Below are positions 1-47,853 of a stretch of DNA of 47,853 bases, one piece after another (position 1 is the stretch's first letter; each line of letters begins with the position of its first letter). The translations under genes and the position numbers were made by a program. The DNA is from Phycisphaerae bacterium (GTDB taxonomy: Bacteria > Planctomycetota > Phycisphaerae > Sedimentisphaerales > Anaerohalosphaeraceae), in the NCBI GenBank assembly GCA_014859965.1, contig JACZKQ010000192.1:1-47853 (forward strand). Direction: 5' to 3'. The notes beneath the pieces are model-generated. The model had not been told where the DNA came from and did not search any database. It worked only from the letters and a program-made list of their open reading frames with translations.

Positions 1-1485
1 ATCCTCTCGCCGCACGGCCAGCACGCCGTCAACGTCGCCCTTTGCCAATGCATCGTACATGTCCGCCTGCACCGGGTTGTTCTCGCTGTTGGGAAGGCAG
101 GCCATGATCATCTGATTGACAGCCGGAACGATCTCGCGATATTTGAATTTTTCCATCTCCTTGGTTATCTTGGCAGTGTTGGCCGCCGCACGGCCCTGCT
201 GTTCGCTCAGTTTGCTCTGCGCTGCCTGAGCCTGCGATATAGTCGCCTGGACCGTACGACGAACATCCTCATTGCCCTTATACTGGCCGCGATCAATGTT
301 CGCGCGCACAAGACCCAGCACGGAAACCACCAGCAGCAGCCCTGCCGCCGCCGTGAACATCCGGCTCTTGCGACGCCACGCCATCGCGCGGGCAAGCTTG
401 CGAGGAAGCAGGTTGACGCCGATCCTGGCCTCACCCAGCAGTTGTGCGCCCAAACCGTACACAATTCCGAAATCCGAAACATTCTCATGAAACTTGGCGG
501 CCGATACCGATGCGTTCAGCGGCAGACGTTCGAAGGTGTCCGGCTTCACTACGGGGATGCTGAGCGTCTGCTGAAGATACTTGGCGAGCCCCTGGAGCTT
601 CATGCCGCCTCCGAGCGCCACCATTCTGGCGAAACCCTTCTCTCGCCCCGGACCGCTGCTGCTGTAAAAACCCAGCGACCGCTGAATTTCGCTGCCGAGA
701 TCCGTAAACACCGGCTTCATCGCCGTGAAAATCTGTCGCATGTACTTGCTCATCGGGGCCGTGCGTTTGAGTTTCTCGGCTTTTTGGAAACTCAGATTAA
801 ACGCGTCGGCGATGGCCTCAGTGAAGGTATTGCCGCCGATACGAATGCTCCGCTGCCACATGCCCGTTCGGCTGCACACCACCAGCGTCGTGTTTTCGGC
901 CCCCATGTCCAGCACAATCGTCGCCTTTTCGTTGAACCCGCCGATGTCCTTTATGTCGCACAATGCATAGTTGTAGAGCGCCACCGGCGATAACTGCACG
1001 CATGCAATCTTCATGTTTTCGCGACCGAAGTGATCCATCGCGAGGTTGACAATCTCGTTCTTGATCGCAAAAATGCCCACCTCCGTGTCGGGACTGTCGG
1101 GGTTTTCCATGATCTGCCAGTCCCATTCGACTTCGTTGATGTCGAAGGGAATCTGCTGGACCGCCTCGAATTGCACGATCTCGGGAATGCGTTTTTTCTC
1201 GACCGGCGGCAGTTTGATGAATCTTGCGAAGCTGTTCTGCCCGGCCACGGAGATAGCGACCTCATCCTTGCCGACATCATTGCGGCTCGAAAAAGCATGC
1301 AGCGTTTCACCAATGACCCGCTGCCGCACCTCGTCGTCGATGCCTCCGGCCGACAGAATTCGGCCGTGCTCAATGTAATCGAAACCCACGACCTCCAGTC
1401 CTTCGGCCCCTGGAACAAGATGAAGCGCTTTCAGCGCGTTGCTGCCGATATCGATTGCCCATACGCCACTTACCGATGAGGCCAT
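1..1485 (-). CDS. pilM: Type IV pilus assembly protein PilM with PilN-like C-terminal segment (partial, 3' end outside window)
   Basis: Open for 495 codons from an ATG at 1485 to the window edge. The start has GAGGAG 9 nt upstream; an in-frame ATG at 1494 lies too close to that site. Residues 1-350 form an actin-like ATPase of the PilM family, seen in the N-terminal phosphate loop AIDIGSNALKALHL, the segment FEAVQQIPFDINEVEWDW, the second loop VLDMGAENTTLVV and ALGGGMKL. In known systems PilM is the cytoplasmic ring protein of type IV pili or type II secretion and binds the N-terminus of PilN. Here GVNLLP, typical of the PilN start, appears at about residues 356-361, followed by a basic stretch and one membrane helix (about 377-393) and a coiled-coil-like region. 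This suggests a natural PilM-PilN fusion. The true C-terminus is not visible. The gene is divergent from mtaB. Confidence 0.88.
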   Translation of the reverse strand, partial: MASSVSGVWAIDIGSNALKALHLVPGAEGLEVVGFDYIEHGRILSAGGIDDEVRQRVIGETLHAFSSRNDVGKDEVAISVAGQNSFARFIKLPPVEKKRIPEIVQFEAVQQIPFDINEVEWDWQIMENPDSPDTEVGIFAIKNEIVNLAMDHFGRENMKIACVQLSPVALYNYALCDIKDIGGFNEKATIVLDMGAENTTLVVCSRTGMWQRSIRIGGNTFTEAIADAFNLSFQKAEKLKRTAPMSKYMRQIFTAMKPVFTDLGSEIQRSLGFYSSSGPGREKGFARMVALGGGMKLQGLAKYLQQTLSIPVVKPDTFERLPLNASVSAAKFHENVSDFGIVYGLGAQLLGEARIGVNLLPRKLARAMAWRRKSRMFTAAAGLLLVVSVLGLVRANIDRGQYKGNEDVRRTVQATISQAQAAQSKLSEQQGRAAANTAKITKEMEKFKYREIVPAVNQMIMACLPNSENNPVQADMYDALAKGDVDGVLAVRRED

Positions 1486-1589
1486 ACCCGTCATCTCCTC
1501 TGCAGGAAAGAAAAGAACTCGCTATCGTTGCCAAATCCCGGCTCACCGACCACCCGCCCCACCACACAGGTACAGAGCCGTCAAAGGCC

Positions 1590-1618
1590 TTGTATGTTAC
1601 ACCACCGTTACCTATTAT
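1590..1618 (+). promoter_or_regulatory. Candidate mtaB promoter (possibly leaderless transcript)
   Basis: TTGTAT (1590-1595), a 17-nt spacer and TATTAT (1613-1618) resemble a sigma-70 promoter with a weak -35. Only eight bases separate the -10 from the mtaB ATG and no ribosome binding site is seen, so transcription would start at or next to the ATG. Confidence 0.4.
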
Positions 1619-1626
1619 AGCAGAAA

Positions 1627-2946
1627 ATGAAAACTTTTACCATCAGCACTTTAGGTTGTAAGGTCAACCAGTACGAAAGCAGCCAGATTCATCAACTGCT
1701 CGCCGACCAGGGTCTGCGCTACGTCGCCACGCCCGGCGACGCCGATCTCGTGGTTGTCAACACCTGCTGCATCACCCATACTGCCTCGGCAAAAAGCCGC
1801 CAGAGCATTCGAAAAGCCGGAAAATTAAACCCGCGCGCCGTCGTTGTCGTCGCAGGCTGCCTCCCGGCAAGCCCTCTGGACGAATGGAAACACATCGCAG
1901 GCAACGTCCATTTTGTCACCCGCAAAGCCGACCTCTCGGACATGCTGCACGGCCTTGTCGCAGCCGGGTGTTCAAGCGACCCCGCCACACCCTCTAATAA
2001 AGCATTTTTCGAAGCCAAAATCAAGGATAAAACCTCCCGCAGCGAAGATACTCCATCTTTACTGCCGCCCTTGGAGACCTTTTCCGGACAAAACCGCGCA
2101 TTTTTGAAAGTTCAGGATGGCTGCGACGCCTTTTGCAGCTATTGTATCATACCCCATATCCGGACCTTTGTTTGTAACAAGAGTGTAAAATCGGTCCTTG
2201 ATGAGGCCTATGCTCTCGTCGCAGCAGGCCATAAGGAGATCATTTTGACCGGCATCTTCCTGGGGGCATACGGCCAGACCACCGCCCGGCGCCGGCACTG
2301 GGATGCGCAACGGCGCGACGCGCTTGCCGACCTGCTCGACCAAGTCGCCCGCGTCCCCGGCCTGCATCGCGTTCGCCTCAGTTCGCTGGAGCCCGCCGAT
2401 GTAACCGATCGCCTGCTGGACGTCTTCTGCGCCCACCCCAACATTGCCCCTCACCTGCATCTGCCTCTGCAGTCAGGGTCAGAACGCATTCTGAAGCGCA
2501 TGTGCCGACAATACCGGCTCGACGACTTCCGCGCGAGCGTCGACAAGGTTACCTCCAGACTCGATCGGCCCGCCATCACGACCGATATTATCGTGGGATT
2601 CCCGGGCGAAACTGAGGACGATTTCGCCGCGTCCCTTGACATTATGCACGAGGTCGCCTTTGCCCAGACCCACGTCTTCCCCTTCAGCGCCCGCAAGGGC
2701 ACGGCCGCGGCACGCATGACCCCTCATGTACCGGCCGCAGTGATTAGGGAACGCGTTCGTATCCTGCTGGAAGCCGATAGCCAACTGCAACAACGGTTCC
2801 GGGATCGTTTTCGCGGCGAAACGGCGACCCTGGTTGTTGAGAGCCTTACTCCCCCCCGAGGGCGATGCGAACGTTACTTTATGGTGGAACTGCACAACCA
2901 CGGCCAACTGGAATTAGGCCAACTGGTGACCACAACTATTGCTTGA
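1627..2946 (+). CDS. mtaB: tRNA (N6-threonylcarbamoyladenosine-37-C2)-methylthiotransferase MtaB
   Basis: A 439-aa radical-SAM methylthiotransferase, which adds a methylthio group to t6A37 of ANN-decoding tRNAs. The N-terminal UPF0004 domain opens with STLGCKVNQYES, diagnostic of the MtaB branch, and carries cluster cysteines C11, C47 and C78. The radical-SAM domain has the CxxxCxxC motif at C166, C170 and C173 (GCDAFCSYCIIP), and LHLPLQSGSERILKRM is also typical. A TRAM-like RNA-binding tail follows from about residue 375. Length matches the family. The basic Arg-rich stretch usual after CIIP is replaced by HIRTFVCNKS, a small oddity. No ribosome binding site precedes the ATG. The 3' end overlaps the convergent PAS gene by 33 bp. 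Confidence 0.93.
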   Translation: MKTFTISTLGCKVNQYESSQIHQLLADQGLRYVATPGDADLVVVNTCCITHTASAKSRQSIRKAGKLNPRAVVVVAGCLPASPLDEWKHIAGNVHFVTRKADLSDMLHGLVAAGCSSDPATPSNKAFFEAKIKDKTSRSEDTPSLLPPLETFSGQNRAFLKVQDGCDAFCSYCIIPHIRTFVCNKSVKSVLDEAYALVAAGHKEIILTGIFLGAYGQTTARRRHWDAQRRDALADLLDQVARVPGLHRVRLSSLEPADVTDRLLDVFCAHPNIAPHLHLPLQSGSERILKRMCRQYRLDDFRASVDKVTSRLDRPAITTDIIVGFPGETEDDFAASLDIMHEVAFAQTHVFPFSARKGTAAARMTPHVPAAVIRERVRILLEADSQLQQRFRDRFRGETATLVVESLTPPRGRCERYFMVELHNHGQLELGQLVTTTIA

Positions 2947-4392
2947 GGCCATGCCGCCCTGGACGTCCAAACTTTCTACAACAGCGTAATGATCTTCTGT
3001 TGCATCTTCTTTCTGTTCTGTGGCACTGCCGACCGCAGCGGCGCTATCCTCGACGGCCGTTTGGAGTGAATTCAGGATGTCATCAGACTTTTTAATCTCC
3101 CTAAGGCATTCCCGCACATGCTTGTACAGGCTCTCGGCGGACGCATTTTCATTGAGTCCCCTGAGTAGTTGCCGCAGAAAAACACGCACGCCTCCGAACG
3201 ACTCCTCCAATTGCCGCGACAGACCGCGGGCCAAGGTCCCCAATTCCGCCATTTTTCGCATGTTCGCCAGTTCCCGGCGAGATTGATCGTTTTCCATATG
3301 CAGGCGTGCCCGTTGCGTGATATCGACCGCTACGCCGACCACGCCTGTACTCCGACCCTCGGCCTCTTTGTCGGGCCCCACAAACATCTCGAAGGTGCGG
3401 CCGCGGATTTCGATTGTTGTGACCGCTTCGGTCTCGCAGGCACGGCGGCACTGCTCGGCAAAGACGGGTGTCTGGGCGAATGCCTCCTCGACCGGTCGTC
3501 CGACGATAGATTCCATCGGTAGACCCAATTCCCCCAGCGCCTTGCCTTGGATGAACACGACGCGTCCCTCGTTGTCAACTTTAAAAAACATCACGGGCGC
3601 TTTGTCTGCAATTGTCTGGAATCGAAAATCGCTCTGGCGAATGCGGTCGTTCATCTCCCGGGTAAAAATGCTTAGCACCCGGATCAAGCCATACGCCATA
3701 GCCACCGCGCAGGCACTCCGAAACACCTGCACCGGTATGGCGAGGTAATCAGCAAGACGCGAATAGTTCACATGCGACGCCGGAAAAAAATCTGCTTTTT
3801 CGACCACTAATCCCGCAGTCACGGCATATAAAAAAAACGAGACGGATGCAATCTTCATGCCGGCTAAAATATCCCTGTGCTTGATCGCCTTAAGGTGGGG
3901 CAACTGCAGCGCCAGCGCCCAGCCTGCAAGCACCGCCCCCGGCAGACACAGCACATACCGAGACCAGATGTCCCACATCAGCAGGTCCCGCGGACCGCTC
4001 AGAAACGCCCCCAACCAGATCATCCATAACACCGGCGCCGCCGGCCGGAGCCAGGCGAATTTCGGGCGGTTCAGCGGTATCGCCCGGGCGCCGAACTGCA
4101 CGAGGCAAATAAACGACACAGGCAGCGCAAGCGCACGCGCCAGCACAAGGGCCTTGGCATCCGTGAACGGCTCAATCAGCAGGAACATATTCAGCCACTC
4201 GCCGACCCCGTGCACCAGCCCGAAACCCGCGATGAGGTATAAATGCTCGGACAGTTTGAAGGCGCTGTTGTTCTTGGGATAGAACGCGACAGCGAACCCC
4301 AGAATAAAAAACGCGAGCCCGCTAATGAAGAAAACGGCTGCCATCACTTGATCCGATACGAGTAGCCCGGCCTGCAATACGGCACCGCACAT
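2914..4392 (-). CDS. Membrane PAS-domain protein with degenerate histidine-kinase core
   Basis: A 492-aa protein. About seven hydrophobic helices span residues 16-240, resembling a membrane sensor module. A PAS domain at about 253-365 begins FRFQTIADKAPVMFFKVD and ends in VGVAVDITQRARL. A dimerisation-type helix follows (MAELGTLARGLSRQLEE, about 381-397). In active kinases this region reads roughly AELGTLAxGIAHEinN; here the phospho-accepting His is Arg393 and no HATPase_c domain follows. It therefore should not autophosphorylate, and may signal by dimerisation or a partner kinase. It starts 30 bp after hemB on the same strand, so co-transcription is likely. The start is uncertain; Met17 is an alternative. 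Ligand and output are unknown. Confidence 0.75.
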   Translation of the reverse strand: MCGAVLQAGLLVSDQVMAAVFFISGLAFFILGFAVAFYPKNNSAFKLSEHLYLIAGFGLVHGVGEWLNMFLLIEPFTDAKALVLARALALPVSFICLVQFGARAIPLNRPKFAWLRPAAPVLWMIWLGAFLSGPRDLLMWDIWSRYVLCLPGAVLAGWALALQLPHLKAIKHRDILAGMKIASVSFFLYAVTAGLVVEKADFFPASHVNYSRLADYLAIPVQVFRSACAVAMAYGLIRVLSIFTREMNDRIRQSDFRFQTIADKAPVMFFKVDNEGRVVFIQGKALGELGLPMESIVGRPVEEAFAQTPVFAEQCRRACETEAVTTIEIRGRTFEMFVGPDKEAEGRSTGVVGVAVDITQRARLHMENDQSRRELANMRKMAELGTLARGLSRQLEESFGGVRVFLRQLLRGLNENASAESLYKHVRECLREIKKSDDILNSLQTAVEDSAAAVGSATEQKEDATEDHYAVVESLDVQGGMASSNSCGHQLA

Positions 4393-4422
4393 ATGCCTGC
4401 GCCAGATATATATGCTAATCGG

Positions 4423-5394
4423 CTATTTGAGCCGCTTGGCCGCATCTTTTGCAAAGTAAGTGATCAGAATGTCCGCGCCGGCCCGTTTCAGCGAGGTGAG
4501 CGACTCCATCATCGCCTGCTCAAGATCCAGCAGTCCGGCTTTCGCCGCCGCATGGAGCATCATGTACTCGCCGCTGACGAAGTACGCCGCCAATGGCAGA
4601 TCGAACTCCTGTCGTGCACGATAAACGACATCGAGAAAGCACAACGCCGGCTTGACCATAATGATATCGGCGCCTTCCTCCACGTCCAGGGCAATTTCCC
4701 GCATTGCCTCGTCGCTATTGGCCGGGTCCATCTGGTAGGTACGGCGATCCCCAAAGGTCGGCGCAGAATCCGCGACGTCCCGGAACGGCCCGTAGAACGC
4801 CGATGCGTATTTGGCGGCATAGGACATGATCGCCTTGTCCTCAAAACCCTCGGCCTCCAAAGCCTGCCTTATCACCCCGATACGGCCGTCCATCATGTCC
4901 GACGGCGCGACGATGTCCGCTCCGGCCCGGGCGTGCGAAACCGCCATCTTCGCCAGCAGTTCGCATGTACGGTCGTTGTCAACTTTGCCGTCCGTGACTA
5001 TACCGCAATGGCCGGTATCAGTGTATGCACAAAGGCACACGTCCGTGATGATCAGAAGATCGGGACACACATTGCGGATCTCGCGAATCGCCGTATGAAC
5101 CACCCCGTCCGGCGCCCACGCCTCTGACCCCATCTCGTCTTTGGTTTCGGGCAGGCCGAAAAGAAGGATGGCCGGAATGCCCAACGCGGCGACCTCCGCC
5201 GCCTCGTGGGCGATGGTATCCGGTGAAAAGTGATAGCAGCCCGCCATGGATGCGATCGGCTCTTTCAGGCCCCGGCCCTTGCGCACAAACAGCGGATACA
5301 CCAGATCGTCCACACCGACCGACACCTCCCGCACCAGGCGCCGCATCATTTCGCTCGTCCGCAGTCTTCGCATCCTGTTTTCAGGAACGCCCAT
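4423..5394 (-). CDS. hemB: Porphobilinogen synthase (delta-aminolevulinate dehydratase)
   Basis: A 323-aa enzyme that condenses two 5-aminolevulinate molecules to porphobilinogen in haem and corrinoid synthesis; cytoplasmic octamer in known members. The zinc-site cysteines are present (C120, C122, C130 in DVCLCAYTDTGHCG), marking the Zn-dependent class. Schiff-base lysines are K195 (SYAAKYASAFYGPFRD) and K248 (IIMVKPAL). The frame stays open upstream to 5538, but the ATG at 5394 has GGAG 8 nt before it and gives the family length. The membrane PAS gene follows 30 bp downstream. A plausible -10 (TATACT, minus strand, 5451-5446) lies about 50 bp upstream. Confidence 0.95.
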   Translation of the reverse strand: MGVPENRMRRLRTSEMMRRLVREVSVGVDDLVYPLFVRKGRGLKEPIASMAGCYHFSPDTIAHEAAEVAALGIPAILLFGLPETKDEMGSEAWAPDGVVHTAIREIRNVCPDLLIITDVCLCAYTDTGHCGIVTDGKVDNDRTCELLAKMAVSHARAGADIVAPSDMMDGRIGVIRQALEAEGFEDKAIMSYAAKYASAFYGPFRDVADSAPTFGDRRTYQMDPANSDEAMREIALDVEEGADIIMVKPALCFLDVVYRARQEFDLPLAAYFVSGEYMMLHAAAKAGLLDLEQAMMESLTSLKRAGADILITYFAKDAAKRLK

Positions 5395-5734
5395 TCCAAA
5401 TACTCCAAGGAAAAACTTCCAAATATTCTCGCCCGTGCATGCCCAAGTATAGCACCCCCAACGGATACGATCCACCTGATTTTGAGGCATACACCTGCGA
5501 AGATACCTTCGGTCGATTTCGGCCATCGCTTCGCACAAGCCGACGGCAAATCTTCCCCGTTCTTATATTTATCCGGACCTCGTGCGCCGGACACATGTAT
5601 CCAGCCCGGCGGCGGCCCATGGTCTGGTAGAAAAAACATCAGTCTTTCACCCTTAACTGCCGATAATATCTGCGCTCGAAAGGTGATTGTGCCGGCAGCA
5701 GGAGTGCAAGCCTCAAGGGCGATCCGGGGGTAAT
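5395..5734. other. Divergent intergenic region between hemB and the PIG-L gene
   Basis: 340 bp without a convincing gene. It should hold the promoters of hemB (minus strand; TATACT at 5451-5446 with a poor -35) and of the forward sugar cassette. Open frames here lack ribosome binding sites and recognisable motifs. A TTG at 5687 in the PIG-L frame could extend that protein by 16 residues, but the extension looks unlike the family. Confidence 0.5.
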
Positions 5735-6394
5735 TTGAACGCCTTGTACGACAAGGGATTTCATAGTTGTGCGGTCATCGTGGCTCACCCCGATGACGAA
5801 ACGCTCTGGGCCGGGGGGACGATCCTGATGGATTCCCGGGTCGATTGGACCGTCATCACCCTTTGCCGGGCCAGCGATCCCGAACGTGCCCCCAGGTTCT
5901 ACCGGGCCATAGAGGCCCTGGGCGCCCGCGGTGCGATGGGCAACCTCGACGACGGGCCGGAACAGAAGCCGTTGCCGGCGGAGGACGTCCAGCAGACCGT
6001 CCTGACGCTCCTGACCGAAAGACGCTTCGACCTGATCCTGACCCACGGCCGCCGCGGAGAATACACCCGCCACCGCCGACACGAAGAAACCGCCCGCGCC
6101 GTAGCCGGCCTGATCAGCGACGGCCGTCTGGCGGCGGCGCACGCATGGGCATTCGCCTATGAAGACGGCCGAGGACGCTATCTTCCGCAGCCCATCCGAA
6201 AACCCAACATGCTCGTCGCACTTCCGGAAGCCGTTTGGCAGAGAAAATACCACATCATGACCGTCGTCTACGGCTTTGCGCCGGACAGTTTCGAGGCCCG
6301 CACCACGCCCCGAAAAGAAGCTTTCAGACAACTCCAAACTGAAAAACGAATTAGCAAACAGAGGCAGCATCATGAAAGTACTCGTGCTCTATGA
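5735..6394 (+). CDS. PIG-L family deacetylase
   Basis: A 219-aa zinc-dependent deacetylase of the LmbE/PIG-L family, whose members remove the N-acetyl group from GlcNAc-containing glycosides or related substrates. The metal motif AHPDDE is at residues 17-22 and the second metal/catalytic motif GEYTRHRRHEE gives H113 and H116. The start is uncertain: TTG at 5735 has GGGGG 4 nt upstream and places the first beta-strand (SCAVIVAHPDDE) at the family-typical distance; TTG at 5687 is possible. The last 23 bp overlap the glycosyltransferase start, so the two are translationally linked. GT4 plus PIG-L resembles the MshA/MshB and BshA/BshB pairs of low-molecular-weight thiol synthesis, but that parallel rests on gene order only. 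The substrate is unknown. Confidence 0.8.
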   Translation: MNALYDKGFHSCAVIVAHPDDETLWAGGTILMDSRVDWTVITLCRASDPERAPRFYRAIEALGARGAMGNLDDGPEQKPLPAEDVQQTVLTLLTERRFDLILTHGRRGEYTRHRRHEETARAVAGLISDGRLAAAHAWAFAYEDGRGRYLPQPIRKPNMLVALPEAVWQRKYHIMTVVYGFAPDSFEARTTPRKEAFRQLQTEKRISKQRQHHESTRAL

Positions 6395-7514
6395 CTATCC
6401 GCCGTCGCCCGCAGGTCTGGCAACCCAGGGCGACCTCTTGTATAAAGGCCTCAAAGAAATGGGTGTCGACGTCCACGCCGTCAACTACGAATCCGCCCAG
6501 GAGAAAGAATGGTACTACCGCTGGTTCGCCCCCGATGTCACCATCGGCGTCGGCTATTGGGGGTACACTCCGCATCTCGTCCTGCACCCCCAGCGGTTCG
6601 GCATCACTGCCATCCCCTGGCTTGTCGCCGACGGTTACGTCGCCAACTATCGCGAGACATTGGCGACCCTGCCGCTTATACTCGTCACCTCCTCCTGGGT
6701 CAAGGAGGTCTACATGCGCGACGGCCTGCCCGGGGATAACATCGAAGTGCTTCCCGTCGGCATCGATACCGACGCCTTCCATCCGCGGGACAAGAACGAT
6801 CCGAAAATCAAAACCGTCCGCGAAAGCCTCGGGATTGACGACGACCAGATCATGATCCTCACCGTCGGCGGAGACGCCGCATCCAAGGGCGCCCAGGAGG
6901 TCATGCAGGCGCTGGCCATAAACGACCGAAAGGCCCCCGACTGGAAGTACGTCTGCAAGGTCTGGCCTCAGGCCCGAACCGACCAGCAGAATCTGGCCGA
7001 CATGCACCTGGCCACCAACCTGGGTATTGAAAAAAACGTCGTCTTCGCCACGAGCCGTATTTCCCGCAACTTCATGCCGTGGCTCATCGCCGCCTGCGAT
7101 ATCTATGCCGCACCCAGCCGTCTCGAAGGTTTCGGCATGATCCAGATCGAGGCCAACGCCTGCGAAAAACCTGTTATCGGCATCAAGGCGATGGGCATGC
7201 TCGACACCTGCGTCCACGGAAAGAACGCCCTGCTTGCCGAAGTCGCCCAGCAGGTCTTGCTCCGTGAAACCATTCTCGGCCGGGAGTCCGGGTATGACAA
7301 TGCGAAACGGCACGTCTTCAAGAAACCGCGCATCGTCGACTACCGCGCCAGTGTCCACGACATATCGAACTACCTCATGGAACTCATGACCGATCCGGCG
7401 CTGCGGCAGCGTTTGGGACGGGAAGGCAGAAAGCGCGCTGTCGAACGCTTCGATTATCGCGTTGTCGCAAGACGCTTTGTGGAAATTGTATCAGAACGGC
7501 TGGGGATTTCCTGA
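6372..7514 (+). CDS. Family 4 glycosyltransferase
   Basis: A 380-aa GT-B fold enzyme of the GT4 type. The N-terminal Rossmann half starts MKVLVLYDYPPSPAGLATQG. The acceptor-side segment IPWLVADGYVANYRETL precedes the linker VLPVGIDTDAFHP (127-138). The nucleotide-sugar half carries TVGGDAASKG (164-173) and the retaining-GT motif E252-x7-E260 (LEGFGMIQIEANACEKPVI). Family members move hexoses from NDP-sugars with retention of configuration. An upstream in-frame start at 6276 is rejected: MKVLV is the natural strand 1 and AGAGG lies 9 nt before the ATG at 6372. It overlaps the PIG-L gene by 23 bp and is 2 bp from the GH100-like gene, so the three form one operon. Donor and acceptor cannot be read from sequence. 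Confidence 0.88.
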   Translation: MKVLVLYDYPPSPAGLATQGDLLYKGLKEMGVDVHAVNYESAQEKEWYYRWFAPDVTIGVGYWGYTPHLVLHPQRFGITAIPWLVADGYVANYRETLATLPLILVTSSWVKEVYMRDGLPGDNIEVLPVGIDTDAFHPRDKNDPKIKTVRESLGIDDDQIMILTVGGDAASKGAQEVMQALAINDRKAPDWKYVCKVWPQARTDQQNLADMHLATNLGIEKNVVFATSRISRNFMPWLIAACDIYAAPSRLEGFGMIQIEANACEKPVIGIKAMGMLDTCVHGKNALLAEVAQQVLLRETILGRESGYDNAKRHVFKKPRIVDYRASVHDISNYLMELMTDPALRQRLGREGRKRAVERFDYRVVARRFVEIVSERLGIS

Positions 7515-7516
7515 TC

Positions 7517-8689
7517 ATGAACGCCAGAGAAACAGCATGCGTCGAACAGGCCAAAGCCGCCGCACTGGAGGTGCTTCTTCACAACCGCCGCGGACCGTAT
7601 CGCGGGCTGCCCCGCACCGCCGGCTGGGGCTATCCGGAGCCCTACACCCGCGATTTGATGATCGCCGCCTTCGGGGTGCTGACGACCGACAACGAAAAGC
7701 TCGTGCACTCCCTCAAACGCGTCCTCGAAAACGTCGCCTCCAACCAGAACCCGCTCGGGCATATTCCCTCGCTGATTCATGACCCCAAGGACCGCGGCGC
7801 AAGCGACTGTACGCCCCTGTTCCTTGTCGCCGTCGCCCTGTACCGCATTGCCGCCGGCCGGGCCGACTTCCTGGAAAGTGCGGTCGAGAAGGCCATGCGC
7901 TGGATGGAATATCGAAGCCCCTACTGCGGCGCCCTCGTGGGCCAACTGCCCACAAGCGACTGGCGCGACGAACAATGGGTGCTCGGATACGGCCTGTACG
8001 TCAACGCGCTCGTCCACACCTATCTAAAACTCTACGGCCAGGATGAACGCGCCGAGCAGCTTCGCCAGGAAATGCACCAGTTCGTCATCGAAGACCGCGC
8101 CCCTAAACGCCACATCCGCGAAGGCCTCGTGCTCCGGCACAGGCCGTACTACGCCATGTGGGCTTACAAGATTTACAGCAGCGAACGCTTCGACCTCCTC
8201 GGAAACAGCCTCGCCGTTCTCTCCGGCATCGCCTCTGCAACCCGCGCACGCCAACTCGTCTCATGGATTGAAACCGAATGCAGCGGGATGAGAATCAAAG
8301 GAGACCTCTCGGTCAACCTGCCCCCGAATTTCTTTCCGTTCATCCGTCCTCTGGACCCCGATTGGATGCCCCGCTACGAACAGCACAACATGCCGGGCGA
8401 GTATCATAACGGAGGCATCTGGCCGTTTGTATGCGGCTTCCATATCGCCGCCGTAGTCGCCGTGGGCCGCGTCGCCCTGGCGGAAAGGAAACTTCTCGCC
8501 CTCACCGAACTGGTTCGCGGCGCCCGCGACCACGACGTCGCGTTCGGCTTCAACGAATGGTACCGCCCCGCCGACGGCCGACCGGGGGGCCAGGATTGGC
8601 AGACATGGTCCGCCGCCATGTACCTCTACGCGGCAGAATGCGTCCAAAGCGGACAGACCCCCTACTTCGACAAAATGCGCACCACCTGA
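7517..8689 (+). CDS. GH100-like (alpha/alpha)6-barrel glycoside hydrolase
   Basis: A 390-aa protein without a signal peptide. Conserved segments match the (alpha/alpha)6 barrel of GH100 neutral invertases and related glycogen-debranching-type hydrolases: GYPEPYTRDLMIAAFG (39-54, like the RD motif of GH100), SDWRDEQWVLGYGLY (147-161, holding candidate acid D148 or D151), GEYHNGGIWPFVCGF (294-308), FGFNEWYRP (343-351, candidate base E347) and DWQTWSAAMYLYAA (360-373). It probably cleaves an intracellular alpha-glycoside; sucrose specificity is not shown. Directly downstream of the glycosyltransferase, it could turn over that enzyme's product. A bidirectional hairpin follows at 8762-8790. Confidence 0.72.
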   Translation: MNARETACVEQAKAAALEVLLHNRRGPYRGLPRTAGWGYPEPYTRDLMIAAFGVLTTDNEKLVHSLKRVLENVASNQNPLGHIPSLIHDPKDRGASDCTPLFLVAVALYRIAAGRADFLESAVEKAMRWMEYRSPYCGALVGQLPTSDWRDEQWVLGYGLYVNALVHTYLKLYGQDERAEQLRQEMHQFVIEDRAPKRHIREGLVLRHRPYYAMWAYKIYSSERFDLLGNSLAVLSGIASATRARQLVSWIETECSGMRIKGDLSVNLPPNFFPFIRPLDPDWMPRYEQHNMPGEYHNGGIWPFVCGFHIAAVVAVGRVALAERKLLALTELVRGARDHDVAFGFNEWYRPADGRPGGQDWQTWSAAMYLYAAECVQSGQTPYFDKMRTT

Positions 8690-8761
8690 GCCCTTCCCAG
8701 AATTCATTCCGGAGAACGGCGCCGCAGGGGAAAAGACTTTTCAAACCGCCACGCGCGTAAA

Positions 8762-8790
8762 GAGGGCCCGGGCGACCGGCCCGAGCCCTC
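8762..8790. terminator. Convergent GC-rich hairpin, candidate bidirectional terminator
   Basis: GAGGGC (8762-8767) pairs with GCCCTC (8785-8790); after one mismatch CGGGC (8769-8773) pairs with GCCCG (8779-8783), around a 5-nt loop. It sits between convergent genes. Only three Ts follow on the minus strand and none on the plus strand, so termination strength is uncertain. Confidence 0.5.
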
Positions 8791-8828
8791 ATCTAATCAA
8801 TGTACTTCAGGAATCAACCGTTTGCGGC

Positions 8829-11744
8829 TCACTCATTGCACGCATCGACCGGTATGCGGTTGCAGTCCAGCCATGCGGCCGCAAACGCAGCGAAATCGCT
8901 AAGGTCAACGCGGCAGTTGCCGTCGAAGTCCATCGGATCGATTTCCACGCACACCGTCTCATCCGTCCGGATCGCCGTATACACCGTCGCCACTTCATAC
9001 GCGTCCAGTGCATAGTTCCATATCTGCACGTCATCCAGCAGACCCACATAGGCCGACCACTCGCCGGAAACCGTTTCTGCTCCGAAGAACAACGGCTCAT
9101 TGTTGATATCGGCCACATTCATATTTACGGCACTGGTGATGTTCAATTGTCCATCTACGTAGACGCGCCCCAGACCTTTAACCGCGTCGTAGGTGCCTGC
9201 GATGTGGTGCCATTGACCATCGTTGACCGTGATGTCCGTTGACTGCAAATCGCCAAACGTACCCCGCAGCGTATTCACTACATTGGCGCCGTTGTGCGTA
9301 AGGACGAAACCTTTGAACGGATTCACCCGCAACTGCTTTGCCACAACTGCGCCCCACGCGGCCTGCGTCGTATTAATCCACGCGCTGACCGTATACCCCT
9401 GCGGATAGAAATTGAAGTCGTCGGCGCTGTCGGCCACAACGATGATGTTCGGATCGCCGGTGAACTCCCAGGCCTGGCCCAAAATTCCATCGGCATACCG
9501 CGTCTCACCCGTGATGCCTGCGTGCGCTGCGTTCACCTCGCTGACCAGCGTGCCGTCGAACGTCCAGTGACCCATCTGACGCTTCATGACCACAAAGGCT
9601 TTGTCGCTGTACGCGTCGCCGGCATTGTTGCTGACACGACAGTAATACCATCCTTCATCCGCCGGGCTGACGCCGCTGAGCACAAGCTGCGATGTGGTCG
9701 CCGACGCATTCTGCACGGCTTCAGCGGTTTCGCCGACTACCTTAAACCACTGGTAGCTTTCCGGCGTCGCCGTATTCACCAGGACGCTCAGCGTCGCCGT
9801 GCCTCCGGCATGGACGACCGCACCCACGGATTGCTCGGTGATGTCCGCCAGCAGCAGTTCCGTGTTGAACGACCAGATTTCGCCCCGAACGATCGCGCCG
9901 CCGCTCAACTCCTCGTCGACGCGCCAGTAAATGCGTGAATCCGACGGCAGCAGTATGTCCGCAGCCGGATTATACATTGTGGCGCCTGCAAGCCGCCCGC
10001 GATAGATGCCGCTCGCATCCGAGGTCTGCGCCATGATGACGGCGTTGCGGTCCACACCCACATAAATGTGATGCGCGACAATCGAGGTATCCGTCTGGTA
10101 ATTATTGGCAATGTTCACGCCCGTATTCCAGCTCAGCACGTCGGCAGTGGTGCTCACGTCGACGGCGCCTCTCGCCGGCGAAGGATTCCATGCAGCGTTC
10201 GTCGCCAGCGCTTGCTCCAACCGGACGTCGTCGATATAGGAGCGTCCCGTCGTTGCCTTGACATGCACCCACAGCGTCTGGCCGGCGGGGACATTGCCCG
10301 TCGACAGCCGCGCATTCAGGATGAACTCCGCCGCACTGATCGCCTGCAACTCGGCGGGAATCGCCGTGTGACTGTCGATCAGCGTGGCAAACGAACCCAG
10401 CGTCACGCCGTCGGCCGCGTTGCCCGCGCTGCCGCCGTAGTAAAGGCTCGCAGTGATGCGAGCAGCCTCCGGCGTCCCGTAACCGCTCCGGATGCCGACG
10501 AGCAAGCTCACGACATAATCCCGGCCGGGAGAGGTGACGCCGATGTCCTGGTAGTAGGCCACGCCTTGGTCCATGCCCGCCCATCGGGTCCCGTCGCAGT
10601 TCGGCATGCCGATGCTTGTGCCGACCTCCCAGAAACAGCGCGGCGCAGAGGTTTGATTGTCGTTTTCTTCATACCAGTCCAGGGCGTCATAACCCCAGTT
10701 GTTGCCCGGATCGCCCACGTTTTCGAAGCTCGGATTGCGAACCGTAAAGCCCTCGGCCGGCAGGCCCGTTGTGCCGCTGTTGACCTGCGACGGATGCTTC
10801 TCGGTCGTGAACGACCACACATCGCCAACGTGCACTTTTGGTGCGGGAATGTTCGGCTCCAGGGCATCTACGCGCCACAGGTACGTTGTGTCATACGCTA
10901 ATGTCAGCGGTCCCAGCGTGGTTTGCGCCAAACCGTCCATCACAAGCGTACCGGCATCGCCGGCGGCCACAAGCGCTTCGTTGGGATCCATGTACACGTC
11001 ATAGCCGACCGGTTCGAAGGCCCACGGCCGCGACCAACTGAAGATCTGGTCTACCGGCACGTTCTTTGCGGCGTCGCCCGGAAGCGGGTCATTTGCCTTT
11101 TCCGTCAATACAATCTGAAAACCTGCAATCGTGCCGCGTGTGGTTCCGCTTCGCACGGGACAGTGAATATCCAGCGTTGCGCCCGTGACGTCCGCGTACA
11201 GCAGGGCGTTGCGGCCAATTTCAAAACCGCCGACCGTGTTATAACGCAGCTTCGGACCGCCGGTGCCGGTCATCCCGTTGACGGTGAACGTCCCCCAGTT
11301 GCCGTCGGTCGCATCGGCCGACAAGAGCAGAATCACGTGGTAGACGCCGTACGGCACGTTAGTCACTTGAATGTCGGCCGCGATGCCGTCCCCCGCAACC
11401 GCTCCGTCGCCATCATCAAAGTAACCTCGCGCGATCTTGCCATTGGGCGATGCATCCGCCGTGCCGTCACCCCAGCCATTGGATACGGTGAAGTTGATCA
11501 CCGCGCCCGTCGCGGCGCCGCTGTCGTCCCTGAGCGCGGCGCCCGTCGCATCCACCTGGATATTGTTCCAGTTATAAGCCTCATACCCCGCCGCCCCCGC
11601 GAGTTCGCCCGGCAGTACGGTCTGCTCGGTTCGCGGAGCCGCCTTCGAGCCCTCCGCCAGATTCACACTGATCTTAGCCGCTTCAACCCCCGCCGCCAGC
11701 ACCACTGCCACCGCTACACTAAAAAACAACACCCTTTTCATCAT
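8829..11744 (-). CDS. Secreted multidomain protein: binding modules, Ig-like, LamG and dockerin-like tail
   Basis: A 971-aa exported protein. The signal peptide MMKRVLFFSVAVAVVLAAGVEA is followed by a beta-rich N-terminal domain (to about 215), a fibronectin-like segment (220-315, ending GDVWSFTTEK), a second beta-rich domain with a PSFENVGDPGN motif typical of carbohydrate-binding folds (335-510), another fibronectin-like segment (520-628, ending GEIWSFNTE), an Ig-like domain (635-720, DEGWYYCRVSNNAG), a LamG/concanavalin-like domain (725-920) and a dockerin-like EF-hand tail (DFDGNCRVDLSDFAAFAAAW). No catalytic motif is seen, so it probably binds glycans or scaffolds enzymes at the cell surface. 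The start at 11744 has AGGTG about 6 nt upstream; a GTG at 11750 is rejected. It lies 162 bp after the heparinase-like gene, probably in the same operon. Confidence 0.85.
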   Translation of the reverse strand: MMKRVLFFSVAVAVVLAAGVEAAKISVNLAEGSKAAPRTEQTVLPGELAGAAGYEAYNWNNIQVDATGAALRDDSGAATGAVINFTVSNGWGDGTADASPNGKIARGYFDDGDGAVAGDGIAADIQVTNVPYGVYHVILLLSADATDGNWGTFTVNGMTGTGGPKLRYNTVGGFEIGRNALLYADVTGATLDIHCPVRSGTTRGTIAGFQIVLTEKANDPLPGDAAKNVPVDQIFSWSRPWAFEPVGYDVYMDPNEALVAAGDAGTLVMDGLAQTTLGPLTLAYDTTYLWRVDALEPNIPAPKVHVGDVWSFTTEKHPSQVNSGTTGLPAEGFTVRNPSFENVGDPGNNWGYDALDWYEENDNQTSAPRCFWEVGTSIGMPNCDGTRWAGMDQGVAYYQDIGVTSPGRDYVVSLLVGIRSGYGTPEAARITASLYYGGSAGNAADGVTLGSFATLIDSHTAIPAELQAISAAEFILNARLSTGNVPAGQTLWVHVKATTGRSYIDDVRLEQALATNAAWNPSPARGAVDVSTTADVLSWNTGVNIANNYQTDTSIVAHHIYVGVDRNAVIMAQTSDASGIYRGRLAGATMYNPAADILLPSDSRIYWRVDEELSGGAIVRGEIWSFNTELLLADITEQSVGAVVHAGGTATLSVLVNTATPESYQWFKVVGETAEAVQNASATTSQLVLSGVSPADEGWYYCRVSNNAGDAYSDKAFVVMKRQMGHWTFDGTLVSEVNAAHAGITGETRYADGILGQAWEFTGDPNIIVVADSADDFNFYPQGYTVSAWINTTQAAWGAVVAKQLRVNPFKGFVLTHNGANVVNTLRGTFGDLQSTDITVNDGQWHHIAGTYDAVKGLGRVYVDGQLNITSAVNMNVADINNEPLFFGAETVSGEWSAYVGLLDDVQIWNYALDAYEVATVYTAIRTDETVCVEIDPMDFDGNCRVDLSDFAAFAAAWLDCNRIPVDACNE

Positions 11745-11906
11745 GACCACACCTCACAAAAAAACCATGCTACGAATCTGGGGCGACATTAGTCGGTGGG
11801 CTCGCCGCCTACACTGAGCACCGCATTGTACTGAAATCGAGCCATGGATGTCAAGTCTGCGAAAGAGTCGGACGACTTCTTCTGTCGCCTTTACGGTCAT
11901 CCATGA

Positions 11907-14219
11907 TCACGGGACCATCCGGAGGGTTAGCGATTTTTGCCGCTCATCCCACTGCACCGCCGCCGGCCGGCCGTTGATCGCCAGGCTGTCCGGCCGACGT
12001 TCACAACCCATTCTCGCTCGCACCAGCGACTGCCCGGCCATTACCACCTCCATGTTTGACCGACCCACCGTAAAAGTGGCAAATACCTTCGACAAGCTGT
12101 CGAGAAGCACTGCGCCATCCCGCCGCAGGTAGCTGCCGCAGCCCACAAAACATCGGCGGACGTCGTCCGTGCCGACGTTGGCGCCCTTTTCATAGGTCAA
12201 CGCGAATAAATAGGCATCCGTCTCCCAGCCTGCGATAATATTGCAGCTATTGCGGTGCATTTTTCGCCCGTCGGCCTGCATGTTCAGCCAGACGTCTGTC
12301 ACCGAATCGCCCTCATGAATTCGGATGCCGAGTGCATCCGAACCCTTCAGCCGCTCGATCCGCGCCGGCGCGCGGCCCGCCCGCACCGGGAGGATTACCG
12401 TAATGAATTTCTCCTCGCGCCGCTCGCCGTCCGGAGACAGCGCCAGGTATCTCACCTCCGTATCCGGGTCGTGATCCTTGAGGCCTTTCTTCTCGGTCAT
12501 CTGGATGCCTTCCGGGAACATCGGCCGCACAATCGCCCGCGCCTCACCGTTGGCGATCTCAATCGCCCCGTCGCCCTGCCTCGCCTGGCCTTCGTAGTGC
12601 AGCAGCCACTCCAACGTCCCCGGCTCGTGCACCCGCACATCGTCGACGATGACGATCACATCGCCCACCCACAGAAAATGTCGATAGTTCCGCGAAAACT
12701 TCCAGGCCGTCGGTCCGGTCGCATCCGCAAACACATACTTGACACCCGCACCCTCAAGCAGGCGGTGCACGCCCCCAGGCGTCACGACCCCGCGATCCGG
12801 CCCGCCGCACGCCTCCGGATCCTCGGCCTGGCCGTCCACGAGGATCACGTTGTGCGCCCGGCTCGTTCGGTAATAGCTCGTGTATTCGCGTCGGCTGTAC
12901 GAACAGTTGCCCGAATCAATAATCAGCGGCTTGCCCTCGTGAAACAGGATAAACGACCCCGCATCCGGGTGCGCATGGTTCCACGCGAAGCCCGACTTGA
13001 CCGCCAAAAGCGTTGCATCATCCTCCCACGATGAGCGCATCATCGCCCACCCGATGTCCTCGTACGCTGTTGAGGTATTCACCGCCGGTAAACGCGCCGC
13101 GCCGCCGGAAGCGTAGTACAGCAGCCCAAGCACGTCTTCCAGCCCTGGATCCCTCCGTTCGATGTACCACCGATACTCGGGCTTGTCGAATCCATTGGCG
13201 ATCAGCAGCCGAAGCGCCCGCGCCGCATTAGCCGTCAAACTGCTGTCCCCGAAGTTCACCGCCAACATCCCATCCGAAGCCGGATAGCACGTCTGCACAA
13301 AGAAATCGCCGACCTTCTCCAACAGCGGGATGTCCGCGGGCGGGCGCTTCGCAAAGGCATTGCCCCACGCCAATCGAAACAAAAGGTATTCGCTCAGTGC
13401 ATAATTCGCGTAGTTCACGCTCTCATAGAACGCCCCGTCTCGGTCGAAATTGGTGCTCTTGTTCTGCAGGACGTTGCCTGAATAAGAAAACCACTCGGTC
13501 AGCCCATCCTCCACCGCATCCGCCCAGGCAGGCGCCCGCGGTTCATCGCCGATCACGGCCAGCACCCCCAGACCCGCCATCGACACGCACACGCTCCACC
13601 AGTTGTGCCCCATCGAATCCAGCGCATGGATCCGCTTGTCACCGAGCAGCCAGTCGTTCAGCGTCGGTTCAATGCCGAGTCGCACCATCGCTTTGGTGAT
13701 CTTCTCTCGCTCCGCCGGCGAAAGTGCATCGTAAATGCTGTCAAAGCCTACCGCGAACCCGTAGCAGAACCTCGCCGTATTGAGCTCCGAATTCCACCGC
13801 GGCACGTGCCCGCCGTCGCCCGCCCACCGGTCAAAGGCACCGTAATGAAGCATCGCCGCCTTCAGCTTGTCCGCATATCGCGGATCCTTCGTCATCCGGT
13901 ACGCCAGACCCAGGCTCTGCCCCATCTGCGACATCTGCGCGCTCGGCCGCCCGTAGTTGCCGTGCTGCCCTGCGCCGCCTTCGGCGTATTCCTTCGACAC
14001 CAGATCGTCATTCAGCATCTTGTCGGCCCGCCTGAGGATCGCATCCCATGCCTGCCGCACCGCCGCGTCGTCCGCCACGCGCCGCCGCAATTCGTCGACC
14101 TTCACGTCCGTAAACAACAGCCGGGGATGCACCTTCATCTCTGACGGAACCCCGGCGCTTGCAGCCGTCGCCACCGCCAGTATCACCACCCACGACACAA
14201 AACACATTTTCATTCTCAT
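11907..14219 (-). CDS. Secreted heparinase II/III-like polysaccharide lyase
   Basis: A 770-aa exported protein. The signal peptide is MRMKMCFVSWVVILAVATAASA. An alpha-toroid domain follows, beginning VHPRLLFTDVKVDELRRR and including DSMGHNWWSVCVSMAGLG, as in alginate/heparinoid lyases. The central beta-sandwich heparinase II/III domain carries WNHAHPDAGSFILFHEGKPL and SSYYRTSRAHN-type sequence (YTSYYRTSRAHNVILVDGQ), with the His and Tyr positions expected for beta-elimination. The family cleaves uronic-acid-containing polysaccharides; the exact substrate is not determined. The ATG overlaps the upstream stop as ATGA (14216-14219), so translation is coupled to the GH71/99-like gene. A longer open frame to 14363 is the shadow of that upstream gene. 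Confidence 0.85.
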   Translation of the reverse strand: MRMKMCFVSWVVILAVATAASAGVPSEMKVHPRLLFTDVKVDELRRRVADDAAVRQAWDAILRRADKMLNDDLVSKEYAEGGAGQHGNYGRPSAQMSQMGQSLGLAYRMTKDPRYADKLKAAMLHYGAFDRWAGDGGHVPRWNSELNTARFCYGFAVGFDSIYDALSPAEREKITKAMVRLGIEPTLNDWLLGDKRIHALDSMGHNWWSVCVSMAGLGVLAVIGDEPRAPAWADAVEDGLTEWFSYSGNVLQNKSTNFDRDGAFYESVNYANYALSEYLLFRLAWGNAFAKRPPADIPLLEKVGDFFVQTCYPASDGMLAVNFGDSSLTANAARALRLLIANGFDKPEYRWYIERRDPGLEDVLGLLYYASGGAARLPAVNTSTAYEDIGWAMMRSSWEDDATLLAVKSGFAWNHAHPDAGSFILFHEGKPLIIDSGNCSYSRREYTSYYRTSRAHNVILVDGQAEDPEACGGPDRGVVTPGGVHRLLEGAGVKYVFADATGPTAWKFSRNYRHFLWVGDVIVIVDDVRVHEPGTLEWLLHYEGQARQGDGAIEIANGEARAIVRPMFPEGIQMTEKKGLKDHDPDTEVRYLALSPDGERREEKFITVILPVRAGRAPARIERLKGSDALGIRIHEGDSVTDVWLNMQADGRKMHRNSCNIIAGWETDAYLFALTYEKGANVGTDDVRRCFVGCGSYLRRDGAVLLDSLSKVFATFTVGRSNMEVVMAGQSLVRARMGCERRPDSLAINGRPAAVQWDERQKSLTLRMVP

Positions 14220-15541
14220 TTCCTCTCCGGCAACGCGTCCGTGGCCTTGATCTCGCCGCGAATCAACCGGCCGCCCTGCCCTGTCAGCCACAGGTAGTGA
14301 TCGCTCGGCAACCCCTCGTATGTCACAAACCGCGACTCGCCCACAGGGACATCGTTGGTGCACTTGAAGATCGCCGTGCCCTCGTCCACTTCATCGAACA
14401 TCGCCTGGTAGATCATCCGCGCCCCCGCCTCCTTGGCCGCCAGATACTGCGCCCACAGGAACCGCCCACCTAATCGCGGAATCTGATCGAAGTCGGCCGG
14501 CCGCCGCTGCAGGTTGCTCCAACTGAAGCCCGGCCAGACCACCGGCAGATAATCCTTGCCCCGAAGCGCACACCATGCCGCATCTTTGGCCCACACATCG
14601 CGGCCTATTCGCGCCGCATCCTCCGGCCGACCGAACCGCCCTACCATCCACGGACTCACAATGTCGGCTTTTTGCACCACCTCGTGCACCATCGGATCGT
14701 TGACGCAGTCGCGCTGCAGCGAGCGCCAGTACGTCGGCACCCCCACCATGACCGTAAACCCGCCGTACACCGGATCGTCTTTGAGAAACTCCACCAGCCG
14801 CAGGCACTCCTCCACCGTATACGCCCGGCCGTCGCTGAACCCGATCCCCCACACCGCCACCACGGGCTTACCCTTGTGATGCAGATAAGCCGCGTCTTTC
14901 GCGTCGCGCCCGATCCCCATCTTGTCAACAAGCAGTTTCCAATCCTCGATCACCTGGGCCGTTCCGCCCGCCCGCAATCCCGACAGATCGTACATCACCG
15001 CATACGCACGCCCGTGCCGGTTCGCCCCCTCACGGCAGTTGGCCAGCACAATGTTGCGATGATACGGCGCCGACACCCCAGTTGTCTCCACCGCAAACCG
15101 CTGCACAAAAGCCCCGTCGATCCCGTAATCGGCCATCCACTTGAAATGCCGCACGACCGTCTTGGGGTTCATGGGGCTAAAGACGTGCGCCGTACTCCCG
15201 TCGGCATGCCGAAACGCCGTCGCGAATTTCTCATCCGCCTCGTACTCGCTCATGTCCGGCCAAAAATCCACCGTACACCGGCCGGGCTCGAACGCCGACC
15301 CGCGTCCCCAATGGTGCCAGCCCCAGTCGGACCCGTCCCCCGGGCATGCAAACCACCCCTGGTAGCCGCACATCACCTTGCCGTCCATCGTCGTCGGATC
15401 CACCCCCTTGGCCGTCGGCCCGTCATACCGGGTCATGCTCCGGTCGATCATCTCCTGGCGCGTCATCGCCGCGACCCTGCCCGCACCTGCAATCACGGCC
15501 GCCCCCAATGCCGCCACGGAGAACACTAAATACTTCTTCAT
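14216..15541 (-). CDS. Secreted GH71/GH99-like protein
   Basis: A 441-aa exported protein with signal peptide MKKYLVFSVAALGAAVIAGAG...AA. The mature protein shows the pattern of the GH71/99-like family, often annotated as xylosidase/arabinosidase: VMCGYQGWFACPGDG near the N-terminus, HHWGRG, VDFWPDMSEYE, VVRHFKWMADYGIDGAFVQRF, and PVVAVWGIGFSDGR in the barrel centre. GH99 relatives are endo-alpha-mannosidases, GH71 alpha-1,3-glucanases; the substrate here is open. GAGAGAGG lies 6 nt before the ATG at 15541, so the frame extension to 15583 is rejected. First gene of a three-gene reverse-strand unit for extracellular glycan degradation. Confidence 0.8.
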   Translation of the reverse strand: MKKYLVFSVAALGAAVIAGAGRVAAMTRQEMIDRSMTRYDGPTAKGVDPTTMDGKVMCGYQGWFACPGDGSDWGWHHWGRGSAFEPGRCTVDFWPDMSEYEADEKFATAFRHADGSTAHVFSPMNPKTVVRHFKWMADYGIDGAFVQRFAVETTGVSAPYHRNIVLANCREGANRHGRAYAVMYDLSGLRAGGTAQVIEDWKLLVDKMGIGRDAKDAAYLHHKGKPVVAVWGIGFSDGRAYTVEECLRLVEFLKDDPVYGGFTVMVGVPTYWRSLQRDCVNDPMVHEVVQKADIVSPWMVGRFGRPEDAARIGRDVWAKDAAWCALRGKDYLPVVWPGFSWSNLQRRPADFDQIPRLGGRFLWAQYLAAKEAGARMIYQAMFDEVDEGTAIFKCTNDVPVGESRFVTYEGLPSDHYLWLTGQGGRLIRGEIKATDALPERK

Positions 15542-15603
15542 CAGTTGCCTCTCTCTCAATTCGCCATCACATTCGGCGCGCACTCAGAATTGCGCCATTA
15601 CCG

Positions 15604-15632
15604 AACATACCATAACCGGCGCCTGAAAGCAA
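15604..15632 (-). promoter_or_regulatory. Candidate promoter of the polysaccharide-degradation operon
   Basis: On the minus strand TTGCTT (15632-15627), a 17-nt spacer and TATGTT (15609-15604) lie about 60 nt upstream of the GH71/99-like ATG. Pattern match only. Confidence 0.35.
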
Positions 15633-15826
15633 ATCGCACACGCCTGATCGGGCCTTGGGATTCGCCCCCAAAGCACTCACCGAAGCGCCTGGCGAGGCAG
15701 GCAGAAATCCCCCGGCCGGATACCCATTATGCAGGGTGCAAGAAAACCAAAAAGAAGAGAAATGACTGCAATCACCACCAACAACTCAAATTGTTCAAGG
15801 ATTTGGATTCTCCGCCTCTGATCTCA

Positions 15827-16840
15827 TCACACCTGGTGTTCGCGAGAATCTTTGTCAGAGGGTCGTAATGAGAGAAGAAGTCGATTGACGCGCTCAGCAT
15901 GCTTCTGCGAATCGGCGGCATCTTTGCGAAAGAGCTTCTCGGAACGGAGCCGATTATTTTTCTTTTCAGTGTCGGCCATACGCTCAAGCATGCGGGTTCG
16001 TCCCTTCAACATCTGCAGCGACGTCCAGAGCGATTTCTCCGTTTCTTCATCTATCTCGGCAAGCAGCGCCCTGGCGGTAAAATTGTGACCCGTGTAGCAG
16101 CGAAACCGTCTAAATACCTCATCGTCCGTCTCCCATATGGGGCCGCCGCATTCAGGGCACGTCAGCGGCACCAAAGCACCCGTCCTGTCCTTATCGATCA
16201 TTTCCTTTTCCTCTCCGAGAGAAAACCGGACCTCTTCAAGCAAAGCCGACGGAATTTCGATTTCTTCTGCCGTGCAGGGCTTCATTGCCTCATTCAGAAT
16301 CGCCGCCATATCCGCCAGGGCGACTACATGATCGACCTTCACGTGCTTGAGCGCACTGCGGCACATGTCAGGGTAACGCGCATCGCGGGGGTCCTGCACA
16401 ATGGCAAGTCCGCCGCACTGTTTGATTGCCATGAGCCCGCTTGTGCCGTCGTCAAGCATCCCGGTAAGAATGATTCCGGTCACGCAGGACGTCTGCGAAA
16501 CCGCCGCGGACCGAAACAGCGGGTCAATCGCCGGGCGAACACGATTCTCCTTCGGACCCGCCGGCGTGTACATATATGCGTCATCTATCATCAGGTGACG
16601 GTCAGGAATCGCCGTGTAAATGCAATTTCGCTGAATCGGCTTTTTGTGAGCGGCCGGCTCCACACGGACGCGGGAGTGCTTACTCAAAATATGTGCAAGC
16701 ATACTCGGCGAGTGCGGACTCGTGTGCAGAACGATAAACATGGAGGCGGCAAAATCAGATCTGAGATTCTGCACAAGATGCGTAAGGGCTTCCAATCCTC
16801 CGGCTGAACCGCCCAGCACTACTGTTTCACGTTTTTGCAT
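15827..16840 (-). CDS. Stand-alone CheB-type methylesterase domain protein with zinc-ribbon-like tail
   Basis: A 337-aa protein. Residues 1-185 are a CheB methylesterase domain with catalytic Ser12 (GGSAGG), His39 (VLHTSPHSPS) and Asp131 (TGMLDDGTSG). The usual N-terminal receiver domain is absent, so it is not controlled by CheA phosphotransfer in the standard way. After a linker, C228, C231, C248 and H252 (CPECGGPIW, then CYTGHNF) form a likely zinc ribbon, followed by a charged helical tail. No chemoreceptor or che gene is nearby. Such orphan CheB proteins occur with stress or two-component genes rather than with flagellar chemotaxis; the substrate here is unknown. On the same strand as the hemerythrin-like gene 101 bp upstream. 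Confidence 0.85.
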   Translation of the reverse strand: MQKRETVVLGGSAGGLEALTHLVQNLRSDFAASMFIVLHTSPHSPSMLAHILSKHSRVRVEPAAHKKPIQRNCIYTAIPDRHLMIDDAYMYTPAGPKENRVRPAIDPLFRSAAVSQTSCVTGIILTGMLDDGTSGLMAIKQCGGLAIVQDPRDARYPDMCRSALKHVKVDHVVALADMAAILNEAMKPCTAEEIEIPSALLEEVRFSLGEEKEMIDKDRTGALVPLTCPECGGPIWETDDEVFRRFRCYTGHNFTARALLAEIDEETEKSLWTSLQMLKGRTRMLERMADTEKKNNRLRSEKLFRKDAADSQKHAERVNRLLLSLRPSDKDSREHQV

Positions 16841-16941
16841 AAACGCCCTTCACCTGCTCCGCACCGGCCGGCGCGCACTCCCTTGCGGCCGCCGGGCAAC
16901 ATGCGGTTACAGTGGTTCAGCTTACCACCTTACGCCAAACA

Positions 16942-17391
16942 TTAGACGCTGATTGCCTGTTCCTTTTTGTGGGACATAAACTTTTCACCCATTTCCTCCG
17001 GATCTTCGATGACTTCTCGGGCAGCATCGAATATTTCGGATTCTTCCTCATCGATGTGATGGGCGATCAGTTCCTTGAGAACCGCGATATCCGGCTGCCA
17101 GCGTTCATCCGATACTCCTGCATCTTCGCTGTCCGTTAGAACGCTTCGCGCCGCCCGGTGCTCCTCGATTCCTTCAAACAGGGCGCGTCGCTGCTCTTTG
17201 TCACTGAGCCTGTCGAGTACGTATGGATAGAAATAGTTCTCTTCCGCGGCCATATGAGGCAGCAGTTCCTGCCTCAACTGCGTGAATTGTTTCTGCCTGG
17301 TCTTGCTTGCCCGGTCCGAGCTGGTTTCCAGCTTTTCAAGTATTTCGAGCACTTTCCTGTGGTCCTTCTTGAGCATTTCAAAAATATCCAT
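16942..17391 (-). CDS. Hemerythrin-like HHE cation-binding protein
   Basis: A 149-aa cytoplasmic four-helix protein. Di-iron ligand candidates are H11 (LKKDHRKVLE), H46 and E50 (LLPHMAAEENYFYP), H78 (GIEEHRAARS), and H111/H112 with E116 (LIAHHIDEEESEIF). Members bind oxygen, sense nitric oxide or oxygen, or repair iron-sulfur clusters; the short solitary form does not tell which. The ATG at 17391 has AAAGG 7 nt upstream; an in-frame extension to 17463 lacks support. Neighbours (CheB-type esterase, repeat membrane protein, YihY) suggest a stress-linked island, by inference only. Confidence 0.88.
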   Translation of the reverse strand: MDIFEMLKKDHRKVLEILEKLETSSDRASKTRQKQFTQLRQELLPHMAAEENYFYPYVLDRLSDKEQRRALFEGIEEHRAARSVLTDSEDAGVSDERWQPDIAVLKELIAHHIDEEESEIFDAAREVIEDPEEMGEKFMSHKKEQAISV

Positions 17392-17775
17392 GTGCACACC
17401 TTTCTTTGAATCAGAATTTCTTTGATTGAATGAAATTGCTCCCCTGTATTTCAGCTCCCCCATGTGACCGTCGCCACCGTCAGCACGTCGGTGAATAGCT
17501 TAGGTAACTTTAGCAGTTAATTGGCAGACGCGCGTGCTTGCGGACAGCATCACATGATCAGCAAAATGCTCTCCTGCGTGAGCGAACGCCTGAAAAGATT
17601 GAGCAAAATAGTCCTTCGGAGTTGATTCGATATGAGCGAAATGGTCAAGGGCCCATACCGGATTTCCGGGATTCGACGGCGCCGCCTGTTTGCAGGCCGC
17701 CGGATTGAAGCCGGTGTGGATGAATGGGGCAAAAAACAGAACGGCGAGAAATCACTTTTGAAAAGGAGAGGCACT
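17392..17775. other. Divergent intergenic region, hemerythrin-like / repeat membrane protein
   Basis: 384 bp without a supported gene. The forward frame of the repeat protein is open back to 17632, but that extension is basic, lacks a ribosome binding site and would hide the signal-like helix. On the minus strand two ATCAAAGAAA-like copies lie just upstream of the hemerythrin ribosome binding site. No clear promoter found. Confidence 0.4.
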
Positions 17776-19506
17776 ATGGCACGCAAAGTACGTTTGGTAA
17801 TCATCGCAGCAATCTTCATAGCGTCGGCCGCGTCGGTAACCTATGGTCAGCCGGTGTTCATCACGCGTGACACCACAGTGGACCCGGCGGAGTCCAATCT
17901 CTTTCTCGCCGTGATTGTAGGCCTCATCCTGGCCGTGGCCTTTGAGATGATCCTCACGCATTTGTCGGTCGCGGCGGGTATCAGCATGGTCGGACCTTTG
18001 GATGAGCCCGGCGAAAAAGACCGCGGCGGCGACGAGGGCGAACAGATCTACATGCGAACCGCTCATAAGTTCAGCCATGCCTTTGGCGTCTGGTCGCTGA
18101 TCACAGCCACTATCTCGCTGTTCGCCGCCAGTTGGTTCGCGGTGCAACTGGCCGGCACGCAGGACGCGTTCTACGGGCTGGTTCTGGGGCTGGCCATTTG
18201 GGGGCTGTTCTATCTGCTCATGAGCGTACTGGAGACGGCGACGGTCTCTTCGCTAATTGGTTCTTTGACACGGACTGCCGTAAGCGGTTTACAGTCCGTG
18301 TACCAGGCAACGGCCAGCGTACTTTCCAAATCGCCCGAGGACCGAATTGCCGACAGCGCCAAAGATATCACTGCATCCATCAAGCAGGAACTTTTCGGCG
18401 ACATGGACGCCGGAGACATGCGGCACAAAATAGAAGAGTATATCCAGCAGATTAAGCCCATGGACGCCAGACAAATGAAGAAGGAGCTTGCCGAACTGCT
18501 CGACGATGTCGAGCTCCGCATTATCGCCGAGCACGAGGGCGGCCCTCTCGCCGACGTCAACGAAATTACGGCACGGCTGGAGACGAGCGGTAAAATGAGC
18601 AAAGAAAAGGCCCGCTCGATGGCACAGGGGTTCAGCCATGCGGTGGACATGGTCGGTGAAGAGTACCGGTCCGGCAAGCGTCCGGCCGACAAAGCCTCCG
18701 ACGCGGCCATGAAGGCCGCCGGTTTGTCCGATCAGCAGATCAAGGCCACCCACGAAAAGATAGAGCGCTATCTCCGCGAAACGCGCCGCGAAGAACTCGA
18801 CCCGGAACACATCAAGGCCGATATCGAAAAGCTGTTTAAGAGCCCCGGCGAGGGTATTGAGGCACTCAAAGATCGCCTGTCCCACATTGACCGATCCACT
18901 ATCGCCTCCGTTATTACCTCACGAACGGATATCTCGGGCAATAAGGCGGACAAAATCGCCGATACGGTGTGGCAGCAAATCGAAAGGCTCCGCGGGGTTC
19001 CCGAAGAGGCCAAGGCAGGCGCTGCCGACAAGAAGGCGGGCCTACAGGACAAAATGGACGCAGAAGTCGAAGGTGTCAAAGCCAAGCTCCAGCACTACAT
19101 GGATTCGCTTGGCCAGCCGGAACTGCGATATGAGGGTGTCAAGCATGACGTGCAATTGCTTTTCCACGACCCGAAAGCCGGGGCGGACGCACTCCTGCAG
19201 CGTCTCAAGGCAATGGATCGCGACACGCTCAAGGCCGTCATCGCCTCCCGACACGACATTTCCGAGGAAGACGCCGAACAGATCGTCAGCCGTATGGAGG
19301 AGGCCCGCGACGATACAATCACCAAAGCCGAGCAGATGAAAAACCAGATACAAGAGAAGGTTCAGCACGCACGCGAACGCGTCCTCCACGAGGCCGAGGA
19401 GGCCCGCCAGACCGCCAGCGCAGCGGCGTGGTGGACATTCGGCTCGGCTTTAGTTTCCGCGGCCGCGGCCGTCGTCGGCGGAATGCTCGCAGTCGAATAC
19501 TTCTAA
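17776..19506 (+). CDS. Membrane protein with three internal helical repeats, function unknown
   Basis: A 576-aa protein. A signal-like helix (7-24) is followed by membrane helices at about 41-65, 106-126 and 132-152. The long soluble part holds three related units (about 218-295, 328-405 and 437-510). The two clearest share the pattern D(I/V)xxLFxxP..G..AL..RL..(I/M)DR.T(I/L)..VI.SR.DIS...A..I. A charged helix (511-548) leads to a C-terminal Gly/Ala-rich hydrophobic segment (AAWWTFGSALVSAAAAVVGG). AGGAG lies 8 nt before the ATG at 17776. I recall similar DISEEEA-type repeats in cyanobacterial membrane proteins of unknown role. A strong terminator follows, so the downstream YihY gene is probably separately expressed. 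The repeat could bind protein or nucleic acid; not known. Confidence 0.8.
   Translation: MARKVRLVIIAAIFIASAASVTYGQPVFITRDTTVDPAESNLFLAVIVGLILAVAFEMILTHLSVAAGISMVGPLDEPGEKDRGGDEGEQIYMRTAHKFSHAFGVWSLITATISLFAASWFAVQLAGTQDAFYGLVLGLAIWGLFYLLMSVLETATVSSLIGSLTRTAVSGLQSVYQATASVLSKSPEDRIADSAKDITASIKQELFGDMDAGDMRHKIEEYIQQIKPMDARQMKKELAELLDDVELRIIAEHEGGPLADVNEITARLETSGKMSKEKARSMAQGFSHAVDMVGEEYRSGKRPADKASDAAMKAAGLSDQQIKATHEKIERYLRETRREELDPEHIKADIEKLFKSPGEGIEALKDRLSHIDRSTIASVITSRTDISGNKADKIADTVWQQIERLRGVPEEAKAGAADKKAGLQDKMDAEVEGVKAKLQHYMDSLGQPELRYEGVKHDVQLLFHDPKAGADALLQRLKAMDRDTLKAVIASRHDISEEDAEQIVSRMEEARDDTITKAEQMKNQIQEKVQHARERVLHEAEEARQTASAAAWWTFGSALVSAAAAVVGGMLAVEYF
18427..19305 (+). repeat. Three intragenic repeats coding for ~75-aa helical units
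   Basis: Units at about 18427-18660, 18757-18990 and 19084-19305. Copies two and three align along most of their length at protein level (e.g. SRTDISGNKADKIAD with SRHDISEEDAEQIVS); copy one is divergent (LETSGKMSKEKARSMAQ). DNA identity is low, so the duplication is old. Confidence 0.65.
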
Positions 19507-19516
19507 TCGAGTGTCG

Positions 19517-19546
19517 CAGCGTCCCGGCCCCACAGCCGGGACGCTG
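19517..19546 (+). terminator. Rho-independent terminator after the repeat membrane protein
   Basis: CAGCGTCCCGG (19517-19527) pairs perfectly with CCGGGACGCTG (19536-19546), with one more C-G pair possible inside; TTTTCC follows. It lies 10 bp after the stop codon. Confidence 0.85.
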
Positions 19547-19605
19547 TTTTCCTCTCTGGCCGACAAAATAGTAGTCCGGCCTCCGTGGCAAACCGGAACA
19601 ACGCG

Positions 19606-20490
19606 ATGAAAACCCTATGGCAGGCGACGAAGGAGGCGGTGAAAAGTTTTCTGCAGGATGACGCCGTTATTCTGGCAGCCGCCCTGGCGTTCTTCGCCAT
19701 GTTGTCCCTGGCGCCGCTGCTGGTCCTCCTGGTCACCATCGGGGCCTATATCGGCCCGGAAAATCAGCAGCAGATAGTGCATCACGTTCAGGCCGCGCTG
19801 GGGCCCCCCGCCGGCGACGCTCTGCAGCACATGCTCGACAACGCCAAAGCCCACAAGGTCGCCGCCACCTGGTCGGCCGTCGTCGGCATCGTTTCCGTAC
19901 TGGTCGGTGCAACCATCGTTTTCGCCCATCTCCAGGCATCGCTCAACCGCGCATTTCACGTCCGGACAAAGACCGGCCTCATCACCGGCTGGTTTTACAA
20001 ACGCGGACTGTCTCTTCTGATGGTGATTGGCATAGGCGTTTTGCTGGTGGCTTCACTGGTGCTCAGTTCCATTGTCGCCGCACTGTCTCCAGATGTTGCA
20101 ATTCTATCCAACACGACTGATTTTCTGCTCTCGCTGGTCCTGTTCATGCTCGTTTTTGCGCTCATGTACAAAACTCTGCCGGACGTGCATATCGCGTGGA
20201 AAGATGTGTGGATCGGCAGTCTGATTACGGCCGTCCTGTTCGTGACCGCCAAGTGGTTGATTGCCAAATACCTGGCCCACCAGGTAGCCGCCTCTGTTTA
20301 CGGAGCAGCCGGCTCGCTCTTTGTGCTCCTGCTCTGGGCGTTCTACTCCGGCATCGTTATCCTCTTCGGAGCCGAACTGACGCAGGCTTATACGGAATGC
20401 TGCGGCACGCCGGTCCAGCCGAACCAGTTCGCCGAATGGGACGACGCCGCAGCCAGAAAACACGCCGCCAAAAACGCCAAACCGCAATAA
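19606..20490 (+). CDS. YihY/virulence factor BrkB family membrane protein
   Basis: A 294-aa protein with six predicted membrane helices in the YihY arrangement. Family landmarks include DDAVILAAALAFFAMLSLAPL near the N-terminus (usual form: D.a..lAaaLaYy.llSLaPl), a RAFHVRTKTG segment, KTLPDVHIAWKDVWIGS and a last helix with YGAAGSLFVLLLWAFYSG, followed by FGAELTQAY. The older name ribonuclease BN is a misassignment for this family; its transport or other role is not settled. Start at the ATG 19606 is preferred over the GTG at 19585, although neither has a strong ribosome binding site. It follows a terminator, so it needs its own promoter, which I could not identify. Confidence 0.85.
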   Translation: MKTLWQATKEAVKSFLQDDAVILAAALAFFAMLSLAPLLVLLVTIGAYIGPENQQQIVHHVQAALGPPAGDALQHMLDNAKAHKVAATWSAVVGIVSVLVGATIVFAHLQASLNRAFHVRTKTGLITGWFYKRGLSLLMVIGIGVLLVASLVLSSIVAALSPDVAILSNTTDFLLSLVLFMLVFALMYKTLPDVHIAWKDVWIGSLITAVLFVTAKWLIAKYLAHQVAASVYGAAGSLFVLLLWAFYSGIVILFGAELTQAYTECCGTPVQPNQFAEWDDAAARKHAAKNAKPQ

Positions 20491-20707
20491 GAGGCATTGA
20501 ATAACTTACTCAGCCTCCAGGCCACACGTCAAAAAAAAGTTGCACCTTGGGCGCGGGATACGAGGCTGCACAGCGGCAGGTAAAAGACGTAGGCGGGCAG
20601 GGATATGCCGCATCGGCGTGGCGGCTGCAATCTTTCATCAGCCGGCTAATGGAGCGGCGATCAAAACACGTCCGCAGAGGTCGAATTCCGCCCTGACGTC
20701 CGGGCGG

Positions 20708-21418
20708 TTAGAAATCCATGTCACGGAAGGCCACGGGCCTTGCGAGGATTTCCGAGAATATAATCGCCCTTCGTAAGTTGTCCATTTCCCTAAGGTCATC
20801 CAGAGCGGGTGACGGTTGCCGCGCCGCCGCAGGCTCAGCAGGCCGCGCCACGGCGGCTTTGGCGGCGCTGGCCGGCGGGGCAGGCACCTTGGGCTTGCGA
20901 GTGCGGGCGACTTGCTGCCGTTCACTTGCGCGAGGCCACAGCGGTCCATCGACTCGGCTCTCCGCCTGCGGCCTGGCCTGGGCCTCGGCCTTTGCCCGAG
21001 CTTCCGCGATACGCTCCGCCAACGGTTTCGGCGCAGGTGTCGCCAAGAAGGCATCCAGGGTTCTGCGCTGTTGCGGCTGGGCGTGCTGCAGTGTTTCTTC
21101 GGGGACGTGTCGCGGCGTCACCGCCGGCGCGACTTGCGGCATGGGCTTGACTTCAAGGAGTCTCTCAAGTCGAGCGGCCTCCCTTTCGTCTACTTCTCCG
21201 CCCGACCGATCCCAGCCGGAACTTGCCTCATCCAGGGGTTCGTACCGTGGTTCCTCATGAGCAGCCTCTTTCTGCTGCTCCTTTAAATTGGAGCGCATCT
21301 TCACGATCCCGCTGATGGCATACACGATGATGATAAGCACCGGTATAACTATCTCGATCCAATCCCCTTCGAGGTTCGGCCGCCTTGCAGCAAACGGGAT
21401 GTCAAGCAGGCTGATCAT
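20708..21418 (-). CDS. Single-pass membrane protein of unknown function, last gene of nfeD-floA operon
   Basis: A 236-aa protein with one helix (about 22-39, IEIVIPVLIIIVYAISGIV), then a long low-complexity cytoplasmic region rich in Ala, Pro, Glu and Arg, and a more ordered tail (DNLRRAIIFSEILARPVAFRDMDF without its last residues being membrane-like). AGGTGG lies 5 nt before the ATG at 21418; the GTG at 21427 is rejected. It starts 12 bp after floA on the same strand. The tail pattern LRRAI.f.EIL..PVA.R looks like a short conserved motif worth tracking in planctomycete floA neighbourhoods. A partner or adaptor of the flotillin scaffold is an inference from position only. Confidence 0.7.
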   Translation of the reverse strand: MISLLDIPFAARRPNLEGDWIEIVIPVLIIIVYAISGIVKMRSNLKEQQKEAAHEEPRYEPLDEASSGWDRSGGEVDEREAARLERLLEVKPMPQVAPAVTPRHVPEETLQHAQPQQRRTLDAFLATPAPKPLAERIAEARAKAEAQARPQAESRVDGPLWPRASERQQVARTRKPKVPAPPASAAKAAVARPAEPAAARQPSPALDDLREMDNLRRAIIFSEILARPVAFRDMDF

Positions 21419-21430
21419 GCACGCCACCTG

Positions 21431-22459
21431 TCAACTGGAACTGTCTTTCTTCGGCTGGGCTATAGACTCACGCATCGCGGTATCGGCCCCAATGTTCTTA
21501 AGGCGGTAATAGTCCATGATGCCGAGGTTTCCGGCCTTGAAGGCATCGGCGATAGCCAGCGGCACCTTGGCCTCGGCGAGCACCACCTTTGCCCGGTTCT
21601 CCTGCACCAGCGCCCGCATCTCCTGCTCGCGCGCGATCGCCATCGACCGGCGCCGCTCGGCCTCGGCCTTGGCGCGTTCCTGGTCGGCAAGCGCCTGGGC
21701 CTTCTGAAGCTGTGCGCCGATGTTTTCGCCTACATCCACATCCGCGATATCGATAGAGAGAATTTCAAACGCTGTCCCTGCATCGAGCCCTTTGGAAAGC
21801 ACCGCCTTGGAAATATTGTCCGGGTTTTCCAGCACACTCTTGTGGCTGATCGAACTGCCGATGGTGGTCACGATACCCTCGCCGACGCGTGCGATAATCG
21901 TCTCCTCCGTCGCCCCGCCGATCAGGCGGGCGATGTTGGCCCGCACCGTCACCCGGGCCTTGGCCTTAAGTTGAATGCCGTCCTGGGCGACGGCGTCCAC
22001 CGTCTCCTTGCCCTTGGTCGGATCCGGACAGTCGATCACCTTCGGGTTCACGGAAGTCCGCACGGCATCGAGAATATCGCGTCCGGCAAGATCGATGGCG
22101 GTCGCCGTAGCATACGACAGCTCGATATTGGCCCGGTCCGCCGCAATCAGGGCCTTGACGACGTTGAGCACCCGTCCCCCCGCCAGATAGTGGCTTTCGA
22201 GAAACGAGGTGGTAAGGTCCAGTCCCGCCTTCTTCGCCGCGATGCGACTTTCCACAATCGCTCGCGCAGGCACCTTTCGCAGCATCATTCCTATCAGTTC
22301 CAGAATCGACACCGACGCGCCGGACACAAGCGCCTGGATCCACAATCGACCAAACGATAAGGCAATCAGCACAAGGACCAGCGCCACGATGCCCGCGGCA
22401 ATAGACAATCCCACCCTAACCGGCCCCGAAACCGCCAGAAGCACCGACATATCCAACAT
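21431..22459 (-). CDS. floA: Flotillin-like protein FloA
   Basis: A 342-aa SPFH-domain protein. An N-terminal hydrophobic region (about 13-60) anchors it; the SPFH core includes [22 protein letters not shown] and [34 protein letters not shown], close to Bacillus FloA (YqfA). The C-terminal part is a helical region rich in Ala, Glu and Arg ([19 protein letters not shown]). FloA organises functional membrane microdomains in Bacillus. TTG 22474 is rejected in favour of ATG 22459, with AGGGG 7 nt upstream. It lies 23 bp after the short NfeD gene and 12 bp before the hypothetical gene, in the classical nfeD-floA order. Confidence 0.95.
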
Positions 22460-22482
22460 GTATTCCCCTTTCAACCTGATTA

Positions 22483-22983
22483 TTAGACTTTTTCAGTCAC
22501 CCGCACCGTCAACTGTGTCCCCTCTACTCGGATCACCTCGACGTGCTTGTCACGTTCAACATAACCCGTCTCGGACACGCATTCCAGCCTTTTTCCATTA
22601 AAATCACACATACCTACCGGCCGGAGGGGCGAAATCACCCGCCCCTCCTGATGCAGCATGCCCTCCAATTGCAGACGATCCGAAATCGCATCACCGCGTC
22701 CGCCCTGGGGTTTCTGCAGAATGAGCACCTTGCCGAGGCCGGTGCGCGGGATCAGGCGATAGCACGTGTACCATACGATCGGCACGACAACGGCCGCCAC
22801 TCCGGTGCCGATCCAGCCTGTTGCTGCGCCGAACTCAAAGCAGATCATGATCCCGCCGGCCAAGGCGCCAATCGCCATCACCGTCAGCAGCCCGAAACTG
22901 GGCACAAAAATCTCCAGCACCAGCATGACGGCACAGACAATGAACAAAAATATAGCGAAGGCAATCCAGAGAATCGGATTCAT
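22483..22983 (-). CDS. Short NfeD-family membrane protein
   Basis: A 166-aa protein. Helices at about 5-26, 30-50 and 55-75 include [13 protein letters not shown], the signature at the start of NfeD membrane domains. The C-terminal OB-fold domain (about 110-166) contains [23 protein letters not shown] and [14 protein letters not shown]. It lacks the protease domain found in the long paralogue directly upstream, matching the NfeD1b/short form. Such proteins partner flotillin-like proteins. The frame is open upstream to 23097, overlapping the long nfeD gene, but ATG 22983 lies just 13 bp after that gene's stop with GGA 9 nt before it. Confidence 0.88.
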
Positions 22984-22996
22984 AGTTAATGTCCGC

Positions 22997-24565
22997 TTAA
23001 CACGCCTTGACCACGACGCGGTTTCCGTGTATTTCGAGAATTTCCACCTGAGCACCTTCTCCCACAAACTCACCCTGTGAAACAACATCGACCACAAGGT
23101 CGTCGAATCGCGCCTGCCCCGCCGGCCGCAGTGTCGACACCACCCGCCCGCACTGCCCGACGGCTAACGTCAAACCGGCCGCACGTCGTCCGCCGCTGGC
23201 GACCACTGGAAGCTGCTCACCCCTGGGCGCCGCTGCCAGCTTTATTCCGGCGAATAGCCCCGATTCAGGCAGGTAATGCACCAGAATCGCCGCCGCAATA
23301 AGAAACCCGATAAATCCGGCGGTCAACCCCGTCAGCCCGTTCAGGAACATATCCCACTCGACAGGGCCGCGCGGCAGCGGGACCTCGCCGGGGGCGTTAG
23401 GAATCAGCATGCCGAGGATGCCCACCAGGATAAAAATGATTCCGGTAATGCCGGCAATGCCGAACCCGGGAATGACAAATATTTCCACAAGCAGCAGCAC
23501 CAGACCCACAACGAATATCGCGATATCCAGCCAGTTGGCCATGCCCACAAGGTACTTGCTGCCGACGATAATCACAATCGCGATGACTGCGACGAGGCCC
23601 GGCAGGCCGACGCCGGGTGTATTCAATTCAAGGTAAACGCCCAGCATGGCCAGCATCACCAGGACCGCCATCACAGTCGGCGAGTTTATCCAGCGAACCA
23701 TCTGCTCCGACCAGAGCGGCTCGAGGACCGGCACGTCGGGCGAAAATTTGATGCCGTCGCGCTGCTCCAGAAAAGCCAAAGCCTCCTGGCGACTTTCAAC
23801 CACTGCTCTTGCCACACCGTACTCAAGTGCTCTGGCAGCCGTGAGTGTAAGGATCTGATCGTCGCGCACCACAAGCTCTTTGTTTTCGAGGTCATATTCC
23901 GAATCCTCTTTGGGCAGGTCGTTGGTCTCGAAGAATTCATACTTTCCGGTTTCCAGATTCTGGACCCGATAAACTTCGAGCTGCACTGAGACCATCGCCC
24001 TCAGAAGCGGCTCCGGATAGCCGTTCGCTTCAGCGGCCCGCGTGAAGATTGCCCGGATGAAGCTCTCCGCTTTTTCTCGCTCGACACCCTCCAGCGTCCC
24101 GCCCATGGTAATCGGCGCACTATCGCCGATTGTCGTGTTCTGCCGCATAATGATGTCCTGGCAACTGACGCTGATCATGGCGCCGGCCGAAATCGCCTTC
24201 TTTGTGACGTAGGCGACGGTATGCACCTTCTGCTTCAGTTCGAGGATGAAAAAGGTCGAAATGTCATCGGCGGACTTGACCAGTCCCCCGTATGTGTCAA
24301 TCTCGAAAATAATATGCGTTGCGCCCATGGCAATCGCCTCTTCGGATCGGCGCAGTATCGACGCGTAGAGGCCGTCGTCGATCATGTCTTCACAGGGAAT
24401 GACTACCGCCATGTGCTTTTGCGACTGGCCCACCTCCGCGTCGGGTGTTTCAACCGGGGCCTCAGGCTGCGCATACACCGTCGGCCTGCCGCACGCCAGA
24501 AGAGCCCACGCCAAGAGGCCCACGGCGGCCAATCCTGTCACAAATCGTTGATTCAGGCTTTGCAT
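22997..24565 (-). CDS. nfeD: Long NfeD protein with ClpP-class serine protease domain
   Basis: A 522-aa membrane protein. The N-terminal export signal ends in LLAWALLACG, possibly a lipobox cysteine (lgt is also in this window). A ClpP/SppA-like domain follows (about 50-270): HIIFEIDTYGG, AISAGAMISVSC with candidate nucleophile Ser, and TIGDSAPI. Then come several membrane helices with LEIFVIPGFGIAGITG, and a C-terminal OB-fold domain (GRVVSTLRPAGQARFDD...). This is the NfeD1a architecture: a membrane protease linked to SPFH proteins. ATGs at 24571 and 24565 are both in frame with no ribosome binding site; promoter position favours the second as a leaderless start. First gene of the nfeD-nfeD-floA-hypothetical operon. 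Confidence 0.9.
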   Translation of the reverse strand: MQSLNQRFVTGLAAVGLLAWALLACGRPTVYAQPEAPVETPDAEVGQSQKHMAVVIPCEDMIDDGLYASILRRSEEAIAMGATHIIFEIDTYGGLVKSADDISTFFILELKQKVHTVAYVTKKAISAGAMISVSCQDIIMRQNTTIGDSAPITMGGTLEGVEREKAESFIRAIFTRAAEANGYPEPLLRAMVSVQLEVYRVQNLETGKYEFFETNDLPKEDSEYDLENKELVVRDDQILTLTAARALEYGVARAVVESRQEALAFLEQRDGIKFSPDVPVLEPLWSEQMVRWINSPTVMAVLVMLAMLGVYLELNTPGVGLPGLVAVIAIVIIVGSKYLVGMANWLDIAIFVVGLVLLLVEIFVIPGFGIAGITGIIFILVGILGMLIPNAPGEVPLPRGPVEWDMFLNGLTGLTAGFIGFLIAAAILVHYLPESGLFAGIKLAAAPRGEQLPVVASGGRRAAGLTLAVGQCGRVVSTLRPAGQARFDDLVVDVVSQGEFVGEGAQVEILEIHGNRVVVKAC

Positions 24566-24573
24566 ACTCATGA

Positions 24574-24604
24574 ATTTTAGACTTGCCAACCATTTATGGC
24601 AAGT
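24574..24604 (-). promoter_or_regulatory. Candidate nfeD-floA promoter overlapped by a perfect palindrome
   Basis: On the minus strand TTGCCA (24602-24597), a 17-nt spacer and TAAAAT (24579-24574) form a good sigma-70-like promoter ending 8 nt before ATG 24565. An inverted repeat, ACTTGCCA (24581-24588) and TGGCAAGT (24597-24604) with an 8-nt centre, covers the -35 and spacer. It looks like an operator for a repressor. Confidence 0.5.
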
Positions 24605-24693
24605 GCATTCTTTAAGCTTCGGCAAACAGCACTCCGCCGGATGATATCAACAGCCAACGTCTGTGTATCGGGCCGGTCTTAGCCCGGCATGAA

Positions 24694-26439
24694 TTAATCG
24701 TTGAAATTGTCGCCGCCAAGGGCCTTGTATTCGCCGCTAAGACCGCTGCCGTCCGTCCCATCCCATTGCAGGCCGCCGATGACCGACTGTGCGACATTCG
24801 TAAGATGATCGCCTGTCTTCTCCAGATTGTCTACAAGATCAATAAAGAGCAGGCCGGCTTGTGCGTCGCAGCCGCCGTCGGTCATCCGGCAAACGTGGTT
24901 GCGCCGAAATTCCACCTGCATACGGTTAAGTTTGTTTTCGCTGGCCAGCGCCGCGTGCGCCGCTTGCAGATCATTCTTCTCCAGGGCCGCCAGAATGCTG
25001 TCGAACATCCTGCGTGTCTCTTCCACCATATTGTTGGCGTCGCTGATACCCTCGTCGCTGAAAATCACCTTCTGCTCAATCTTGCGTTCGGCGATTTCCG
25101 CTATGTTGACGGCGTGGTCGCCGACACGCTCGAGATCATTGACCATGTGGAGGAGGACCGGCAACTCGATGGACACCTCGTCGTTCAGTTGTCGCTGCGA
25201 CAGCGCGACAAGATAAGAAGTAATCTCAATTTGGAAGGCGTCGACCATATCTTCGAGCCGCCGGGCCTTATCGATCAGCTTGAGGTCTCCTGTCATGTAC
25301 CCATCGACAGCGGAGTTCAGAGCGGCCCTGGCGCGTTTGGCCATGCGTAAAATTTCCCGCCTCGACTGCTCCAGCGCGATCGCCGGGGTATCCAGCAGCC
25401 GGGCCTCAAGGACCACGGGCTGCATCATGATCTCCCCGTCCCGCGGACGGACAATACGCTTGACCAGCGTTTCGACCTGCCCGCTCAGCGGAAGGAAGAC
25501 CGCCGAACAGCCAAATTTGAACATTGTATTGGCCACAGCGATAGTCGACAGAATAGTCGTCGGGCCAAGCTCCCACCAGGATATCGCCATCACGGCCTTG
25601 GTAAACAGGCCTGTATAGAAGAAAGGAAGCACCAGTGCTACGCCGATGACATTGAACAGCGTATGCGCCCATGCGGTGCGTTTTGCAGCGACGTTCGTCT
25701 GCAGCGAAGCGATCTGCGCAGTTATGGTGGTGCCGATGTCGCTGCCCAGCATGAACGGAATGGCGACGTTAAGTACGATTGGCCAATCCTCGCCAAACGC
25801 CCCGCCGAGCGCCATCATCTGAAAAATGGCGATTGCGGCCGAGCTGCTTTGTATAATCATGGTGATCAGCAGGCCCGCCGCCAGTGCAATGAGGGGCCTC
25901 CCTCCCATCGCCGCCAGCCACTGCACGATCCGCGGATTCTCTTCCAGCCCGGCAAAAGCGTCCTTCATGAAGCTCAAGCCGATAAAAAGTATGGCAAAAC
26001 CGACAAGCACATTGCCGGAGCTTCGCATTTTTCGGCTCTTGCCCAGAATCTGCATGAGGAAGCCGATGGCGACCGCCGGAAGCGCGTACTCGGTGATCTT
26101 GAAACCTTCATATTGTGTTAAGGAAACGATCCATGCGGTCACGGTTGTGCCCACATTGGCGCCGAAAACTACACAGATGGCCTGGCGGAGCGTCAGCAGC
26201 CCGGCGTTCACCAGCCCGATCACCATCACCGTTGTGGCGGAACTGCTTTGAATCAGCCCCGTTACGCACACGCCCATTGTAAAGCCCATCAAGGGCCGGC
26301 GCGTCATCGACTCGAGCACCGTCTTGAGTTTGCGGCCCGCCACCTCCTTGAGCCCGGCGGACATCATACCCATACCAATGAGGAACAGTCCCAGTCCCCC
26401 CATTGTGAAAAACACGATCTGCTGCCAATCAACATTCAT
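24694..26439 (-). CDS. Na/Pi cotransporter family protein with PhoU-like tail (copy 2)
   Basis: A 581-aa protein. The membrane part has two inverted halves, each with the signature QSSS: GLIQSSSATTVMVIGL (62-77) and MIIQSSSAAIAIFQMM, plus VFGANVGTTVTAWIVS and GSDIGTTITAQIAS. These are hallmarks of the NptA/PNaS family of sodium-phosphate symporters. The C-terminal third is PhoU-like helical (VLLHMVNDLERVGDHAVNIAEIAE and VDNLEKTGDHLTNVAQSV). AGGAG lies 9 nt before the ATG at 26439. It directly follows a close paralogue (54 bp from its stop). The specific substrate is not proven by sequence alone. Confidence 0.92.
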   Translation of the reverse strand: MNVDWQQIVFFTMGGLGLFLIGMGMMSAGLKEVAGRKLKTVLESMTRRPLMGFTMGVCVTGLIQSSSATTVMVIGLVNAGLLTLRQAICVVFGANVGTTVTAWIVSLTQYEGFKITEYALPAVAIGFLMQILGKSRKMRSSGNVLVGFAILFIGLSFMKDAFAGLEENPRIVQWLAAMGGRPLIALAAGLLITMIIQSSSAAIAIFQMMALGGAFGEDWPIVLNVAIPFMLGSDIGTTITAQIASLQTNVAAKRTAWAHTLFNVIGVALVLPFFYTGLFTKAVMAISWWELGPTTILSTIAVANTMFKFGCSAVFLPLSGQVETLVKRIVRPRDGEIMMQPVVLEARLLDTPAIALEQSRREILRMAKRARAALNSAVDGYMTGDLKLIDKARRLEDMVDAFQIEITSYLVALSQRQLNDEVSIELPVLLHMVNDLERVGDHAVNIAEIAERKIEQKVIFSDEGISDANNMVEETRRMFDSILAALEKNDLQAAHAALASENKLNRMQVEFRRNHVCRMTDGGCDAQAGLLFIDLVDNLEKTGDHLTNVAQSVIGGLQWDGTDGSGLSGEYKALGGDNFND

Positions 26440-26493
26440 GATGATTCTCCTGTCTGATAGGTCGCCGAATTCCGCATCACGAACATCGCGACA

Positions 26494-28236
26494 TCAGGCA
26501 TCCTTATCGTTGAGGGCTCTGTATTCGCCGCTCATCGCGCTGGCGTCGAGCCCTTCCCAATGAAGGCCGCCGATCACCGACTGCGCGACATTCGTCAGGT
26601 GGTCCCCTATTTTTTCAAGATTGTCGACCAGATCGATGAATATCAGGCCGGCGGGGGCGCCGCAGACACCGTCGGTCATCCGGCAAACATGGCTGCGGCG
26701 GAAGTCCAACTGCATGCGGTTGATCGCGTTTTCGTTGGCCAGCGCAGCGTGGGCCGATTGCACACTGTTCTTATCCAATGCGGCCAGAACGTTGTCGAAC
26801 ATTGTATATGTTTCCTGCACCATCCGGGCGGAGTCGCCGATGCCTTCGTCGCTGAAGGCCAGCTTCTGTTCTATTTTCCGCTCGGCAATTTCAACAATGT
26901 TGACGGCGTGATCTCCGACGCGCTCAAGATCGTTGACCATGTGCAGCAAAACAGGAAGTTCCGTTGACACTTCGTCGCTGAGTTGCCGCTGAGACAGGTT
27001 CACAAGATAAGACGTGATTTGATTCTGGTAATCGTCCACCACGTCCTCAATACGGCGTGCAGCCTCCAACTTGCGCACATCGTTCTCAGTGATCCCTTCA
27101 CAGGCATTCTGGACAGCGAGTTTGGCCTGTCGGCCCATGCGAATCATCTCCCGCTTGGCCTGCTGAAGAGCCAGGACGGGGGTGTCCAGAAGGTGCGTTT
27201 CCAGGACCACGGCGCGTTCGACAATCTCGCCCCGCCGCGGCCGCACCAAATGGACTACAATTTTCTCAAGAAGGCCCGCAAAGGGCAGGAAAAGCACTGA
27301 ATTGATCACGTTGAACAACGTATGCGCCACGGCGATCGTGGGCATGATGGTTTCCTTGCTCAATTGCCAGGGTGCGACGATATGCACCAGCGTGCCAAAC
27401 AGACCCAAATACACGAACGGCAGCGCGATTGCCGAGCCCAGCACGTTGAACATGGTATGCGCCCATGCGGTCCGCCGAGAAGCGAGATTCGTTCGCAGAG
27501 AGGCGATCTGCGCCGTAATCGTCGTGCCGATGTTACAGCCCAGCACAAACGGGATCGCCACGTTGACCGCATTGGTCCACACCTCGTCGGAGTCGGACAG
27601 TGCAAAAGCGCCGGTATAGGCCAATGTCTGAACAATCATGATTGAGGCGGAACTGCTCTGGATGAGCATGGTCAACATCGCGCCCGCAAGAAGCGCCAGC
27701 ATGGGCTTTCCACCGAGGCCCGTAAGCCAGGTGCGGACCCCCTCGCTGTCCCTGAGGATCATGAAGGCCCCTTCCATGAACTCAATGCCGACAAACAGGA
27801 TTCCGAAGCCGATAAGAATCTGGCCGAGGCTCTTGGCCCGTCGCGTTTTTCCAAGCATCTCGCACAGCATGCCAACCGCAATGATCGCCAGCGTATACGT
27901 GCTGAGTTTAAAATTGAGGCCGGTCAGCGAGACGATCCAGGCGGTCGCGGTGGTGCCGACGTTGGTGCCGAAAATCACGCAGATCGCCTGCCGCAGGGTC
28001 ATCAGCCCGGCGTTGACCAGACCGATCACCATTACCGTCGACGCAGAACTGCTCTGGACCAGGGCGGTGGCGACCATACCCATAGTAAAGCCCATTAAGG
28101 GTTTGCGGGTCATAACCTCCAGTATTTGCCTGAGTTTCTCGCCGGCTGCTTTTTTCAGACCGTCCGAGAGCAGCCCCATGCCGTAGACGAAAAGCGCCAG
28201 ACCTCCTGCCGAGTTGAAAATCATGTCCTGGATCAC
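26494..28236 (-). CDS. Na/Pi cotransporter family protein with PhoU-like tail (copy 1)
   Basis: A 580-aa paralogue of the next gene downstream with the same layout: ALVQSSSASTVMVIGL and MLIQSSSASIMIVQTL in the two membrane halves, VRPRRGEIVERAVVLETHLLDTP linker, and a PhoU-like tail (HMVNDLERVGDHAVNIVEIAE, VDNLEKIGDHLTNVAQSV). The start is taken as GTG 28236 because AGGAG lies 6 nt upstream; ATG 28224 and an extension to 28305 are less supported. The pair could differ in affinity or in cation use. No pho-box-like repeat was recognised upstream. Confidence 0.9.
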   Translation of the reverse strand: MIQDMIFNSAGGLALFVYGMGLLSDGLKKAAGEKLRQILEVMTRKPLMGFTMGMVATALVQSSSASTVMVIGLVNAGLMTLRQAICVIFGTNVGTTATAWIVSLTGLNFKLSTYTLAIIAVGMLCEMLGKTRRAKSLGQILIGFGILFVGIEFMEGAFMILRDSEGVRTWLTGLGGKPMLALLAGAMLTMLIQSSSASIMIVQTLAYTGAFALSDSDEVWTNAVNVAIPFVLGCNIGTTITAQIASLRTNLASRRTAWAHTMFNVLGSAIALPFVYLGLFGTLVHIVAPWQLSKETIMPTIAVAHTLFNVINSVLFLPFAGLLEKIVVHLVRPRRGEIVERAVVLETHLLDTPVLALQQAKREMIRMGRQAKLAVQNACEGITENDVRKLEAARRIEDVVDDYQNQITSYLVNLSQRQLSDEVSTELPVLLHMVNDLERVGDHAVNIVEIAERKIEQKLAFSDEGIGDSARMVQETYTMFDNVLAALDKNSVQSAHAALANENAINRMQLDFRRSHVCRMTDGVCGAPAGLIFIDLVDNLEKIGDHLTNVAQSVIGGLHWEGLDASAMSGEYRALNDKDA

Positions 28237-28422
28237 TGAGATCTCCTGTGTGTAATGGCCGCTGGCAATTCCACCGCCCAAGCAAATTGGCGATGAAATA
28301 AACAACTATTGAACACTTCTTTACAATTCATGCGTGCCACTCTTCTCTATATTTGCCTATATGTGCCGTGTCTGAACATTCGCTATTGTCACGAACACGG
28401 ACTGCACGATCTCGCGGGCGAC

Positions 28423-29544
28423 CTATCCTTCGGTCAGTTTCCGCAAAATCTCGATTCCCCGCTCGATCTTCTCGTTGGAAGTCGCGTAGCTGATCCGAAA
28501 GTGGGTGTCTCGCTCACTGAAAACGCCGCCCGGGATGACGAGCAGGTTGTTGGCTATGGCCTTTTCGACAAACCGTGTGCCCGAGCCGGCCCACGGCGGA
28601 ACCTTGGCAAAGGCGTAAAACGCGCCTTGCGGCCTGACAAGTTCATACGTATCTTTGAGCCCGTCATAGATCATGTCGCGTTTCTTGCGATAGTCGGCCA
28701 CATGCGCGGTGATGTCGCAGTCCAGGGCCGCCGCCGCCGCATGCTGAAAGGGCGTCGGCGCACAGACAAAGGTGTACTGCTGCAGTTTGGTCATCTGCTC
28801 GATGACCTCGCCAACGGCCCCCGAGCCCGTCGCGTACCCCATCCGCCACCCCGTCATTCCGTAAGACTTGCTGAACCCCTTCAGGAGGAGTGTTTTCGGA
28901 TAAAAATCCGCAATGCTGGGGCAAGGCCCATCATAGCAGAAGGCATCGTAAATTTCATCGCTGAGCACCAGCACATCGGCATCCGACGCAATCGCCGCCA
29001 CTTGCCGGATATCTTCTTCCCCGTAGACCGCGCCGGTGGGATTAGCCGGAGAATTCAAGATAATCAGCTTGGTCTTATCCGTGATCGCCTCCGCGATTCC
29101 TTTGACGGGAAGTCGGAAATCCGGGTAGCTGTCCACAAATACACAGCGACCGCCGATCATATTGATGACGTGCTTGTATATAACAAAATACGGGTCCGGG
29201 ATGATGACCTCGTCACCCGGGTCAATCAAGGTGAGGAAGGCAAGGAGCAACCCTCCGGACACACCGCTGGTAACCAGCACGCCCGGATCATCCCAGCCGT
29301 ACCGTCGCGATAAATCGCGTTTGATGGTCCTGAGAAGTTTGTCCTCTCCCACTGTCTGGGAATAGCGATTATACCCCTGTTCAACCGCCTCGACCGCGGC
29401 GGCCTTGACAGGCTGCGGGATCTCGAAATCCGGCTGCCCTATAGAGAAATTAACAGGGTCCTTCAAACTCGCCGCCAGTGCGAAGACCTTGCGGATACCG
29501 CTGGTATCGATCCACGCCGTTCGCTGTGCCAAAATCCTTTTCAT
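28423..29544 (-). CDS. PLP-dependent class I/II aminotransferase (aspartate aminotransferase-like)
   Basis: A 373-aa fold-type I enzyme. Landmarks: NFSIGQPDFEIPQPVK near the N-terminus, GYNRYSQTVGEDKLLRTIKRDL, the PLP-phosphate loop TSGVSGGLLLAF, DPYFVIYKHVINMIGG, NSPANPTGAVY, LSDEIYDAFCYDG, the PLP lysine in LKGFSKSYGMTGWRMGY, and the C-terminal substrate Arg in THFRISYATS. This fits the aspartate/aromatic aminotransferase group I-gamma. It accepts an amino group to 2-oxoglutarate, but the donor cannot be assigned. An N-terminal frame extension to 29817 is low-complexity and rejected; ATG 29544 has only a weak GGGA upstream. It is 186 bp after the Na/Pi gene start region and 109 bp downstream of the small basic protein. 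Confidence 0.9.
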   Translation of the reverse strand: MKRILAQRTAWIDTSGIRKVFALAASLKDPVNFSIGQPDFEIPQPVKAAAVEAVEQGYNRYSQTVGEDKLLRTIKRDLSRRYGWDDPGVLVTSGVSGGLLLAFLTLIDPGDEVIIPDPYFVIYKHVINMIGGRCVFVDSYPDFRLPVKGIAEAITDKTKLIILNSPANPTGAVYGEEDIRQVAAIASDADVLVLSDEIYDAFCYDGPCPSIADFYPKTLLLKGFSKSYGMTGWRMGYATGSGAVGEVIEQMTKLQQYTFVCAPTPFQHAAAAALDCDITAHVADYRKKRDMIYDGLKDTYELVRPQGAFYAFAKVPPWAGSGTRFVEKAIANNLLVIPGGVFSERDTHFRISYATSNEKIERGIEILRKLTEG

Positions 29545-29653
29545 TTTCGGTCCCGTCACCCCCGCCAAGGCGCCTGTCGGCGCAAACAAAAAGCCGCCGC
29601 GGTATCCGCAGGACAGATGCCGAGAGGCGGCACAACAATCATTCGCAGTATCC

Positions 29654-29893
29654 CTATTTCTTCTTGGGGGCCGGGGCGGCCGCTGCGGCCGGGCTGGCAG
29701 CCTCGCCTTCAGCCTTTTCCGCCTTCTTTGCAGCGTGGCCCTTGCGGTGGGCAACCTTCGGAAGTCCCAACACAGGGTCGCCATCCTGCCAGCGTTCCTC
29801 TTCCTGGAGTTTTTCAATACGCTCGGCGCGAGAGAGCACGTTGCGGTGACGGCTTAATGCGTTCTTCAATTTCAACGATGGGTCGATTGACAT
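29654..29893 (-). CDS. Small basic protein (TIGR04137-like)
   Basis: A 79-aa protein starting MSIDPSLKLKNALSRHRNVL and continuing SRAERIEKLQEEERWQDG and DPVLGLPKVAHRK. This pattern matches my recollection of the small basic protein family of Planctomycetes, Verrucomicrobia and Chlamydiae. The family core ends at about residue 50; here an extra Lys/Glu/Ala/Pro tail of about 28 residues follows (AAAAPAPKKK end). A ribosome or RNA link has been suggested for the family but is not proven. AAGGAG lies 13 nt and AAGGT 3-4 nt before the ATG. It sits 21 bp after the SPOR-like membrane gene on the same strand. Confidence 0.82.
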   Translation of the reverse strand: MSIDPSLKLKNALSRHRNVLSRAERIEKLQEEERWQDGDPVLGLPKVAHRKGHAAKKAEKAEGEAASPAAAAAPAPKKK

Positions 29894-29914
29894 AATACCT
29901 TACTCTCCTTGCAA

Positions 29915-30733
29915 TTATCTGACTTTTTCGGCGTACGCGTCCTGGAACAGGTTCGGCCTGAAACTTTCATAGCCCGGCGGCGCCCTATACGTTGCGCCTA
30001 CCTCTTTGATCTTCTGCCTGGCCACGTCGCCGTCGTACTTCGGATTAAAGCTGTTACTGTCTACACTGCATCGCAAATATAACTGCTTCGTAACGAGGAA
30101 AAAGTAACTTCCCCGCTCGACAATTTCTGTTTCTATGCCGCCCTTGCTAAAATGCTGCTGCACGGGCTCCAGGTCCTTTCGCTGCATGTACGTCTGGATC
30201 ACAATGACGTTCGTACCCTGGGGCGCTGCCGGTTTTGCCTGCTCTACCGGCTTTTCGACCCTTGGTCTCGGAACCTGCACCGGCTCAGCCTGCGCCGGCT
30301 GCGTTTCAGTCCTTTGAGGCACCGCGGGTTTCGGGAAAATCAGCGGCTCGGCGCCACCGGGGATGGCACCGCCGCCCGGCAGTTCTATTGCCGGCCCGGA
30401 CCCGAAAAACCACTTGCGGCCGGTGCGGTTCTCAACGAACCGGGCGGATGCAAACACAACCACCGCCGCAGTCACAAGCAGAACGCCAACAAGGCGCAAC
30501 GACATATTCAGTCGCATTCGCAGCAGGCCCGTCGGCCGCCGTCGTCCATAGCCCGACCCAATACCCTGAAGCCGGCCGGACAACATCGGATCGCGCTGCT
30601 TGCGCTTTCTTCCAAAGAGACCTCGCCCAGACCCAAAAGGTCTGAAAAAAACGGTTCTCCGACCGCCCTGGCGTTTCGACTGCCCTTTTCTGATCGCTTC
30701 ATAAAGGGCCATCCGTTTTGTGTCTCGCGCCAT
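29915..30733 (-). CDS. Single-pass membrane protein with SPOR-like C-terminal domain
   Basis: A 272-aa protein: a basic cytoplasmic N-terminus (1-75, many Arg/Lys/Gly), one membrane helix (about 79-97, LRLVGVLLVTAAVVVFASA), a Pro/Glu/Gln-rich linker (112-172), and a compact C-terminal domain (174-250) with beta-alpha-beta sequence NVIVIQTYMQRKDLEPVQQHF and YFFLVTKQLY. The layout resembles SPOR-type peptidoglycan-binding proteins, but classic SPOR residues are not certain. ATG 30733 (GGGG 5 nt upstream, start MARDTKRMALYEAIR) is preferred over a frame extension to 30928. A strong promoter lies about 90 nt upstream. Function unknown; a cell-envelope role is an inference. Confidence 0.72.
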   Translation of the reverse strand: MARDTKRMALYEAIRKGQSKRQGGRRTVFFRPFGSGRGLFGRKRKQRDPMLSGRLQGIGSGYGRRRPTGLLRMRLNMSLRLVGVLLVTAAVVVFASARFVENRTGRKWFFGSGPAIELPGGGAIPGGAEPLIFPKPAVPQRTETQPAQAEPVQVPRPRVEKPVEQAKPAAPQGTNVIVIQTYMQRKDLEPVQQHFSKGGIETEIVERGSYFFLVTKQLYLRCSVDSNSFNPKYDGDVARQKIKEVGATYRAPPGYESFRPNLFQDAYAEKVR

Positions 30734-30829
30734 AAGTCCCCAAAAATTCCACTTTAACCCACGTCCGGAAATTCCGTTTCCGGAGACGATTGCTAACATA
30801 CACCTGTCGCCTGCAGGTTTAAATCGCAA

Positions 30830-30858
30830 TTTATACCCCCTCTCCATAGCAATTTCAA
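30830..30858 (-). promoter_or_regulatory. Promoter of the SPOR-like / small basic protein unit
   Basis: Minus strand TTGAAA (30858-30853), 17-nt spacer, TATAAA (30835-30830): each hexamer is one base from consensus. The predicted start lies about 90 nt upstream of ATG 30733. Confidence 0.6.
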
Positions 30859-30921
30859 CAGCAAAGTATGCCATTCTCAAAAAATTAGGCCCGAATTGAC
30901 ACGCTGATTTGCGGTTTTGTC

Positions 30922-30950
30922 TTGACAAAGGAACCGTCGCTGACTATTTA
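30922..30950 (+). promoter_or_regulatory. Promoter of the rpmF-plsX-fab operon
   Basis: TTGACA (30922-30927), a perfect -35, 17-nt spacer, TATTTA (30945-30950). The predicted start near 30957 gives a leader of about 165 nt before rpmF. Confidence 0.65.
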
Positions 30951-31040
30951 GGCTGGTTTTTCAATTTTTTCCTTTACTCGGAGTGAGCTGTTTGATAGAT
31001 AATCGCCCTATCAGCGCATCCGGCCTGGAATAATTTTATA

Positions 31041-31089
31041 GCACCGTTGGACGGCCCATGACGTTTGAATGTGCGGTGACCAATGGTGC
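31041..31089 (+). promoter_or_regulatory. Stem in the rpmF leader
   Basis: GCACCGTTGG (31041-31050) can pair with CCAATGGTGC (31080-31089) in RNA (10 pairs, one G-U), closing a 29-nt loop 33 nt upstream of the rpmF ATG. Possible ribosomal-protein or translation control element; no known riboswitch recognised. Confidence 0.35.
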
Positions 31090-31121
31090 TTGTCTTATGT
31101 CTTGAAAGTGGAGTGTAACGT

Positions 31122-31310
31122 ATGTTGCCCGTAAAGAAAACCAGTAAGGCGAAAACTCGCTCGCGTCGAAGCCATCAACGGCTGACCGCGACGAACTACT
31201 CTCTCTGCCGCAAGTGCAGCAATCCAAAGCTGCCTCATGCCGCCTGTGACAAGTGCGGGTATGTCAACCCGAAAATCACACTTGACCTCGGCAAGGAGGA
31301 AGCAAGCTAA
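31122..31310 (+). CDS. rpmF: 50S ribosomal protein bL32
   Basis: A 62-aa ribosomal protein: MLPVKKTSKAKTRSRRSH start, then a zinc-ribbon with C29/C32 (LCRKC) and C42/C45 (CDKC) and the usual tail GYVNPKITLDL. TGGAG lies about 8 nt before the ATG. It heads the fatty-acid operon, as in many bacteria (rpmF-plsX-fab), linking ribosome and membrane synthesis. The four-cysteine form is the zinc-containing type. plsX follows after 2 bp. Confidence 0.97.
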   Translation: MLPVKKTSKAKTRSRRSHQRLTATNYSLCRKCSNPKLPHAACDKCGYVNPKITLDLGKEEAS

Positions 31311-31312
31311 GG

Positions 31313-32326
31313 ATGCGTATCGCAATAGATGCCATGGGCGGCGACCATGCACCTGACGAAATTATCAAAGGTGCGCTGGAAGCAAGGGAATTGCTCGATG
31401 CCGAGGATCAATTAATTCTCATTGGTGTGCAGGCGAGCATTGAAAAGCATTTGAAACTGGCGGGCTGCCCCGCGGGCGCCATTCAGATCGTCGATGCACC
31501 TGAAACCATCGCGATGGATGAGTCTCCGGTGGATGCTCTGCGCAAAAAGCGGAACAGTTCTATCGCCGTGATGGCGCGGATGGCGTCCAACAAGGAAGCC
31601 GATGCGGTGATCTCGGCCGGTAATACCGGGGCGTGCGTCGCCGCATGCCAGATTCGCATGCGCAATCTTGAGGGCGTCAACCGGCCCGGTATCGCCGTCG
31701 TGCTTCCGACGCTCGGCGGTCCGGTCACCATGTGCGACGTGGGAGCCAATATCGCCTGCAAGCCGGCCAATCTTTATCAGTACGCCATTATGTCCATGGT
31801 GTACTCCCGGCAGATGCTCGGAATCGCCAGCCCGCGGGTCGGCCTCATGAGCATCGGTGCAGAGGATGCCAAGGGCAACGAACTGGTTAAGAAAACCCGC
31901 GATCTCCTCAAGACCGACCCGAACGTCAACTTCATCGGAAATCTGGAAGGACGCGATATTTTCGACGGGGCCTGTGATGTGGCGATTTGCGAAGGCTTCG
32001 TCGGCAACGTGATCCTCAAGCTTACCGAAGGCATGGTGCACATGCTGTTCAGTGCGATCAAGCATGAGCTCCTCGCCGAAAGCATGGAGCTGGCTCTGAA
32101 GTTCAAGCCGGTCATGACGGAAATCTACAAGAAATATGATTACCATGAATACGGCGGCGCCCCCCTTCTGGGCGTGGACGGAACCGCCTTTATCTGCCAT
32201 GGCACCAGCAAGAGCCGCACGATCAAGAATGCGATTGCGGCCTCCAAGAAATACCACATGAAGAAAATCAACCATCGCATCACCGATTATCTCAAAAATT
32301 CAGCCCTGAGGACCAATGGTGACTGA
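31313..32326 (+). CDS. plsX: Phosphate acyltransferase PlsX
   Basis: A 337-aa enzyme that makes acyl-phosphate from acyl-ACP and phosphate for phospholipid synthesis; a peripheral membrane protein in known cases. Family marks are the start MRIAIDAMGGDHAPDEIIKG, ALRKKRNSSIAVM, AVISAGNTGACVAA, RPGIAVVLPTLGGP, DVGANIACKPANLYQYAIM and GLMSIGAEDAKGNELVK, with EGFVGNVILKLTEG near the end. Length is normal. It starts 2 bp after rpmF and its last 11 bp overlap fabH. Confidence 0.97.
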   Translation: MRIAIDAMGGDHAPDEIIKGALEARELLDAEDQLILIGVQASIEKHLKLAGCPAGAIQIVDAPETIAMDESPVDALRKKRNSSIAVMARMASNKEADAVISAGNTGACVAACQIRMRNLEGVNRPGIAVVLPTLGGPVTMCDVGANIACKPANLYQYAIMSMVYSRQMLGIASPRVGLMSIGAEDAKGNELVKKTRDLLKTDPNVNFIGNLEGRDIFDGACDVAICEGFVGNVILKLTEGMVHMLFSAIKHELLAESMELALKFKPVMTEIYKKYDYHEYGGAPLLGVDGTAFICHGTSKSRTIKNAIAASKKYHMKKINHRITDYLKNSALRTNGD

Positions 32327-33332
32327 TATAACCGTTCCATATCCGGGCGCCTACCGTGCAGTGGTCGCCGGTACCGGTTCGTTTGTTCCGGCCCAAACTC
32401 TCACCAACGAAGACTTCACCCGGATGGTCGACACGTCGGATGAATGGATTACCACGCGCACCGGCATCAAGGTGCGTCATATTGCCGGCGAAAGCGAAAC
32501 GACGGCCACGCTGGCTGCCGAAGCCGCACGCATGGCGCTGGCTGACGCGGACATGAAGGCCGCCGATATCGAACTTATTATTGTCGCCACGATTACACCG
32601 GAGATGGTTTTTCCTTCGACGGCCTGCTTTGTTCAGCACATGCTCGGGGCGCACAATGCCTGGGCTTTTGATCTCTGCGCGGCATGCAGCGGTTTTGTCT
32701 ACGGCGTGGCGACCGCACGCGAGTTCGTCGTCTCGGGCCGCTACAAGAACGTGCTTGTGATCGGCGCCGAAACGCTCAGCAAAATCACGGACTACGAAGA
32801 CCGCAACAGTTGCGTCCTGTTTGGAGACGGCGCCGGGGCCGTGGTTATTCAAGGCTCCACACAAGGCCCGCTGGGCATCGTATACAGCAGCTCATCGTCG
32901 GACGGCGGCGGCTGGACAAGCCTCAACTGCCAGGCCTACGGCTCGCGCAATCCGGTCAGCAGGCCGTTGAACGATCCAAAAAAAATCTTCATGACCATCA
33001 ATGGCAGGGAAGTCTATCAGCTTGCTGTTCGCCGCATCGTCGAAATGGTCGAAGAGTGCCTGGACCGATGCCATCTCACCATTGACGATATAAGTATGTT
33101 TATTCCTCACCAGATGAACGCCAGAATTATCGAATCCGTGGCCAAGCGGATCAATCTGCGTGCAGAGCGTGTCTTTATCAACATCGACAAGTACGGCAAT
33201 ACCTCGGCCGCGTCTATACCGATTGCGCTTGACGAATGTTGCAGACAGGGTAAAATCAAATCCGGCGACATCGTCCTGATCGTGGCGTTCGGCGCCGGTT
33301 TGACTTGGGGTGCGACCGTCATTCAGTTTTAA
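32316..33332 (+). CDS. fabH: 3-oxoacyl-ACP synthase III
   Basis: A 338-aa initiating condensing enzyme: acetyl-CoA (or another primer) plus malonyl-ACP to acetoacetyl-ACP. Catalytic residues are C124 (DLCAACSGF), H265 (FIPHQMNARI) and N295 (DKYGNTSAAS). The motif DEWITTRTGIKVRHIA is typical. It overlaps plsX by 11 bp. ATG 32316 adds about ten residues to the usual start; GTG 32319 is also possible. Primer choice (straight or branched) cannot be read with confidence. Confidence 0.97.
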   Translation: MVTDITVPYPGAYRAVVAGTGSFVPAQTLTNEDFTRMVDTSDEWITTRTGIKVRHIAGESETTATLAAEAARMALADADMKAADIELIIVATITPEMVFPSTACFVQHMLGAHNAWAFDLCAACSGFVYGVATAREFVVSGRYKNVLVIGAETLSKITDYEDRNSCVLFGDGAGAVVIQGSTQGPLGIVYSSSSSDGGGWTSLNCQAYGSRNPVSRPLNDPKKIFMTINGREVYQLAVRRIVEMVEECLDRCHLTIDDISMFIPHQMNARIIESVAKRINLRAERVFINIDKYGNTSAASIPIALDECCRQGKIKSGDIVLIVAFGAGLTWGATVIQF

Positions 33333-33370
33333 CGGCCGAGCACGGGCCGATGCTAAAATGGAAGGACAGG

Positions 33371-34318
33371 ATGAAAACGGCTTTTCTATTTCCGGGACAA
33401 GGAGCGCAGACGGTCGGCATGGGCGCCGATATCGCCGAGGCCTTCCCCCGCTGCGCCGATGTTTTCAACCAGGCCAACGAAATCCTGGGCTACGACCTGA
33501 AGCGGCTCTGCTTCGAAGGCCCGGAGGCGCGGCTTCACTCAACCACGGTGTCGCAGCCGGCCATATTCGTTACTTCGGCGGCGATTTTGTCGCTTGTAAG
33601 GTCGGACGGCGCGGCTGTCACGCCGGATGTCACGGCGGGCCTGAGTCTCGGCGAGTACACAGCCCTCTACGCGGCCGGCGCGATGACGTTTGAACAAACG
33701 CTCCTTCTGGTTCAGAAACGGGGTGAGGCGATGCAGGCCGCCGCGGATGCGACGTCCGGCGGCATGGTCAGCATTCTCGGGCTGGATGCCGATAAGGTTC
33801 AGGCCCTCTGCGATGAGGCGGCTCAGGGCCAACTGCTCAAGGGCGCCAATTTCAATTGCCCCGGCCAAATCGTCGTGAGCGGGCATTCGGATGCCTGCGA
33901 CCGTGCAGTCGAACTGGCGCAACAGTACGGGGCCATGAAGGCCGTCAAGCTCAAGGTCGCCGGCGCATTTCATACCGAGATGATGTCGCCCGCCGCGGAC
34001 GCCCTTGGGGAGGCGCTGACCCACGGAGAAATCCATGTTCCCGCAAGTCCCAGAACGCTTGCGAATGTCGACGCCGCGTACTATGCCGACGCCGGGCATA
34101 TCCGGCGGGGGCTGGTGCGGCAGCTTGTCGAACCGATCCTCTGGCAGGCCTGCATGGAGAAACTGCTGGACGAAGGAATCGAAACTTTTTATGAAATCGG
34201 GCCGGGGCGGGTCTTGACAGGTTTGATGAAACGGATTAACAGGAAGGCAAGGATTGTGAACGTCAGTGATCTCGCCGGCATTCGGCAACTGCAATCACAA
34301 CAGGTCGGCGGCAAGTAG
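33371..34318 (+). CDS. fabD: Malonyl-CoA:ACP transacylase
   Basis: A 315-aa enzyme that loads malonyl groups onto ACP. The start MKTAFLFPGQGAQTVGMG carries the family GQGxQ motif; nucleophile S92 is in AGLSLGEYTAL, and H201 in VAGAFHTEMMSPA completes the dyad; GANFNCPGQIVVSG is also typical. ATG 33371 is preceded by GGAAGG; the frame extension to 33305 overlaps fabH and is rejected. 38 bp after fabH, 32 bp before fabG. Confidence 0.97.
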   Translation: MKTAFLFPGQGAQTVGMGADIAEAFPRCADVFNQANEILGYDLKRLCFEGPEARLHSTTVSQPAIFVTSAAILSLVRSDGAAVTPDVTAGLSLGEYTALYAAGAMTFEQTLLLVQKRGEAMQAAADATSGGMVSILGLDADKVQALCDEAAQGQLLKGANFNCPGQIVVSGHSDACDRAVELAQQYGAMKAVKLKVAGAFHTEMMSPAADALGEALTHGEIHVPASPRTLANVDAAYYADAGHIRRGLVRQLVEPILWQACMEKLLDEGIETFYEIGPGRVLTGLMKRINRKARIVNVSDLAGIRQLQSQQVGGK

Positions 34319-34350
34319 ACCGGCGCCTTAAAAAAACATTGGAGGCACCC

Positions 34351-35088
34351 ATGACGGAAAAAAGATTAGCTGTTGTTACAGGAGCCGCACGCGGCATCGG
34401 GCGCGCGACGGTATTGGAGCTTCTCAGGCAAGGCCGCAAGGTGGCGGCGCTGGATCTTAACACCGAACAGCTTGCCGAATTGCAGAACGTCGTTAAGGAG
34501 GCCGGCTTTGACGTCATCACGCGGTGCGTCGATATTACCAATACGCCGCAACTGACCGAAGCGCTGGAGGGACTGATCGCCGAACATGGCGGCATCGGCG
34601 TCCTGGTCAACAACGCAGGCATTACGCGCGATCGTCTCATGATGCAGATGGATGACGACGATTACGACAAGGTCATGGCGGTCAATCTTCGCGCCGCCTT
34701 TATCGCCACGCGCATCGCCATGCGATCGATGGTCCGCAACAAATTCGGCCGCATCGTCAGTCTCAGTTCCGTCGCCGGCGTCATGGGTCAGGCCGGCTCG
34801 GCCAACTATGCCGCCAGCAAAGCCGGACTGATCGGCATGACAAAATCCATTGCGCGAGAAGTCGGAAAGAAAAATGTCACCGCCAATTGCATCGCGCCCG
34901 GCTTCATCATGACCGACATGACGGCCGTATTGCCCGACGCCGTCAAGGACGCCGCCATGAACTTTATCCCAGTAAAGAAGTTCGGAACACCCGAAGACGT
35001 CGCAAGGGCCATCGCCTTCCTGGCCTCGGACGATACCGGCTATGTCACCGGACAGGTTCTTTGCGTGGATGGCGGCATGGCCATGTAA
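34351..35088 (+). CDS. fabG: 3-oxoacyl-ACP reductase
   Basis: A 245-aa short-chain dehydrogenase reducing 3-oxoacyl-ACP with NADPH. The Rossmann motif TGAARGIG is at 10-17, NNAG at 87-90, and the catalytic triad S140, Y153, K157 lies in SLSSVAGVMGQAGSANYAASK. The C-terminal VTGQVLCVDGGMAM is diagnostic of FabG. GGAGG lies 5 nt before ATG 34351. Downstream, a separate promoter precedes acpP, so fabG may be the last gene on some transcripts. Confidence 0.96.
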   Translation: MTEKRLAVVTGAARGIGRATVLELLRQGRKVAALDLNTEQLAELQNVVKEAGFDVITRCVDITNTPQLTEALEGLIAEHGGIGVLVNNAGITRDRLMMQMDDDDYDKVMAVNLRAAFIATRIAMRSMVRNKFGRIVSLSSVAGVMGQAGSANYAASKAGLIGMTKSIAREVGKKNVTANCIAPGFIMTDMTAVLPDAVKDAAMNFIPVKKFGTPEDVARAIAFLASDDTGYVTGQVLCVDGGMAM

Positions 35089-35125
35089 AAAGCGGCATCG
35101 TCCATGTAAAAAAAAGAAAAATTAT

Positions 35126-35172
35126 TTGAAACGTCGAAAGCAAATGGCTATAGTACCGCGGACTATCCGCGG
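35126..35172 (+). promoter_or_regulatory. Internal promoter for acpP-fabF with hairpin at the predicted transcript start
   Basis: TTGAAA (35126-35131), 17-nt spacer, TATAGT (35149-35154): both hexamers are one base off consensus. CCGCGGA (35156-35162) and TCCGCGG (35166-35172) form a perfect 7-bp stem with a 3-nt loop at the expected 5' end (about 35161). ACP is normally made in large amounts, which fits an extra promoter. Confidence 0.6.
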
Positions 35173-35251
35173 AGCGGCAAAAATCGAATAAACTTTTTAG
35201 ACGATACACATTAGCTGTTAGGCAATGCAAAAATGAAAAGGAGATCGCCAA

Positions 35252-35524
35252 GTGAGTTCTGATATCAATATGCAGGAAATCGAAGCTAAGGTCATCGAGA
35301 TCGTTAGCGAGCAGATGGGTGTGGACAAAGCCGAAATCACCCGTGACACGTCATTCATCAATGATCTTAACGCCGATTCGCTTGACACCGTCGAGTTGGT
35401 GATGGAGTTCGAGGATGAATTCGACATGAGCATACCCGACGAAGAAGCTGAAAAGATACAGACCGTCGGCGCCGCTATCGATTACATCGTGGAAATCGTT
35501 AAGTCCCAAAGCCAGGACCAGTAG
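35252..35524 (+). CDS. acpP: Acyl carrier protein
   Basis: A 90-aa acidic carrier protein. S43 in the motif [19 protein letters not shown] is the phosphopantetheine attachment site. The GTG at 35252 is chosen because AAAGGAG lies 8 nt upstream; ATG 35270 would remove six residues. The 8-bp gap to fabF and the upstream promoter at 35126-35154 suggest an acpP-fabF unit in addition to the long operon transcript. Confidence 0.97.
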
Positions 35525-35532
35525 AAGAGACT

Positions 35533-36780
35533 ATGAAGCATACAAGACGCGTTGTCATCACCGGCCTGGGTTGTGTAACCGCGCTGGGAGAATCCGCCCA
35601 CGAGATGTTCCAGGCGGTCTGCCAGGCCAAGAGCGGTATCAGCAACATCGAATCGTTCGACGTCTCGGATTTCCCGGTCAAGTTCGGGGGCGAGGTCAAG
35701 AACTTTGCCATAAAGGACCATGTCGCCGCGAGGGAAGGCAAGCGACTTGATCGTTTCGCGCAATTCGCACTTGCCAGCGCCATTCAGTCGGTGGAAGACA
35801 GCAATCTGGACTTCAGCCAGGAGAACCGAAGCCGCATGGGTGTGCTCATCGGCACCGGCATCGGGGGCCTTATAGAAATCGAAGAGCAGCACACGCGGCT
35901 GCTCAGAAAAGGCCCGCGCAAGGTTTCGGCCTTTTGCGTGCCAAAGCTTATGGGCAACGCCGCCAGCGGCGTCGTGTCGATTCACTACGGGCTCAAAGGG
36001 CCCAACATGTGCGTCGTTACGGCGTGCGCCTCGGCCAGTCACGCCATCGGCGAGGCTTTCTATCATATCCTGACAGATCGCAGCGACGTCATGATCACAG
36101 GCGGCTCGGAGGCGGCCCTGACGCCGGTGGGTCTGGCGTCTTTTTGCTCACTCAAGTCCCTGAGCACACGAAACGATGCGCCGCAGATCGCCTCCAGACC
36201 GTTCGACAGGGATCGTGACGGATTTGTTCTGTCGGAAGGCGCCGGCATCCTGGTGCTCGAGGAGTACGAGCACGCCAGAAGACGCAACGCACGTATCTAT
36301 GCCGAAGTGCTCGGATACGGCGCCACCGGCGACGGCTATCACATTACCGCGCCCCTGTCCGACGGACGCGGGGCCGCCGACGCCATGCGGCTCGCATTGG
36401 CCGATGCCGATATTCGACCCGAGCAGGTCGATTATATCAACGCGCATGGTACGAGCACACAACTTAATGACGAAGCGGAAAGCACCGCAATGAAGAGCGT
36501 GTTCGGCGAACACGTCTACAAGCTGTCGGTCAGTTCCACCAAGAGTTCGCTGGGTCATCTCCTCGGCGCCAGCGGGGCCGTCGAGCTGATTGTCTGCGCC
36601 AAAGCGATTTCTGATTCAGTGGTTCCGCCCACGGCCAATCTGGAGAACGTCTGCAAAAAGTGCGACCCGAAAATCGATTATGTCCCGAAAACCGCTCGCG
36701 AGATGCAGGTGAGTATTGCGATGAGCAACTCCCTCGGGTTTGGCGGCCACAATTGCTCGCTGGTGATAGGAAAAGTCTGA
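35533..36780 (+). CDS. fabF: 3-oxoacyl-ACP synthase II
   Basis: A 415-aa elongating condensing enzyme (KAS II). Catalytic residues are C165 (VTACASASHAIG), H305 (NAHGTSTQLND), K337 and H342 (KSSLGHLLGASGAVE). RRVVITGLGCVTALG at the N-terminus and SNSLGFGGHNCSLV at the C-terminus match the family. It ends the fatty-acid operon; fabZ and fabI are not in the window. No clear terminator follows before the antiporter gene. Confidence 0.97.
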   Translation: MKHTRRVVITGLGCVTALGESAHEMFQAVCQAKSGISNIESFDVSDFPVKFGGEVKNFAIKDHVAAREGKRLDRFAQFALASAIQSVEDSNLDFSQENRSRMGVLIGTGIGGLIEIEEQHTRLLRKGPRKVSAFCVPKLMGNAASGVVSIHYGLKGPNMCVVTACASASHAIGEAFYHILTDRSDVMITGGSEAALTPVGLASFCSLKSLSTRNDAPQIASRPFDRDRDGFVLSEGAGILVLEEYEHARRRNARIYAEVLGYGATGDGYHITAPLSDGRGAADAMRLALADADIRPEQVDYINAHGTSTQLNDEAESTAMKSVFGEHVYKLSVSSTKSSLGHLLGASGAVELIVCAKAISDSVVPPTANLENVCKKCDPKIDYVPKTAREMQVSIAMSNSLGFGGHNCSLVIGKV

Positions 36781-36919
36781 TCGTTGCGCAATTCTCCTCA
36801 TGAAGATACCCCCTCTGCGGCGCCGCGGGTGCAGTTGCATTTCATTGTTTTGGGGGCCGCTGTGACAGGCCGATAAGACGGAGCGGCGACAATTAACGTT
36901 GTCGATCAGGGGGAAGCGA

Positions 36920-37918
36920 ATGGCTTTTCAAATGAACATGACCTGGGCTCTGATCGGTTTACCGGCAGGTTTGGTTATCCTTCTCAAGGGTGCTGATCTG
37001 CTCGTGGACGGCGCTGTTGCCCTCGCCGAACGTTTGGGCGTGCGCCCCCTGGTAATCGGCTTGACGGTCGTGGCCATGGGCACCTCGGCCCCGGAGGTCG
37101 CCGCAAGCGTCACGGCGACACTGCGCGGCTTCGGCGACATCGCCGTGGGGAACGTCTACGGCTCCAATATCGCCAATCTCGCCCTCGTGGGGGGACTTTG
37201 CGCATTGATTCGTCCGCTGGGCGTCCAACGCAGCATGCAGTTGCGCGAAATTCCCGTGATGGTGCTGGTGGCGCTGGCGCTCTATCCTGTTTTAGCGAAT
37301 GCCTTTCTCGGGCGCGTCGAAGCCGTGATCCTGCTTCTGGTATTTGTGGGCCTCATTTCGGTTACGATATTGAGCGCACGAGGTGAATCCAAGGCAGCGC
37401 CCTTGATCGATGTCCGGGTCGAGGAACACCTTCAGCATGCCGCAGCGCACAGGAAGAAGTCCGTGCCCATGGTGATCGCCCTGGTTGGCCTGGGGCTTCT
37501 GGGGCTGGCGGCAGGGGCCCACCTGACCGTCGAATCCGCAGTATTCCTCGGGAAGCGCATCGGTCTCAGCGATGCCGTCATAGGTCTGACCATTATTGCC
37601 GTGGGTACTTCCCTGCCCGAATTGATGACCTCCGCCGTCGCCGCGTTCAAGGGTCACGATGATCTGTCGATCGGAAATCTGGTGGGCTCCAACGTGTTCA
37701 ATACGCTCCTGGTGATCGGTGTTGCAGGCGCCGTCCGCCCTTTTTCCATCTCCGGCCGGCTTGTTACGACGGACTACTGGATCATGGTGGGCGTAAGCGT
37801 GCTGTTTATGCTCCTTGTGCTGTTCCATAAACGCATCAGCAGAACGGGCGGCGCATTGCTGCTTACGGTCTATATCACCTACATGGCATACCTCTTCATC
37901 TACACGAAATCTGCGTAG
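36920..37918 (+). CDS. Calcium/sodium antiporter, CaCA family (YrbG-like)
   Basis: A 332-aa membrane protein with ten predicted helices in two inverted repeats. Each half carries the ion-binding alpha-repeat: VVAMGTSAPEVAASVTA with VYGSNIANLALVGG, and IIAVGTSLPELMTSAVAA with LVGSNVFNTLLVIG. It exchanges Na+ for Ca2+ or a related cation across the inner membrane. GGGGGAAG is 5 nt before the ATG at 36920, so the extension to 36899 is rejected. An inverted repeat (CGACAA 36887-36892, TTGTCG 36899-36904) lies just upstream, possibly an operator or the 5' hairpin of its own transcript. Confidence 0.94.
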   Translation: MAFQMNMTWALIGLPAGLVILLKGADLLVDGAVALAERLGVRPLVIGLTVVAMGTSAPEVAASVTATLRGFGDIAVGNVYGSNIANLALVGGLCALIRPLGVQRSMQLREIPVMVLVALALYPVLANAFLGRVEAVILLLVFVGLISVTILSARGESKAAPLIDVRVEEHLQHAAAHRKKSVPMVIALVGLGLLGLAAGAHLTVESAVFLGKRIGLSDAVIGLTIIAVGTSLPELMTSAVAAFKGHDDLSIGNLVGSNVFNTLLVIGVAGAVRPFSISGRLVTTDYWIMVGVSVLFMLLVLFHKRISRTGGALLLTVYITYMAYLFIYTKSA

Positions 37919-37958
37919 TGCAGGCCAGGTAAGCTCCGGCGGATGTAGCCCACCGCAA

Positions 37959-39560
37959 TTACTCAAACATCAGCGCCTCGGCGAACACACCCTGGAAGTC
38001 GGGCTCATGGGCGATCTCCACATATTCGATGCGCTCCGCCAGGTCCGCTGCGAGTCTTCGGCATTCGCTGCTCAACAGGATCATACGTGCCCCGCTGCCC
38101 GCGGCGTTGCCGACAAAATGCACCCGCTCAACGCCCACCTGCGGGAGCAGCCCGATGCGGAGCGCACTCTCTCGTCGAATGAAGTTGCCGAATGCGCCCG
38201 CCAGAAGCACCTGTTGGATATCTACATCGGCCACATGCATTTTCTTCTGCAGGAGTTGAATGCCCGCGCGGATGGCAGCCTTGGCCAGTTGTGTTTCCCG
38301 CACGTCCTTCTGAGTGAGAACAACCGACTCGTTCGCATCATTGCCGCTGCCTGCCAGGACAAATGCGGGTTGGCCGCCCCGCTCAATCAGCCGGTCCAGA
38401 ATCGCCGGTGCAGCTTTTCCCTGCAGCGCCTCTTTGCCGATGAATCGCCCCGTCACATCGAGCAGGCCCGCTTCCAGCAACACGGCGATCGCGTCAATCA
38501 GTCCGCTGCCGCAAATCGTGCGGGCGCGGCCGCCGCCGATCACGTCCACGTCGATGTCCCGGCCATCGGCGCAGACAAACACTGCTTCAATTGCGCCATC
38601 CACCGCCCTGCTGCCGTGGCCGATGCGCGCGCCCTCCAGCGCCGGACCCGCGGCGCAACTGGCCGCATACATCTGCGTTTTGGTGCCAAGGACAATCTCA
38701 CCATTTGTCCCGATGTCCACGACCAGCGTCATCGCGTCGATCTCGTCCATGCCGACAGCCACCGCGACCGCGGTAATATCCGATCCCACGAAGCCGGCGA
38801 TACTCTCGACGACATGGATGTTGCCGCACGGATTAATGGCGATTCCCATTTTGTCGGCCCGGCAGTCCTCCGCCTTCGTGGAGTACGCGCGATACGGCGA
38901 TTGCCCCAGTTGGCTGAGTGGAAACTTGAGGAGGATGTGGGTCATCGTAGTGTTGCCCGCGACCGTGACTTCATAGATGTGCCGGGCCGCCACCTGCGAC
39001 GCCGCCTCCAGTTGGGCGATCAGATCGTTCAGACATCCGACGACTGCCCTGTGGAGCGTCTCAAGACCCTTCGGGCGTTCGGCATATGCGATCCGGCTGA
39101 CCACGTCGTCGCCATAAGCAATCTGGGGATTCGCGGACGCGGCGGTAGCCTTGCATTCACCGGTCGCCATGTCCATCAGTTTGGCAACGATGGTCGTCGT
39201 TCCAATATCGACGGCTACGCCGAAGATATGCTTGTTGTCCCTCAGGCCCGGCACATGCTCATGAATACCCGGCGAAAGGGTGATTTGCCTGTCGATGCCG
39301 TGATGCAGAATCTGCTGTTCAAAAAAGCGTGAGCGGCCGGGGACCTCAACCGTCAGATCCGATTGAACGCGGTGCTCACAGGCCAGCACCGTTCGCCGCT
39401 CCGGCAACAGCACCACTTCGCACTTGCGGCAGGTCCCAACGCCCCCGCAGATCGTATTGAGAATGATCCCCGCCTGGGCGGCCGCATCCAACAGCGTGGC
39501 GCCGTCGTGAACGGACACGCGCTGTCCCTCCGGCCTGAAGGTCACGCTGTAGTGCTCCAT
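37959..39560 (-). CDS. Ferredoxin-ASKHA protein, RACo-like corrinoid activation ATPase (DUF4445)
   Basis: A 533-aa protein. The N-terminal 2Fe-2S ferredoxin domain has C38, C44, C47 and C61 (TICGGVGTCRKC and LACEHRV). A linker leads to an ASKHA ATP-binding domain with AVDIGTTTIVAKLMD, AGNTTMTHI, LVVDIGTNGEIVLG and the late motif VLLAGAFGNFIRRESA. This matches RACo, which reductively activates the Co(II) form of corrinoid proteins using ATP. No methyltransferase or corrinoid protein lies next to it, so its partner is elsewhere; the family also includes members with no known partner. ATG 39560 is chosen; TTG 39572 is in frame but too close to GAGGGG. Confidence 0.88.
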   Translation of the reverse strand: MEHYSVTFRPEGQRVSVHDGATLLDAAAQAGIILNTICGGVGTCRKCEVVLLPERRTVLACEHRVQSDLTVEVPGRSRFFEQQILHHGIDRQITLSPGIHEHVPGLRDNKHIFGVAVDIGTTTIVAKLMDMATGECKATAASANPQIAYGDDVVSRIAYAERPKGLETLHRAVVGCLNDLIAQLEAASQVAARHIYEVTVAGNTTMTHILLKFPLSQLGQSPYRAYSTKAEDCRADKMGIAINPCGNIHVVESIAGFVGSDITAVAVAVGMDEIDAMTLVVDIGTNGEIVLGTKTQMYAASCAAGPALEGARIGHGSRAVDGAIEAVFVCADGRDIDVDVIGGGRARTICGSGLIDAIAVLLEAGLLDVTGRFIGKEALQGKAAPAILDRLIERGGQPAFVLAGSGNDANESVVLTQKDVRETQLAKAAIRAGIQLLQKKMHVADVDIQQVLLAGAFGNFIRRESALRIGLLPQVGVERVHFVGNAAGSGARMILLSSECRRLAADLAERIEYVEIAHEPDFQGVFAEALMFE

Positions 39561-39656
39561 ACCCGCGGACAACCCCTCGCACGGCGGCAGTACGGTCGAA
39601 TCGCGGCAACCTCCGCGCGCACACCCACCAATAAGGATTCTTCACAAAAAAAAGCC

Positions 39657-39698
39657 ATTCAGCCGACAGGAGCTTTCCACGCTCCTGATCGGCTGAAT
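39657..39698 (-). terminator. Strong rho-independent terminator of the 26-aa gene
   Basis: ATTCAGCCGA (39657-39666) pairs with TCGGCTGAAT (39689-39698), continued by CAGGAGC (39667-39673) with GCTCCTG (39681-39687); one bulged base, 7-nt loop. On the minus strand GGC and then eight Ts (39653-39646) follow. It lies 29 nt beyond the stop of the small gene. Confidence 0.9.
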
Positions 39699-39727
39699 AC
39701 AGATTATAAGAAATGCCTTAACGGCAT

Positions 39728-39808
39728 TTAACTGATTTTATGGCGTACTTTCCAGCGGGCCCGTCTTTTCTTACTGCCCACTTTACGTCTGCGTCGCGAT
39801 TTGGCCAT
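39728..39808 (-). CDS. 26-residue Arg/Lys-rich protein, possible ribosomal protein
   Basis: ATG GCC start at 39808, stop TAA at 39728. The product begins MAKSRRRRKVGSKKRRARW; 14 of its 26 residues are Arg or Lys. CCGGAGA lies 7 nt before the ATG, an excellent ribosome binding site, and a 17-bp terminator hairpin with eight Ts follows, so this is a complete monocistronic gene and not a chance frame. Size and charge resemble the tiny ribosomal proteins bTHX, bS22 (related to mitochondrial mS38/AURKAIP1) and bL37, but I cannot assign it to one of them. Divergent from the 95-aa cysteine protein. A longer frame to 40273 on this strand is a chance extension over that neighbour. Confidence 0.8.
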   Translation of the reverse strand: MAKSRRRRKVGSKKRRARWKVRHKIS

Positions 39809-39931
39809 CAAAGTCTCCGGTAAACAATTTTTCCATAGTCCACAAAATACGTTCCGATTGCACATGGTATATGGTAATATTAAACAAATCAAGAACCGGC
39901 CGAATTTTTTTTTAGAATTTGGGGTAATCGC

Positions 39932-40219
39932 ATGATCCAATGCAAAGATTGTGAGTTTTACGAGGAAGATTCGCAGGGAAGGCGAGCTTTCAAGTGCGAC
40001 CCATTTCAGAATATTAAGGAACCTGAATGCCTCACGAAGTGGCAGCTTCTGCGACTGGATATGCTCGTCGCGACTTATCGCGGGATGGTCGGCTTTCAGG
40101 AGAAGCTTGCTCCAATGCAGGACAAGATATTGCGATACGTTAAGCGAGAGCTGGAAGATCTGGACGACTCGGAAAGCTGGAAACTGGACGATGACCAGGA
40201 ACCTGAGACCTCCTTTTAA
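39932..40219 (+). CDS. Small cysteine-containing protein of unknown function
   Basis: A 95-aa protein. C4, C7, C22 and C33 (QCKDCEFYEED, FKCDPFQN, EPECLTKW) are spaced like a small metal-binding site. The middle is helical (QLLRLDMLVATYRGMVGFQEK), and the tail is acidic (LDDSESWKLDDDQEPETSF). GGGG lies 8 nt before the ATG. No signal peptide or membrane helix. It precedes the sigma factor by 111 bp on the same strand; whether both are co-transcribed is unclear because of the palindromes between them. No known family recognised. Confidence 0.78.
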   Translation: MIQCKDCEFYEEDSQGRRAFKCDPFQNIKEPECLTKWQLLRLDMLVATYRGMVGFQEKLAPMQDKILRYVKRELEDLDDSESWKLDDDQEPETSF

Positions 40220-40273
40220 TCCTGGCGGACACCTTTGTTGTCCGATATCTTCACAGCCTGAAACTTTGTTCAA

Positions 40274-40306
40274 AAATGCAGCATTTCAGCAAATAATGCA
40301 ATATTT
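40274..40306. promoter_or_regulatory. Two palindromes upstream of the sigma-factor gene
   Basis: AAATGC-A-GCATTT (40274-40286) is a perfect inverted repeat; AAATAATGCAATATTT (40291-40306) is symmetrical at 7 of 8 pairs around TGCA. Their centres are about 18-19 bp apart, roughly two helix turns, 25-57 bp before the ATG. A dimeric regulator could bind both on one face. Confidence 0.45.
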
Positions 40307-40330
40307 CCGCGAAAAACCCCGTCTAAATCT

Positions 40331-40888
40331 ATGTCGACAACCGGTAACATGGACGACTGCGAAAAGTTAAACCAGATTATTACGGGCTGTCAGAACGGCG
40401 ATAACCAGGCGTTCGCACAGCTCATTGATGCATATTCGACGCGATGTTATGGGTACTTTTACAGGCTGACGGGTAACAACGGAGTCAGCGACGATCTTTT
40501 GAGCAGGCTGTTTATGCGCCTTTTCGAGAAGATCAGCTCATTCAAAGGCGGCTCTTTTGAAAAATGGCTTTTCACGATTGCATCCAACATTTTCAACGAC
40601 TATCTGAGGCATGAATACCGCCAAAGACGGCTGTTGGAGAGCCATGCCGAGCAACTTGCGGCCGAAACGCCGCCTCGCCAATCGGACAACGACATCGCCG
40701 ACCTGCTGCAGCGGCAGATTGGAAAGTTGGATGAGGACACCGCTGAACTGATTATGCTGCGGTTCTATGGCGAATTGAGCTTCAAGGAACTCAGCGACCT
40801 TCGCGGCGAACCGATCGGTACGACGCTTTCCAAGGTCCATCGAGGCCTGGGCAAGCTTAGAGAATTAATGGGAGGCAACGATGCCTGA
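40331..40888 (+). CDS. RNA polymerase sigma factor, ECF-like
   Basis: A 185-aa two-domain sigma factor. Region 2 runs about 15-95 (GDNQAFAQLIDAYSTRCYGYFYRLTGN, then SRLFMRLFEKISSFKGGSFEKWLFTIASNIFNDYLR, matching region 2.1-2.4). Region 4 runs about 120-180 (AELIMLRFYGELSFKELSDLRGEPIGTTLSKVHRGLGKLRE). Region 3 is absent, as in ECF factors. Its target promoters cannot be read here. No clear ribosome binding site precedes ATG 40331; ATG 40349 is an alternative. It overlaps the next gene by 8 bp, the usual sigma/anti-sigma coupling. Confidence 0.9.
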   Translation: MSTTGNMDDCEKLNQIITGCQNGDNQAFAQLIDAYSTRCYGYFYRLTGNNGVSDDLLSRLFMRLFEKISSFKGGSFEKWLFTIASNIFNDYLRHEYRQRRLLESHAEQLAAETPPRQSDNDIADLLQRQIGKLDEDTAELIMLRFYGELSFKELSDLRGEPIGTTLSKVHRGLGKLRELMGGNDA

Positions 40889-41387
40889 CAAAAAAGAAAA
40901 TCTTGAGACTGTGCTGGGCGATTTGCTCGGCGCCCATGAGGCGCACCAAGCCGCAGAAGATATCCGAAGCGGCGACTGCCTGTTGCGCCAATACCCCGCC
41001 CCGAAGCCTGGCGCCGCCCTGCTGGCTGACATCAATATCCAGATTGCCAGAGCGCTGCTTGCCAGACGCCGGCGTACCATTCACTGGGTCGGACGGGCCA
41101 TAGCGGCCGCGGCCGCAGTTATTGTAGTGGGCAGCGTCCTGCTTTTCTTCTCCGGCGACGCTCCCGTGCACGTCGCAGGACCCATTCCAGGACCCGGCGC
41201 GCCGCCCGCGCCCGACTGGTGGGATGACAAAGCCGTAGAGAAACTTACGGCGGAAGTCGACGACGTATACCAGACCTTGATGTCCATGTCTGATACTACT
41301 TATACTCAAGACAAGACATGGGATTTTGAAACCGAACTGAAAGACCTGGAAATGGTCGCCATGAACGACGATTTTTGGAAGGGATAA
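40881..41387 (+). CDS. Membrane protein, putative anti-sigma factor
   Basis: A 168-aa protein with a cytoplasmic helical N-terminus (1-60), one membrane helix (about 70-91, GRAIAAAAAVIVVGSVLLFF) and an extracytoplasmic part rich in Pro and Trp ending in an acidic tail. Position and topology are those of an anti-sigma factor: its start overlaps the sigma stop by 8 bp. The usual zinc anti-sigma motif HxxxCxxC is missing, so assignment rests on context. Signal sensing would act through the outer domain. Four bp separate it from the coiled-coil gene. Confidence 0.68.
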   Translation: MPDKKENLETVLGDLLGAHEAHQAAEDIRSGDCLLRQYPAPKPGAALLADINIQIARALLARRRRTIHWVGRAIAAAAAVIVVGSVLLFFSGDAPVHVAGPIPGPGAPPAPDWWDDKAVEKLTAEVDDVYQTLMSMSDTTYTQDKTWDFETELKDLEMVAMNDDFWKG

Positions 41388-41391
41388 CCTG

Positions 41392-42213
41392 ATGTCGTTT
41401 TGCTTTAATCGCTTTTTCTTTCTGCTTGCCTTTGCGATGGCGGTAGTGCTCGTGGGGACGAGCAACGCCGATCCGGGCGACGCCTACAAAGACATCTGGA
41501 CCGAAGATCTGCCCGACCAGACGCAGATCAGCAAAGAGAGGCTCGACCTGATAATCCGATACGTCGCAGAAGGTAAACAGCCCCGTCAGCAGCAATTGCG
41601 CAAGCTCTATGAAGAGGACCGGAGCAAGTTCTGGAGCGAGGTACGGACCTTCTTTCGTGAAAATCCGCTTGAAAGTCCAAGTCCGCAGGAAGGCCAGGGG
41701 CGCACATCAAAATGGAGGGAGGATCTGCTAAAGCAGCATGAGGAGTTCATCGGTTGGCTCAGGGAAGCCTATCCGGAAAAAGAAAAAGAGCTTTCGCATT
41801 TGCGCGAAAAGGACCTGGACGAGTACTTCAGGCGATTCGGAGCCCTTCACAGGAAGTATGCAACGGTTGCGGGCACACAGAAGAAGAACCCCGAATTGGC
41901 GGGTGTTCTCAAGGAAGATCTCGATTTGCTCGACCAGCACGATGCATTGCTCCTGGCAATCCGCCAGGCGGACAACCAAAGCAAGCCGAAGCTGATCAAG
42001 GATTTGCATGAGATTGTCGGCAAGCGCTTCGACCTCATTGTCCGCAAAAAGCAGCTTCAGTACGACGAATTACGGCGCCGCCTCGAAAGGCTTCGCCGCG
42101 ACCTGGAAAAGAAAGAACAGGAGCTCGGCAAGCTGATCGAAAGCAAGGAAGAGGTGACCAGGCATCGGGTAGAGGAACTTATGAATCCCACGCCCAAGAT
42201 CGACTGGCAATAG
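41392..42213 (+). CDS. Exported coiled-coil protein
   Basis: A 273-aa protein with a signal peptide (about 1-26, FFFLLAFAMAVVLVGTSNA). The mature part is charged and helical: LPDQTQISKERLDLIIRYV, KFWSEVRTFFRENP, and a long coiled coil near the end (about 215-260, RRRLERLRRDLEKKEQE). The helical, Arg/Lys/Glu-rich periplasmic form recalls Spy/CpxP-type chaperones, but the LTxxQ motifs of that family are not seen. Third gene of the sigma/anti-sigma unit. It could be the sensed partner or a product of the response; unknown. Converges on the rhomboid gene with a 42-bp gap. Confidence 0.7.
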   Translation: MSFCFNRFFFLLAFAMAVVLVGTSNADPGDAYKDIWTEDLPDQTQISKERLDLIIRYVAEGKQPRQQQLRKLYEEDRSKFWSEVRTFFRENPLESPSPQEGQGRTSKWREDLLKQHEEFIGWLREAYPEKEKELSHLREKDLDEYFRRFGALHRKYATVAGTQKKNPELAGVLKEDLDLLDQHDALLLAIRQADNQSKPKLIKDLHEIVGKRFDLIVRKKQLQYDELRRRLERLRRDLEKKEQELGKLIESKEEVTRHRVEELMNPTPKIDWQ

Positions 42214-42255
42214 CTATGCAGGCGAATTACAACGTGTGGGCTGTGTACGGCCAGG

Positions 42256-43095
42256 TTATTGCTGCTCGCGTTGTGTGGCCTCTTTCAAGACCTTCTTCTC
42301 CTGTCGCGTCAGACTTCTAATGCCTGATGCGTGAACTTTCGCAAGGATCCGGTCGACTTCCGCCTGAAACTGCCGTTGGTTCTCCATTTTCTTCGCCCAG
42401 TTGCCTTTTCGCGCAGTCAGCCGTGCCCCGTGGACCCAGGGACGCCAGAGCACGTACAGGGCGCCCGCCGCCATACCGGCAAGGTGGGCGGCCTCTCCTC
42501 CCCGATTGGACCCGCCGAACAGATCCACGAGGCTCCAGACCGCAAGGATGATGGCCAGGACATAGAGCTGCAGGGGAAATATGCCGAACACGTAAACGCG
42601 CATTCTGGGAAAAAGTATGGCTGCCGCCGCCAGAATCCCGAGAACCGCTCCCGATGCGCCGATCAGGAAGCCCGGCGGAAGAAAACCAACCCATACCAGA
42701 AGCGTGTACAGAAAACCGCCGGCGGCCCCGCACGCCAGGTAGAACTTCAGAAATCGCCGGCTGCCCCATGTCCCTTCCAGCACGGGCCCAAAGAAAAACA
42801 GACCCAACATGTTGCCGAAAATGTGACCGAAGCCGCTCGTAGAGTGAAGAAACTGATAACTGATAAGCCGCCAGACCTGAAGCGACTTGCCAAGGCCGTC
42901 GGGGTACACAGCGAACGCTGTCTCCAAAGCGTTGGGGCGGTTTCTGCCGCCAAAAATGAGTGCGATGACGAAAATGACCACATTAGAGATCAGAAGCCAT
43001 TTCACGACGGGTGTAATGGAAGGCATTGCCAGGCGCATCCCCGGTCCGCCGCCGCCCAAATCCTCGCGTGTATAGTCCCTGTCGTAAATTCCCAT
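42256..43095 (-). CDS. Rhomboid family intramembrane serine protease
   Basis: A 279-aa membrane protein with six helices. The catalytic dyad is S148 in GASGAVLG and H204 in EAAHLAGMAAG; H91 and N95 (FGHIFGNMLGLFFFG) match the oxyanion-side residues, and WRLISYQFLHS is also typical. The soluble C-terminal tail (about 220-279, RQFQAEVDRILAKVHASG, ending in basic helix) is common in planctomycete rhomboids and may serve regulation. GGCGG precedes the ATG. It cleaves membrane-embedded helices; the substrate is unknown. Divergent from bioF. Confidence 0.93.
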   Translation of the reverse strand: MGIYDRDYTREDLGGGGPGMRLAMPSITPVVKWLLISNVVIFVIALIFGGRNRPNALETAFAVYPDGLGKSLQVWRLISYQFLHSTSGFGHIFGNMLGLFFFGPVLEGTWGSRRFLKFYLACGAAGGFLYTLLVWVGFLPPGFLIGASGAVLGILAAAAILFPRMRVYVFGIFPLQLYVLAIILAVWSLVDLFGGSNRGGEAAHLAGMAAGALYVLWRPWVHGARLTARKGNWAKKMENQRQFQAEVDRILAKVHASGIRSLTRQEKKVLKEATQREQQ

Positions 43096-43138
43096 GCATC
43101 CGCCCGTAATTCGCTAACCCTGTCCACCGGTATTACTT

Positions 43139-43144
43139 TATAAT
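43139..43144 (+). promoter_or_regulatory. Consensus -10 element upstream of bioF
   Basis: TATAAT at 43139-43144 is a perfect -10, 39 bp before ATG 43184, but no good -35 lies at the right distance. Confidence 0.4.
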
Positions 43145-43183
43145 ATCGGCAGAATGGCCTCGCGTTCAAGGGAAAATCGTCCA

Positions 43184-44350
43184 ATGACCAATTTCGCATT
43201 CGTTTACAACCAGCTAAAAGAGCTCGAAGCTGACAAACTGCTGCGGAAACTCTGTTGTATGACGCCGGCTCAAGGCGCCGCTGTTTCCCGCAATTCCAGC
43301 AGCCGCCGGCTCGTCAACTTCTCCAGCAACGACTATCTCAACCTTGCCTGCGATGGGCGCGTAGTCGACGCCGGCTGCGAGGCTATTCGGAGGTGGGGTT
43401 TTGGTGCTTCGGCGTCGCGCCTTATCTGCGGGACAATGGAGCCTCATGTCGCGTTAGAGAGAGAATTCGCCGCTTTCTTCAGGAAGGAAGCCGCCCTGCT
43501 GTTTACCTCCGGCTGGACCGCCAACGAGGCGATCCTCCGCGCTCTGCCCAGGAAAGGCGACCTCATACTGATGGACAAAGCCGATCATGCCTCCATTATC
43601 GACGCGGCGGCGGCAAGCGAGGCGGAGTTTCGAACGTTTCGGCGCGATGATCTCAGCCGGCTCAACCGGCTGCTTGAGAAGACGAAATACAATCGAAAGT
43701 TCATCGTCACTGAAAGCATATTTTCGATGGACGGTGATTCCGCCGATCTCGCCCCGCTGGTGAATCTGAAGAAAGCCCATGATGCGATCCTGATTGTAGA
43801 CGAAGCCCACTCAGCCGGCTGCATGGGCGCCACAGGCGCCGGCCTTGCCGAGGAACTCGGCCTCCTTGCCGACATCGACATTCTCGTCGCCCCGCTTGGA
43901 AAAGCCTTTGGCGCCGCCGGCGCCGTTGTGGCCGCGGAGAGAGCCGTGGTCGATTATCTGGTAAACACCGCCCGCCCGTTCATCTACACCACCGCCCCGC
44001 CGCCGGCCAACAGTGCGGCGGCACTGGCGGCTTTGGAAATAGTCCGGAGCGAACCGCAACGCCGTCGGCAATTATCGGAGAATGCGTCCTACTTAAGGAG
44101 AAGATTGACAGGCAAATCGTTGAATATCGGCAACAGTATGAGCCACATCGTCCCGGTAATAATTGGAGAACCGCACAGCGCCCTGACCGCTGCCGAAAGA
44201 CTGTGCGAGAAAGGATTCCTCCTCGTGGCGATCCGCCCGCCCACCGTTCCGCCAGGTACTGCGCGCCTGCGGATATCCGTCCAGGCCAGCCACACCCGGG
44301 AGCAATTCGATGCCCTCGCAGAGGGTCTGGCCGATGTTCTGCAGGCTTAG
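43184..44350 (+). CDS. bioF: 8-amino-7-oxononanoate synthase (biotin synthesis)
   Basis: A 388-aa PLP enzyme of the alpha-oxoamine synthase family: pimeloyl-thioester plus alanine to 8-amino-7-oxononanoate. Marks are NFSSNDYLNLACD, GASASRLICGTMEPHVALE, FTSGWTANEAIL, DKADHASIIDAA, ESIFSMDGDSADL, VDEAHSAGCMGATGAG and the PLP lysine in VAPLGKAFGAAGAV. AONS and related KBL-type enzymes are close; the motif set favours BioF. ATG 43184 gives the usual N-terminus; ATG 43154 is an alternative starting closer to the -10. The other bio genes are not nearby. Its stop overlaps the convergent lgt gene by 4 bp. Confidence 0.86.
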   Translation: MTNFAFVYNQLKELEADKLLRKLCCMTPAQGAAVSRNSSSRRLVNFSSNDYLNLACDGRVVDAGCEAIRRWGFGASASRLICGTMEPHVALEREFAAFFRKEAALLFTSGWTANEAILRALPRKGDLILMDKADHASIIDAAAASEAEFRTFRRDDLSRLNRLLEKTKYNRKFIVTESIFSMDGDSADLAPLVNLKKAHDAILIVDEAHSAGCMGATGAGLAEELGLLADIDILVAPLGKAFGAAGAVVAAERAVVDYLVNTARPFIYTTAPPPANSAAALAALEIVRSEPQRRRQLSENASYLRRRLTGKSLNIGNSMSHIVPVIIGEPHSALTAAERLCEKGFLLVAIRPPTVPPGTARLRISVQASHTREQFDALAEGLADVLQA

Positions 44351-45342
44351 CGGCCGGGCCGCGCCCGCCCGGCCTTGACAGAGATTGCAAATATCACCAA
44401 CCCAACAATGAAGAGATATATGCCAAGGTTCTGCGAAACCGTACCGCCCTTGTAAATGGTCCACCAGGCCGTTTCAAAGGGGTTGTCGTCACGGATCGCC
44501 TCCAGCACAAATCGCGTTACCCCGTACAATATAAACATCAAGCCCAGCGTACATCCCGGGTATTTCTCACCGAACCTGCGCCAGAACACGTAAAGCACAC
44601 CGCAAAGAAACAATGCGTTGAGCGAGGCATAGACCTGGGTCGGATGAATAGGTATGGCCCGGTATTGCGTCTTGACCTGTTCCTTTTGAGCATCGGTCAG
44701 CAGGTTTCCGGGCTTCAGGTACGCCCGGTATTTGCTGCCCTCGTCCACACTGTACCAGGTCTTGCCGTCTTCACCCAGATAGCCGAAATATTCGGCGGGC
44801 AATTCAAAATACGGCCGGGTGCGATTCCGGGCCGGATCGGGCTTGACCTGCATCAGATAGGGCGGACTGCCATACGGAAATCGCACCCCCCATGCTGTGT
44901 GTTCCGTTGGCCGACCAAAACAGCACCCGTTGAGCAGACAGCCGACCCGCCCAAACGCCAGGCCCAACATGAGTCCGATTACAAGAATATCAAAATGTCG
45001 CCGCATGGGCAATTTATGGGCCCACATGTACACGAAAACCACTACAATGGCCATCAGTACGCCGCCGAGAAACTCCAGACCGCCCTGCCAGAGGGCAAAT
45101 ACGGAGAGAAAATCGCCGGCAAACTGGTCATAATGATGCACGACGTAGAAGATTCTCGCACCTATTACGCCTGATATCAGCGAATACAGTGCCAGATTTG
45201 TGATATGGTCGGGATTCTGGCCGGCCCGGCGACTCGCATGGCGCATGAGAACCACCGCCAAGAGAAAGCCGATGACCATCATCAGGCCGTAACTCTTGAT
45301 CGTCACGTGAATCAACGGAAGTTCGAATAATTCAGGATACAT
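44347..45342 (-). CDS. lgt: Prolipoprotein diacylglyceryl transferase
   Basis: A 331-aa inner-membrane enzyme that adds diacylglycerol from phosphatidylglycerol to the lipobox cysteine of prelipoproteins. The signature GRVGCLLNGCCFG replaces GRIGNFiNgE but keeps Gly-Arg and the key Asn; IKSYGLMMVIGF and FRVIHPTQ-like (IPIHPTQVYASLNALF) segments are present, as is ITRFVLEAIRDDNPF-like VTRFVLEAIRDD. Between the signature and HPTQ lies an insertion of roughly 60 residues (including YFGYLGEDGKTWYSVD). Last gene of the dapL-folK/dNK-panC-panD-lgt run, 7 bp after panD. Confidence 0.93.
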   Translation of the reverse strand: MYPELFELPLIHVTIKSYGLMMVIGFLLAVVLMRHASRRAGQNPDHITNLALYSLISGVIGARIFYVVHHYDQFAGDFLSVFALWQGGLEFLGGVLMAIVVVFVYMWAHKLPMRRHFDILVIGLMLGLAFGRVGCLLNGCCFGRPTEHTAWGVRFPYGSPPYLMQVKPDPARNRTRPYFELPAEYFGYLGEDGKTWYSVDEGSKYRAYLKPGNLLTDAQKEQVKTQYRAIPIHPTQVYASLNALFLCGVLYVFWRRFGEKYPGCTLGLMFILYGVTRFVLEAIRDDNPFETAWWTIYKGGTVSQNLGIYLFIVGLVIFAISVKAGRARPGR

Positions 45343-45349
45343 GTGCTTT

Positions 45350-45706
45350 CTACAGTACGCGTCCTATTCCGTTTTTCTCGTCCGGCATCACAACCTTCGG
45401 CTTGATCTGACGGGCCTCTTCGGGCGTGCAAAAGGCAAAGTTAATCAAAATCACGATGTCCCCTGGGCTAAAGAGCCTCGCTGCCGCCCCCAGCACCTCC
45501 ACACGTCCGCTGCCCGCCTCCGCCGGTACGACGTAGGTCTCGGCCCGCTGACCGTTGGTCACGTTGGCCATCAGCACCGCCTCATAAGGCAGAATGCCCG
45601 CCGCTTCCAGCAGGTCCGTGTCAACCCCCACACTGCCGGGATAGTCGATCCGGGATGCCGTCACTGTGGCCCGGTGTATCTTACCTTTTAAAACCTTAAG
45701 TAGCAT
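45350..45706 (-). CDS. panD: Aspartate 1-decarboxylase
   Basis: A 118-aa pyruvoyl enzyme converting aspartate to beta-alanine for pantothenate. The proenzyme self-cleaves between G24 and S25 in DYPGSVGVD to form the pyruvoyl group; K9, H11 and Y22 surround the site, and NVTNGQRAETYVVP is a family marker. The chain is family length. It follows panC by 55 bp and ends 7 bp before lgt. panB is not in the window. Confidence 0.97.
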   Translation of the reverse strand: MLLKVLKGKIHRATVTASRIDYPGSVGVDTDLLEAAGILPYEAVLMANVTNGQRAETYVVPAEAGSGRVEVLGAAARLFSPGDIVILINFAFCTPEEARQIKPKVVMPDEKNGIGRVL

Positions 45707-45761
45707 GAAATCTCATCTTTCGCTAAGTTCGACCGTTTCTCGATACATACAGAATCATGTA

Positions 45762-46625
45762 TTATATCGCACCCTGCGGTTTGTTCAAGTCCACAACAAT
45801 ATTATCGATCAGCCGCGTTTTGCCTACTCGGGCCGCCACGGCGATGAGGGCGACGTCTTCGATCTCCGCCAAATCGTACAGCGTCTCGGTGTCAACAATG
45901 CTGATATACTCGACAACCACTGCGCCGGATTGCATAACTGCCCGCATTGCAGACACCAGTTGGCTGCAGTTCCTTTCGCCCTGGCGGACCATGGACTCGG
46001 CCTTCGTCAGCGCCCGGTAAAGCAGCAGTGCATCCGCCCTCTCTCCGGTGCTTAGGTAGACGTTGCGGCTGCTCATAGCCAAGCCGTCAGCTTCCCGCAG
46101 GGTCGGGCAAATGGCGACTTCCAGCGGCAGATTCGTATCGGCCACCATGCGCTTGACCACGATCGCCTGTTGAGCGTCTTTCTGGCCGAAGAAAGCCGCG
46201 TCCGGGCGCACGATATTAAACAGCTTGTTGCAGACCGTCGTCACACCCCGAAAATGCCCCCGCCGATGTCGCCCACACAGGCCCTCCGTAAGCGATTCTA
46301 CCGTCACCCATGTCAGATTCCGACTGGGATACATGTCCCCTACGCCCGGAGCAAACACAAGTTCGACCCCGGCACTCTCGCATATCTGCCGGTCCGCCGT
46401 GATGTCGCGCGGGTACGCGTCAAAGTCTTCATTAGGCCCGAATTGCGTCGGGTTTACAAAAATGCTCACCACCACATATTCGCACCGCCTTCCTGCGGCT
46501 TCCATGAGCGAGACGTGCCCGGCATGCAGCGCCCCCATCGTCGGAACAAAGCCAATCCGCTTGCCCGCGGCCCGCGCCGCGTCGACCCGCTCGCGCACGG
46601 TCTCTATACGTGTGGTGACGTCCAT
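45762..46625 (-). CDS. panC: Pantothenate synthetase (pantoate-beta-alanine ligase)
   Basis: A 287-aa enzyme joining pantoate and beta-alanine with ATP. FVPTMGALHAGHVSLM holds the HxGH nucleotide motif; FVNPTQFGPNEDFDAYPR, RPDAAFFGQKDAQQ and AMSSRNVYLS (KMSKS-like position) are typical. ATG 46625 has AGG 9 nt upstream and overlaps the end of the folK fusion by 22 bp; an extension to 46679 runs into that gene and is rejected. panD follows. Confidence 0.96.
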   Translation of the reverse strand: MDVTTRIETVRERVDAARAAGKRIGFVPTMGALHAGHVSLMEAAGRRCEYVVVSIFVNPTQFGPNEDFDAYPRDITADRQICESAGVELVFAPGVGDMYPSRNLTWVTVESLTEGLCGRHRRGHFRGVTTVCNKLFNIVRPDAAFFGQKDAQQAIVVKRMVADTNLPLEVAICPTLREADGLAMSSRNVYLSTGERADALLLYRALTKAESMVRQGERNCSQLVSAMRAVMQSGAVVVEYISIVDTETLYDLAEIEDVALIAVAARVGKTRLIDNIVVDLNKPQGAI

Positions 46626-47695
46626 ATATACTGCCTGACTTCCTCGGCCAGCGAGATGACCTCGCGCCAGTCCATGCAATTAAACCCGCTTACGTCGACC
46701 TGAATCACGGGGCTTTCACGCCATCCGGTGAACAACTGCTCGTAATCGGCCGCAAACCCTTCCAGCGTCGCCAGATCAATCTGCTTTTCATAGGGCCGAT
46801 TGCGCAGCCCGATTCGCTTCAGGCACGAAGCTGCCGAGTCCTTCATGTACACGACCACTACCGGCCGGACAACCAGGTCAGCAACAGCCGCGTGCTCCTG
46901 CTCATAGGCGGAGAGTTGGGCTGCATCAAGCGTCCGGGTCGCGTAAATCATCTCCTTGTCGAACACATAGTCTGTGACCACCGGCCGCCCGGCCTCAAGC
47001 GCGCCTTGCTGCAACTGCCTGACGCGGCTGTGCAGAAAGTAGAGCTGTGAATCCAGCGCCAGGTCCTTGCGTCCGGCGTACACCTCCGCCATGTACGGAT
47101 TTGTGTCGTACGCCTCGGCAACCATTTCGCAATCGAACGCCTCGGCGAGTCCTCGCGCCAAGGTGGTCTTGCCCACCCCGATCACCCCTGCCACGGAAAT
47201 CAATTGCGGCCGCTCATTTGAGAGATAAAAATCACCGCCGTTCAGGCGCGCCGCCAACTCGTTCATCGACCGCTTCAGCACCGGGTGCATGGCGTCGCCG
47301 GCGATCTGGCACATGGGCCTCAGCACGAAACTGCGAAGGTGCATTTGAGCGTGCGGCACCGTCAGCTCATCGCAGTCGATAATCTCATCACCAAAGAGCA
47401 GCAGATCGAGATCAATCGTCCGCGGCCCCCAGTGCTCCGACCGTACCCTGCCCATCGACGACTCGACGGCCTGCATCTCCTGAAGCAGCGCCTCGGCATC
47501 AAGACGCGTCTCGATACAGACCGCGATATTGAGATATGCAGGCTGGCCCGACGGTCCCAGGGGCGCACTTTCAACCAGATCGCTCACGGCAGCCACGCGA
47601 ATGTCGTCGCAGGCATCCAGCATTGCGACAGCCTTGCGCAGCGCCGCCTCACGATCACCCAGATTTGCACCCATGCCGATGTAAGCGGTTGTCAT
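46604..47695 (-). CDS. folK: FolK (HPPK) fused to a deoxynucleoside kinase-like domain
   Basis: A 363-aa protein. Residues 1-155 are 6-hydroxymethyl-7,8-dihydropterin pyrophosphokinase: IGMGANLGDRE (6-16), ESAPLGPSGQPAYLN (42-56) and the signature HWGPRTIDLDLLLFGD (88-103). After a short linker, residues 163-363 form a P-loop kinase with VAGVIGVGKTTLA (168-180), conserved E194, TDYVFDKEMIYA (241-252) and the LID-type RIGLRNRPYEKQ (294-305). This resembles the deoxynucleoside kinase family (dGK/dAK/dCK). GGAGGAG lies about 8 nt before the ATG. The two halves act in different pathways; fusion could balance folate (dTMP synthesis) and dNTP salvage. The frame is continuous, so this is a real fusion. 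Confidence 0.9.
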   Translation of the reverse strand: MTTAYIGMGANLGDREAALRKAVAMLDACDDIRVAAVSDLVESAPLGPSGQPAYLNIAVCIETRLDAEALLQEMQAVESSMGRVRSEHWGPRTIDLDLLLFGDEIIDCDELTVPHAQMHLRSFVLRPMCQIAGDAMHPVLKRSMNELAARLNGGDFYLSNERPQLISVAGVIGVGKTTLARGLAEAFDCEMVAEAYDTNPYMAEVYAGRKDLALDSQLYFLHSRVRQLQQGALEAGRPVVTDYVFDKEMIYATRTLDAAQLSAYEQEHAAVADLVVRPVVVVYMKDSAASCLKRIGLRNRPYEKQIDLATLEGFAADYEQLFTGWRESPVIQVDVSGFNCMDWREVISLAEEVRQYIWTSPHV

Positions 47696-47736
47696 TGTAG
47701 TATCTCCTCCACACGTCCTGGCCCATACAGAATCGG

Positions 47737-47853
47737 CTACAACTTCGCCAAACGCTCCATTGCTTCCTTGACGCGTTCGGGCTTATTGAACGCACTCAGC
47801 CGCAAGTACCCCTCGCCCGATGCCCCGAAACCCGCCCCCGGCGTTCCTACGAC
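47737..47853 (-). CDS. dapL: LL-diaminopimelate aminotransferase, C-terminal end (partial)
   Basis: The last 38 codons of a minus-strand gene, cut by the window end, stop TAG at 47739-47737. The tail [20 protein letters not shown] is the C-terminal signature of DapL (usual form VGTPGvGFGpsGEGYfRLtaF), which makes LL-diaminopimelate in the short lysine/peptidoglycan route of planctomycetes, chlamydiae, cyanobacteria and plants. It ends 41 bp before the FolK fusion and is probably the upstream gene of that operon. Confidence 0.82.

Follow-up and report, generated by a model that had tools for sequence, protein, structure and literature searches.

Sequence comparisons indicate that a 26-codon ORF in the window (the whole 47,853-nucleotide stretch of Phycisphaerae bacterium DNA that was analysed) is a real gene, translated and very strongly constrained by purifying selection. 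Its product belongs to a previously unnamed family of Planctomycetota, which we refer to here as the GRRKIGS family. By analogy with bTHX, bL37, bS22, and eL41, the protein is probably a tiny, lineage-specific, rRNA-binding ribosomal protein of its own family. Viral homologues of the GRRKIGS family are newly reported here, and both these phage copies and the divergent forms found across the phylum go beyond an earlier note on this DNA, which had described a complete gene for an Arg/Lys-rich protein with an excellent ribosome binding site and its own terminator.

Table 1. Positions of the small gene, its putative expression signals, and the gene downstream of it in the window
Feature	Position	Strand	Basis or remark
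Small gene, 26 codons plus TAA stop, product MAKSRRRRKVGSKKRRARWKVRHKIS	39728..39808	minus	translation
Shine-Dalgarno GGAG, ATG 6 nt further on	39815..39818	minus	read from sequence
Intrinsic terminator, one-bulge stem of 17-18 bp, 7-nt loop, then T8	39646..39699	minus	fold; T8 from sequence
Weak promoter-like site TTGATT-17-TACCAT, 8/12 matches	39864..39892	minus	script scan of upstream regions
RACo-like ferredoxin gene	37959-39572	minus	downstream of small gene

The 26-residue product is 54% Lys plus Arg with a pI of ~12, and its gene is missing from gene catalogues. The terminator hairpin begins 29 nt past the stop codon and runs into the T8 at 39646-39653; over 39649-39699 of the minus strand it folds at -31.5 kcal/mol (z -7.3), a value that no shuffled sequence equals. 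The 17-bp terminator with eight Ts of the earlier note is thereby borne out, with a single bulge in the stem and with the trivial correction that the T8 lies outside the start quoted there (39657). This hairpin is absent from the output of a simple consensus terminator scan, and an Rfam search of 37500-42500 returned no match. The promoter-like site falls below the threshold of the other promoter scan and is suggestive only. A perfect 7-bp palindromic hairpin (AAATGCC-TTAAC-GGCATTT) at 39711-39729 also overlaps the stop codon of the small gene; it was scored as a plus-strand terminator-like site, and no plus-strand gene needs one.

The earlier note had made its claim depend on conservation of the 26-codon frame in relatives, and the frame is clearly conserved: the protein is encoded in 53 of the 59 related genomes (E 1e-10 to 2e-5), including 32 of the 35 that are of good quality, normally as one copy per genome. 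By rough pairwise counts, dN/dS is ~0.019 among the relatives that were detected with no peptide pattern. In 80 pattern-found loci it is ~0.027 when only codons not covered by the search pattern are counted; these loci belong to Sedimentisphaerales, Phycisphaerae, and unclassified Planctomycetota or are in some cases labelled just uncultured bacterium. Single-base codon differences are overwhelmingly synonymous, and the information content of the first, second, and third codon positions across the 80 loci is 1.61, 1.93, and 0.86 bits, respectively. Along the aligned loci, information content rises sharply to a peak at the Shine-Dalgarno motif, which is present in 79 of 81 of them in agreement with the ribosome binding site noted earlier, and is full at the ATG, while the sequence flanking the ORF is not conserved. 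The reading of this ORF as a real Arg/Lys-rich gene thus stands on its translation, its conservation, and its dN/dS of ~0.02.

The GRRKIGS family occurs in many families of the window's class. Variation within the class sits in the second half of the protein (MAKPRRRRKVGSKKRKARRDRRKR in family f13 and MPKPRRRRKIGSKKRHAKWKARHHIQ in family f11), and the members from family f17 have GTG starts. Other classes of the phylum encode a longer, divergent form, MGTKKTGKGRRKIGRKKRRMRAKIRHRK. A profile built from the divergent form alone found the window gene as its sole match in the 5.3-Mb genome (E 0.0024), and profile-profile comparison of the two forms scored 42.7, compared with 10.9 +/- 2.5 for permuted columns. 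None of 100 permutations reached the real score, which supports a common ancestry of the window-type and divergent forms. With a combined profile, 69 of 294 phylum genomes matched with one copy each, the two or three weakest of which may be chance matches. These broad-profile searches covered Planctomycetota, and a single wider scan of genome contigs used the Phycisphaerae-type pattern. Among the genomes that lack the gene are complete ones from the same order (G006 and G046). In G006, which is a single contig, the flanking MIQC and RACo-like genes are retained and the syntenic site between them is empty; in a draft genome (G034) the gene is reduced to its 3' end. Its absence from complete genomes and the empty G006 site imply that the protein is dispensable in some lineages. 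Judged from this distribution, the small protein is ancient in the phylum, yet neither universal nor indispensable. The earlier description of it as uncharacterised also holds: Pfam, NCBIfam, and PHROGs contain no match to it, no chain among the PDB sequences matches it (nor did a sequence search find a planctomycete ribosome structure there), and the core peptides of the family are not printed in the literature searched.

Scans of IMG/VR identified at least 228 uncultured viral contigs with a confirmed homologue, of the form M[APS][WH]PxKNRPRKGRRKIGSxKRKAR... In order of detection, the viral forms were MAKRTGKGRRKIGSKKRKARNKNRNRLKAR, then MAKKTGHGRRKIGSKKRKKMWRNRNK and M[AS]WPAKNRPRKGRRKIGS[KR]KRKARN...; the 228 confirmed stretches are of this last type, and the best 80 of the 228 were read. 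Compared with the two planctomycete forms, the phage form gave profile scores of 40 and 37, as opposed to 10.5 and 10.8 for permuted columns (0 of 60 permutations in each case). Shine-Dalgarno-like sites precede 49 of 51 distinct viral genes, and dN/dS of the viral core is ~0.013, a biased value since the core belonged to the search pattern. Virus genomes therefore carry a host-type homologue under purifying selection. Several of the carriers are T4-like genomes in which the small gene lies near genes of nucleotide metabolism, and one carrier encodes a T4-type RNase H. Genes for nrdA/nrdB/nrdJ-like reductases and for thymidylate synthase occur in the neighbourhood of the viral copies, as do glutaredoxin-like and RuvC-like genes; RuvC and ribonucleotide reductase were named by PHROGs and the others partly by sequence recognition. 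The start of the MAKRTGKGRRKIGSKKRKARNKNRNRLKAR-type gene and its ribosome binding site (AAGGAGG) both fall inside a RuvC-like gene, at the 3' end of the latter. A tblastn search of phages and plasmids gave no match, a negative that carries no information given the active low-complexity filter and queries that are nearly all Lys/Arg, and it was replaced by a profile search of whole phage records. By this search, 20 cultured phage records, T4, KVP40, S-PM2, P-SSM4, HTVC008M, phiM12, Cr30, and 121Q among them, all lack the small protein, a 10-residue match in Cr30 (E 0.045) being noise, whereas all six of the uncultured viral contigs that were rescanned in the same way were positive. As an economical guess, the hosts of the viral contigs are planctomycetes. 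In an AlphaFold model of modest confidence (mean pLDDT 77, pTM 0.34), the tail of the phage form is extended as far as the Gly-Ser, ending at residue 18, and a single helix follows at 19-31.

What does this protein do? It is small, basic, single-copy, and under strong purifying selection, and the known proteins of similar size, charge, and conservation (bL37, eL41, bTHX, and bS22) are ribosomal, from which we infer a ribosomal role. Its independent transcription unit and its carriage by phages are compatible with such a role, as are its size, charge, copy number, and purifying selection, and in this respect the earlier note's suggestion of a tiny ribosomal protein is partly supported, though by inference. 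The Arg-rich N-terminal tail would be extended, with the Gly-Ser turn capping a short basic helix, and tail and helix may be threaded into an rRNA pocket, where the protein would help the assembly or stability of one ribosomal subunit; a phage copy would supply the phage's own version to the host ribosome. Speaking against a ribosomal protein are its absence from G006 and G046, the restriction of matches to 69 of 294 phylum genomes, its location outside ribosomal-protein operons, and its lack of homology to any of the ribosomal proteins compared. Its basic composition by itself would also fit other nucleic-acid binders.

Among the alternatives, a small nucleic-acid-binding protein acting off the ribosome is the first to consider; it might, for example, condense DNA or serve as an RNA chaperone, and phages would use it in nucleic-acid metabolism. 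The very basic composition is in accord with such a protein, as is the proximity of several phage copies to genes for ribonucleotide reductase, thymidylate synthase, or RuvC-like proteins. However, the near-invariant core GRRK[IV]GSxKR and the dN/dS of ~0.02 suggest a specific pocket over general charge, and the 26-residue protein has no dimer core, which is usual in nucleoid proteins. On balance, we consider this function unlikely. Somewhat less likely still is a conditional translation factor, i.e. a modulator of hibernation, stress, or initiation that is substoichiometric on the ribosome. Patchy absence from complete genomes, a separate promoter-like site and terminator, and phage carriage are all compatible with such a factor, but no regulatory context was seen, and extreme conservation together with near-universal presence in the order suggests a constitutive role.

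Comparably doubtful is the proposal that the protein is a functional replacement of bS22/mS38/eL41 in the pocket of 16S helices h2, h27, h44, and h45, given that its size class and charge are similar to theirs but in profile comparison it scores no higher against bS22 or eL41 than column-permuted controls do. The COX24_C/bS22 model (PF08213) exceeds its cut-off in 4 of 294 phylum genomes, which belong to four families without GRRKIGS matches; this distribution is in line with a replacement, and with so few cases it carries little weight. In hhalign comparisons with known ribosomal sequences, several of them entered by hand, 52 and 72 of 100 permutations equalled or exceeded the score against bS22, 24 and 79 the score against eL41, and 20 and 48 the score against bL37. 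Homology to bS22, eL41, bL37, bTHX, and bL34 was rejected on such profile scores, as was homology to bL32, bL35, bL36, bL33, the bS21 tail, and the S14-type tail, which also scored at the level of column-permuted controls. A visual likeness to the N-terminus of bL32 failed the same kind of comparison (9 of 60 permutations equalled or exceeded it), and bL32 is a separate gene in 16 of 16 genomes checked, the window copy lying at 31122-31310. That rpmF-like gene opens a plus-strand run at 31122-36780, ~3-8.5 kb from the small gene, which continues into fatty-acid synthesis with plsX-, fabH-, fabD-, fabG-, acpP-, and fabF-like genes (by sequence recognition).

The genomic neighbourhood of the small gene changes with taxonomic order. 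Within Sedimentisphaerales, a RACo-type ferredoxin/ASKHA gene follows it on the same strand in ~70 loci, and a Cys-containing small-protein gene and an ECF sigma gene diverge from it, whereas in other families it adjoins polyphosphate kinase, pyrF, murD, and other genes. In the window, the divergent gene (39932-40219, plus strand) encodes a 95-aa MIQCKDCEF... protein of no Pfam family and is conserved beside the small gene in ~54 loci; next to it come the ECF sigma gene (40331-40888) and an ORF of 168 aa (40881-41387), also conserved there. Since the small gene has its own terminator before the RACo-like gene and its neighbours change, it forms its own unit and is not a leader peptide. The idea of a regulatory leader peptide or a chance ORF of the RACo-like ferredoxin gene, which draws on the same-strand arrangement in Sedimentisphaerales, was therefore dropped as extremely improbable, being already contradicted by the strong intervening terminator and the different genes beside it in other families, and opposed as well by the homologues in phages and the unconserved sequence beyond the ORF.

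Returning to the ribosomal protein that we prefer, a broader proposal can be made tentatively and with less than even confidence: an unrecognised ribosomal protein of Planctomycetota may also be encoded by many uncultured, partly T4-like phages, in which case the phage copy could remodel host ribosomes, or complete them, in the course of infection, and its carriage would mark a phage as having a host that uses the protein, perhaps a planctomycete. If it is ribosomal, the protein adds to the ribosome inventory of a whole phylum a component that is absent from databases, and its sequence is ready for fitting to unassigned density in planctomycete ribosome maps. Under the same proviso, the phage copies predict viral exchange of a small ribosomal component, and they also provide a candidate host marker for many uncultured phages. 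More generally, genes of 24-31 codons with a dN/dS near 0.02 can escape gene callers and family libraries alike.

Among known small ribosomal proteins, bTHX (Thx, PF17070) offers a close parallel: it too has 26-odd residues, is very basic, is encoded by a single gene outside ribosomal operons, and is patchy across lineages. Its sequence (MGKGDKRTRRGK...) differs from that of the GRRKIGS family, and identity with it was rejected because the small protein belongs to no Pfam family, the best PF17070 match in genome G000 lies elsewhere (E 0.5), and true bTHX genes coexist with the GRRKIGS family in six genomes. In the window's own family, bTHX is itself patchy, with a match above the curated threshold in 6 of the 59 relatives. 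The bS22/mS38/AURKAIP1-COX24 proteins (PF08213) are likewise Lys/Arg-rich and ~30 residues long, and bS22 of Borrelia was missed by annotation until the ribosome structure was solved (PMC10618245); identity was rejected here as well, with no PF08213 match (KRRxKMxKHK motif) at the small gene in the 59 relatives and hhalign scores at control level. The mycobacterial bL37, a basic, lineage-specific protein found by cryo-EM, and the basic, mostly helical eL41/eS32 resemble the GRRKIGS family in composition only, and the invariant Gly before the helix distinguishes the family from eL41. In PDB entries, these comparison proteins measure 24 aa (bL37), 25 aa (eL41), and 33 aa (bS22), with bTHX in a similar class. 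It is established that exchangeable ribosomal proteins can be virus-borne and subject to purifying selection, and phage bS21 and bL12 are incorporated into E. coli ribosomes (PMC6375957). The ribosomal proteins described there, 14 in all, are known ones; by contrast, no known ribosomal protein is homologous to the GRRKIGS family, whose phage copies were found here in uncultured viral contigs only. The two are alike in that bS21, bL12, and the other phage-encoded ribosomal proteins (PMC6375957) are also small, of host type, carried by phages, and under purifying selection.
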